A program made the translations under genes and the position numbers. The notes beneath the pieces are model-generated. The model was given only the letters and a program-made list of their open reading frames with translations. It did not search any database and was not told the origin of the DNA. 64,000 bases of DNA from Sialis fuliginosa (taxonomy: Eukaryota; Arthropoda; Insecta; Megaloptera; Sialidae). The stretch covers positions 18,289,638 through 18,353,637 of the forward strand of contig OY540815.1 in the NCBI GenBank assembly GCA_961205875.1, read 5' to 3'. Shown piece after piece: positions 1 through 64,000 of this stretch (position 1 is its first letter; each line of letters opens with the position of its first letter).

Positions 1-73
1 CATAACTGATGCCACTACCTTATTTAGATTTTGGTAGTAGTTAAACCAAAAGTGGTTTTAAGATAATTGATAC

Positions 74-255
74 CTGTATGTACAACTTGGTGTCTCTTCA
101 TTTCTGATTTATCTCGAAACCTCTTGTCGCAGACAGGACACGGATGTTTTCTCTCGTTCGTATGTGTTTTCATATGTTCCAGTAGATTATTATTCCGAGT
201 AAATGTTTTTTCACACTGAACGCACTTGAATTTACGTACTCCTGCATGACTGATT
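74..255 (-). CDS. Alternative zinc-finger exon M3 of the ZAD gene (cassette 3, terminal exon lies off the left edge)
   Basis: A 182-nt internal exon on the minus strand with acceptor ...ttttcag before 255 and donor CATACAG|GTATCA after 74. It enters in phase 2 and leaves in phase 1. It encodes the tail of a finger begun in the shared exon (I-S-H) and two C2H2 fingers, FKCVQCEKTF...H and HPCPVCDKRF...H, ending V-V-H-T-G. The inter-finger linker is T-N-E-R-K-H-P, not the usual TGEKP type. The length and both phases are identical to exons M1 and M2 further right. No partner terminal exon is visible because the window ends 73 nt downstream; one is predicted just to the left. The reading frame and finger residues are seen; use as an alternative 3' cassette is inferred. 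Confidence 0.85.
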
Positions 256-829
256 CTGAAAATGGATGTATTTTAATCAGTGATGCGTTTCCACATCAAC
301 GAAGATTGTCTATATCTAAATGAATAGAAAAAAATGTTGAATAATGTGATTGTCTGCTCTTTAACTGCAATAGTTGTGACTACTATGATGATTTCTGTTA
401 ATAGATGCTAAATTTCTAGTAAAAATATAATTTTTTTTGGGAGAGCATAATTTTTATCTGTGGATTGCAGATTCTTGCTCATGTATTAGTTTGACAGTAA
501 TTGTAATAGAAGTTAGAGCTTTTTATACAAAAAAATCTCACCCAGGGCTAAAGCTGGCTCTGCTGGTCAGTTTGGAGAAGTTTCACTGTGTATATAATAA
601 TATACTGTTCAAAAGCCAAAGTAACTAATTTTTCTTTTATCAATAAAATAAAATCTTGAAGTTTCATCTGGCTTTTGAATGATTGATAAAGAATAAAAAA
701 GTAATTCCAACATATAAATAAATAAGTGTAACAGTTACAATAATAATAAATCAACTTTATTTAAATCATTGATATAAATACCGTACAACATATTAAATTA
801 TTTATAAAATAGGTATCTTATACATAATT
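256..829. other. Spacer between cassettes 2 and 3 (3' UTR of T2 plus intron)
   Basis: AT-rich and non-coding. The right end, 756-829, is the likely 3' UTR of terminal exon T2. The rest would be intron when cassette 3 is used. Short open frames here show no recognisable protein. Confidence 0.5.
756..761 (-). promoter_or_regulatory. Poly(A) signal AATAAA for cassette 2
   Basis: TTTATT on the plus strand reads AATAAA on the minus strand, about 70 nt downstream of the T2 stop codon (830-832). It gives cassette 2 its own possible 3' end, as an alternative terminal exon needs. Confidence 0.5.
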
Positions 830-1976
830 TTATTGATGCTTTTTCATGTGTGTTCGCAAACTAACTGCGTGTATAAAGCTAGCTCCGCACAGTTCACAGA
901 CTTTTGTTTTTTCACCTGTATGTATTTTCCGATGAACAACAAGTTGGCATTTTCTTGTAAAACATCGCCCGCAAAAGTCACATTTAAAGTTTTTGATACC
1001 TAAAATGTTACATTGATCTTTATTTGTTGAATACTGTACAATATTTTACGTTATACAAAGCTGTAGGAACTTAATTTTTAAATGTATATATCGTTGGCTT
1101 ACAAGCAAAATACATTAAAAACTATACCTGACAGTTTTATAAAAAAAAATGTATTTTGTCTGCTTGAATGTGTTATTTCAGACTTAGTAGAAACCTAGAA
1201 ATATAGATTTTAGTGTTACAGCAAAATTATATGACTTTGTTATTATGACTAAAATCCTATAAGATAGTGCATTTATGTCAGAAATTAAAAAAATCAATAT
1301 AATATAATTTGCTTGTAAATCAATGATTTATAATTTATAAATTTCCTGTAGCTTTGATAATACAATAATCTGAAAAAATGACCTATTTTAGGACTTATAA
1401 ATATCAATGAAGGGATAAAAAATCATTAATTACTTTTAAACTTATGAAATCTTAACTATATCTGAAATTATTAAATTCCAACAAATTTGTATCCCAAATA
1501 ATAATTTAGATATTATTTCAGAGACACAAATATAATAATTAGATATTGGCCTCCGAAACCAAAACAATTATTATTATAGTTTCCTAATTGTTGCCCAAGT
1601 TCTGAGATACAAACTGCAGGTAAAAACAAGTAATAAGTAATAAAAATATACCGAACAACCTTAATTTAAAAGTATCGATTTGACATGATAAAACCATTTT
1701 AAATAGTTTATCTAAATCAAATCTTTAATTAAAAATGTGATGTAAAGTTCTAAAATAGGTCCATATTTTTCGGTATATATTCAAATCACCGTACCAGTAT
1801 GAATCAACGTATGTTCTTTGAGAAGGCCGTTAGAGCTGAACCGTTTCCCACACACAGTGCACTGGTAGTTTTTTTCACCTGTGTGCGACCGCATGTGTGT
1901 CGTTAAGCTACCGGACCGTAGGAACTTGTGTCCGCAAACTGGGCACACGTGTTTCGGGTTTCCATTATGTGAGATT
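830..1976 (-). CDS. Alternative zinc-finger cassette 2 (exons M2 and T2) of the ZAD gene
   Basis: Two exons. M2 is 1795-1976 (182 nt; acceptor tttttttag, donor CATACTG|GTACGG; phase 2 in, phase 1 out). T2 is 830-999 (170 nt; acceptor acattttag; stop TAA at 830-832). M2 begins I-S-H, supplying the last histidine of finger 4 of the shared exon, then carries two fingers, HVCPVCGHKF... and YQCTVCGKRF.... T2 carries FKCDFCGRCF... and VCELCGASF..., ending H-M-K-K-H-Q. The intron between them is 1000-1794 (795 nt). Joined to the shared exons 5195-6179, cassette 2 gives a 423-residue protein with ZAD and eight fingers. Frames, cysteine/histidine spacing and splice sites are all intact, so it is probably functional. 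Confidence 0.85.
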
Positions 1977-3237
1977 CTAAAAAAACACATATATGATTAA
2001 TATATATGTCGTAAACAGTACTTGAAGTGAAGCTACCTTTGTTTTTTAATAAATTTCAAGCCATGTTGCTTCCTCTTTTAAGTCCGTTAGGTAAAAATTA
2101 ACTAAGGTAATATTTATAGTTAATTATCAACACCACTTCAAGCACTGTTTAACAATATTATCTAATTATAAACATATACATATTTCTTATAACAAAAGCC
2201 TCAGTCATGTCTGAGAATAAGAGAGAAGAATATCATTATGTATATTGTGTGGGAATTCTGGAACTATAATCACAGGAATTTTGGAATAGTCTTAAAATGT
2301 TTATTATATAATCTATTTTTACACATCAAAATTTCAAATCATTCCGATGGTTACTTTATTAGTTATAGCTTTTTAAGTACACGAAAAGCAAGTGGACCAC
2401 TTTACTAGATCTAACTTAATCTACAATATTTTGTTGTGTACTAAATATGACTCACATTTGATCATCAATATTAATGTTTGAGTTATAAAAATTTCTGTCA
2501 TAAAATAAAATGTAATACATAGAACTTTGATTGCTTTTAACAAACTTTTTTTTCGAGATATTGACAACGGATACAAAGCATTATTTAGAGCAGTCTATTT
2601 TCTATTAAATCCTAAAATTTCAATTTGAAATTCAATTAGATATATTAAGTGGTTGAACGGAATTCTACTTTTTTGATACCATTTTGTTTGAAATTTTATC
2701 AGCTTTAAGATTTATAAAAACCTTTTTTATCCTAAAATTGATAGTTCCAGTGTGTTTTCCAAATACATAACTGATTTTAGACATATTGTAAGCTCCTAGA
2801 AAGTTATGCACCTCCCTTCAAAGGGGGAAAAGTGATCATTGTGTTCCATACATTGAAATCTATAAACTTGAAAAAATGTACTCTAGCATTTTTTTTAGCT
2901 AAAAAATACACTGAATCATTATGCTATTTTTGTTAGTACTTTCTCAAGTAGGGGGCAAGTTTTCATCTTCATAAAGAAATTAAAATTGTGATATTTTTGA
3001 TAATAATCAGAACTAAAAGAAGTACCAGGATGTGCTATATTTTAAATGTATTGATAATATAGATAAGTAAGAGAGAGATGGACATATTCAAAAACAATAG
3101 AAGGAGTCTGTAAACACATTTTTTTTAGTTTCTTTGTTGTTTAATAGTTCTTACTGTTAAATTATTTATAAATGTATTTCATATAATATAAATCACTGTA
3201 TAATGTATATATTATATATATATTACAAATACTGTAA
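1977..3237. other. Spacer between cassettes 1 and 2
   Basis: AT-rich, with no coding sequence recognised. The part just below 3238 would be the 3' UTR of T1; the remainder is intron for isoforms using cassette 2 or 3. No AATAAA on the minus strand lies close to T1; a weaker TATAAA-like match is present near 3165. Confidence 0.5.
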
Positions 3238-4041
3238 CTACTGGTGCTTTTTCATATGTGTTCGCAAACTGACTGCGTGAATGAATCTTGCAGTGCAGCA
3301 ATGACATTCATGGGGCTTCTCCCCCGTGTGAATTTTCCTGTGCATGGTCAGTTGAAATTTTCGAGTAAAACAACGACCGCAAAATTCGCACTTAAAATTT
3401 TTGATACCTAAAATTTTATATTCGTTAATATTGATATTTTTAACCGGCTAATGTACAAACGCAGTGAGCAAAAAATTGATTCATTTTCTAGCTTTATATT
3501 CCAGTAAAAGGAAGAGATTATTAAATGAGATTAAATTTAAGATTGATTAAAAGTGGCTCTTAAAACGTTTAAATTTCTATAATATTTATTGGAAAACAGT
3601 GAAAGCAATATTAGGTAAACAGGTTGCTAGACTACTTTTCTTGTATCTATGATTTAACAAAAATAATTAAGTAGAGCCGTTTAAAAAAAATTTCTTGGTC
3701 CTTCAGAGAAACAATATTTAAATAGTTGTTAACACACTACTTTACTTAAAGCCATTTAATAATACTTTTTAATTTAAAATAAGTCAATTCAAATATTTTA
3801 TCCTTTTGAAAGTTGTTTAATTTTTTGACCCACTCGGTATATAATATTGAACAACGTACCAGTATGTATGAGCATGTGTTCTTTCAGTAGATAGTTTGTC
3901 CTGAACATTTTATTGCACGCACTGCATTCAAACTTTTTTTCACCGGTATGAATTGTCATGTGTTTATGCAAGGATCCATTTTGACTGAATTTGCGATCAC
4001 ATACAGGACAAACGTGTATTTTTCTTTCTTTATGAGTAATT
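3238..4041 (-). CDS. Alternative zinc-finger cassette 1 (exons M1 and T1) of the ZAD gene
   Basis: Two exons. M1 is 3860-4041 (182 nt; acceptor ttgttatag, donor CATACTG|GTACGT; phase 2 in, phase 1 out). T1 is 3238-3407 (170 nt; acceptor aaattttag; stop TAG at 3238-3240). M1 begins I-T-H, completing finger 4 of the shared exon, then HVCPVCDRKF... and FECSACNKMF.... T1 has FKCEFCGRCF... and HECHCCTARF..., ending H-M-K-K-H-Q as in T2. The intron between them is 452 nt. Exon lengths and phases match cassette 2 exactly. This is the cassette nearest the shared exon; the predicted isoform is 423 residues, like that of cassette 2. Confidence 0.85.
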
Positions 4042-5194
4042 CTATAACAATATAACATGGTTGAAATTTGACGGTAGGGATATCTATTTTAAATGTTTAA
4101 GCTTTTAAATTATTTTATTTGTTTCATTATACTACAATATACAGTTGAGTATTTTTTATCCGGTAGATACGTTCCACACAAAACCGTTTATAAATAAGTC
4201 GCACAAAATAAGACTTAGCTTACATTGTAAAATTTATTAAGGATACATTTCATCATTTTTTTAAAACGCATAAAACCAAAGAAATAAATTAAAAAAATAG
4301 AAATTCTCTTAAAAAAAGGTTAGGTTCAATAATTTCATTTAGCACTGACAACCATTGTTGGTTATCTTTCTCTGGGACAAAGTTACAATATTAAACTACC
4401 ATTTTTGGAAAAATAAACTGTTATGTTATATGTGGAGAAGTGTTTTTAATATTATAAACAAATAGGAACCTGTGTTAAAGCAATATTTGTTGCTAACTGA
4501 TTAGTTACTTTTGCATGTGACTTTCGATAATGAAAAAAACAAATACCTACTCAATTAAACTTCTCAAATGCTCATTGCTTATATGATCATTAATTGTATT
4601 TTATGTGAATGTCAGAATGCCACTCTCTCGTTACAATGGGGAACCCTCGAATTTACTTGAAATATCGCACTGCATAACTTCAAAAATGCATTAAAAAGAT
4701 AAACTTAAAATAATATAAAACTTAAATATTATAAATAGCAAGTCAGCGTATGGCTTACTATTTTTAATTATTTAGCTGTAATTGGCGCTTTCTATGATAG
4801 TATTGCAATCTATTGGTCCGCAAAGAAAACCACCTTGTTGATTATGGTATTGTAATAACATATACCAGCGCGAACAAGTAAATAGTATTTCAGTAAACAG
4901 TTCTGGCTGAACATTTTATCGTAATGCAAGCCAACACCTAAATAGTTGATCTGATTCTGAGTATAAGATAACTTATTCAAGAGATAGGACACAAGATTCT
5001 GCATGTGTAAAGGGGATGAAATAATCACCAGATTCAAATTGTTTTTAGATAACATTTAAAAAAAGTAAATTGTAAAATATATCCAGCAGCATCAGAAATA
5101 CATCTATTGTAGAAATAAAACAGTTACAATCTTTTTAAATTAAGTCTTATGTTGCTGTATGCATTTTACACAAAAAGCAGTCAAATCTACTTAC
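4042..5194. other. Intron between shared exon 2 and cassette 1
   Basis: Non-coding except for the decayed cassette exon at 4866-5026. Sequence around 4510-4690 has a faint resemblance to a terminal (T-type) exon, which would fit a dead partner of that relic, but the match is too weak to annotate. Confidence 0.5.
4866..5026 (-). pseudogene. Decayed zinc-finger cassette exon (relic M0)
   Basis: The minus strand still reads ...LHYDKMFSQNCLLKYYLLVRAG followed by GTATAT, which lines up with ...CNKMFRTNYLLKEHMLIHTG|GTACGT of M1. The donor position is kept, and stretches such as GATAAAATGTTCAG are near-identical to M1. The zinc ligands are lost: the first finger's cysteines and histidines are largely gone, the second finger's cysteines are L and Y, and its final histidine is R. 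The remnant is about 161 nt against 182 in the intact exons, so it carries deletions, and its acceptor AG is not evident. It stays partly open by chance but cannot form fingers. It is read as a dead copy of the cassette unit. Confidence 0.7.
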
Positions 5195-6179
5195 AGATGT
5201 GAGTGCAAATGAGGCCTTTGCGAAAATCGTTTTCCACACTGTTGACATTCAAAGGGTTTTTCTTTAGAGTGAGTGAATAGGTGTCTCTTCAAGTTTTGTG
5301 CATTTGCAAAGTCCTTGCCACAGTGTGGGCACAAGTGGGGTCTTCTCTTCTCTTCTTCAGTGTGTTCATGCTCCATGTGCCATTCCATATTCTCTTTAAT
5401 GTAATAGTTCTTACGACAGTATTTACAGATGAATCTATCCACCATGTCGTGTGCCTCTTTCATGTGAAATCTTAATTCTGCTGTTTGGGTGAATTCAGCA
5501 ACGCATAATTCACATTTTCCTGAATGAAATTTAAAATGGCAGCTGCGTTTTCCCTTTTGCCGTTTTAATCTCTCGATTTTCTTTTTGACTACTTCTGGTA
5601 AATCGGTAGGGGGCAGTTTTTCTGGTTCTGTTGTATCATCATCGTCATTATCGTTATTATCATCACTGATATCTTCTGTTTTGATTTCTTCCGGCTTTGG
5701 TTCAATCGATCGTTTGATTTTAACTCTTTTTGTTTCGTTAATTCTTTTAATAATTTTTTTCACATTATTGCTTAAGTTTGTTGTTTGACGGGGTAATGTA
5801 TGTTTTTCGGTATTCGCGTCATTTTTATTTTCTATACGTTCGCTTGTTATTTGAGAATGATGGCCTAAAAGTACTTGTTCTGATTTTTCACACATCATTT
5901 TGAATTTGTATGAAACGAATAAAGTATTCACACAACGGACACATATTTGTTGAGGGAGAACATCGTCTTGAGAGACCTAAAATATAATGCAAATAAATAA
6001 ATATACCTACTTTTAAGTTTCTTTAAAAAAATAATGCTTACATGTACAGCTGTGCACTCCATTAGCATTTCCGAAACAAGACATAATTTATTAGCGTATT
6101 TTATTTTGTTGTGTAAAGGAACAGTCATTTTTTCGGTTATAGTTTTTAAACACGCCCTACACTTTTTTAATGAATTCAT
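5195..6179 (-). CDS. Shared 5' part of a ZAD C2H2 zinc-finger gene with alternative 3' exons
   Basis: Exon 1 is 6042-6179 (138 nt, 46 codons, start MNSLKKC). Exon 2 is 5195-5976 (782 nt). The intron is only 65 nt (donor CAT|GTAAGC, acceptor attttag). Together they encode a ZAD: CRAC near residue 8, a hydrophobic helix including SEMLMEC, then ICVRC after the intron and a helix ending KMMCEKS. A lysine-rich linker with an acidic run (DDNNDNDDDD) follows. Three complete C2H2 fingers come next (KCELC..., FICKYC..., HLCPHC...), then a fourth, FECQQC..., which is cut by the phase-2 donor CATCT|GTAAGT after its first zinc histidine. The cassette exons supply the missing last histidine. ZAD domains dimerise and such proteins are usually nuclear DNA-binding regulators (family knowledge). 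Target and biological role are unknown. Confidence 0.88.
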
Positions 6180-6255
6180 TTTTAATGATTTATAACAAAA
6201 TTACCTTACTTTAATTATACACAATACACGTATACCCACCAACTAATGTAGGTGT

Positions 6256-6264
6256 CGCCATCTT
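6256..6264 (-). promoter_or_regulatory. Possible YY1/Pho-type promoter motif
   Basis: Read on the minus strand this is AAGATGGCG, about 77 nt upstream of the start codon at 6179. The motif resembles the YY1/Pleiohomeotic core that is frequent near insect and vertebrate transcription starts. A chance match cannot be excluded. Confidence 0.3.
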
Positions 6265-6564
6265 ATTTGGTAAATTTTTTTTGCTTTATGTTCTTTTGAA
6301 TTGAATACTTATTAAAATACTTTATAAAAATATGCTATTGTGTAGAAGTTATATTTAAATCATTAAAGTTCTGATTATCGATTTAGAGTGGAACAAAAAG
6401 GGTGTTTTAAAGTTACATATTTATTTATGTTCTTATAATTCGTGTATTTTTTCCCTCTAGCGACTGATCGTGCTAAACTAAAGTTTAAAATTTCCTGTTA
6501 AAATCAGTATCTTTATTCTGTGGTTAAAATAAAAATCTAACAATTGGATCTTAACATTTTTGTT

Positions 6565-6570
6565 TTTATT
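6565..6570 (-). promoter_or_regulatory. Poly(A) signal AATAAA of the three-exon ZAD gene
   Basis: TTTATT on the plus strand gives AATAAA on the minus strand, about 48 nt beyond the TAA stop at 6618-6620. Position and orientation fit the 3' end of that gene, which then lies close to the promoter of the next ZAD gene at 6179. Confidence 0.5.
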
Positions 6571-6617
6571 CAAGGAAAGACATGCAATACAATTATTTTA
6601 TAAATAAATCAATAATT

Positions 6618-8226
6618 TTAAATCTTATGTTTCTTCATATGTTTCCGCAAGCTGACCGCATGAAGATATTTTGCACCACATATTTCACAAATTTTATTTT
6701 TTTCTCCGGTGTGACCTTTAATGTGAGATATCAAATTCCATTTGCGGGTAAAAGCCTTTCCACATAGCTCACAAGGAAAATCTCTTGCTCCTAAACACAA
6801 GTCAATTTTAAATAATATTCAAAATAGTATCAGATTAAAATCGACTTTTTAAGCCGTAACCAAATTTCAGTTTTTATCTCAGATTTCACTAAATGAATGA
6901 AACTGATTGAGTTTGACTAAGTACATTCAAGTGGGTCAGACACTCAAAATTTAAAAATGTATTATATAATAATCAATAATTATATTATAATTGTATTTTA
7001 AACAATTCAATAATTATAATATAATTGAATTGTTTAAAATACATTTTTGCAGATACAAATTTATTTTCAGGTGGCAAAACTATTCAATTAAACGAAATAT
7101 GTAATAATAAGACTAAAATTATGGCCCACTAACACTCTCAAACTAGCTAAAATTCTAATAATTACCAGTATGTACAGGCATGTGCATTTTAACTTCATGT
7201 CTTGAACTGAATTTCTTCTCGCATACATCACACGCATATCTTTTTTCACCTGTATGCATTCGTAAGTGAAAATGTAGGGCTCCAGATCTAAGAAACATGT
7301 GGCTGCATACTGGACATTTAAATTTGCGTTCTCCACTGTGGCTAAGTAAATGAGATTTCAGTAATTGCTTTTTTTTGAACTTCTTGTCACACAAAGTACA
7401 TTTGAAAGGTTCGTCATTCGAGTGTCCTAACATGTGCTGTTTTAAGTTTGTGGAGTTGACGAATTTTTTACCGCATTGTGTACACAAGTACTGTTTTGAT
7501 TTTTGTTTTGCCGTGTGTCCAAATTCCATGTGTTCCTCTAAATATGTTTCTGTGAAAAATCTTCGTCTGCAATAATTGCAAGGGTATGTGTCTATTAAAT
7601 TGTGAATTTCTTTCATATGAACTTTAAGTTGTATTAAGTTTTCAGAAACCACGTCGCATAATTCACACTTTTCCTGTTTATATATTTTATTTGTAAATGA
7701 TTTTTTTGATATTTTTTCTATGTTTTTTTTTGTCTCTATTATTTTATTCCACCTAATAGGACTTTTAATTTGTTTTTCAGGTTTTTCTTTATTTATAGTA
7801 ACTGTATTGTCAGTTAATTCGACTGATACACATTTTTCTATTACATCATTCTCATCGGAGTAGTTACAGTCATACTTATGATCAGTGGTGTTGATATTTT
7901 GCATTTTTAATATATCGGCTGATTTTTCACACATTTTTCTAAAGTTATATGAAATTGTGAGTGTGTTAACACACTCACTGCATATATGTTTAGGGTACTC
8001 ATCATCTGGTGAAAGCTGTAAGAGTATTTTTGTTTCATAAACATGTACATGATACGTTATATAGAATATAAACACTTACTTGAATAGAACTGCACTCCAT
8101 TAGCATTTCTGATAAAGTGCAATCTTGACTTTGGTTTTGAATAACATTATCCAATGTCATTGTGATTGCTGAATTTGTGTTTAAACAAGTTCTACATTTA
8201 TTACACATTTGATTTTGTTCTTTCAT
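6618..8226 (-). CDS. ZAD C2H2 zinc-finger protein, three exons, eight fingers
   Basis: Exons are 8080-8226 (147 nt), 7166-8015 (850 nt) and 6618-6790 (173 nt). The introns are 64 and 375 nt, with donors CAA|GTAAGT and CATACTG|GTAATT and acceptors ctcttacag and tgtttag. The product is 389 residues, counted from the methionine of MKEQNQMC; an in-frame ATG 42 nt further upstream (8268) is an alternative start. The ZAD has CNKC/CRTC in exon 1 and ICSEC in exon 2, ending KMCEKS as in the neighbour. After a basic linker come eight C2H2 fingers: KCELC, YPCNYC, YLCTQC, FKCTLC, FKCPVC and YACDVC in exon 2, then FPCELC and KICEIC in exon 3. The last finger keeps HAVSLRKHMKKH, as in the neighbour's terminal exons. 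It is a tandem paralogue of the gene at 6179, but its fingers 1-6 lie in one uninterrupted exon and no alternative 3' exons are seen. It is probably a nuclear DNA-binding regulator; target unknown. Confidence 0.9.
6992..7043. repeat. Perfect inverted repeat in the last intron of the three-exon ZAD gene
   Basis: Arms 6992-7011 and 7024-7043 (20 nt each, TGTATTTTAAACAATTCAAT and its exact complement) flank a 12-nt AT loop. It would form a stable hairpin in the pre-mRNA. It may be a tiny foldback element or a chance AT palindrome; the perfect arms favour the first. Confidence 0.7.
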
Positions 8227-9181
8227 TTTGTATTTATTTATCATTAAAGTATGACACAAACAGGACATATAAATGTAAACACTTTTTTGTTAAGGTTGTA
8301 TTACACGAGTTATTTTTATTAGGTTCATGTAAAGCAGCCTTTTTAATCAATAATTGTTACTTTATTATTTCCATTATTATTTATATCTACTTATATCGTT
8401 ATATATTTTTTGTAGCTACTGAAATACAAAATATACAGATTGGTGAAGGAGATGTTCAACACGATATAGCTATTCCAATATACATGATATTTCCTAGATT
8501 ATTTACATGCCCTACGTTAATAACAACTAACTTTAAAGTCGGTAGGTATTTCTTCTTACAAACATTATCATTAATTTTTAATGAAATATCTTATTTTCAG
8601 AATTTGAAGTTAATATTGTCATAATTTTCCAAAATGAACATTTGGTTACTGAAAATTTCCCTGTGATATTAACTAGGTACTAGATTTAGTTTTAGTATAT
8701 TTTTGATATTTTATACATTAAATAATTTAATAAATGATATAGTATAATGTGTATGTGCTTTTTAAATATTTATCCTTATTCAAATTAGCGCTAAAATCGA
8801 AAGAAGATGAAAAAGAAAAGGTATAATTCTGTAGGGATGAACAAAATTTCTGATATCGATTTAAAATTGCAGTTTTAATATTTTAATTTTGTAATTCTTT
8901 GGTTTTGTATGCGTTTTAGGTAGAATAAGTCACAGTTTAAATATATTAGTTGAAAATATATAAATATAAAAATAATCTTAAATTGATTTAAAAAAATCGA
9001 TGTTTTAAAATAACGCATTATTATCATCCCTACTTGCATATAGTTTCACAGTAAACTTCATCGACGAATATTTTTACGGATTTACGATTTACATCATTTA
9101 CATACTATAAAATATGGCCGTAACCTTGTCAAAAATGTTTTGAATTAAGGTGTAAGAACGTGTAAAATATAATTAAATAAA
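8227..9181. other. Divergent spacer between the ZAD gene and the ZRANB2 gene
   Basis: About 950 nt separate the two start codons, which face away from each other, so both promoters and 5' UTRs must lie here. The sequence is AT-rich. An open frame on the plus strand (8166-8624) is dominated by F, I and Y codons and is not thought to be coding. Confidence 0.5.
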
Positions 9182-10037
9182 ATGTCTGACGTGGAATCAG
9201 ATGTATCATCCAAAAATGGAAGCTACAAAGGTTCAGAGGGCGATTGGGTATGCCCAGATTCACAGTAAGTATTTGACAGTGATAAATATCATTTGCATGC
9301 TTTGAAAATAATAACAAATCAAATACAGGTGCGGAAACGTAAATTTCGCACGCCGGAAACAATGTAACCGATGTAACAAAGATCGTATTATCGAGTCGAC
9401 CAAGAAGAAGAAACTTGGTCAAGAGATCGGCAAGGCAGCTGCTGAAAAAAGCAAAGGTTTATTCAGCGCTGACGATTGGCAATGTAACAAGTAATGTTTT
9501 TAATTTAAAGTAATGTTTATTTGTTTAACATCCACGATCGTTTAAATATTATTGTTGTAATTTGTGCCAATTGCCGGAGCAGGTGTGGTAATGTGAACTG
9601 GGCGCGCAGGCAGCAATGCAATATGTGCAACGCGCCAAAGTTCGGAGAGGTCGAAGAGCGCACGGGGCTCGGAGGCGGTTACAACGATCGTGGTGTCGTC
9701 GAGTACAAGCAGCGGGACGATTCGGATGATGAATACGATGAGGTATAGTAGACTGTCGCAGAGGTTAACTAAAGTTATTTAAAAACATAAAATGATTCAG
9801 TTTGGTAGACGAAAAAAACGTAAAAACAAAGATGATGATCATGCAAGCGATAGTAGCAGTTCTCACAGAAAAGAACGTAACAGTGACGCGTCCGAACATG
9901 GAGAAGACGACGAAGAGGAGGATGATGATGACTGCGATGTTTCAAAGTATGACTTGAGTGACTGGGGTGATGTAGAAACAAAACCTAAAGAAAAATCCAG
10001 AAGCAGATCAAGGTCTCCTTTAAATTCTCAAAGGTAA
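9182..10037 (+). CDS. ZRANB2: ZRANB2-like RNA-binding splicing regulator (two RanBP2-type zinc fingers)
   Basis: Four exons: 9182-9264, 9329-9490, 9583-9742 and 9801-10037, with introns of 64, 92 and 58 nt. The product is 213 residues. RanBP2-type finger 1 reads DWVCPDSQCGNVNFARRKQC..C and finger 2 reads DWQCNKCGNVNWARRQQC..C. Both keep the N-x-N-[FW]-A-R-R stretch that contacts RNA in this family. A GLGGGYNDRG...DDEYDEFGRRKK segment, an acidic tract, SKYDLSDW and a short SR tail (SRSRSRSP) follow, as in ZRANB2 orthologues. Known members bind single-stranded AGGUAA, the 5' splice site sequence, and associate with spliceosome proteins in the nucleus. The tail is short compared with vertebrate ZRANB2. 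The TAA stop at 10035-10037 overlaps a possible donor (AAAG|GTAATC), so a longer or different C-terminus is possible. Confidence 0.93.
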
Positions 10038-10124
10038 TCTCTCATTTTCTCTATTATACTTGTTTTTCAATTATTGGTAATATTATGTAAGGCACATCGA
10101 CTTTTACTTGATGGATTTTATTCA

Positions 10125-10130
10125 AATAAA
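10125..10130 (+). promoter_or_regulatory. Candidate poly(A) signal AATAAA of ZRANB2
   Basis: AATAAA lies about 90 nt after the TAA stop, giving a short 3' UTR. Further AATAAA hexamers occur beyond (for example near 11,842), so the true 3' end is uncertain. Confidence 0.45.
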
Positions 10131-13100
10131 CTTAAAAAGATTTGCTAAAACACACAGTTACCAAAATTTGGGGAGCGTTTCATGAAAGTCACTGCTAATT
10201 AGAAAACAATTGAATTTTAAAGTGATTGACAGTTCAAAATAGATTCCATGTTTTTTAACTTGGTATGTAATTAATAGATATGACATAATACATTGGATAT
10301 ATGTTATTACTTGGGTTTATTTAGAAAGAAGGGAACAATCTCTGCCACAATCAAACTGGCGGCGAAGCTGTTTTTTTTTTTCATTCGTGTTGATAAATAC
10401 ACTTTTGGCATACCAAATTCAATCAAATCTAGTTAGATCTGCTCTCAGAAATATTCCAATGCTAATTAATGAATATCTATGAAATTTGTGACGAGGAACA
10501 CCTGGAACTTGCACTGGACCTATCAATCATAAATATCATAGCTTATTTAACTCACCTCTGTACTATCTTATTTAAATATATCTACATTAATTATTATAAA
10601 GGAGCTAACAAAATCTGTTACAGGCACTTGCAACAGGGTATTAATTCTGTGTTATTATCTATTGATTTGTTTTAGAATTTAGATAAGTGATACTTCAACT
10701 TATTATAAAATAGTGACTCTAATCTTGCGAGATAATTTTTGTAGTAATGTTTTATTACTTCATGATACCTCAAGAGATCTGTCATATAGGTTTGATTGAT
10801 ACTTCATTTGAAAATGCTTGTTACTTAACTAACCTAACAAATTTTGTTAGCTCCTTTATAATACTGGACATTATAGTAATTAAAAATTTATGTGTATAGT
10901 TAGAAAGTGAAATTACACTGTTTGCAAGAGTTTAATTACTTTGGCTGGATATAGTATTAGATCTAGCCAACATACATCAGAACTGTATTTATGAATAGGC
11001 AATTAGATGCTAGTTGAAGTCCTCATAGCATAGGCATTGACTAAAAAAAATTAAGACATGTGCAAGTTATAATTGCACAATTAGTGTTCCGCGCCATCAG
11101 CAACAAAAGTTGTTCCTTATATCGTGGGTTAATATTTTTTGTTGAAAAACTAGAATTTTTTAATCCTGAAAATTTTGGTTCAATCTACACCTAAGTTTCT
11201 ATGTTCATGATTAAAAAAAAAAATTCTGAGTTATCCTTTTGGAGATAAGGGTGGGAGACAGCAATTTGTATGTATGTATGTATGTATTCCTGAAAAATTA
11301 ATCCCCAGAATCAAAATTCAACTTTTTATGCTTCATGTTTATAATTGGGCTAAATTTCAAATTTTGATGTTGAATAGTTTTAGTAAAAATCACGTTTAAC
11401 AGATGGAGTGATTCCATAAGTGTTTTGTTTGGCACAAAACACTAAAAAATACTTTTCTCTATTCGCCTGTTGTAAATTTATATATTATTATTTTTGCCCT
11501 TCTTCGGGCCTCTAAATGTCTAAGCACGGCTCTGATTCTGATCTAATAAGATCTGTTAATTTTTTTCCGCGTATATTTTTCATTTTCTTAAGAAGAAGAA
11601 TTAAAATTGTGTTTTATTTTTTCAAGGAGATGAACACTATTTCTTCCGAAAGCTACCTAAGCTAAACACAGCGATTAATTAATTCACATTATCAAATCAT
11701 TGAAGACAGTTTTGATTATCGGCGTTTTATACTATTTGTTAGAATATTTGATAAGTTGGAAATGTATTTGTCTGTAGAATAACTATTAGAATGAGATGGT
11801 TAGTGCTTTATACAAAACATGTTTGGTTATGTTTCCGTTTAAAATAAAATACCGTGAAAGCTTTTACAGATAAGTTAATTGTTTTGTGAATTGAATTTTA
11901 CTGTATTTTATTTTAGTATTAATCGCTACATGGATATTTTTCATTGCTTTGATATATTTGAACACAATTTTGGATTGTTATTATTTTTGTAATTTGATTT
12001 ATAAGTTTATTTTTGTTATATTTTTCGTCAATGTACAGTTTTTTTTAAATAATATGTTACCGTTTTTTTTTTTAATCGGGTTTTGTAAGAATAAAAATTT
12101 GTACGTATATGTCTACCATTTCGGTATTAAAAATAGATTTAAGTTGATGTAGGTTAAAAAAATTTAACCATTTTCACTTAGAATTCTTTGAGAGCATTTC
12201 AGTAAAAAAATATGCTATGGTGAAATAGTGGAAAAGACACTTCTATTGTTGAAAATATCAATTATGGTATTTAATATTTTATATCTGTCGAAATAACTTA
12301 CATATAATTATTTTGAATGTTATGTATATCAATGTTTTTCTTACAATTATAATATTGAATAAAAATAGATATAAAAATTAGTATATTTTTAATTTCTCCT
12401 CTTTTAATTTCAATATCTGCTATAAATGATATCAGACTGACAGTTTTTATCAATGATATGTTTTATCAAAATGACCATGACATGGGTGGTAAGTAGAAAT
12501 CAGTGATTTAAAAGCAGTGGTGACAAATGTACATTATAAAATGCAGAGCATATTATTATGTACATACTTATACTCTAAAATCCCGAAAAAATTCATGACA
12601 ATTCGATTTAACTTTTGCTTTAGAACAAATTATATATAATATCCGACATAAAAATCAAGGTTCGAAATTAATATTAAGATTAATTTGCAATACACATTTA
12701 ATTTGTTTATTTCGATACATGTATGTATATAATAAATACATATATTCTTATAATTCATATAAAAAATAGCTTCCTCTATTCGTCCTATTCTTTCGGATAT
12801 GGTAATAAACAATTGCAAACCTAACGATCTAGTTTGTAAAAATACCGGTAATATAGAAATCTATAAATGACAATATTTTGTTATATCTAGTCAACAAAAG
12901 ATGGCGCTGTATACAGAACAATTTTCTTCTAATCAGATAAATGTCGGTAATATAAAATTCTATAACTAATATTCACTTGCTTCTCTTTTTCTTATAACAA
13001 AATGATGTAAGATGGCGCTAAATATTTTAAATCATTGAATTCAATATATTGCAAATATTTGCAAATTAATTAGATTTTAATCATTATTTATTAAGTATTG

Positions 13101-14112
13101 TAAAAATTTACAAAATACATAAAATGTAAAATTGTATTTAAAATAGACACATATGATATATTTGCAACTGTTCCTCACCCCTTCCTACATCGTCATAAAT
13201 GTCACAACTATGTTTCAGAGAGAGCCCACAGAGCCTATCTGGAATTTAACGTACTGTGAATAATATATAAAGAACCCTCGACATATCAAGTTGAAATTTT
13301 ACGCCGTGGCAGAACCCCATAGCCTCTGTAAGAGAAAGAGAGTGTTATGTGCTCATATATCAATCTCTCGCTTGCACACGTAAAGGTTACGAGCACGCGA
13401 GTTATGTCATTTTTTTCACATAAAATCACAAATATGAAATATGGGAACATATAATGCCGTAATAGGAAGTTGAAAGGAATTTTTAAAAGTAATAGTTATT
13501 ATATAATCCCCTTTGCAATGTTTTTTATACTTTCTGAATTTTATTTTTATGGATAGTTCGATATAATGTAAAGTATTATAAATATATAATAGGTATAAGG
13601 TAGGTAATAGTAAGTATGTATTTCTTTTTTTATCTCTGATTTCTGGATGTAGGTGTAGTAGTTTTTATTATTATATATAATTTATGTAGGTATATAGTAT
13701 TGTAAGATATCTATGACAGGGCCGGCATTAGAGAGTCTGGTACCCTTGGCGAGATCCCTCCCATACGTTCATTAAAAATACATTTATTTATTTGAATAAT
13801 TTATTCAATAATAAAAAAAAAACTTATTTCCTCAGCTCAGCCCTCCCTTTCGCCTCGGGACTTCAGGCAGTTGCCTAAATTGTTTATTGTATAATAAAGT
13901 ACCACTGGTTATGAACATTTTCTTCCTTTGTGATTGCGACATTTTCAAAATACGCGCCGAATATAATTCCTTTTAAATTTACTGCTTGGAATAAATTAAT
14001 ATTTATATAGTATTTTTTTGATAACAAACGATGTACTTATTGATTATTTCGAAGGTGATGACAGCGGAGAAAGACGATGATTTATGCTATGTATAATACA
14101 ATATTTGTCATA
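10131..14112. other. Gene-free AT-rich stretch
   Basis: No coding sequence recognised. It holds a MITE (10591-10869), a TATG microsatellite at 11267-11286, an imperfect direct duplication at about 12838-12906 / 12951-13021 in which both copies carry GATGGCGCT, and a fragment at about 13731-13900 starting CAGGGCCGGCATTAGAG that looks like one end of a hAT-type element. Part may be 3' UTR or a last intron of ZRANB2. Confidence 0.5.
10591..10869. mobile_element. MITE with TATTATAAAGGAGCTA termini, copy 1
   Basis: The left end ATTATAAAGGAGCTAACAAA and the right end TTTGTTAGCTCCTTTATAAT are inverted repeats about 280 nt apart. No transposase is encoded. A second copy with the same termini and internal sequence lies at 41525-41832 beside svp. 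The left copy end is shortened compared with copy 2. Transposon superfamily unknown. Confidence 0.75.
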
Positions 14113-14638
14113 TAAGGTATTGGCACCAGTCTTGGATATGACTCCAGTAATGGTTATTTTTTAATTAACTATACTTAATTAGAAATATTTGTTGATATTT
14201 GATAACTACCATTCTGAATATTAATTTATATACCTACATTTAACTGTCTTACAGCGTGATTTGATGACAATCGGCCAATAGGTGTCAAAATGATGGACAA
14301 TTAAACTAATTATTAGTATAATTTATTTATTAATTATATTATAATAGCAACTGATTTACATTGTTTGAAATTTGACGATTTTTTCTTTTATATCGTTTGT
14401 GTCGTAGTACTTATCATTAGCAAGTGTCCATCACTGCACGCTCATTACTGGTCTTACTTTATCCATTACTGGAGAAAAAACATAAACAAAAAGGGCTATA
14501 ATTTGCGAACTATGGTATTTAAATTGATATTACTTGTTTTATTAGTAACATGAGTTCATGAGAATTACAAAAAAGCCCATCAATCACAAAAACAATAAAC
14601 CTTGCTTTATAGCGGCCATAACTGGTGCCAGTACCTTA
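14113..14638. mobile_element. TA-flanked MITE (TAAGGTACTGGCACCAGT family), full copy
   Basis: A 526-nt unit begins TAAGGTATTGGCACCAGT and ends ACTGGTGCCAGTACCTTA, with TA on both sides, as expected for insertion into a TA target (Tc1/mariner-like). No transposase frame is present. Related copies lie at 24561, 29537 (5' end only), 33654, 38690 (one end) and 50598 in this window. Confidence 0.85.
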
Positions 14639-17084
14639 TAAATATATAGTTTTTGATGAAGTTTAAAGAACAGGGCTCTTTAGAACAAGGTTAAATTAAT
14701 AATGACACGAGAAATGTTTTTATGGACACCCCTATTTAAATTCGTTTGTCGTTTAATATCATTTAAAAGCGTTAGTTTTATTTCGTTTGCTTAATATATA
14801 TGCCCTTTACTTGTAACTTAAGGCCCTATAATACCCAAATCCGTCCCTGTGTGATCTAATTTTATTAAAACGAGGTTAAATATCTGGCCTGTACATTTCT
14901 TTTGAAATATTGTTTATATTAAACGGTATTTCTACCCTAGGTGTTTAAATACGTGTATTTCTTTTAAACCGTTCAAAAACTCCATTAGGTTCACGTCAGA
15001 GGCAGCATAGTACAAGATTATTAATGATGAAGAGCAAAAATAGGTGTTTGAGAACCGCGGGGTCATTTGTAAACACGCTGACCAGAAACCATTAGCTCCC
15101 TTTTACACCGGATTAACAATGTACAGACCCAAAAGAAAAGAAAGTCGATTAATTTCAACAACGTGGATTTATTATTTATCCTCATTTTTCACACAAAATT
15201 CGATACTATGTAAATAAAGTCGATCAGAACTACAAAATATATTTATTTAAGGGAACGTCCATGAACACTTTTAGGAGGATGGGGAGCTCTATTGTTTACA
15301 TAAAATACATTTTTACTTCCATGTTCCGAAGGAAATAGAAGTATTGTAATAGCGTCGAAAAATCGTGTCCGAGATTGTACTACCTTCAAAATGTAAAGAA
15401 AAGTTAATTTCCGTATGGCAGCTGTGTGTGTGTGTATGTGTGTCTGTATGTAGAATTTTCTTTGTTCATGGTAACTACTGTAAAAATACACCTATTTGAA
15501 TTATTTTTGAGAAAAATGTTTGTCTCAGTGAGTACTCTAGATCTATCGATTTTGGTGCAAATCAGATTTAGTTAGTTTTAGAAATAATCGAAATTTTGTA
15601 ATTATCATCTAAAAGTGAACGTTGCGAGTAATATCTCAGTTATTTTGATGAGACTTGGTACATTTGCAGTTCAATTGAACCTAAAGGATATTTATTTTTT
15701 GTGCGTGCCTAAATAGCCATTGAAAGGGTGAAAACTACACTCAAAATTTGAATTTTAAAATGCAACTAAATTCAAATTTTGTTAAATTAGTTATTCTACG
15801 AATGTGTATTATGTTTTTGACATTAGGACATTAGAAAATGAATATTTATAATACAAAGGTGAGTTTTATTTCTGACAAATCCCATTGAAATTTTTCATAT
15901 ATTAAAAATTATTTAAGAAGATATCAAAGAACATGGATGTCATGTATGCGGTTCTTCATAATTGTACTTATCATTTTCAACTCGAAAGTGCATAGATTAT
16001 CTCTCGCTTTAATTTCTTAAGTATACGCCAATGACAAAGTACATTCGGAAGAAAAAAACTGCTCTCTTTTATACAAAACAAAAACACAAAAAGTAATTTA
16101 CTATGCCAACGACTTCTTAATTGAATTTTGTAAATTTATATGAAATATGTTCGTCTTGGAATCGCTTCACTAACTTTTATTGCACACAGGGCGGTTGGAA
16201 ATCAACCCTCAATAAGATTTAGGGTGTTTTCAAACAATGTCTCTAACAAAATAAACAATATTCTTTAATACGCTCGTTTATTTATTTATTTTTTTCTTGA
16301 CGAATTATTTGTCGGCAGAATCTCTTCTAGTCTGACAGCTCAGTTGTGTGTGTATAGATTTTTGTTGTTTGTTTCGTGTTTTTTGTGTATTATTTATTTA
16401 TTTATTGGATGTTGCTGATGGACCGATCATCGTAGATCTTGACAAATGGGTGAAAAAGCTATGTTTATAATGGTATAAAAATATGATCACTCAAAATGTT
16501 ATCAATACTAATATAAAAACCAGTTATTTTGGGTTTTGAGTCTATTATTATAACCCAGTTTTTTTACATGAAAACTACTAAACCGATATAAATGTGACTT
16601 TCACTAGAATTAGTTTAGGTTATATTAATTTACGGCAGGAAAATTTATAATTGATGTTTTTTTTTATAAAATTGTATAAAAATGAAAATAATTATCAACA
16701 ATGGTAGTTATTTTTGAAATAAGCCGTGAGAAAATTAAAAATTTACAGAAACCACAAAGAATCATCAAACAAAAAAAAAACACGTCACTACCTCTGATTT
16801 AGAGACACACAAATACATTTTGTGAAAGTTTTCTGCATTAAAAGTTCTGGATGGATTTCTAGCATTTCCAGTTTGAGAAACAGTGATTTGTGAACATAAA
16901 TAATACACGAAACATTAGTGGATGTACCGGAGTAAGATAATGCGCTCCGGAACCGGAAATACAATCAGTACGGCGGCGGCAGACACAATGAAAAATCACA
17001 ACACGAAATGTAAACGCAAAACATTAATAACAATAATAATAATAATGTTTTACTTAACAGAATTCGTTTTAAGTATGAGATTTT

Positions 17085-17410
17085 CATAAATGACTAATAT
17101 TCGCAATATCGAAGATACGAGAAGCTTTGTGATCGTTTTAAAATGAGACAAATTGTTCTCCGATTTCAAAATTTTAAATTGATATTTCCATATTTGAGGT
17201 CAAGACAAACACATAACTCATGAACCACCGAACCGATATTAATGAAACTTGGTTGGATGGTTGGGTCTGGCTTGAGGACAGTTCCATTTCAAAATCATCA
17301 AAATCGTGTGTAAGGAGGAGGGGTGACATCTCAAAATATTTATTTTTTCAAGATATCTCAAGAACGACACATGTTACGTAAAAATTTTATTTAGCACGAG
17401 GAAGCACTGT
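17085..17410 (+). repeat. Dispersed repeat, copy 1 (partner at 55340-55660)
   Basis: About 300 nt are shared with 55340-55660 in the same orientation, from CGCAATATCGAAGATA through CATGAACCACCGAACCGATA to CAAGATATCTCAAGAACGAC. The block GCACGAGGAAGCACTGTGCA follows at 17395 here and only at about 55975 in the partner, so the two copies differ by an indel of about 300 nt. The ACCGAACCGATATTAATGAAA motif is common in lepidopteran Helitron- or RTE-like repeats; class unproven. Confidence 0.75.
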
Positions 17411-17944
17411 GCATTTTTGAAATTTTTATATTAGTTTTGAAACGGGTAAATTTGAAAAAAAGTATTTCAGATAAAAGTTATAGATAATTTTATAGGTACC
17501 TACTTGTTTACACATTTAATATTTTTTTGCGTGTGATTTTTTAATTTTTTTTAATGAAAATTCAATATTATAATGGTTATACGAATAGGATTTTTATCAA
17601 CTGATAAAATTACAATAAATATTAATTATAGAAAATATATTACATTTCATTCCAGTCAAATCTTCCCAAGTGCTTGCTTCCCCTTAAAATAACATACAAT
17701 TAGATTTACTCAATATTACATGCTAACGTAAAATTCGACACTTTTAATGATCCCCGTCAGGTAATATTCGAGCAAGTAATATAAATCTAGATGCCTTTGA
17801 CAAATTGTTTGTGTCAATATTAGCCATTGCTATTATTAATGATCACCGAACACAGACGGCTATGCAATATTACAGTAGGCTTTTGTTTCCTTTTTCTAAT
17901 GCAATAATCGTACCTATATGTCGTTCAAAAATCAAGGTAGGTAA

Positions 17945-18088
17945 AATATTTATATGAATGACGCTTCAAACTCGTCCTAAAAAACAGGATAGAAAAATTT
18001 GGAGAGGCAAAAAGTACTCATTGCCCCCTCTTCCCCACTGAAAATGCAGGGAGAGCAGTTGTCCCCCCCACGGTTCCGACGCCACTGC
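17945..18088 (-). mobile_element. Remnant of a hAT-like MITE (CAGTGGCGCCGG family)
   Basis: It ends GTTCCGACGCCACTG and matches, in opposite orientation, the complete element at 32409-32782, including the CCCCACTGAAAATGCAGGG-type core. One terminus is missing. Confidence 0.65.
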
Positions 18089-18207
18089 TTACTTATTTAA
18101 TATCTAAGAAACCAAGGATGAAATTTTAAATAAAGTATATAGTGTTGGACATTACATTAATAATTGTTTTTATATATATGTAGGTACAGTAGTTAAATTC
18201 TACACTC

Positions 18208-18554
18208 CAGTGGCGTAGATAGGGGGGGGGGGGGGGATCAAGATGATCAATCACCCCCCATGAGCCTACATCATGAGAAAACTCAAAAACATTTTTTAAC
18301 TGAGAGACAATTTTTAAACTCTCCTAGTATGTATAAAATAGTAAAAGTGGTAAATTATGAGTAAAAAAAGGTTTTCAGTTATTGCTTAATTTTTAATGGA
18401 TGACCTTTTGTAAGGGTACACTAACTACAGTTTATATAACCATATGATAAAAAAAAATTATAATAATAATATTTTTTTGCATTTTTTGGGAGCTCCCGAA
18501 CTTTATTTTTTTATTTATCCCCCCCCCCATCGCAAAATGCTATCTACGCCACTG
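18208..18554. mobile_element. hAT-like MITE with G-tract and C-tract next to its ends
   Basis: The termini are CAGTGGCGTAGATAG and CTATCTACGCCACTG, perfect 15-nt inverted repeats. The flanks CTACACTC and CTACACCC match at 7 of 8 positions, the 8-bp duplication expected of hAT elements. A run of about 16 G follows the left end and a run of C precedes the right end. Confidence 0.8.
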
Positions 18555-19958
18555 CTACACCCTATATCTATATGTATGTATATTGTATATATTAAATATT
18601 GTTACAAACTAGTTATATTAAAAGAACAGTTTTAGTCTGAGAGAAAATAACAAAAACTTAATTTGATGAGGAGGATCATTTTTCAAAATCTTCCGCACAA
18701 AAATTTAAATTGGTTATGTGTCAGATGGGCGGGCGGACGCTTTGTGGTCCGTCATTATCTAATGATTGTTCGCGCGGCGGCTGGCTCATTAGCGCAGCAT
18801 CCCAGAGATGTTTAATTATAACACTAGGCCGTATCCAAAATATTGTAGAATATAGGTACTTGATGGATTGTATTACCAAAAACATGCCTGCTTTGAAGAA
18901 TAATGCACTTTTTTGAATACTTAGAAAGCAGAAACAAAACTTTTCTTGTGTGTTTTTACTTTCCTATACTCATGTATATGAAATATACGTAAGTATTGTG
19001 AAGCCGATTTTTTTCAAAATCCGGATTTTGATGAAATTATTCATTTTGACCTTCCCTGAATCCATTCTGACATCTTTCTGTCTGTCGTAGAAGGGTGAAA
19101 TTTTATATTTAATATTAATTTTTGTCTGGGAAGAAAACTTCTTATTTTTGAAAATGATCTTTCAACCGGATACGGATGTTTACTGACGTCGATTTTTGAA
19201 TTTTTTGAATTACTTTGAAACAGTGCGAATTAGAGAAAAATCTTAAAAACTATCAGTTGTTTAAACCTAAAGAATTAACTAATAATAAATGTCTTTTACA
19301 ATTTTTTGAGACAATCACTGTCTGATTAAGGGGTGCAACTGCACATGACATAAGACGAAAGTAAAATTAAGTATTATCGTCTCATTTGAATTTAAACTAA
19401 TCTTGTTTCGGCGTGAAATATTATATACATACATTACATAAAAATTTTCATAGAAAAAATATAATTGAAAATCCATTGCATTTTTTCTTTCGTCAAGATT
19501 TCTATCTAACAAACTAACCAACATTGAAACGAGTACAAAAAGATTTAGATAAAATCAATCAATACATCCCCCCTCTTTTTTTTACACATACACACAAACA
19601 CAATTTATATCACGATATAAAAATCACAACTTTAAAAAGTTTCAATTTGCTACAACAGTGACATCTGTTGACGTTTGTGCGCAAATTGACAACTGTCAAC
19701 TTAAGGCCCGGTACAGACACACTTCATCGTACCGGTGCTAAATTGCAATGAATGTGAAAAGCGTGTTTTTCAAAACCTAGGATCTCCCTCGAGATGTTTC
19801 AGGACCGGTCTCAGGGGTGCTTTTCCACGCACCTTTTAAATGTCTTCATGTTATATGTTTTTTTTCTGGTAAAAGTATCCTATTATAATTTATTTATTGA
19901 CATTTTGTCTTGATTCTATTGATTCGGTTTCGCTTAGTGTGAAGGAGGCCTTATATAT

Positions 19959-20848
19959 ACAGGGTGGCGCAACGAAAACGAAACGGTCACGTTTTTGGTC
20001 TGTTAAAATAAGATTTTGAAAAAACGCTCGAACACGTCGATTTTGCTTTCAAAGGGGACATCTTTTGCAATAAAATTTTTGCAAGAATCTTTTCAACCCT
20101 TTGCGTTATGAGCACCATCCTTAAAATTTTAAATAGCATGATAGGGCAAGTGATACCTCATTTGAAAGGTTTTTTCATTCTAAACAAGGTGCTTTTTGTT
20201 TTTTTCAAATCTGTTGAATTTTAGTCAATTTATTTACATTTGTAGTTCAATGAATGCATTTATTTTCTGATCAACAAAACAACAATTTACAATTAAAATT
20301 CAAAACAAAGTAGGCTTATTATCGAGGAATGTTGCCAACTTACTATCCAAACGTTTCAACAAGTGAGAAATAATTTTGAGCAAAACTTGTATTTTTGTAT
20401 GAAAGCTAGCGGAGCTCAATTTGAACATTTATTGAATTAATTAAAGTTTTGGATGTTAGTAAATTTTTGTGTATTATCTGATAAGAAAATAAGCTTACTT
20501 TGTTTTGAATTTTAGTTCTGAATGTTTGTTTTGTTGATCAGAAAATAAATGCATCATGGAATTAAAAATGTAAATAAATTGACTAAAATTACACAGATTT
20601 GAAAAAAACAAAAATCACCTTGTTCAGAATGAGAAAACCTTTCAAATGAGGTATCACTTGCCCTATCATGTTATTTAAAATTTTAAGGGTTGTGCTCATA
20701 GCGTAGAGGGTTGAAAAGATTCTTGCAAAAATTTTATTGCAAAAGATGTCCCCCTTGAAAGCAAAATCGACGTGTTCGAGCGTTTTTAGAAAATCTTATT
20801 TTAACTGACCAAAAACGTGACCGTTTCGTTTTCGTTGCGCCACCCTGT
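19959..20848. mobile_element. Long foldback element (ACAGGGTGGCGCAACG termini)
   Basis: About 890 nt in which the two halves are inverted copies over several hundred nt each. It starts ACAGGGTGGCGCAACGAAAA and ends with its complement CCCTGT, bordered by TATAT on both sides. Arms diverge by scattered substitutions. The centre, around 20330-20460, is unique. No transposase frame is seen. The transcript would fold into a long hairpin. Confidence 0.85.
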
Positions 20849-23800
20849 ATATAAATGGTAGTCGTATGATTATAGCGCAAGTCATTATATTAATTGGTTA
20901 ATGGACTCATTGTCAGCCGTTTAATGTGCTTCCAAAGTAGTCCAGTTCTTAAAGATATAAAACATTGGAATAAGGTACCCACATAAGCACTAGGTTTGAA
21001 AAAAAAATCAGTACCTACACAACATTATATTTTGGTACAATCAAAGGAATAATGTTTTTAGTAACGTTAAAAATATGAGTTAGTCGTATTGGTTTCTGAA
21101 CGATTGAATTGTCGATAGATGTAGGAAAAACGAGTGTATTGTAATTGTGATTTCTTTTTCGCGCGTTAAGGATTACCATGAATGAATATTTCTCTGTTAC
21201 AATAAGGGAGGGAGGCTAAGGTACATCATGTCACCGAATGACAGTTTGACGTTTTTCATTTTTTTGTCGCGTGTCTCAGGACCCTTGTTATGTTTAGAAA
21301 GTTAGATTTAGACTAGACGTACTAGGGCTGCATGCTGACACGAGATTGGCTTAAAAATTCGGACGAGATCGAGACGAAATTTACTTTATTTATTTTTTTA
21401 TAACTATAAGATAAGAATTGTCAGTTGGTCAATAATTAGTAATAAATCGGTCAAAATAAACACGAGTGTATGGCAGTGTATGCCATAAGGGTTCCGATGT
21501 ACGTACTACGTGGATTGTTTGGAGCCAGTTACAGGTGCATTTTTGAATTAGAAAAAAAAGTAATATTCTACTAACTGAGATCTACATTTCGACACCCCAC
21601 ATGCCTAGATATGAAAAAAATTTCTATGACACCCCTCCCTATTATTTCAAAATTTAAAATAATATTGTTGACTTTAGTATTTACCAAAAATTTTTTAGAT
21701 TTTTTGAACCATGTGTTACCGAGTTAGAGGAGGTGAACAGATCAGTAAAATATATTAATTAAAATGTTCAATTAGATAAACATTTCGTTATACTTTTAAA
21801 TACATTTAAAAAAAAAGTTCAGAAGAGTTTATGTCACGTCTATATTTGCCTTAACAAATCCAAACGTTTTGTTAAAAATTTACAGATGGACAGCGCTGAT
21901 ATCGCGAGAAAGAAAATGGTATTTCATTGTTGTTGATTCTGTATGCGTAAATTGAAACGATACTACACACACATACATATAAATATATTATACACATATC
22001 ATTTACTTCGCTTCAATACAATTGCAATATTTTTATCTGCATACAAAAATACATTTAAGTTCGATTTATTTTCACAGAATGCATTTGAAATCTGTTAATT
22101 AGTTTTAGTTAAACGCTTAACACAAAACAAAATTAATCACAATTAGTTAATCAGTTGTTTTAAAATCATTACTACGTCAATTCTTATAAAAAACAATCAC
22201 GGTTATATATAAGGTAAAAAATAATCATATTTAGTGAATTCTTCATTTACAAATCGAGATTAAGTTTAGAATTAACATTAATCATGGTTTGAAAACAACT
22301 GATTAACTAATTGTGGTTAATTTTACTTTATGCAACCCGATGTTAATAATTTGAACATTTGGCTTATCATGTGTTGTTTACGAATGCTTTTGAAGGTGTC
22401 TTCTTTTGACAGACACTTTTGTCCGTCGTAACTAGTGTCCAACCAAACATTCGGCTTCGGCCAAAATAAGGCTGAAGGTTTTGTCGAAGTCGAAGGTTGA
22501 GCTATTTACATTGGCGTAGCCAGGATTTTGTTCAGGGTGGGGGGAAATTTTTTTTTTTAGCCTAGGACCCTAAAAAGTTTTATAAAATTTTGTTTTTAAT
22601 ATAAAATTTTTTCAATGGACTTCAAATTTCGTCTAAATCTAGTTTCGAAGCATGGACTAACTATAACAATAAGACGACTTGTCTCGGCGAGTAGCTCTAT
22701 TTATAAAAAACATATTTTCTGGAATGCTACATGCATTTAATTATATTGGCTTCTGAACGGATCATATTTATTTTAAATATCAAAAAGATAAAAGTAAATG
22801 TTGAATGATAATAATAAATTGCATTTATTGTAAGATAAGATAAACAATAAAATGAAAGCATCTCCGAAATGGGTCGATGACCTACGGACGGCCCCGATGG
22901 GGGCCATCAATTGCAATCAGCCGTGATTGAGATTTCTAAAGTTTTTATGTAAACATTAATCACGTATCCACATGTCAAAATGAGCGGGGCCTAGGCTATA
23001 TACCGGCGTACAGTGTAAGGAGTGTACCCGCGTTCGGATACTAAAATAACTGAATCTAAAAAAACAAAAAAGTTGCTTCAGATTGCGAAAATAAGGAAAA
23101 GTAAAGGGAATCAAAAATGAATGGCATTATATGTATGTACTTAATTACTGAACCGATTTCGATGCGGTTTTCACTAATAATTAGCATGTTTGGAGCTATT
23201 AATATTTTATGAAAATCTAAGATTTAACATCAAAAGACTAAAAAAAATCTTCATCAAGTTGTGTTTTGTTTCCATGATGTCACAGCATACAAATGTCATT
23301 TGTATAAAAACATGGTAGCCATGGATTAAAGAATTCTATAATTTACGGTTTCAATATTTTATTAATTTAATTAAGTCACTATGATCACGTCTTATTCAAA
23401 TATTTTGTCGAACACCGGATGATTTTTGACACACTTTAACAATTAAATATTTTGAAATATATTGATTGAAAATTGAAATATAAAGAAACATTTCATTTTC
23501 GAAATACTTAAGATTTATACTTAATACTTCAGTATTGCTTGACAATACATAATAATGATATTATCCACATTACCTATTACAATATTACAAATTAGGTTAA
23601 TTTACATATCACAAAATTGTAACAAAAATAAAAAACGAACTGTGCTTTTTTTCATATTTAGAATACATACCAACATAAAAAAAATATAAAAATGGCAATT
23701 GGTAAATAAAAGATTAAGTGCATAATTAATACATATTAAACAATTGACAAAAAAATCAATTTGATTTCTGAAGAGTTTATATAAATTAATTAGCGATCGT

Positions 23801-24560
23801 GTTGATGTAAATAAATATTTGTTAAACTTTTATGTAAAATAATACATAAAAACATGTATTTTAAAGAGCTTATTGCACTTTATGGCATGTTTTCATTGAC
23901 GAATAAAAAGTAAAGTGTATAAAGCTTTTTGTAATAATCTGCCTAGACGCTGTTCATTGAATATTATATTCTATGGCTTGGAAAAATTGAGCGGTATGTA
24001 ACGAATTCTCACAGAAAGAAGTAGCCGCAGTTGTATTTATTTAAAAAAATATATTTAAACCATTAGATGGACATGGACTTCAATAAATCGAATACATGTA
24101 TTTTCTATTACATTTTGTTTTGTTTTTATTCTTTTATTTATACTTATTTCATTTACATAGTTTATAGTATATTTGATTTAGTTTAGTAAAAACAAGGGCT
24201 ACACATGAGACGAGAGTTAGCCCCTGGAATGAGTGTATGTACGTACATATATTATAATAATAATATACATAAAAACAAACTTGTTTGTTTAAACGTCAAA
24301 AATTTAGGCTATTAATAAAGATATAAATTTGAGAACGATGTCGTTATCTCAATAAAAATAAATTTTTGACGTTTAAACAAACAAGTTTGTTTTTATTTAT
24401 ATTTAACGTCACTACTATTATATTATAATAATATACATATATGTTATATTATAATTAATATTTTTAAATATTTTTTTAAATATTTCATTCAATGATGAAG
24501 GGAGCGAGGAGTGCCAAAAGAGATTACGATGGTACTGGTGGTACCACACAAATAATTACC
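20849..24560. other. Gene-free region with repeat fragments
   Basis: No gene recognised. Holds half-elements of the CAGTGGCGTAGCC type (about 22515), a moderately GC-rich stretch at 22860-23040, a repeat at about 23100-23320 shared with 35577-35800 (inverted), and the hairpin element at 24269-24396. Confidence 0.45.
24269..24396. repeat. Short hairpin element
   Basis: Arms 24269-24306 and 24359-24396 are 38-nt inverted repeats (ATAAAAACAAACTTGTTTGT and complement). The sequences outside the arms, ATTATAATAATATACATA, also recur on both sides, suggesting an insertion with duplicated flanks. Confidence 0.7.
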
Positions 24561-25025
24561 TAAGGTGCTGGCACCAGTCTTGGCCGCTTTAAGAGCAAGG
24601 TATACTGTTTCTAGGTTTGATGGGCTTTTTTGTAATTCCCATGAACTCATATCACTAATAAAACAAATATCTCTTTATTAAATCAATTTAATTACCAAAG
24701 TCCGCAAATATAGTTTATTTTTTAAATTAATGCATTTTATTTTGTTTATGATTTTTCTCCTAGTAAAATCAATAATAGACACTTGCTAATGATACGACAT
24801 AAAAGTTATAAAATAAAGAATCGTAAAATTTGAAAAACAATTTAAAGCAGATGCAGATTAGTTTAAATTTCCATCATTTTGACACCCATTAGCCGATTGT
24901 CATCAAATTAAGTTGTTAAGTGTCTATAGATTATGATTCAGTAATAGCAGTAATTAAATATCAACAAATATTTTTAATTTAGTACATTTAATTAAACAAG
25001 TGTCCAAGACTGGCACCAGTACCTT
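24561..25025. mobile_element. TA-type MITE (TAAGGTACTGGCACCAGT family)
   Basis: It starts TAAGGTGCTGGCACCAGT and ends ACTGGCACCAGTACCTT, with the internal sequence of the copies at 14113 and 33654. At about 465 nt it is slightly shorter than they are, and its terminal bases are worn. Confidence 0.75.
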
Positions 25026-26674
25026 CTTTAAAGTTATCAATTATTTAACTTTATTTTTAGTTAATTTTTTTAACACCGGCTATTAGTTTGAAATATTTAT
25101 TAGATAAATTACACCATAGTTGTATGTGTTAGGTAATGTTATTTTTCATAGAGCGTTCTCCACTTCTCCCTACGAGTGTCCCCCGGAACATTACAGGCCG
25201 GAACCGGAAATGTCGGCGAGGCGTTGAACATGAACAAGCTAGACGTCGCGCTTTTCTTAACTAATCCGATTTATGTCACTACATAGAGCACAGATGTGAG
25301 AAGAATTGAATAGAAATATTACACAGAAACTCAAGTTAAAAATATGGTTATGAATTTTTTTAAAAAAGATCCGTTCAGAAGCCAAAGTGTGTTTAATTCT
25401 CGTCTTAAATTTTTTTTTGCGTATGTACATTGATAAATTAGCATTATATATTAAATTTCGTTAGTAGCTCACTTAAAAGTTTACATTTTCTGAAAGAGAA
25501 CATTACAGTCTCCATATTTACTTAGTTTAATATCGATTGGTTTTAATTTTCTATTATAAAAATATAAACAAAGTTCAATTTGTCGTGAAATTGAAATTTT
25601 TAAGTGACGGCAACACGCTACAGGTCGCAAAACGTAATAAATTAACAACAGACATTCTTTTGAATTAACTTCATCTTTTAACTGAATAGAATCCTATTAA
25701 AACTCAGCCAAAAATTTTCAGTTTACTTGAACGAAAAACGATATTTCTGAAAAAAATGAATCGTGAAATATTTAGTTAGTTAGTTAACAAAATATCCGCC
25801 GAGAAGCGCCACAGTAGCTGCAACTGACATATTATAATAATCTGTTGTATTTTTTAATTATTTTATTCAAAGGTATGATTTTTTTACAAATTACAATGAA
25901 TCTTAAGTTCTGTTTCATTACGTTGCACATTTAATCAAATATTAAGTCCGTGAAATTACTTCGAAAAAGTTAAGAACCACTGGGTTATATGATCAGATAT
26001 AATTATGATTTTTCTGTAACCGACCATATCTCTAACAATAAGATTATTTATTTTTATAAAAATATTTTTTTGCTGTCCTGCTACTTTTATGACACATATA
26101 TTTTCCATATCGGCTGCTTTATTTCAGATTTCAGCCCCACAACAGTGATTAATAACTCAAAAGATTGATGTTTATATCCACACAGGTGTACCAACCTTGT
26201 GGCGCGGACGTCACACAGAGAAAACCTATTGACCGCATCTCGACTGAGAATAAATATGTAATAGTTAACTTATCATATGTAAAGTATACTTATTGTATAC
26301 CCTGCTAGTTTTGGCTACAAAGTAATATATATGTACTAGGAAATCTGTCATATAATATATTAAATAGAATAAAATACTCGTAGTATAGTGGTGATAAAAA
26401 AAAAACTCGTTCAATATTTACGAAACCATAGACTAGCTACAAAGTATTTGGGATATTACGAAACATTGTTTGGAATTTTAAAAAGTATTTGGGTTGTCTT
26501 AAAAATATCTATATCAATTCATTTTACTAATTTAATAAACTATATTACAAAGATGTATTTATAAGTGTAAGTTATTTTTAAAGGGGAATATGTATAAAGC
26601 AGAAAAATTAGGTGAATTTTGAGAATTATTATCGCAAAAACTAATTGTTCGATTTCATACAGGTTTATTTTATT

Positions 26675-26705
<31 letters not shown>

Positions 26706-26869
26706 TGAGGTATGTTTATAATTTTTTTATGAATATAGGTATATCAACAGGGAACGCTGCAGTCGGCTGATCTGGAACACTTTCAAAGAGATTCTTAAAA
26801 GTTAATGTATGCCCTTCGCTACGTAGGATTTTTTGAAAAAAAATTATGCTTGATTTAGAATTAATTAAT

Positions 26870-27275
26870 AAAATGGACGTATTTATATAATATTTCTTTT
26901 AATTGAAATTAAAAGAATATATTAATGATAAGTTTCGAATAAATGTAGAGTCGCATGCAGAAGTGGTCGACCAGATTTCATTCAAATTCGCTTAGTATAT
27001 ATATATAGGCTCCTTCCATTTAATTATTATAATATTTAATATTTAAATCATTTCTCCATGTACCAAACAAATACAGATATTTTGAAACTCATTTGCTATA
27101 GATAAAGAAGTATTCTTCGTTTATAGTACTCATATATATTTGTGCGATTGTGGCAATAAATATTTAATATTCCGTACTTTCGTATGTAACTATAGTATGT
27201 AACTAGAAAAAGAATCTGTTGTAAGCGATTCTGACATTTACGGTGGCAGACGACTTCTGAAGCCCATAGTACGTG
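26870..27275 (+). repeat. Dispersed repeat, copy 1 (partner at 48160-48560)
   Basis: It shares with 48160-48560, in the same orientation, blocks such as GTTTCGAATAAATGTAGAGT, CATTTCTCCATGTACCAAAC and GTGGCAGACGACTTCTGAAG, interrupted by small indels. No coding frame. Class unknown. Confidence 0.75.
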
Positions 27276-29536
27276 TTTTCGTTCTAGTCAAATCCTCTCT
27301 CTTACTCTTTTTCATATATTTATTGACACATACACATTGCACATACACACACACATATTATTTATACATATTTGACATTTTCCCGATGATGAACGTTAGC
27401 TGGATGTGGTATATCACATCTCCGTGGCTAACTCCGACACAAATCACAGATAACCTGTGTGTTGACGCTCCACTGTCAGTGTCGGGTTACTCGCAGACAC
27501 ACAAAAATATACATAAATTATTCAACGCACCCAGTGGCGTACGTACCATCACAGTAAAATAACTTATTCGATCAATATTCAATATTAACAGGTATAAAAA
27601 GTTCGAAATTTTCTATTTGGCATCTGAGCCTATTTTTGTGATTTCTTTATGGCAGTCAACCTGTTAATTCAGTATTAAATTCGTACAAATAAACTGTTCA
27701 ATTGTAAATTACCTTAATACAGGTGTGTTCTAAATAAATTATCATGTAGTCTAAACTAATTAGAGTTTTCGAGTAAAGTCGATATTTTTATTATGAAATA
27801 TCACATGTAAATTTTCCTAAATACAGGTCTGTTCTAATTTAACTGTCTTATAGCCTAAACTCCAAACTGATTTAGGGTCTTAGTCCTTGTAGCAGTGAAA
27901 GTTACATCAAAATCGGTTAAGTAGTTTTCACAAGTCGGAAAAATAAACGTACAGAAATGAATATGTAGAATCAAAAATTCGAAAATATTTTAACTGTACA
28001 AATAGTATGGATTATAATACAACAGCTATACATTTCATGTAGGTATAAAAAATGTAAGACATGTTATTGTCATTTTGCTTGTATTATTTAGCATTGAAAA
28101 AACATCATAATCAAGCAATTCATGGAATATTAAAAACAAAACACTATTGCTTTAATTATTATTGCTGATTTGAGTAAGTAGTACACCTGCGACTTGTTGA
28201 ATAAAGACAAAGCGATGTTAGGTAAGGTAAGAGATGATTAGGGCTCTTTGTCTAGAGACAGGTGTTGGCCCCAGGTGTGTGATCTTTATAAGTGGTTCAT
28301 AATTAGTCAAGAAACAAACCATCCTGGGATCACGAACATTAAACAAGAACTTAAAAATATGAATAAAATTACAACTTCTTACTTTAAAAATATTTTAACT
28401 TTTAAAGTATTCTAGATTCTAGATAATAATAAGCTCGGTATTTATTTTGATAGTTTTTAGAAAATTTGTCTGTCTGTCTGCTTGTTCCAACATAACATGA
28501 TCACTACTAAACTGATTTTGATAGGACTTTCATTATTAGAAAGCTTGGGATCCTCGAATTATGACAGGCTTATATTAAGAAAAATTTCCAAAAAGTTTTC
28601 CATTAGAAATAAATAAAAATTACAGAAAAAACAATTACTATTGTAGGTATAATTGGGTTGGCCAAGTACGTATTACGAAAATATCCGTATGGGGAACCGT
28701 ACATGACTTCCATGTTCTTTCTATCTTTTTAAATAATTTTTAAATATTTTTTTTAAAAATATTTTATTTATATGTATAACTTACTACAGTTATCGTGAAC
28801 GAAAGAAAATTATACATCCAGACACACAGACACACGCACAGTCGCCATGCGGAAAACAACTTTTAGTTAGTACAATCAAAATCTGTCATTATCTCGGACA
28901 CCATTTTTCGACGGTATTACAATATTTCCATTTCCTTCGGAACATGGAAGTAAAATTAATACGAGAATAGTATTGTGTAATGTAAGAAATTGATGGTTAA
29001 AATTGAATATCTGGTAGAGGATCCCACGCCAGCGGTGTGCTTTACTAATTTGTAAGTTTGCGTGGGCTGTGTGAATTTTTAATACGTCTTAATGACAAAA
29101 CTTGCGCCCAGCTTTGCACCTGCGGCCTGAGTTACTGCAGTACACACATACAAACACACTCGCTAGAGCGTAATTCAGTTTATTTATTTTTTGTAAACAT
29201 TTCAGTAAAATGTTGCAAATAAATTTAAAAGTGTTGAAGATAATAAATTTTACATGATGGAAAAAATAAAATTGCTACATATATTTCTATATATTCTCTT
29301 TTAAACTGAATTTTAAATAATGCTAAATAATAATAAGATTGAAATAAGTTAATGTAGTAGGCATAATTTACATATTATGATACAATATATTGATATATTT
29401 GATACGGCTTCAATGTGCTACAGATGTTAATGATGAAAGATATAATTACAAATATCAAAGATATGAGATTACCTTACCTATGCATTGTAATATTAAATAA
29501 TTATTGTTAGGTACAATTAGATTTGTTACAAAACCC

Positions 29537-29690
29537 TATAAGGTACTGGCACCAGTCTTGGATCATACCCCAGTGTTGGATACTTGTTTAATTAAATGTA
29601 CTAAATTAAAGGCAAAAAGTAGTCATTGCCCCCCACTGAAAATGTTGGGGGGAGCAACTGTCCCCACCCCTCCTTCCCTGAATGTTTAGA
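29537..29690. mobile_element. Chimeric fragment: MITE end fused to hAT-like MITE piece
   Basis: TAAGGTACTGGCACCAGT, the left end of the TA-type MITE, runs about 70 nt and then changes at about 29608 into the AAAAAGTAGTCATTGCCCCC-type sequence of the CAGTGGCGCCGG hAT-like family. Neither element has its other end here. Confidence 0.65.
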
Positions 29691-31341
29691 GCAGACGATA
29701 ACACAGGCATTCATCAATATAAAAAAATATGGATGAAGCCGCGGGTAAAAACAATTTCATTTTGTAATTTTTAGTATTTGTTTAGAAAATATTAAACATT
29801 GTAATTTGTAACTTATACATTAAGCAGGTAATATAAAATTTTTACCCAAAGATGGGCTCTCGTCAAATGATTATTTGAAGCTATAGTGTGGTTAACTAGA
29901 ATATTATAAATTTACGAGACACCAAACCTTTTAGGGGTTGTTGGTATTTAAGAAATACCCACCTGTTTTCCCACTAGTAGAAAATACTTTCTTAAAGGTT
30001 AAAAAACTAATTTTAAGTTCTACCCTCGCACTAGCGAGTTGTTAATTTTTAAAAAGCGACATTTTCATGCTGACACGCACGAAAAAATATACACTGTACT
30101 CAAACAGTGCTTCTCAAAATGTATTTCCGTGTTTATTATAGTTTAATAAATGTGAAAAAAAATTGTTTTTCTTACATTTATAAAACACTGTAAGCCAGCG
30201 GTTCCCAATCAACGGTAGATTTTTATTTGGTTCACTGTTTTAAACCTGATCTCAATTGTAGTAATGATGGTCCGCTGGGAATTGAATTGTCTTTATTTTT
30301 GTGTTATTGTTAAGACTCCGAAATCGTTTAAAAAACAACTAATTATTACATAAAGCTTTTGATTTTTTTTATTGATTTTAATTGAATCGGTGAGAAGAAG
30401 AGTAGAACAAGATAATAAGTTTTAAGTTTCAAAAATCTGTTTTTTTACGTTTTGGAAAGGTATATTATGAATTCTCTATATTATTTATGTAAGTATATAA
30501 ATATATTTTATTAAAAATCAATTATTTTCAATAATTCAAATACTTATCTATGATAATATAAAAAAAATCTTCTGTCCACTATACATTTCAAAATATTTTA
30601 TATATACCTTCTTTTCAAAAATTGGCGACTCCTGACGTAAATATATTGTTTTTTAGAAAACTTCTTCATAAGATTTTTTTTATTAGTAATTGTATTAGGA
30701 AGGAATCGAGAGAGTAATAAGAGTTTCAAAATAAAAAAATCTTGTGAAAATTGAATACGTGAAAATGACTGTCAACAGTGAAATGTACCTATGTAGCTTC
30801 ATATAGAAAGCAACGTATCATAAACAATACGCTATTGAAGAAAGAAAATTTACATGTGTATGTTACACAGATGCATATAACGCAGAGGTCACGTGGGGGT
30901 CATCGCGTTTGCCATCAACCGCGTACTGTGTATTCACATTCAAACAGGGCCGGTTTTAAAGTCATGGGTTCCTGAAATCAATACTAATAAATATTAAATA
31001 CATCCATAATTAATATTACGAATGCGGAAGTGTCTCTTGATGAAATTTAAAATATTTTTAATCTGTAAGTCGTTTTTAGGCAATATGCTAATATAACCTA
31101 TTTTGATAATGGGGGAAAACGTTGTTTAACATTTTCTTTTATACTTTTTAGTGACTGTGTGCAAGGTACATTTTTAATGATAACACTTTAGAAGTTTTAG
31201 CAATTATTTATTTATTAATTGTTGTATAAATCTATTGTATATGATGTACTTATAGTGTATTATGTAGCAATCAGCGCGAAGGTACTATAGCGAGATGTTT
31301 ACCGTGTCAGGAGTTGTAAACCAAGTGTGTTGTTTTGAAAA

Positions 31342-31452
31342 ATGAAAGATCCTGTTTTAGAGCGGTTAGAAAAGGATAGCGATATATATTTAGAGAGGGG
31401 GAAAAATTCAGAGCGTTTGGAAAAACCCCGGTCGGCATGTTTAAAACCTTAA
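31342..31452 (+). other. Unrecognised small open frame, 36 residues
   Basis: The frame starts MKDPVLERLEKD and ends RSACLKP before TAA. Composition is charged and balanced, unlike the F/I/Y/K-rich chance frames nearby, and the surrounding sequence is a little GC-richer. It could be a scrap of a transposon protein or chance. No family is recognised. Confidence 0.2.
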
Positions 31453-32408
31453 GCTTTATTGGACCTTTACCGCCGATCCTGGGATATCCAAATCGAACGT
31501 GTTTAAAACGAAATGGACAGGCTTAAGAAATTTAAAAGTTTTATAATATTGTAAACTAAAGAAATTTGTCGCCTAACAGCAATAAAGTTGTTTCTTAAAA
31601 ATAAATGTGTGTATGAAATATTTACATTAAAATTTTGGAAATCTAATATTTTAGCGTGGGAACGTCGCTACAACGTTTTTCAATGTAACTGTTTTTTTTT
31701 TTATAAAACTATTATAATAAAAATAAGTACATTTGTATGTATGTATTTTTCAAAGTTCAAATAAAATAGGATAAATGATTTTTAGACTAATAGATTTTAT
31801 AAATTATATAAATGTTCATAACAATCAATTCAACGTGGGCGAAGCCGCATGTAGGCCGCTATATAGTACATATATGTATTTATGTTCAAATTGGTTTAAA
31901 AACATCCAATATAATTTACGAATTGAATGTGAGAGAAATAATATTATCATTCTTTTCAATGTAGAAATGCTTGATTGGAGAGAATGCGAATTTAATGCGG
32001 TTTTAAATAAGTAATTTGTTCAAAACAATGCAAATATAAAAGCAATTAGTTTTTAAAGCTACTTTTAATTTAAAAAAATAATAAAAATAACGTTCCTCGA
32101 AATTGAATTAACAACAATAAAAATCAATTATGTAATTCAATGAAAATGCGGAATTCAAAATTGTTTCAATACAACAATAAATTAGTGAGTACATAATGAT
32201 AATAATTAAGATATGGATAATCAAAAATAGAGTGTATTTTCAAACATGGCAAAATAGTTCACCATTGGTTTTTGATTAATTCTAGATCTTTGATTGGTTT
32301 AAAACTTGCACAAACAAATGAATTAATAGTCGATTTATGAAGCATTGTTTCCAAACACCAAATAGAAACAGTGGTATTGGTTGACCTGATTATTTAATTA
32401 CATACAAT

Positions 32409-32782
32409 CAGTGGCGCCGGAGCTGAGGGGGAGGGCATTTGCCCCCCTCCCAATTTTCAGTGAGGGACAATGAGTATTTTTCCCCCTCAAAATTTGGATC
32501 CTGTTTTTTTAAGGTAATTTTTTTACTAAATACTTTAATTTTTGTAAACTGATGTTAAAGCTCATAAACAAATTATAAAATGTAACTACCAGTCTAATCA
32601 AAGACAAAGAAAAATAAAAAGTGAGTACAGTGGAACCTCATTATGTTTTAACAAATAATACGATATTAATCAAGCTGAAGAAAATTGAAGTTACTTTTTA
32701 ATTTTAAGAACTCTAAGTTAAATCAGCTTAATTTTTGAGGTTCGTATTGCCCCTCCAGAAAAAATTGGTTCCGGCGCCATTG
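32409..32782. mobile_element. hAT-like MITE with perfect 8-bp target duplication
   Basis: The element begins CAGTGGCGCCGGAGC and ends GGTTCCGGCGCCATTG. It is flanked by identical CATACAAT at 32401-32408 and 32783-32790. The 8-bp duplication and CA[AG]TGG terminus indicate mobilisation by a hAT transposase. 374 nt, no coding. Related pieces lie at 17945, 29608 and 62785. Confidence 0.92.
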
Positions 32783-32790
32783 CATACAAT

Positions 32791-35269
32791 CGTGTTTTGT
32801 CTTGTTTAGTCAAGAGTTACATTTTACACGGACATCTAGATGTGTACTTTAATTCTTTCTTGTATCAGTTCTTTAATTAAAGACGACGTATAATGACTTA
32901 CTTCTTTACACGTTTAAAAAATGACATTCTTTTAATTTCTGGTACATTCCACCAGAAATTCCATGAATCAACCAATCAAAGCTCGTTTTTCTGTTTTTTG
33001 TTCAGACGTGAACGCTCTCGTTGTTTTCTTGTGGTTAAGGTATATATATTTTTAGTTTAAGTGATCTCTAATTTTTTATTTACTTTTAACTTACGATGAG
33101 TATGGATTTATTGTTTAATAAAAAAGTCGCTATTTCTCAATAGTATTTAATACATACTGTTGTTTTATTCGATATTTCGCACATTGGGTCTTGAAACGTT
33201 ATAAATACGCCGCGTTACAACACAGGCATCTCTGAGAGGCGTTGTTTGACGGATTTACGGCACCGCGACGCCCCGGTGACCGCCGACTGATTTATAACTG
33301 CAGTCATACACACACACACACTCACAAATACACACAGGTATTTATAAAATAGGTGGTAAGTGATTGTACATACATTGTATCTATCTACAATGAACTTACA
33401 TATTTATTGAATTTAAGTAAGTAAGTAAGTATATCTAACAAGATTTGATTATCTGTTTCCAATCAACTTCTACTACTAATATTATAGAGAAAGTTTCTCT
33501 GTTTGTGTATTTGAGGCGATCTTAAAAACTACTGAACGGATTTGGATGATTCTCTTATCTTTCTTTCATCTGAGGTGCTATAGGAATTTACCGAATTTTC
33601 ACTATTAGAATTGAATATTCTAATAAATTTAAATAATCATCATGTTAAGTATATAAGGTACTGGCACCAGTTATGGCCGCTATAAGAGCAAGGTTTACTG
33701 TTTTTGTGATTGACGGGCTTCTTCGTGTTACTAATAAAATAAGTAACTCTTTATTTAATCAATTTAATTACCAAAGTCCGAAAATATAGTTTGTTTTTTT
33801 AAATTATAACCTTTTATTTTGTTTATGTATTTTTTCCAGTAATGGATAAAAAAAACAGTACTGAGCACGCAGTGATGGACACTTGCTAATGATTACAAAA
33901 TGATAAGTACTACGACACAAAAGAGATAAAAGAAAGAATCATCAAATTTGAAACAATGTAAAGCAGTTGATATGAAAATATAATAATTAATTAATAAATT
34001 ATACTAATAATTAATCTAAATTTCCAGCATTTTGACACCTATAGGCCGATTGTCATCAAATCACGCTGTAAGACAGTTAAATGTATATATATAGATTAAT
34101 ATTCAAAAATGGTATTAGTAATCAAATATCAACAAATATTTCTAATTCAGTACACTTAATTAAAAAATTGCCATTACTGGGGTCATATCCAAGACTGGTG
34201 CCAGTACCTTATAATTTATTAATTTAAGTAAAAAACACTATATTATACATTAAAAATTGAAGATTTTTTGTAGGTATGTACCTTATACATACATTACTAA
34301 AAATACACTGTTAATCAAAAGAAGTCAGGAACCATAATTAGTAAAATTTGACAGGTGTTATGTCTCGAAAATCTCCGGCTATTTATATTAAATAAAATAC
34401 ATAAAACATAAACGTTCCCAAGTTACATAAAACTATAAGTTTTCTTGATGCGCGATAATTCACGAAAATTTCAGACCTACTGCAATTAGATACAGGCTAC
34501 TAATATGAAATATAACATTTTAATGAGACACGTATTAATTTGAAAACATACAGAAATTAATAATAAACATCAGAAATGCACGTTGTACAAAATACTTTGC
34601 ATGACGTATTTATTAATGCTCGTGCGCCAATTTTTCATTTTAAACGATTTTTTTCTACATATTATGTACATATATCGAAACCAGTGGCGTAGAAAATTTT
34701 TGTTTGTTTGTAAAAAAGTGATTATTACTTCTCTCTATTGAATTTTATGTTAAAAATATGTACTTAAGGTTTATTTTAAAACATTTTTATTCGGTTGAAT
34801 TACGTTTGATCATTCGAAATATTTGCTGTTCCAATTAGTTCGTATAATCGACGCTCTACTGTATATAAAATCTAACATAAGTACTATATAACAAAGTAGG
34901 AAATATTTTATATCAAATATGCTACAAAAAATTCTTAAAAAATGAATACGATATAAATATTTTATAACAAACTAGCGCATTGGGCCCGGTGTTACCCGGG
35001 TTAATATCCACAAAATCATAGTGACCTAAACCTAACCTATCCATTAGTGAAAACCGGAATAGAATCCGTTTAATAGTTACTAAGAAAATCGTGTAAAATT
35101 ATATTTTCAAACTCCCAGGAAACACCAGGTCCCTTAGAATGTGTATGAAAATCAAAAAACAAAAATAAATAGGTCAACAAAAAAAAAAAACAATATTTTA
35201 TCTTTCATGGAAGTGAAATGTTTTTTATAGTTCAATCAATATAGGTATTTCTAAATATTTGATTGTTAA
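32791..35269. other. Gene-free region
   Basis: No gene recognised. It has a GC-rich unique stretch at 33228-33300 next to an AC tract, a (TAAG)n tract at about 33416-33432, the MITE at 33654-34211 and a half element CAGTGGCGTAGAAAA at about 34682. A CCCGGGTTAATAT-type fragment is at about 34980. Confidence 0.45.
33654..34211. mobile_element. TA-flanked MITE (TAAGGTACTGGCACCAGT family), full copy
   Basis: 558 nt, beginning TAAGGTACTGGCACCAGT and ending ACTGGTGCCAGTACCTTA, bordered by TA on both sides. This is the best-preserved copy in the window. No transposase is encoded. Confidence 0.88.
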
Positions 35270-35542
35270 CATGGGCGCCAGGAGGGGGTGCAAGGAGGTG
35301 CACTTGCATCCCCTGTCGAAAAAGAAAAAATACATGAAAAAATTAATACAATTTTTATTTTAAAATTCACTCTTTGAATAACAGTTTAAGTCATAGGTGT
35401 CCAACCTTTTGAACTTTCTGGGCCACAGGTCAGAATATAAAACTGAGGACCTTTTTTTTTAAATTATCCTCACGGACCGCACGTAATTTAATTTGATATA
35501 TCTAGGTGCACTCCCCTGAAAGAAATTCTGCCGGCGCCCATG
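35270..35542. mobile_element. hAT-like MITE with CATGGGCGCC termini
   Basis: The termini CATGGGCGCC and GGCGCCCATG are inverted repeats, and ATTGTTAA is duplicated on both sides (35262-35269 and 35543-35550). Length 273 nt. The inside contains a fragment of the GTCCAACCTTTTGAACTTTC type seen in other hAT remnants. Confidence 0.8.
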
Positions 35543-35576
35543 ATTGTTAACATATGTCAAAAATCATCCAATTGTT

Positions 35577-35800
35577 CATGATACAACTGTCATTATATCT
35601 AAATGACAATTGTATGCTGTGACATCATAGAAACAAAACACGACTTGATAAAGATGTTTTTATTCTTTTGATGTTAAATCTTAGGTTTTCATAAAATATT
35701 AATAGCCACGATACTGCTCAGAAAAATGATCTAACTATTGGTGAAAACCGCATTGAAATCGGTTCAGTGATTCCCGAGTCTATATGTCTCATACAAACAA
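35577..35800 (-). repeat. Dispersed repeat (also at 23100-23320 and 58400-58535)
   Basis: In inverse orientation it matches 23100-23320, including ACTGAACCGATTT...GGTTTTCAC and the ATGTCACAGCATACAA block. 58400-58535 is a third, partial copy in the same orientation as this one. Probably one Helitron- or RTE-like family; class not established. Confidence 0.7.
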
Positions 35801-35820
35801 CCATTCATTTTTATACATAT

Positions 35821-36638
35821 ACAGTGCGTTCACGATGAAAGGAACAAATTCGTTTAAAATTCAGGTAATTATTTTGTGAAAAAACGCTCGGACCCGTCGA
35901 TTAGTATTTTTAGTTGCGGATTTTTTGACATAAGAAAATTGTATACAGGGTGTCTCAGGAAAAACATATGCAGTCATCATTGATTTTTTTAAATGGAACA
36001 CCCTATATATTATACCATTTTTGAATTGTGTAATAAATTCTGAACACTTTTTGTACAGCATATCATATCTCTAAAATCAGCGGTTTTCGGAATAATGACG
36101 TTTGAAAATTGACATTTTGAAATACACACAAGTCAAATAAAATGTTTAAATTGAACAAAAACACTTTGAACATTTTTTTAAAAGCCAACAAAAATAACCC
36201 GGTATTGCAAAAACAGGAAAAAAAAGAAAAAAGTTCAATGTTTTTTTTTGGCATACCAGGATGTTTTTGTTGGCTTTTAAAAAATGTTCAAGGTGTTTTT
36301 GTTCAATTTAAACATTTTATTTGACTTGTGTGTATTTCAAAATGTCAATTTTCAAACATCATTATTCTGAAAACCGCTGACTTTAGAGATATGATATGCT
36401 GTACAAAAAGTGTTCAGAATTTATCGCACAATTCAAAAATGGTATAATATATAGGGTGTTCTATTTAAAAAAATCAATGATGACTGCATATGTTTTTCCT
36501 GAGACATCCTGTATACAATTTTATTATGTCAAAAAATCCGCAACTAAAAATACTAATCGACGGGTCCGAGCGTTTATCCACAAAATAATTACCTGAATTT
36601 TAAACGAATTTGTTCCTTTCATCGTGAACGCGCACTGT
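35821..36638. mobile_element. Long foldback element (ACAGTGCGTTCACGATGAAA termini)
   Basis: 818 nt whose halves are inverted copies nearly to the centre. It starts ACAGTGCG and ends CGCACTGT, bordered by TATAT. Within each arm lies a nested motif TACAGGGTGTCTCAGG...CACCCTATAT. Because of the palindrome, matching 66-codon frames run outward on opposite strands (35861-36061 and 36396-36596). No known protein. Confidence 0.85.
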
Positions 36639-37695
36639 ATATATTGAAAGCTAGAAAAAATTCCTAAAAAATGAATACGTTATTTTTGTCCCGCTACTGG
36701 ACAAGCAACGTTTCGCGCACGAGTGTGTGTATATTTACATGTGTCTTGTTTACATGTAAAACTTCACAAAACTATAAGTTATTGCTATTTGTTGGCCATC
36801 CAGGCTGTCTCTTGTGAGCGCGGTTCAGATGTCGCGAGACAGATTTATGTAGTTTTTATAAAACACACTGCAATTGTATAGCTGACGCATTTTTGCAACA
36901 ACTATTTCAATTCAAATATTTTTAGTAGCGTGTGCTTAACACATGTTTTCTATATTGTTTATAAAAAAAAATTCGCAATTTTTCTATACATACCTATGCA
37001 TTTGAATTTTGACCTTCATGCAGCATATAGAACGTCAATAAATCGTTTTTTTATTGTTGTGTTTTTTGCAAGGAATTTTTTGACAGTGTACCCCATCATT
37101 TTTTTAATTTATGTATTTTATAGTTATCTACATCAGTCATGGCTTTTTGTCTACATCCGGCCATATTTAGTAATTTTATTGTCGAAGAATTCATTTTAAA
37201 ACCTTATTATGTGACATAAAAATTTCCAAGTAAAAATTCACATCAGAATTTCGTATCTAGTATACACGCGTTCGCACGAGGTACGTACGCGCCCACACAT
37301 ACACACATAACAAGCAAATACCCCCCCCCCCTAGGGTACAATACGAACTCAAAGTATCACTCAATGACTTAATTTTTGTGTTCCATAAACTAATACTAGG
37401 TATGGAATTGAAACAATTTCAAAATTAATTTTGTTATGATATTATACACAAAAATTAAAACATTGTAAAAATACAAATATTTCTTATTTAATAATATAAA
37501 AAAATGCCGATTGCTATTCGAGCCTCGCGTATAAGTGTCTCGTACCGTATAGTTTTTTCAATTTATCATGTGTAACGTTTTGGGTTTTATTGACTTTTGT
37601 TAATCTCATTTAACCTTTAATTGGTTAGGTGTAGGTGCTTGGAAACGTAAAACACTGCTACACTAAATAAATAGATTTAATTATAACTAGACTTA

Positions 37696-37808
37696 CACTA
37701 TTTCTTTTTCAAAACTTGCACTATAATATTACAAAAAGGTGGCACTAATTCTAATACAAACTGACACTATTTCTTTACAAAACTTGCACTATAATATTAC
37801 AAAAAGGT
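37696..37808. repeat. Two-copy tandem duplication
   Basis: CACTATTTCTTT...CAAAACTTGCACTATAATATTACAAAAAGGT occurs at 37696-37740 and again at 37764-37808, separated by 23 nt, with a 1-nt indel between copies. Confidence 0.8.
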
Positions 37809-38107
37809 AGTCGCTTTACTTCTCTTTAGCTTGAATTATAGGGCTAAGGTAGTTACCTGTTTCATAGATTCACTTAACAAAATCGACACTTTATAGTTTA
37901 TTGTGTAATTCACGACTCAGTATGTACATTGACTATTAAATTTCTCCCGGGGTTTCCTACAAAAATTATTATATAATGTTAACTAATTTCTACAAATAAT
38001 TATACAATTACCCAAACGTACCATTAATCATATTGTTACACATGTTATTTAATTTAATTTTAATTTAGTTTTCAATATATTTGCGATAATATTAACAATT
38101 ACTTGGG

Positions 38108-38383
38108 AATAACTTTTGAACGCGTGATCGGAATTGATTTTAGTTGACGGATTTGAAATCAGCGTGTCAAAATCTATATAATGACATGTATAATACTTTA
38201 ATATCCGACAAAATTTTTTTTGACAAAAATCGACATTTTTTTTGAATTTGAATTTTTTCGATTTTTCGCGAATTTTTTTTTCTCGAGTTTTAAGGTATTA
38301 TACATGGCATTATATAGATTTTGACATGCTGATTCCAAATCCGTCAACTAAAATCAATTCCGACCACGCGTTCAAAAGTTATG
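38108..38383. repeat. Hairpin-forming inverted repeat
   Basis: Arms of about 95 nt (38108-38205 and 38287-38383), for example TAGTTGACGGATTTG against CAAATCCGTCAACTA, enclose a loop with two TCGA[CT]TTTTT-like blocks. It is a foldback element or an old inverted duplication. Confidence 0.75.
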
Positions 38384-40855
38384 TCCTTTTTTCTCCAAAA
38401 ATTAAAAAAAATTAAAACTTTGAGAGGCTATATCTCGAGAACGATATGAGATACGGACCTGCGGTTTGAAAATTTCAACTTTTTACGTCATTTTCTATGC
38501 AATAAACATACTTTTAACGAAATCAAAAATTCTAAAATTTTTAGTGAAATTTCCTGCAGTGAACTTCAACTCGTCATACAAAAATCGACTAAAATACAAG
38601 ATAATAAGACGTAGAGGTATTATAGTTTTATAATTGAACGTGTAAATTAATATTAAATGTTATTTTTGACTTTTGATTAAAATGATTAAACACAGATTTT
38701 TGCGGACTTTGGTAATTAAATTGACTAAATAAAGGGTTAGTTGTTTTATTAGTAACATGAGTTCATGAGAATTACAAAAAAGAAGCCCGTTAATCACAAA
38801 AACAGTAAATCTTGCTTTTATAGCGGCCATAAATGGTTATTTCATGATTAAATTTTGTATACTTACTTTAGTCTTACATTAATGCACAAATTTTAAAACT
38901 ACTATCTACTGGATAAAGTTTTGAGTGACCCTCAAGATTCATTACACAACCCACAGTTTAATTATCATTTATTGATTGCAATCATAAAAATGATGTTTTT
39001 TTAATTAATACGTATTTTAGGAGGAGGAATAATTTTGTATGTAAATAAATAATAACACAATTCTGACATTTATATTATTTTATTTACAATTATTTTGTTT
39101 GATCAAAAAATCACTAAATTTCTCTATCATTTTGATAACTATATATTTTATATACAATGCTGATGAACATACATTTTAACATTTGTATCTTCTACAAGTT
39201 ATACAAGTACAAAAAACATAAATACCGTAGATTTTGATATTATATATAAAGTTAACAAATTCTTATATACGCTAAATACAGAATTATTAATATACATTAT
39301 ACATGTTACTGAAGAATTATAATAAAATAATAATTAGCAAGTTTAAAACTATTTAACACATTATTTTGGATTCTATTCTGTGTATATCGTATATAAAAAT
39401 TTGTTTTAATATTTTTTTACATTTTTTTAAAATATTTTTTTAACAAACTTGGTAATATATATATACTAATATATAGTCATGCCACAATATATAAATATAT
39501 ACAATGTTTTTTTTTATACATTATTAGGAATAGTTCGTTATATTTTTATATTAATATTTATAAATTAACACTCACTGGGAAAAACGAAAACGTAAAAATC
39601 ATAACGAAAAAATATTTTTTTGACAAAAATCGTCAAAATTAATTAAAGACTTTTTTTGACATATTTTTACACATATTTAATGTTTTGGAACATCATATAA
39701 AAGTCTTATTGCCTACATTTTTATGTACATACATTTATATTTATAGTACAGTTGAAATACATACGCAACAAAAAATATTATATAAATTTAAAAAAATCCC
39801 TATAATTTATTTATTTAAAAAAATCAATTAATATTTATTCGTAGAATTAAACTACTAGTAATATAGGGAAATGAAAAATATATATGATAATTTAGATTGA
39901 ATTATGTATAATACTTTATATCGACAAATAAACACAAATAATTATTACCTCATAAGTATTGTAAAAATTATTAGAAAAAATTCACATTTGATATGCAAGC
40001 CAATTAATAATATACATATATATAAATAATTATGAATCAGTTTTCTGTGTATATTAAATAATATTTCGAAGAAATAAGTTTTTGTATTTATTTGTCATTA
40101 CACATTTTGGAATTTGTGTTAGTAATGGCACATAAGTGATGTTTATTCTTTATTTAATTTTGGAATTTAATTTTGAGATCATTTATTATTGGTTCATTTT
40201 GTCCAAACAGACATAACAATTGAACTGTTACATTTTGTTATAAAAAGTATAACAAAATAAATAAAGAACTTCAATTTTTGAACATTTAATCAAAATAAAA
40301 AATAAAAATTCGACATTAATTTTAAAAACATTACATCTTAAGTTACTATGTTTGGTATCCGGATAGGATAACACAGTTAGACTGTGACGTTATAATTTAA
40401 ATATTTTGTACATGTGTTTTCAAAAAAAACATATTTTTTACAATTATTGCCAAATTTAATTATAACGATTTAAATACAATAAAAACAAACATTTTAATTT
40501 ATAATACACAAAACAATTAAATATAATGAGATTTTTTGATGTGTTGTTATCATAAATAAAGACGCATTTACACTAATTCAAATTTGAGATTTTTCTTTCC
40601 GAAAATTTTTAAGTATTTTTTTTAACAACTGAAATTATATTGTTTTAATTTTTTCGTAATTTGTTAACCTTATTTTGATATGTTTTAGGATCATATACAT
40701 TTTTATGTAAAGATTTAAATGTAAACGCGTCTTAACCCTTTAGCTACCGAAGTCTAAGACTGCGGTTATATTCCTTTAAAATAATTTTGACACTTATGTA
40801 ATTTAATTTAAAAAATGCAACATACTGCAGAAAAAAATGTTTCCTCTTACGGCGT

Positions 40856-40980
40856 GTTTATACCAAAAAGGCAAAACAGCAATACGGTGTTTTTTTTGAC
40901 AAAATGGCAACAAAACGTTTTAAAATACGAATTGTTTTAAAAACACCGTATTCCTGTTTTGTCTCTTTGGTGTAAATATG
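40856..40980. mobile_element. Small foldback MITE downstream of svp
   Basis: TATACCAAAAAGGCAAAACA and AATACGGTGTTTTT on the left recur inverted as AAAAACACCGTATT and TGTTTTGTCTCTTTGGTGTA on the right. About 125 nt; it directly abuts the next element at 40984. Confidence 0.7.
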
Positions 40981-40983
40981 GCA

Positions 40984-41317
40984 CTATAGTCTGTTTCATT
41001 TAAGATTGCAGTGGTGGGCGGGGACTAGACAGTACGATTCACATATGCATATTTTTTTTAATATGTATATGAAAACTTTTCATGAAATTTGTAAGAAATA
41101 AAACGCACCTTTGTATTATGAATATTAGTTTTTTAATATTTTAATGTCGATAATATAATACACATTTTTAGAATAACTAATCTGACAATTTGAATTTAAT
41201 TGCATTTGTTTCCAAATTGCGTTATTGTGAATCTGACTGGCATTTTGACCAATCAGAAGCGCGTATTATGCTTCCTATGTTAGCTACCGCTGCAATCTTA
41301 AATGAAACATACTATAG
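40984..41317. mobile_element. MITE with CTATAGT[CA]TGTTTCATTTAAG termini
   Basis: The left end CTATAGTCTGTTTCATTTAA and the right end TTAAATGAAACATACTATAG are inverted repeats extending through GATTGCAG (about 28-30 nt). 334 nt; no coding. The open frame at 41190-41405 starts inside it and is not taken as a gene. Confidence 0.8.
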
Positions 41318-41433
41318 ATTGATTTTTCTCTATAATCAATTAAAACAGCGTTTCCTAACTTTTTTAGTAAGTCGAATTTTCGTTTTTCGTAATATAACAT
41401 TTTGAATGGAATTTTGAGGTTTGTTCAGCTCAC

Positions 41434-41439
41434 TTTATT
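41434..41439 (-). promoter_or_regulatory. Possible svp poly(A) signal
   Basis: AATAAA on the minus strand, about 575 nt after the svp stop codon. If used, the 3' UTR would contain the MITE at 41525-41832. Other hexamers lie further left, so the true end is open. Confidence 0.25.
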
Positions 41440-41524
41440 TTTTACCTCGCTTCTAGCTGTGTAAACAAAATATGGAATCGATCATACACATGTCTGCTCT
41501 ACTTACTTTGCTTTCTTCTATAAT

Positions 41525-41832
41525 GTCCGGTATTATAAAGGAGCTAGCAAATTTGCTAGCTAGTAAGCACTTTCAAATGAGATATCAAATTATATGACAG
41601 TTCTTTTGGAGTTTGTTGAAGATTTTGACGCGCTGTAGGTAAATACCAACGGTATTAAAACAGTGGTGATATTATGAAAATTATTTTGTACGGTGAAAGA
41701 TGCCAACTGTGTTACAATTAGTTGAAGTGTCACTGCTCTAAATTCCATAGCTAATACTAGTACAGAATTAATACCCCATTTGAAAGTGTTTGCTAGCTAG
41801 CAAATTTTGCTAGCTCCTTTATAATACCAGAC
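41525..41832. mobile_element. MITE with TATTATAAAGGAGCTA termini, copy 2
   Basis: It begins GTCCGGTATTATAAAGGAGC and ends GCTCCTTTATAATACCAGAC, an inverted repeat with one mismatch in 20. Both ends then continue as GCTAGCAAA. 308 nt; related to 10591-10869. It lies 180 nt downstream of the svp stop codon, probably inside the svp 3' UTR. Confidence 0.85.
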
Positions 41833-42012
41833 TTTAGTCTTACAAAATAGCAACACGGTGTTTTTTTGATTGGAAAACACTGGTATAATAGATAATACAA
41901 TAATAAAATGAGATGACCTGATTCGGCACGCTAAGGGTTAAATTCGAGAATGACTTTTAACATTTTCTGTCGTTCAGGCGGCGGCGAGATGTCGCCACAC
42001 TGCAGCGGAGTG

Positions 42013-42330
<318 letters not shown>

Positions 42331-42682
42331 TTAAATAGGCATGATGCCAGTAACAAAGCATCACTGAAATTATGATTTTAAATAATGAAATAAGTTAAAA
42401 AGATTCTCCGCCATGTTTGATAAAACACCAGTCACGGCTACGTAAACATAATTTTTGTTTCATTAATATCTGCATTGTTTATAAATTATTATTTTGTGGT
42501 TTTAAATTATCAATTTGCTCAGTTTTGTAAACAAGGATTTATTATAGGAGTGTTTACATAGACGTGACGTTAAAAATGCGCCATGACACCTGCGAGCGTT
42601 TTGTCGTCAAATTCAAAATTAGTTTTAAAAAGGTCAATTTTTGTGATTAAACCTTTATTTTCTGCAGAAATAAGCATTTTTT

Positions 42683-44064
42683 TTGGAAATAAGAGACACG
42701 TAAGATCATCATAAAATAGTTTTTAAAAATTAGGCATCATGCCTATTTTCAGTTTTTTTTAATTGTCTTTGATTGTTAATAACTTTTAAAATCTATTCTA
42801 GAGTTGTGTGTGATTATTTTATTATTCCTAAATGGTAAGAGATATTAACAAAATGTTGAAGCAAAAATTACTCCAATCCATTAAAATCTATCATTTAGCA
42901 CCCCCAAAATACAATTAAAAAAAGTTATTAACAAATTTCAATATTTAAAATAAAATTTATTTTAACAAGCTGTCTTTAAGGACACCTATAAAGTGTTAAT
43001 TTATTATTTGAAAATCTATTAGAACTATTTTAGACATCAATTAAAATTATAAATAGATTTTTTTAATGAAACTTTCTTTATTGTTCAAACAATTGATTTG
43101 TTGGGGGTGCCAAATGATAGATCTAAATGTGTGGAGTAATTTTTGTTATTACATTTTTTTAAATATCTCTCACAATTTAGGAATAATAAAAGGTTCGTGA
43201 ATTGTCGGGTCACGCGCCCAGAAGTTGTATTTACGCGATTTCCTTCGACCAACAGTTTAAGAACCACTGGTCTGAACGGTGGTTGATAAAATATGTTCAA
43301 AGGAGGTGTCATTTTTATTTTAGATCTCTCGGGGCCCCTGTCACAAATTACGGGGGCTCCCTCCTCCCTACTTTTATTTATTTGTGTTAATTAATTTTTT
43401 TATGTAACTTAGAAAGAAAAAGTTGAATTTTGTACAATGATTACTATCTTTATTATGCTATATTATGGAGGGGGGAGGGGTAGTTACTGTTTGAAACCAA
43501 AAACCTACAAAATGTTATTAACCACTGATTTACAAGATGAGTATTTAGTCAGCCGGCTTGTGGCTTTTTGTAAAAATCAATTTAAGAGTCACAACCCATT
43601 CAATGAGTCCACGTAATCAATTTGTGACCCTTTTACTGCCCGCATAACGCTGTCAGTCATCATAGCTGGGCTATATTATAATAGTTTGTGTAATTCACAC
43701 ATGCACTTTGTTTTAGATTAATTATTATTATCTTAAAAGATATAAAAACATATGTATGTACAACGTATTCTACATAATATAAAAATATAATATAAATATT
43801 GAAAATACTTAAAAATAACAATGTAATGCGTTGAATTGTTGATAACCGTGGTGGAACTATAATACCCCCCCCCTCTCCTTAAAATATATGTTATCTTAAC
43901 CGAGAAAAAATTCAATCCAACATTATTTACACTAAAAGTAATATATGAAACATATGTAAGTATTCTACATAATGTGATGTATAAAAATTATTAAAAATAC
44001 TTAAAATGATGCCTAATTTTTAAAAACTATTTTATGATGATCTTACGTGTCTCCTATTTCCAAA
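42683..44064. repeat. Nested inverted repeats in the svp intron
   Basis: Outer arms 42683-42740 and 44006-44064 are nearly perfect complements over about 57 nt (GAGACACGTAAGATCATCAT and beyond). Inner arms at about 42820-42908 and 43099-43192 are also complementary (TTATTCCTAAATGG..., CTATCATTTAGCACCCCC). The whole 1.4-kb block could fold on itself 390 nt upstream of the terminal exon. A hAT end, GTTTAAGAACCACTG, lies inside at about 43255. Probably a foldback transposon with later insertions. Confidence 0.7.
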
Positions 44065-47000
44065 AAAATACTTATTTGCTACACACAAATGTGATTTTTG
44101 TATAATTATATTTAATTTAATTTAAACCTACGTTCTACGTTTTCTTTCGATTAAACTGAACGTAAATCCCTTTAGAAATGAAACAAAAACACAAATGTCA
44201 AAGGGAATCCGTGAGTGAAACCCTTCCCCATAACAAAGATAGCCGTGATATGAGTCAAGTGAGCATCGGTGGAATGCAGAACTGTTAAAACAGACATTTT
44301 ATATAATAGTATAAAATCATTAGTTGCGTAACATTTTGTTAGACATTTTAGTTGAAAACTAAGGTTCATAAAAAAGTGTGTAGAAGATCTCCACTGTAAT
44401 GCGTGACGAAATGTCGGCTGAGGTAATACGTGGCTTATACTCATAAAACGAAGTTTTAAAATGTAAAAAATCTGCCATGAGTGTGGTGGGACTTTCTTAT
44501 ACGTAATTTTGTGAGTGTACAGTGTACGTGTATCTACTTGTATAAAACAAAGTTTTCTGACTAACTACTAAAAGATAAAAAAAAACTATAGAAAATAACA
44601 ACATCTACAACTTTTATTATAAACATTTTTCTGTTATGAACTATTTTAAATACAATTTTTTAAAATCAATTAGAAAAAAAATAATTTTTTACATTTTTTA
44701 AAGATCATATTACAATAGAGTTTCTTTACAGATGAAAATTGATCCTTAAAAAAAATTTAATTCTTCTATGTTTTGTCGTTTTTGAGTAAAACAAACTGAC
44801 TGATCGACAGACATACATACATCATGACGAAAATGTTCATCAAGGTCAATTCTACAAGATTTTAATCTATAAACGATTTTTCTAACATACGAGTTATATT
44901 AGATACTAAAAACATATTTTTTAGTAGTATACATTTAGAATTCCTAATACCGCTTTAAAACAATAAAGGGTAATATTTTGAGAGCGATGATTTTATCTCG
45001 CCCTTCATCCCTTCATCAGGGTTTCATAATACACCCAAATGTTACAATATGCATGCCTTTTTAACGTGTAAAGTGGTCAGTAAAAAATCCCTTAAATTAA
45101 TATTAATATTCTGTAAAACGTTACATTTCAGTATCAGTGTTAATAGTGGTAATACTTCATTAAAATTATTTTTTATGTAACCTATATAGGTACATATTAG
45201 TTTTGTTCGCTTTGTCTTCTGAACGGTTCACCTACGATTGTTTTGTTTTGATACATATGTATATATGTAAAGTTTATTTCTACGCACCCAACTTGGCTAT
45301 TTGTTCAATATATTGTAGTATTATTATAACTAATCCGGGTTACAATAGTTATAAAGCGGTAACGACATACATTGTTTCTGACATATTATTGCTTGTAATA
45401 ATTAGAAAGCAATATAAACTTTACAACAAATTGTTATTTTATTTACAACAACGCTTTCAAAAGAACACAAATACTATTAATATATATACATATTAATAAA
45501 CAATAGACAATGTTATAACTACAAACGATTGTATATTTTATTATTAATAAAATATTTTATAATAGACGTTATTTTACTGTATCATTTTTATTATAGTACA
45601 TTCTTGATACTATACCGACTGTAGTTTGTATTTAAATTGTGCATTTTAATTATAAATATATTAAAAAATATTCCACAATTGGAAATAAGTTATAATAAAT
45701 AATTGCAACATTTTGTTAAATTTTAATAAGTATATTTTTTATCTGATTCAATCAAATAATTTTACTATATATGTATATTTACTTTATGTCGATATTATTA
45801 AAGAAAAATTTATTTAATTTATCACTTTGTTGTCCGTCTGTCTGTCGGTACGGAACACTCAGAGCGTAATTTCTACTCGCACTTGTCCGTATATTTATTT
45901 TATTTTACTACTGTTATGTATATGTATACTATTGTATACTGAACTCTTATCTGGTAAAAAGTGTTAAATCAAATCATAAGAAACTGGATGAGTAAATAGG
46001 AATCTAGATTCGGAATGTATTTTAATAAACAAATAAATTTACATAAGATAGGGGCATAAATGTTTTCACATTCAAACTAAATTGTCCCAGTTATTAAAGA
46101 CAATTTGGTATGAGACATTTAATTACGGCATTTGTACATCGAGTACAGTCGCCCATACATATACTCGATCACACTAATCTACCAACGTTTCGTAACATGT
46201 ATTGATTATTTGGACTTACAAATATTTTTGAGATATGATTGTATTATAGTATTATAGAAAATAACTTAACAAAATCAAAAACAAAATTTTTCAAATTTTA
46301 TTGAAAAATGTATCTAACAAAATCAATATATTTTTCTTTGCGAGAATCAAAAACGTTATCTCGAAATGAGATTTGTGTGGGTTAATACATTAGTGAATAA
46401 CAGTGTCCAATTAATATTTATAAGCCTTTTAGTTACTTATGAAGAATGAATGATATGTCACTGTTAATATCTTAAAGCCTACAATATATTCTGAATTGCT
46501 AGTATTTTTGTTACATATTGAATTGTATATTTGTGCGTAAATTGAATCCGCGTTAACTGAATATTTATAGTTGGTTTGGTCCACTGTTGTTGTAAGATGA
46601 TTTCAATCATTGATCATCAAATCAGCTGGCCATCAGATTGTTGCTTCACGGGGTCAATTATCAAGTCTGGAGGAAAACAATTGCTCTTCATTGAGTCGGC
46701 GTCAAATCAATGTCCAGCTCTCTTTCTAATCATTATAGATCAATTGTTACATTGCCGTTTTATTATTTTATATTTTCTTGTACAAGAACAAGATATGAGC
46801 CGTTCATAAGATAATGCGATTAACTCCAGAAAAAATTACACAAGTTACTAGTAAATAAATCAATATTTTAATATAACAACATAATCAGTGTAATTTTCTG
46901 CAAGTAAATTGAACTGTAAGTTAAGGGATCTGATTGGTCCAATCAATAGTTACCGAACAGTTTGATTTAAATTCTAATTAACTATCGTTCGTGAAACCGG

Positions 47001-48159
47001 GCATTAGATTCAGAATTCTAGAAATATTTGGTTAGTCTTTGAGAGGTAGGCGGTAAGATTTAATTTTATATAAAAGAAATAGAATTGGTCGATGAAAACT
47101 TGTATAAAAATATTATTTTCTATTGGATTGTTTTTTCCGTTCAATTATGTTTTTTTAATATATTTAGTTCGCACTGAAATCATGATAACAACGCAAACGG
47201 ATTGATAAGTATGGTAGTTGTAGTGTAACAATGCAACGTTGCCAGACTTCTTAGTTTGTGTATGCCTACACTTCTAAAATCAATGATTTTCAAAAGTTTT
47301 TAATAAAAATTTTTGAAATGGGACAGGAAAAATTTATTTTTTGCGTGATAATTCATAAAAAAACAGTATTTTTCTAAACAATTTTGATAAGTTTATGAAC
47401 GATTGTACACGTGTATAAGAATTCAAAATTTTAATTATTAATTACTTAAAAAATGGAACATTGAAAAAAAAATCCATTAAATCTAATTAGAATTGTGAAT
47501 ATCTCGTATAATTTTGAGATCGGTTTAACTATTTTGGTTTTGGTAAGTCAATCTATTTAAAAGATATAATTTTACAAAACCATAGCTGAAGTCTTTATCA
47601 CTATATCTCCTAGTAAAAGGCAAAAAATACTTTTAAAATAAAAGGGATACGATTTTAAATCACATTTAAGGTACATTTAACGCCTCAAGTAAAACAAACT
47701 AAAATATATTAAACACAAACAAAAATGAACCAGTCTCTGGGGTGAGGGAAGCTGGTGTTCTATTATACTCACTTTTTACCCAGATTAGTTTCCTGTTGTA
47801 CGTTCAGTTTTTTTTTGATAGAAAAGTTGACCGACTTAAAAAACAATTTCGGATTAAAAAGAGCTTTGTTGTCGTTTAATTTGTTAAAAACGAGCTGGTG
47901 TTTTTCTTCTTATAAGGAAAATTGAAATCTTTATTAGGTTTTCTATGTCAAAGATGTAGAATAAAGCAGTTTTGCTTAATTTTATGGAGAGGCATAAGTT
48001 TTTAGGACAAAATAAATTAATTTAAAATAAAAATAAAACTGTATTAAGAAAAAAATCGTTTTCTGTATTTATTATCAGTTCTATTTGAAATAAGTAAAAA
48101 AGTAAATTTTATCTATTGTATATTTATCGTATGTTTCTTTGACAGCTAATATTTCTATT

Positions 48160-48560
48160 AATTGAAACTAAAATAATATATTAATGAAAAGTTTCGAATA
48201 AATGTAGAGTCGTATGCAGAAGTGATCGACCAGTTTTCATTTAAATTCACTTATCACAAACTTACTAGGCTCCTCCTATTTGATTATTACATATAATATT
48301 TAAATCATTTCTCCATGTACCAAACAAAGACAGATATTTTGAAACTCATTTGCTAGATAAAGAAGTACTCTTTGTTTTTTAGTTTAAACTTGATATAAAA
48401 TTAATTAATGAAATTGACGTATATTTGTGTTTTCATTTAAAATGATGTAACTATATAAGCTCCGCCCTAGATGATGTTTGTCGTAATATTTTTGAATCTG
48501 TTGTAAGCAATTCTGAATTTTAGGGTGGCAGACGACTTCTGAAGCCCACAGTACTTGCTA
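48160..48560 (+). repeat. Dispersed repeat, copy 2 (partner at 26870-27275)
   Basis: Same blocks and orientation as 26870-27275, ending GGTGGCAGACGACTTCTGAAG. The spacing between blocks differs by small indels, so the copies are old. Confidence 0.75.
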
Positions 48561-48744
48561 CATGTTTTGAAGTTATATAATTGTTACCTCAAAATTATTT
48601 AAAAAAATTCATTCACAGCTGATGTACATAATTCAATAATGAAATAGTCAATGTCATGATTCTATTTTTCCAGCTTTTAAATATAAACATTGCAGTAAAG
48701 ACAATAAATATAAATTATATCAATGTGTAGTGCAGCTTTGTTCT

Positions 48745-48942
48745 TTATAGCTGGTATGTGAGATGCACAGAGCTGCACATATTTGGCAATGGTACGAGTG
48801 ACATTAACTTGTGTCTCGCTCGGTTAAATATAGCCTGAACTCTAACCTCTACAGCTCCAAAACTGCCAAAACTTAACATACGTGTGTATTCATTAACACT
48901 TTCATTGTCAAAGATATGTTCATTGTTTCGTATAAAACTCAT
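48745..48942 (-). other. Unrecognised open frame, 65 residues
   Basis: It starts MSFIRNNEHIFDNESV and includes FGSFGAVEVRVQAIFNRAR. Residue usage is more protein-like than that of the other chance frames in this intron, and the GC content is locally raised. No family is recognised, and no intron or partner exon is evident. It may be a transposon fragment or chance. Confidence 0.2.
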
Positions 48943-49693
48943 TGGTTGGGTTTTATAAAAAAAATTATTTAAATTATTTTTTTTGTTAATTCGAACGATC
49001 TTTATTTATTTAATAAACTTATTTAGTATATTTATCGAAGGTATAAAAATGTTTATTCTTTTTATTAGGCATTATTTTAGTAGTGGAATGTGGTAGGTGG
49101 TAGGCCTCATGTTGAAACTTGAAAACTACTATTGTTTTGTTACTGAACTTGCTATTTTATGAATTTATTAATTAATAAATTTTTATTGGCTGGTATGATG
49201 ACGTATAGCAAGAAACTTTTTCAAAATTTTGTCGGCCATATCCTACTAGTTTAGACAACCTAACATTAACTACAATAGTAGGACTGGCAGAATTGACCAT
49301 AGATGGCAAAAAATAATTTTGTACCTAATCATATATACTATAGTATATATATATATTTGTTTTGGAAAAATTGTTACATGAAGTACATATTAATTACTTT
49401 TATAAATACTACGTTTGCAATGATGAATATTAAAAAAAAACTCACATTAATTTCTTAATGAATTAAGTAGGTACTACGTTACAAATAAAAAAATAAATGA
49501 ACGATATATTATGTCTTAAAAAACAATTCTATACATGATAATGAAGAAATTAGTTTGTAGCGTTACAACAAATTTGATTGGAATCGGTCAATATACACGG
49601 TAAATGTAACCCGACACCGCACTGCAAATTAAAATTGATGTTTTCTTATTATTCATTAGCCAGCAATGACTGCCAGATAAAACTCTACGTTGC

Positions 49694-49740
49694 AGTGGCG
49701 TAACATAGCAAGGGGGAAAAAATATTATTTATCCTAGGTG
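49694..49740 (+). mobile_element. hAT-like terminus (CAGTGGCGTAACATAG), single end
   Basis: One terminus of the CAGTGGCGTA type followed by a short G-rich run. No matching right end found nearby. Confidence 0.4.
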
Positions 49741-50597
49741 CAAATAAAACGCTCTCTGAAGTCAAAAAGCGATTTTTTTATCAATTTTGATCGTTCGTCC
49801 CAAGTTAAGAATTGGTTTTCTAATGAATGGTCATCAAGCTCTTAACGCTATTTCTCTTTGGCAGAACCACTGTCTTAAATATGACTGTAACTTGTCATAT
49901 AAGTGATACCTAGTATTATCAAACTAATCCGGAATAAGGGTTTTTGAAAAAAAATGCCGAAATGTCAGTTATCATGTAATGATTTAAAACATAGATTTAT
50001 TTGAAAATATTATATTGGCTAACTAATTAATATAACTTTGCGTAAGGTAAGTAGAAAGATATAACCCCTAAATGAAGTAGCTTAAAGCGCATATGGTTAT
50101 TATATACTCCACAATGGCAGTGTTTAAATCGCTACGGATTATTGATTTTTTATAACAGCAATAATATGAGCTAATGCAATTTATTGGAATTATTCTCTTC
50201 ATCAAAAAATAACGAGCTATCGTTAAAACAACTACTAGTATGGGTGGTCTCCGGACAAGTTATTAAATAAACATTTTAATGAGCCGATGATTAAAAATGG
50301 CACTTAATTAGAACAAAGAGTATTCAATAATTACCATAACTTCTGATTGAGTCCCGATTCGTCCACACGAAGACGCGATATGTCTTAATACGTTCAAAAA
50401 TCAATAAAATATTGTAAACTATCAATTAAAAAAAAATACCTTCGAGATGGCCGATTATTTTTAAATATTATTATAATTTAAATTATAATGTTAAATGCCC
50501 GCACAACTATCTGCTCTAAAAAGGTAACACAAATTCACTAGAGATACTCATAGCAAGAATTTTGACAGCCCGAATCGATTTTTGATTAAAAATTTTG

Positions 50598-51013
50598 ACT
50601 AAGGTAAAGGCGCCAGTTATGGCCACTATAAGAGCAATTTTTTTTTGTTTTTTTAATTCTTATGAACTCATGTTACTAATAAAACAAGTAACACTTTATT
50701 TAATCAATTCAATTACCAAAGTCCGCAAATATAGTTTGTTTTTTAAATTATAGCCTTTTATTTTGTTCATATTTTTTTCCAGTAATGGCAAAGGTAAAAC
50801 CAGTAATGTGTACACTTGCTAATGATTACAAAATGATAAGTATTACGACACAAAAAATATAAAAGAAAGAATCGTCAAATCTGAAACAATGTAAGGCAAT
50901 TTCTATGATAATATAATAATTAATAAATAAATTATACTAACAATTAGTTTAAATGTCCACCATTTTGACACCTATTAGCCGATTGTCATCAAATCACGCT
51001 GTAAGACAGTTAC
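50598..51013. mobile_element. Truncated TA-type MITE
   Basis: It starts CTAAGGTAAAGGCGCCAGTTATGG and follows the 33654 copy through TAGCCGATTGTCATCAAATC and CACGCTGTAAGACAGTTA, where it breaks off. The right terminus is absent. Confidence 0.75.
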
Positions 51014-52255
51014 ATAAATGTAAAATAAGCTTACTGCCACTGCTCTAGAATTCCAAGCAAATTCATAACGATTTGCCGATAGAAAAAAATTCTTTTATAT
51101 TACCTGAAATAATTCTTCTTCAAATACGATTAATAGATTATCTTATATATTTTCCGCTGTAAAATGTGTATCTATTTGATGCAGAACTCCCTAAAAAATC
51201 TTAAACCAGTCTGTTGTAAACTTTATAAAATACGATATTTAATGATTACATAAATATAGAAACCGCTATAAAAGATCATGTTTATGTCAAATAAATTACA
51301 ATATTTGAGAGAACGGTAGTCGAAGTACTACTGTGTAATAAATGTTGAATAATATCACTCCTAGTTTTAGAGATTTGCTAATATATTATATGACTCGTAA
51401 AAATAGCAGTTAACTATTTTTATTGCCATTTTAATGTAAATAAGTGCCTGCATATTGAGATGTAGTTACTGAATTTATAATTTTAAATATCTAGACAGTG
51501 TTGGGTTTCAATCTGGAAGATATTTAATTATTTCAAATCAGCTATAATTTTTAAATGGTTTTGCCATTTTCTGTTGACTTTTTTATTGCTTCAACCAAAA
51601 CTGTATAAATAAACATAATATTTAAGTATGTTAATTTGCTTGATTTTATTTATTTATAGGTACTCAAATTTTCCTTAATAAGGGTCTTATATTTAAAACT
51701 ATTAATTTGAAATAAGTAATTTACATGATATAATTTGTTTATTTATTTTTTATGCATATGTATTTTTGTATCTATTCTTTTTGTTTTCGTTTATTTTATT
51801 TTCACGGTTATTAATATTCAATATGATTAAAGGAAATTATAAAATTTAATGTTCATACAAAAGCGCCTTTACAGTCATTAATTTTTATTTTTATGTTTCT
51901 ATTAAAATATTTGATATAATAAACTGAATAAATAAAATAATTATTTTTTATACTATTTAATTTACATATTATTCAAAAATTTTAATTGGTATCTGGAATA
52001 CACATATTAATTATTAATTGATTCGACCATTATAAAGTATTTTGATAAAAATTTTCTTTCTGGAACTAAATTTTCCTGTACCATCTGGCTGGTGTTTTTT
52101 TCCGGATAATAATTACACAGTTGGCAATAATAACAATTGCACTTTGTACATAACTTCACTCAAGTAGTTTTAATTGATATCAGCAGCGCTACAAGAATTG
52201 TTTCAATTCAACTAAATTATAAGTTTGAACATCTGCACCTTACGCGTGTCCGCGT

Positions 52256-52589
52256 CAGTGGCGCCACAAATAAAAATATAAAGGAGGGAAAGTGATATAA
52301 AGAAAGACATCTTTAAGTCGAACAAACTGAACTGTCAGTGACAGTTCTGATTCTTTATAATTTTGACTGGCTGTTATTCAACTTTAAAGCGAAAAAAAAC
52401 ATCTATGTAGTTCACTTACAATTCTATTTAATATTTCTGAAATATAATTTTTTAACTAAGCGAATTCTCAGATTTTCAGATCAACATTTTTTTTTACATA
52501 GGTAATTAAGTAGGCCAGATTTTTTTAAAATTAATACATAAATAAAAATTACCCTAGAGTTCTTTGGACCTTTACTGGCAATGCCACTG
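52256..52589. mobile_element. Possible hAT-like MITE (CAGTGGC termini)
   Basis: CAGTGGCGCCACA at the left and GGCAATGCCACTG at the right are short imperfect inverted repeats 334 nt apart. No matching 8-bp flanks were found, so this is tentative. Confidence 0.4.
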
Positions 52590-53365
52590 TCTGTTATATT
52601 TTTTGAAGAATAATTATCGCTCTAAGTTTGCGTGCGTGTGTGTGTGTGCGCCTTAATTCATATATAATTGTGATTTAAATTGTGGCTCTATTTATAGCGT
52701 TAATTGTCGTATTTGCAGCTAAATTTACTTATATTTCGTCATCTTTCTCATTTACCACTAATTACTATTATACACTATATTAGATATAAACGTTTCTTAA
52801 ATTTAAATACGTATAACTGATGTCATTTTCGTTCAATTATTCATAACCGTTAGTTATACTACACTGAGAAAAAGAGATTATTTATAAATAACACGATATT
52901 TAGTTACTGTTAAAAAATCCTATGCTGGAGCTTTATCGTTGTGACTTGTGTTGTTACCAAATGTCTAATTGATACCATTTATTTATTGTTAATAACACAG
53001 CCACACAAAAATTAGCATTGTAGTATTATTGGTCGAGCATAGTCGAAATTCAATTTTTTTTTAAATTTTCTGCTTACCAATTTTTTTTATTATTTGAGCT
53101 TGAATATTCAGTTTAGGTGAATTTTTCCAAGTTGGCTATATAAACCCAAATTTAAGCTAAAAAAAAACTCGTAACCAGATAAAAAAAAATGGATTTCGAC
53201 TATGCTCGACCAATACTACAATACTACCTATATAGGTTGCTTTTTTGGTATCGCACACTTTTTTTGTGTGGTTGCGTAATTAACAAAAATATTTTCGAAA
53301 ACATACAATACATTTATTTCCTACAACTAATCCTTTTTCTCAGTGTAGAGGTTTCGGAATGCACA

Positions 53366-53577
53366 TTTTTTTAAGTCAGGGGTGGGGTTAGGAAGAATTT
53401 TAACCCGAGGGCGCTGCATTGCCGATCGTTAACACAAATCTCAACAATTAAAAGAAATTTTACATGTACAATTTTTTTAAGTCTGGGGTGGAGTTAGGAA
53501 GAATTTTAACCCGAAGGCGCTGCAATGCCGATCGTTAACACAAATCTCAAAACAATTAAAAAGAAATTTTACATGTA
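53366..53577. repeat. Two-copy tandem duplication, 106-bp unit
   Basis: AAGTCAGGGGTGGGGTTAGG...TTTTACATGTAC at 53373 is repeated as AAGTCTGGGGTGGAGTTAGG...TTTTACATGTAT at 53479, with a few substitutions and small indels. Each unit contains CCGATCGTTAACACAAATCT and a GC-rich GGCGCTGCA block. Confidence 0.88.
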
Positions 53578-53998
53578 TATAGTGAGTAACAAGGGCGCCT
53601 TCAGCAATCACAGAATAACTCAATTATGAGTTCAAACAGTAGGTAGTGAAATATAATATGTAAGTACTCAGTCAACCGGGCAAGTGTTAATTTGAGTATT
53701 ATGTTTATTTGTATGTGTTTGTGTGTGTATATGATTTAAAGAAGAGTTTAACCTTCGCCATTCTTGTCCGCCCACGCGTCCACCTGTTGGTTCCCACGCA
53801 GGTGTGCGCACACGTAAATAACAGTTTACTGTTTTTATTTTCAGATTGGAAAGTAAAGTCAGATAGGTTGTGTTCCCTGAATAACAGTTTTCAAATGTAT
53901 GTAAACTGTCAAATAAATTGTGTTTCGGTTAAAGGGAATATAATAGTCAATACATCTATTGAAATAATTCTATTTGAATTTAATCTATAGTCGATACT

Positions 53999-54185
53999 CA
54001 GTGGCGTGCCGTAGGTTTCTGCCGATGGCAAATCCTCCTCTGCAATATATGCTGAATATGAAAATTGAAGACCTTTTTTTTCGAATCTTACAACTTCAAA
54101 TTTGCCGCCCCAATCCACAATTTTGCCACCCTTAACAATCTGCCGTCTGAAAATGCCCCCTTTGCCCCTCCTCGATACGCTACTG
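53999..54185. mobile_element. Small hAT-like MITE
   Basis: CAGTGGCGTGCCGTAGG at the left and CCTCGATACGCTACTG at the right are imperfect inverted termini 187 nt apart. A convincing target duplication is not visible. The longer minus-strand frame here (53909-54298) runs through the element and is not thought to be a gene. Confidence 0.55.
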
Positions 54186-55339
54186 GTTATATTGTCAGAA
54201 AACAATATTACCGTTGTGTAAGAATCGATTTTTCGATAAGTCATTTTAGCTTTTAAACAACTGAAATAAATATTTAGTATACGGTATATTATTATCACCT
54301 TTTGGTAGGGTGAGTTTCGGAAGTCAAAGTGAGTAATGCATACAATTTTTTTAATAAATTAACATGTAAGTTAATTTATAAAAGCGGTTCACCAACTTTT
54401 TTGTTCGAGGACGCTATTAGATTCACTTTTAAAATGATTACGAATCCTAAAGAGCTATTGCTTGGATATTTTATGAATTATATGGTTATACTAATCTATC
54501 AGAAATAGTTTTTGAGGAACCTAGAAAGGGCGCGCTAACCATAATTTGAGAAAATGAATTAACGAATTTGTATTGTTTTCTGAAAAGTTTTTTTATTAAT
54601 CAATTAAAACTGGATAAGCTAAACAATTCAAATTGGTAAGGTAAGTATATTTTTTTGGGAATTTTTAAAATTATTTATGTATATAATATTTATAGTCAGC
54701 AATATACTATAAAAACTAGGATTACCGGTTGGATATAAAATGCCCTAAGGTGGTCCAGACAAGAGCCACATACGAAGAAGAATTTAAATTAGTCGCAAAG
54801 ACAAGCAAACCAACATTTTTTGCAGGGTGTCAAAATGTTATATGTAGATATTTTCTATGAATGAAATTTTTTATAGATAACATAATACAACTGCCAATCG
54901 CACTAATTGTAAGTAAGATAGTGTAGAAATATTTTGCCTTGCTTTCACTTGCAAATAAATCCTTTAAATTATAGAATGAATAACATTTTAACAGTTTTTT
55001 TTTTCTCTAAACAATAGCGTCTCTATCGCACACATACAAACAGAAAGTGTAGTCGTGTCGAGATGGTGTGTTGTTAAAAGATGCTGAGATAACGGGATGC
55101 TGGATAACAGCTTCAGATAACAGGAGGATCGTGTCAGAGTGCAAAGATCGTGCTGCAAAAGGCTCGCGTCGAGAGGGTGCTCCCACCCCTTCTTGTGCGC
55201 CCCTATTCACTCTAGTGTAGACCTATTTATCTGCGTATACAGTTTTACATCTACTACATAACTACTCAAACTATAAGTGATTGAATATGATCTCAAGCAA
55301 AAAATATCAAAATTACTATCTGGCGTTTTTCAATTGCTT

Positions 55340-55660
55340 CCTCGCAATATCGAAGATATGAGAAGCTTTGTGATCGTTTTAGAATAAGACAAAAAAAATT
55401 GTTCTCCGATTTCAAAATTTTAAATTCATTTTTCCGTTTCAGGTCAAGACAAACACTTTTTGTTCCATGTCTGTCTGTCCCCTGAATTCTTGTCATACGC
55501 ATAACTCATGAACCACTGAATCGATATTAATAATGGATGGTTGAGTCTGGCTTGAAGACGGTCCCATTTCAAAATCATCAAAATCGTGTGTAAGGGGGAG
55601 GGTTGATATCCCAAAATATTAATTTTTTTCAAGATATCTCAAGAACGACACATGTAGAGT
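55340..55660 (+). repeat. Dispersed repeat, copy 2 (partner at 17085-17410)
   Basis: Same order and orientation as 17085-17410, including CATGAACCACTGAATCGATA and CAAGATATCTCAAGAACGAC, with an added CTGTCTGTCCCCTGAATTC block. The GCACGAGGAAGCACTGTGCA block comes about 300 nt later. Confidence 0.75.
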
Positions 55661-57233
55661 TTTTAATTTCCTATAATATATGTAGATCTACAACGTTTGT
55701 TGTAAAATATTCCCTTACAAAGATTTATCTCAATTTGCTTTAAAAATTCGTGTTTTGTTTTTTTAAATTGATATTTACTTTGACATATTAAATGTCATTT
55801 TGACGTTTGCATAAATTTAGATTTTGATTGAATTTGTCAAAAAATTAAAAATATACGAAAAAATAATCAGGTGCGTATAAAAATTAAATGGTTAACTAAT
55901 GCCAGGTAATTTATCTGAACACTTTATCGGTTTTTATTAAAATTGTTCAATAATTAACTACCTTTGATGAATTTAGCACGAGGAAGCACTGTGCATTTAC
56001 TTGGCAGATATTTTTTTGCTAGGTACTTGTTAAAAACAAAACACTATTGACTAATTTAAAATTTATTAGTTAGTTTCGAGGCGACATTTCAAAATGCACC
56101 AATCACACGTCGTTATATTTGTCCAAAGGCCAATTCACCCCATGTTGATTTTCCAATTTGGAATACACTGTAGATAGTATTTTGTTTTATATATTCAATA
56201 TTGCTCCTTCGTTGATACTCTTCTATATTATTTTTTTACATATACCCACATTTTCATTAATACATCAGATGATTTTTATAAACAATCCGAGCAATTATTG
56301 AAGTAATTAAACCTGTAAAATATAACGACGACCTCTTTCAGCGTCTCACCGACCTTACATAACTCCCAATAACAAGATATTAATCTTGGTAGTTGTTCTT
56401 TTGATGTGACAAAAAGAGAACACTAATAGAAAATACCACATTCAATTTGTGTTGCCGATTAAGCGAAAATAAAAATCTGTCATTGGCATCGGGCCACATC
56501 ATCCGCGTGCTTCCGACGGCACAGTGGAACGCTCCTTACCGTTTAAAGGGCAATTAATTTAACAACAAACATGTGATGACATGTGGAATATGTTAAACAC
56601 GCTATGCTACTTATTAAATGTAATATATTTTGTGCGTGTATGTTACTTGATAAATCTAGTTATTGTCAGTTTCTAGATGATATAATTTAAGCTATTGTTT
56701 TACTTACAAGTTGCTCATGCTCAATAGAATGTAATGATCGTAAAAATTTAAACCGTATACTCATGTAGGTACTTACTTAGAATTAAAATAAAAAATAAAA
56801 CTCAACAAAAATTAACTATTTTACTAACAGAGACAATTATATTCTGACAACTCTTTATCGAGGATGTATCGTTATTGACGTTATTTTAGTAACTTATTCT
56901 TTACCAAAAATTAATTAAAAGTACCGTTATGTTATCTAGTATATCATGTAAAACAATAATACAATTTTAAATTTGTTTTAATAAAAATTTCGAGCATGAA
57001 AATATATCGACAAATAATATTCAAAAAATATTATCTGATGAGAAGTTATTTGTTTTGGAGCAATCCCACAACTCCCAGTATAACAGTGTTTGCTAAGATT
57101 GAGGACAAAGAAAGAAAAGAAAGAAAGCCAAATTACCCTTAATTTTTATTGAAAAATACGTAAAAATCAATGCAAAATAAAAAATTTGGAGGAAGTATTA
57201 AACAAAAATGGCTAAAATGTTAAATTTTTTTTT

Positions 57234-57314
57234 GGAGATGATTATTATTGGTTTCAACAAGATGGAGCCCCCTCCCACACAGCAAATATTATTCAAGCAT
57301 ATGTTGAGACACCT
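57234..57314 (+). pseudogene. Tc1/mariner-type (DDE) transposase fragment
   Basis: The plus strand reads GDDYYWFQQDGAPSHTANI followed by IQAYVE, the second catalytic-aspartate motif of IS630/Tc1/mariner transposases ([WF]QQDGAPxHxA). The same frame is broken just upstream by a stop in K-N-G-stop-N-V, and no catalytic domain ends or terminal repeats are visible. It is a small dead remnant of an old element. Confidence 0.75.
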
Positions 57315-58837
57315 CTATATGTATATAGGGGTGTTTTATTATTTTAAGATAATAAAAAAAATATGTTTTCTTTCTATTAGGTTAAAATTTCATAAATAAA
57401 ATACATTCATATATTCTTATTAAAAACTAATAATACTTTAAATCACTCCAATTTTTCTTGACATGATGTACACAATAGATTTCAATGAAATTCGAATTAA
57501 AATATACATAAAACCAGCCCGCATGAGTTTTTTTTAATGTAAAAAGCACACATACGTATCCCCTTACTATTTAATGATTTTATATATTTTTTTATCTTTT
57601 CTCATCACGAAAAAATAATTCATTCCGACCCCATAGAGCTGGAAAAATTAACTCATTAAAATATAACGTATACGTAAATTACTGTATTCTTTATATCTCG
57701 TCTCTTTTTCTGGCCATATTTTTATTAGTTGTTAGTTTATTGTCTTATAAATAATTTGAATGTGTTATTTTTATTAATGTCGTTAATTAATAAATACCAG
57801 TTTGCGTCAAAATGAATTTAAAGTTAGTTACAACTAATTTTATTTTTAGTTCTGTAATAAATTTTATTTTTTGGTGATGTTTTTATTATTTTTTAATTAA
57901 TATGTTTTTAATGTACAAGTTTACTATCGACATAAAAACAATAAACTTGTGAAATGTTATATAGGATTAGTCAAAACTATCAATTAGTATATCCAAAAAA
58001 ATCATGCAAAATCGAAGTTCTCTTTTTAGGTTGTCATTTTTTTTCAGTTACAAATAGGTAGGTCATATTTTGTGTCGTAGGAAAAATATAGTCGTGTTTT
58101 TAAAAAAGACAGTAAATTAATTTTCACCAGTAAACTTTTTTAAATCTTGCTAAAACTTTTTTCGTTCATTATATTAGTGATTTGGGCACTTAACTTTAGA
58201 TTTCAACATAATTTTTCAATCATTTGCCTTGATTAGTTACTTTTGAAAAATGGAACGTTGATTTGCTTTATTTTTAATAAACTATGTTATTTTTATGTCA
58301 CAATGAAGAGAAAAAAATGAAATAGTAATAATTTGTTACCATTTAGAAAAGGTATCATGACGAAATTACTACGTATATAATCATGAAAAAATAATTGATT
58401 GCCAAAAAAAAAGTTAAATCTTAAGTTTCCATAAAATATTAATAGCCACGATACTGCACAGGAAAATGGTGAAAATGGCATTGAAATTGGTTTAGTAATT
58501 CCCAAGTCTATAAGTCTCATTCATTTTTATATATAGAAATTAAATTCCCGAATGTTAGTCGCTATAGCTACTGACAGTTCAGAGATATCATTCAAAAACC
58601 TTGTTAATCTAAATACTTAACACCATGTTGTGCGAAGCCGCCTCAGGCAATATCATTAAATAAACTCTAATTTCATAAAGGTTATTTATTTTACTCTCCC
58701 CTCCCTCCACCTGGGTTGTTGATTATGTTCGCTCAGACTCATCTCTGGACCGTCATTAGGGTGATTGTTATAACCTGGCTGATCTTATTACTTATAAGAC
58801 ACACACACACATGCACACATATACTTATATACACAGG

Positions 58838-59377
58838 CAGGCGCGTATACAGCCTAACTTCTCGGTGGGGGTCATAAAAAAAATATATAAATTTAACTGT
58901 TATATATATTTGAAATAAACGTATAATAAATCTCCAAACATTTTATTGATTAATTTTTATAACAAAAAAAATATACTGATTAATAATCTGCAAATCAATA
59001 AATTTATTTAGAGCTGTTGTTTTCGAGATATTAGTTAACAAATATTTTCTTAACTGCAAATTCTTTAATTGTTCATTTGACAAATTCGAATTTTGCAATA
59101 AACGGTAGTAGAGAGAGATGTACAATATAGCAACTAGAAATTAAGTCAAATCAATTTTCTATAACTCTATAAAATAATTACTTAACAATGCCCAATATTA
59201 ATTAATAATATACATTTTTTATTCAAATGATTTTATAGTTTAAAATTTATTATTACATATAATTGATTTGAACTCATATCTGACTATACTTTAAATAACT
59301 TTCTGATTTCTTCATAATATCTTTTTAAATCTTGGGAGGGTCATGACCTCTAGACACCCCCCTTGTATACGCGCCTG
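58838..59377. mobile_element. hAT-like element with perfect 8-bp target duplication
   Basis: It begins CAGGCGCGTATACA and ends TGTATACGCGCCTG, perfect 14-nt inverted repeats. TACACAGG flanks both sides (58830-58837 and 59378-59385). The 540-nt inside is AT-rich with no transposase frame. Confidence 0.92.
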
Positions 59378-61161
59378 TACACAGGTTACTTGATGCGCTT
59401 ATTTAAATTAATAGTGGCATATAACTCGTGCAAGGTCTTTAATGGGTGCTAATGAGAAATCAGATTATTAATTATGATCATTTGTTACGGATAAAAACAA
59501 AAACATGGTGTTGTGTTACATTTTTTCACGTCGATAATTAATCGTGTAGGATTATTTTTTATTTGGTTTTGTTGGAAAGTTTGAGGCATGTAATATATTT
59601 CATACTGTCGTGAATTATTTGTTATTAGCGCTTTGCGCGAGATTGGTTTTATTTTTTTATAAAATGAGACCGGTTTTTTTTCGAGACGAAGCCGCGCGGT
59701 TTTATCATTTACAGTACGAGACTGATAGTTTTAATATATTGTCTCGTTTTAACGTTTCGTCTCGTATAAAAAACTAAATTATTTAAAATTGTGAAAAAAT
59801 CCGCTATTAATTAAAAAAAAAAAATTTACTTTCTCTTGTCGCTTTTGTATGTAACACCTCTAAGTAAATAATCATACCGGATATTTTAATGGAAAATAAG
59901 TAATGTTCTTTAATTAAGTTATATAGTTAAGTCGATTAAGCATTTATCTTAACAGTCATTAATAGATATTTAAAAAATATTGACCGGTTTAAAACACGTC
60001 TTAAAAATGGTGAGTTATTTTGACATATATGGAAATATACATAGGTATACAAATACATACGTATCATTTTTACTTCGATGTTCTGAAAGAAATGGAAGTA
60101 TTGTAATACCGTCAAGATAATGACAGATTCTGGTTGTACTACCTTCAAAACGTAAAGAAAAGTTGTTTGTTTTAAAATGCTGTTTTGACCTATTCAGCTT
60201 TAAGTAATAAAAATAAACAAAGTTTAAGAGTAAGAAAATCGTATTTTATGAATATGAGGTTAAAAGAATGTTGAACAAGCACTAAATATTTGTTAATATT
60301 AATAAAATATTCAGTATTAGAGAATTAATAAAATATTAATTTTTTTAGTCAGAAATAATGAAAATGCAGATTTAAAATCCTCGAAAAAAATATTATTATT
60401 AAATAACCACATTTTTCAATAAAATGAGTTTTATAATATCAAAAGTCATTTTGATTTTGATCAACTCATACATGCATAGCCCTCACAAAATGGGGGTTGA
60501 TAGAGCTCTAATTATAATAATATTATAATAATTATTATTAGCAAAAGTATTTAAAAATGAAGAGTAAAAAAGGTCATTCAATGGTAATTTTTTTATATTC
60601 TTTTGGACTCCCCCCTAGGAGAGGGCCCACCAGAAATATGACGATGTGGGGACCATGCATTCTCAATTCGAATTCAATTACCTTTTCCACCAAGGTATGC
60701 ATGACTCCATTAAAAATACTAAAAATCCAATCACAAAAAATCACAACGATAAACAATAAAATCCACGCCTAAACGATTTCGCACAGTAAACATTATCAAC
60801 TGAAAAAAATACAGTGAACATAAAAATAAACAGCGCGTTATAGAGATCACACATGACTGGCAGGCGGGCAGACAGACAGACAGACGGACATACACACACC
60901 CTTATCATACACACATACTCGCAATCTCCGCAATTTAATTTAGAGCTACGGTGGTAGTTATATCTGTCGCTATTTGCACATTCACCCTCTCGTTCAATGA
61001 GTTTGGTAACCGGGAAGATAGACGCGGTATGTGGTTGTTTACTAAAACGGTGCTGAAATGATATTTAACCCTTCAAAGTGCGGGTTTTAATTCGACAGAT
61101 AAATAGGTGATATTTTCAGGGGAAATTGTTAATTTATATACTACTACTTCATTCGCGTATA

Positions 61162-61365
61162 TAGGGCTGCAACTAGAGGCTTGGGGGCAAGAAGTAACCG
61201 AGGCCCCCCCAGAATGTGCAAAAATAAAAATTGAACACCTTTTGAATTTTACACTTCTTCTTTTAACGAATAATTAGTGTAAAATTCCAGTTGGCAAAAT
61301 TTGTAATAAGTGTAACATTTTAAAGTTAGCACTGCCCCGCTGCCCCGGTGGTAGTTACGGCCCTG
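61162..61365. mobile_element. hAT-like MITE (CAGGGC[TC]G termini)
   Basis: The left end TAGGGCTGCAACTA and the right end TAGTTACGGCCCTG are imperfect inverted repeats. The flanks CGCGTATA and CGCGTGTA agree at 7 of 8 positions. 204 nt, no coding. Confidence 0.75.
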
Positions 61366-62784
61366 CGCGTGTACAGTTATCCCCCCGTTTACGCTGATTC
61401 ACTTTTACATAAAGATTTATATGTTCATGCACTAATTTACTAGACACCGGATGTCACCATGCATATGTGTAATAGAACTCAGGTATTCGCCGAACATGAC
61501 ATGTATTTATTCTGTAACATATTTGTGTCAATTTCTAGTAAACATTTGAGTAAATTTTTGATCAAAAAATTGTGTTTTTTTTTTGTCAGAAACCTGTTAA
61601 ATATGAGGGGGGGTCCTTAACATCCACCATGTCAACTTTTTTTAGTCCACTATTGAATAAGATAATTTCTTACAAATTATATTAGTTTTTTCTTCAAACA
61701 AGCGCGGCCGCGCTATCGAACGCGTTTTTTAAGGCGAATAAAAACGCTGTAAAACTGCACTCTCGGCGATTAATTGCCGCGCCAATTTGAACACGAATAA
61801 GCCGCCATGTACTTCATTTCTGTGGCACGAATTATTCGCAGCCACTGCGATAAATCGCTTCGGTCTGTGGAAGACATTAATCATGCTTGTAACTAAAACG
61901 TTATTACAACATATAATTCGTGTTGAAGGAGTAATGATTTAAAAAATGTAAAATGTTCTTCATAACATAACAAATAGTCCACCCAAATTAGAAATTTTCT
62001 ATAAGTGACAAATCGATAGCAAATGATACCTTCCATAAAATTTCGAAAATGCAAAGCTGTAGACTCTCGGGAAATACACTAAAAAAATAAAAACAAAATA
62101 AATTGAGTGCCGGTTATGCTTAAATCGTCGATGCAGTGAAAACGGTGCAAAAATGAACAGGATCAATTTTACAGATAAGAAAATTTCCTAGAAGAATGGC
62201 ACTCCAGTTTATACCTAAAACTAATAGTTCAGGAATGAGAGTCGTTCAATACTCGAGAAGAATTTTTGAAAATGTCGCAATTTGCCTCAGGTTTCTATAA
62301 AATTTAAAATCATTATTCAACAGTTAATAAATATTTCCAAAAAATTCACGGTTTATTATTGGGAAGCCACTCACGAGTTTAAACTTATTTTTACTTTTGT
62401 CATCGAATGGCGTTAAAATAATCGAGGCGAATATTAATTCCATTTAAAAATCTAATTTGATTGGTCTAAAAGCAGACAACATAACAAAGTTTTTAATCAG
62501 TTTCGATGATAAAATCGCTGGTACCGAGGGCAGAACAAATGAACAAACATCCACACAGACGGACAGTACGTAAATACAACACGGATATGTGATTCTGTGT
62601 GTATGTTCACATCGAGGACTCACCCCAAATGCCACAAGAGAATTAAACGTATATGATTGTTTTGTTGGTGAAAAACGACCGGCTTAAAAGACAACGTTTC
62701 TTATGAATAAAGGGGTTAAAATAAAGCGTTGTGGAGTAAAATGTAATTGAATAAATGTGTTTTCATCTTAATTTTTATCATACA

Positions 62785-63275
62785 CAGTGGCACTAGAACC
62801 ATTTTTTTCTGAGGGAGTAGTACGAACCTCAAAAATTAAGCAGATACAATTTTACTTGGCGTTCTTAAAATTCAAAATTGATTTCAATTTTCTTTAGATT
62901 AATATCGTATTATTTGTTAAAAAATAAAAATAAATAGAAATACAGTGGAACCTCGTTAGTACGTTTTTAAAGGAAAGAAGAGAAAAACGTACTAACGAAA
63001 TATTTTAATATGGGGTCTTGGAAGAATGCCGGGACCAAAAAAATGAAAAAAATGTACTAACGAGGTTTCACTGTACTCACTTTTTATTTTTCTTTGTCTC
63101 TGACTAGACCCATGGTTGCATTTTATAATTTGTTTGTGAGCTTTAACATCAGAATTTGTAAGATTCAAAAAATTACAGAAAAGAGATTTTTATAATGCAT
63201 GTCGCTTCAAACGCGTCCTAAAAAACAGGGTCAAATTTTTGGGGGATGCAAAAAGTAGTTATTGCCCCCCCACTG
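62785..63275 (-). mobile_element. hAT-like MITE (CAGTGGCGCCGG family) with a nested palindromic insertion
   Basis: In opposite orientation to 32409-32782 it begins CAGTGGCACTAGAACC and continues through the family's core to CCCCCCACTGA, where it is cut short. At 62944-63076 it carries an inverted repeat, ACAGTGGAACCTCGTTAGTA and complement, enclosing about 80 nt. Confidence 0.75.
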
Positions 63276-64000
63276 ATCATACAGATTTAAAAAAAAAAAA
63301 TTTACAAAATGAGTTCATAGTTACTTTACGATAAAAATAATTAAAATAATTTTTTATAGAAATTGGAATTTTTATAAATATTTATATCAATTTGTTAAAT
63401 GAGTTTAATTAATTTAGCTTTTATTTTTATGTACATAGACTACATTTTTAGAAACTATGTTCTATTAATTTCGTATACGCATTTATTTTGAAATCATATT
63501 TTTATTACAAAAAATCAAATGTAAATTATTCTTAATATCTGCTATATATATTTTTATGAAAGGAAGGGTCCCAGACTTTTCAATAGCAAATGTTCCATTA
63601 CAATTAGTTCAGTTGTTTTCATGTCAAGTCAGATCAAAATGGATTAAATTGCTCTCTAAAACGAAAAATAATTTAGATTACACAAACAGAATCTTATGAT
63701 TTTTTTTCTATTCCTTATTTAATTTTGAATGATTATTATTTTTAGCCTCCCAATAGCTGACATAATGTACTACGTATTGCAGTCTTAGGTAAACAGATAA
63801 CGTTAGTTCCCCAACACCTTATTTAAGCATCGTTTGATTCGATCAAGCCTGTAAATATTTGTTTTACATCTTGACAATAATCCACCCCCTCGCAACACCC
63901 CTGGATGTAAAAAACAACACAACCCCTAACGGGATTAGCTTTGCAACAATGTGTGCATTGATTTTTATTGTGCCACATCGTAGGGGCTCGCCACCCTTAA

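What the first reader, a model, noticed from the sequence alone, without database searches (positions are those of the whole stretch)
74..6179. ZAD zinc-finger gene with a tandem set of interchangeable 3' zinc-finger cassettes
Downstream of one ZAD-bearing 5' part (5195-6179) lie M1+T1 (3238-4041), M2+T2 (830-1976) and M3 (74-255, terminal exon off the window), all minus strand. Every M exon is exactly 182 nt and every T exon exactly 170 nt, each T with its own stop. The layout matches the alternative 3' zinc-finger exons of BTB genes such as lola, but on a ZAD dimerisation domain. Several DNA-binding specificities would then share one dimerisation module. I know of no described ZAD gene with this design, though that was not searched.
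Basis: partly seen in the sequence, partly recalled or inferred. Interest (0 to 1): 0.92.

Follow-up and report, generated by a model that had tools for sequence, protein, structure and literature searches.

The report
Insect ZAD gene with swappable finger sets
An insect gene seems to pair one protein-pairing domain with any of three alternative sets of DNA-reading zinc fingers, so that one gene could make several transcription factors; this rests on DNA sequence alone, with no RNA evidence.

Summary
One ZAD 5' part (6179-5195, minus strand) is followed by three M+T zinc-finger cassettes; the missing T3 lies just left of the window and no fourth was found. The three M exons are 182 nt; T1 and T2 are 170 nt, T3 is 179.

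Reading frame fixes the grammar: 9 of 9 joins 5'-M-T stay open, while skipping M or chaining M exons breaks the frame. The shared donor cuts finger 4 before its last zinc ligand, and every M supplies that histidine, so M2 and M3 look built to be joined to a half finger. All 51 zinc ligands are intact; synonymous sites are saturated while amino-acid change is restrained. No ZAD was found between cassettes, whereas a control cluster has 12 ZADs for 12 terminal exons.

The genome holds a larger candidate: a unique ZAD 5' part on contig C9 followed by at least 18 tandem zinc-finger frames. Best reading: lola-like alternative 3' zinc-finger exons on ZAD genes. No RNA and no second species could be examined.

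The parts
6042..6179 (-). Exon 1: start codon and first half of the ZAD (CRAC...MEC)
   Evidence: Pfam zf-AD on the joined protein
5195..5976 (-). Exon 2: second half of the ZAD, linker, fingers 1-3 and finger 4 up to its first zinc histidine; donor CT|gtaagt, phase 2
3860..4041 (-). M1, 182 nt: last ligand of finger 4 plus two fingers
3238..3407 (-). T1, 170 nt: two fingers and stop
3140..3145 (-). ATTAAA, 93 nt after the T1 stop; no AATAAA within 400 nt
1795..1976 (-). M2, 182 nt
830..999 (-). T2, 170 nt: two fingers and stop
756..761 (-). AATAAA after T2
74..255 (-). M3, 182 nt; no in-frame ATG between the upstream stop and its first finger. Its T3 (179 nt, then AATAAA) lies left of the window at -433 to -611 (G000:C7:18289026-18289204; L009 8889-9067)
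   Evidence: T3:
6618..8199 (-). Neighbouring ZAD paralogue, for comparison only: first ZAD half 8199-8080, exon from about 8015 to 7166 with M fused in, T exon 6790-6618

Best explanation
This is one ZAD zinc-finger gene whose 3' end was duplicated in tandem. A transcript starts at the ZAD exon and carries a constant part: ZAD, linker, fingers 1-3 and most of finger 4. The donor at 5195 then joins M1, M2 or M3. Each M completes finger 4 and adds two fingers. M then joins a T exon, which adds two more fingers, the stop and its own poly(A) site. The products would share the ZAD dimerisation module and fingers 1-4 and differ in fingers 5-8, hence in DNA specificity. Frame allows matched pairs (M1T1, M2T2, M3T3) and also in-order mixed pairs (M1T2, M1T3, M2T3), but not M skipping or M-M chaining. 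Shown: anatomy, frames, selection, no other ZAD found in the locus. Inferred: the splicing, use of all cassettes, dimerisation, different targets.
For: All 9 M-T pairings with the 5' part give a full open frame; the 3 direct 5'->T joins stop after 308-311 residues and the 6 M-M chains tried stop after 391-395. Finger 4 needs the histidine at M position 4; it is present in M1, M2, M3 and the fused paralogue. Of the two ZAD genes here only the 5195 exon ends in a half finger; the paralogue runs straight into its own M. Nonsynonymous change is restrained while synonymous change is saturated: T1/T2 pS 0.85, pN 0.13; M1/M2 0.76, 0.27; M2/M3 0.87, 0.41; Fisher p 1.2e-5 or lower for the six within-set pairs. 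No ZAD-like exon between cassettes. Each T is followed by ATTAAA or AATAAA within 400 nt. Helix contact residues differ between M1, M2 and M3 and between T1/T2 and T3. Control cluster C8: 12 ZADs, 12 terminal exons. Second ZAD locus on C9 with a phase-2 donor and mostly phase-2 zinc-finger exons.
Against: No transcript evidence of any kind. M1 and M2 each have an in-frame ATG 17 and 14 nt before the exon start (read), so a short separate protein is not excluded for them. T1 lacks AATAAA. dN/dS tells of past constraint and would miss very recent loss of use; with the paralogue's M the weakest pair is M1/MN, p 0.013. No second species could be searched for the same array. T1 and T2 share the contact residues of their second finger, so T choice changes little between those two. 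The survey of other ZAD loci was cut short.
Confidence: 0.83

Rival explanations
1. Trans-splicing: cassettes 2 and 3 are transcribed from promoters of their own and joined to the ZAD transcript in trans, as in mod(mdg4). Protein products would be the same.
For: Insect precedents: mod(mdg4) isoforms from alternative 3' exons with independent promoters (PMC12692577, abstract and passages), seen in Lepidoptera and Diptera (PMC4667647, passages); lola by cis and trans (PMC1947980, passages).
Against: All exons lie in order on one strand within 6.8 kb, so plain cis splicing suffices; nothing in the sequence demands trans-splicing.
Confidence: 0.08
2. Cassettes 2 and 3 are separate genes with small first exons of their own, making ZAD-less four-finger proteins.
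For: M2 has an in-frame ATG 14 nt before its exon start, and M1 one 17 nt before; spacers of 1261 and 574 nt could hold promoters (lengths; promoters not tested).
Against: M2 and M3 keep the phase-2 acceptor and the histidine that only serves a finger split upstream. M3 has no in-frame ATG before its first finger.
Confidence: 0.06
3. Cassettes 2 and 3 are decaying leftovers of tandem duplication; only cassette 1 is used.
For: Tandem duplication of ZAD genes is seen in this genome, and a terminal exon that looks damaged exists on C4.
Against: Six exons with intact frames, borders and 51 of 51 zinc ligands at saturated synonymous divergence; 0 of 5000 neutral runs from M1+T1 kept frame and ligands at each of d = 0.2, 0.5 and 1.0.
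Confidence: 0.03

Closest known systems
lola (Drosophila BTB zinc-finger gene)
   Same: A constant 5' part with a protein-interaction domain joined to one of about 20 carboxy-terminal exons, most with zinc fingers (PMC1947980, passages).
   Different: BTB, not ZAD. Here the constant part also carries fingers 1-4, the junction lies inside a finger, each cassette is two exons, and the cassettes are closely related tandem copies (whether lola's exons are was not tested).
mod(mdg4)
   Same: Constant 5' part plus variable 3' exons, some of them tandem repeats; reported in moths and butterflies too (PMC4667647, passages).
   Different: BTB and FLYWCH domains, exons on both strands in flies, products made by trans-splicing.
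cucoid (mosquito ZAD-ZNF gene)
   Same: A ZAD gene with three transcripts that differ in their 3' ends; the maternal isoform uses an alternative last exon (PMC9810180, PMC6783274; passages).
   Different: Its short isoforms lose fingers; the passages seen describe no duplicated replacement finger cassettes.
Clustered ZAD-ZNF genes of Drosophila
   Same: Tandem ZAD-ZNF genes, many sharing intron/exon structure with neighbours (91 genes, 37 of them in 13 clusters; PMC7655104, passages).
   Different: As described there the unit is the gene; here only the 3' end is repeated.

Membership tests
ZAD-ZNF (zf-AD zinc-finger proteins) | N-terminal zf-AD domain above the Pfam cut-off | tested here: met
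   38.3 bits, cut-off 28
ZAD-ZNF (zf-AD zinc-finger proteins) | C-terminal array of C2H2 fingers | tested here: met
   PF00096; fingers listed
ZAD-ZNF (zf-AD zinc-finger proteins) | ZAD dimerises | not testable with these tools
   Inferred from the family. Sequence matches to solved chains were weak (best 7pok_A, E 2.3e-5)
Lola-type gene (alternative 3' zinc-finger exons) | One shared 5' part, several downstream 3' cassettes without a 5' part of their own | tested here: met
   No further ZAD exon found in 51.5 kb searched beyond this gene and its neighbour
Lola-type gene (alternative 3' zinc-finger exons) | Each cassette in frame with the shared donor and with its own stop and poly(A) signal | tested here: met
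   T1 has ATTAAA only
Lola-type gene (alternative 3' zinc-finger exons) | Transcripts join the shared part to each cassette | not testable with these tools
   No RNA data available
Lola-type gene (alternative 3' zinc-finger exons) | BTB domain in the shared part (lola itself) | tested here: not met
   The Pfam scan gives zf-AD and C2H2 families, no BTB. It works like lola; it is not lola
mod(mdg4)-type trans-spliced gene | BTB plus FLYWCH domains | tested here: not met
   (cassette 1 protein)
cucoid | Orthology to cucoid | not tested
   No cucoid sequence was compared

The most novel reading that the evidence does not exclude
ZAD genes have evolved into lola-like hubs at least twice in this genome. 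The window gene has three two-exon cassettes that could be mixed (six in-order M-T choices). The C9 gene has one ZAD part without fingers and at least 18 alternative zinc-finger 3' exons. One dimerisation module would thus be shared by a whole set of DNA-binding specificities whose products can pair with each other.
Probability: 0.5. Interest if true: 0.87.

Novelty: new variant of a known kind. Interest (0 to 1): 0.68.

Why it matters
ZAD-ZNF genes are described as the most abundant insect transcription-factor class, growing by lineage-specific gene amplification (PMC7655104, passages). Here growth seems to happen inside a gene: finger sets are copied while ZAD, promoter and perhaps expression stay shared. 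Products of one gene could form homo- and heterodimers with different specificities. It gives a direct test of whether dimerisation domains favour hub genes regardless of fold, and it would mean that ZAD repertoires counted one gene at a time are underestimates.

Tried and rejected
Rejected: serial use of all M exons in one long protein (frame breaks). Rejected: cassettes as parts of genes with unnoticed ZAD exons (tblastn found none; the printout was cut in the middle, but the lines for the two ZAD-exon queries were shown). A look-alike on C4 (finger set at 4048650-4049200) was dropped because it has its own ZAD at 4049834. C2:2030418 and 2029735 look like serial exons of one gene, judged only from the finger counts of neighbouring paralogues. 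A BTB search of the genome as a positive control for lola did not complete. A wider survey of all ZAD loci could not be made: 20 of the 108 stretches asked for were granted. Literature: (search listings, at most 20 titles with abstract starts each). No listed title or abstract start describes a ZAD gene with duplicated alternative finger cassettes; most subscription papers and all preprints were not searched. The species was not determined.
Full report
OBSERVATION. The window is G000:C7:18289638-18353637, in a 392-Mb genome of 20 contigs. On the minus strand lies a ZAD exon (6179-6042) and a second exon (5976-5195) with the rest of the ZAD, a linker, three complete fingers and most of a fourth. 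Downstream follow M1 4041-3860, T1 3407-3238, M2 1976-1795, T2 999-830 and M3 255-74. The left flank holds T3 at window -433 to -611, so the set is three full cassettes. A pattern scan finds no further C2H2 finger on that strand until a different one near -21,900. All three M exons are 182 nt; T1 and T2 are 170 nt, T3 is 179 nt and one residue shorter between its fingers.

FRAME GRAMMAR. The 5' part is 920 nt and ends in phase 2; M ends in phase 1. I joined the 5' part to all 9 M-T pairings: 9 of 9 are open to the T stop (423 or 426 aa). All 3 direct joins to T, and all 6 M-M chains tried, hit an early stop. In transcript order 6 of the 9 pairings are possible by cis splicing. The architecture therefore enforces one M and one T, but does not by frame force M1 to go with T1. 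The neighbouring paralogue's donor (7166) is also in frame with T1, T2 and T3, so read-through joins are possible in principle.

THE SPLIT FINGER. The donor at 5195 cuts finger 4 (CQQCGKRFSQRPHLHSHL|) before its last zinc ligand. Position 4 of M1, M2 and M3 is that histidine, as it is in the paralogue where M is fused to the upstream fingers. With M1 attached finger 4 is complete. An M exon used by a separate gene would have no need of this residue. M3 has no in-frame ATG between the preceding stop and its first finger; M1 and M2 do, 17 and 14 nt before the exon start.

SELECTION. Among M1-M3 pS is 0.76-0.87 and pN 0.27-0.41; among T1-T3 pS is 0.82-1.01 and pN 0.13-0.31. Fisher p for the six within-set pairs runs from 1.2e-5 to 3.9e-15; over all 12 pairs computed, with the paralogue, the weakest is M1/MN at 0.013. 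Pairs share sequences and are not independent. All 27 M and 24 T zinc ligands are intact, 51 of 51. Neutral simulation from M1+T1 kept frame and all 17 ligands in 0 of 5000 runs at each of d = 0.2, 0.5 and 1.0. Spacers show no convincing similarity to each other (best E 0.007, 31 nt), which fits old duplications.

NO HIDDEN ZAD; CONTROLS. tblastn of both ZAD exons against 39.5 kb of left flank plus 12 kb of window found only this gene and the neighbour as ZADs; other matches up to E 1 are fingers or weak. In the C8 cluster 12 minus-strand ZAD matches face 12 four-finger terminal exons. On C4 a set that looked ZAD-less has its own ZAD. In the genome-wide search with T2 (150 of 2402 candidates scored) the four best matches are T2, T1, the paralogue's T and T3: four T exons for two ZADs.

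WHAT DIFFERS BETWEEN CASSETTES. Recognition positions -1, 2, 3, 6 are QGSK/TYLE (M1), RGST/SGLE (M2), RNNE/DSER (M3), RFQM/HVST (T1), RCQV/HVST (T2), QKAV/QVCM (T3). M choice would change two fingers; T1 and T2 differ in one finger only. That these positions set specificity is textbook knowledge of C2H2 fingers, recalled.

A SECOND, LARGER LOCUS. Searching with window proteins turned up tandem finger frames on C9. Fetching 30 kb there showed a ZAD 5' part at C9:22877784-22877918, 22878486-22878830 and 22878893-22879056, without fingers, zf-AD 48.2 bits. Its last donor is GG|gtgagt, phase 2. In the following stretch, up to 22902000, lie 10 frames with fingers on the same strand, nine complete and one cut by the end; at least 8 more frames reach 22.931 Mb. 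By a fixed rule (open [CT]AG with the most pyrimidines before it) the top acceptor is in phase 2 in 8 of 10 frames, tied between phase 2 and 1 in one (22893005) and in phase 1 in one (22895153); two of the eight are weak, with 8 pyrimidines of 15 (22890894, 22897760). With one third expected the binomial p is 0.003; the true expectation is somewhat above one third, because in-frame TAG rules out part of phase 0. Eight joins that I built with phase-2 acceptors of my choice, the tied and the phase-1 frame included and two of the ten left out, are open, with 7-10 fingers each. In 4 of those 8 there is no methionine between junction and first finger, so they need an upstream coding exon; the other 4 have one. 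5 of 8 have AATAAA or ATTAAA within about 400 nt, the first three do not. Over the last 170 residues pS is 0.66-0.91 and pN 0.29-0.48 in the 28 pairs. No close copy of the C9 5' part was found elsewhere: all 20 candidates were scored, its own three exons matched and two distant ZADs followed at E 0.006. One search had missed this ZAD, because only 150 of 194 candidates were scored or because it is split over exons, so cannot exclude other weak ZADs in the 29 kb of the array that I could not fetch. In the part that I hold, tblastn with the C9 and window ZAD exons shows no second ZAD.

MECHANISM. Shown: exon anatomy, frames, selection, no other 5' part found. Inferred: alternative cis splicing with cassette-specific poly(A) sites, shared ZAD dimerisation, different DNA targets. 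Trans-splicing is a live rival because insects use it in genes of this layout.

COMPARISON. It works like lola (constant part with an interaction domain, alternative finger exons; PMC1947980, passages) but is not a BTB gene. The nearest ZAD precedent found is cucoid, with alternative 3' ends that remove fingers (PMC9810180 and PMC6783274, passages). Ten literature searches listed no ZAD gene with duplicated replacement cassettes (titles and abstract starts of at most 20 papers each); the library lacks most subscription papers and all preprints, so this is absence from these searches only.

VERDICT. It is a new variant of a known kind: lola-style modularity on a ZAD. Its interest rises because a larger locus of the same kind seems to exist in the same genome.

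Noticed in passing
G000:C9:22877784-22931195 (+); L034, L033, L035: Candidate ZAD hub: one ZAD 5' part without fingers (three exons, phase-2 donor) followed by at least 18 tandem zinc-finger frames; of the 10 examined, 8 have their top acceptor in phase 2.
   Followed up: partly
L033 and L035, starts of the C9 zinc-finger exons: 5 of the 10 frames examined carry a psi-K-x-E motif (VKQE, VKKE, IKEE, IKNE, IKQE) before the first finger; the reading as a SUMO-type site is recalled.
   Followed up: no
window 7166 and 6618-8199: The neighbouring ZAD gene has M fused to its upstream fingers, and its phase-1 donor is in frame with T1, T2 and T3 of the finding, so shared terminal exons between two ZAD genes are possible.
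   Followed up: partly
L024, C4:4040519-4040829 (+): A C4 ZAD gene ends in a terminal exon that looks damaged: its second finger breaks off after SAERSHLCPV. A possible decaying gene among intact relatives.
   Followed up: no
L013-L018, C8:20512957-20543232 (-): Twelve tandem ZAD genes, most with a two-finger exon followed by a four-finger terminal exon; used here as the 1:1 control, age not examined.
   Followed up: partly
window 9315-9748 (+): Two RanBP2-type zinc fingers (CGNVNFARRKQCNRC, CGNVNWARRQQCNMC) followed by an acidic and SR-like stretch; looks like a ZRANB2 gene (recognised from memory).
   Followed up: no
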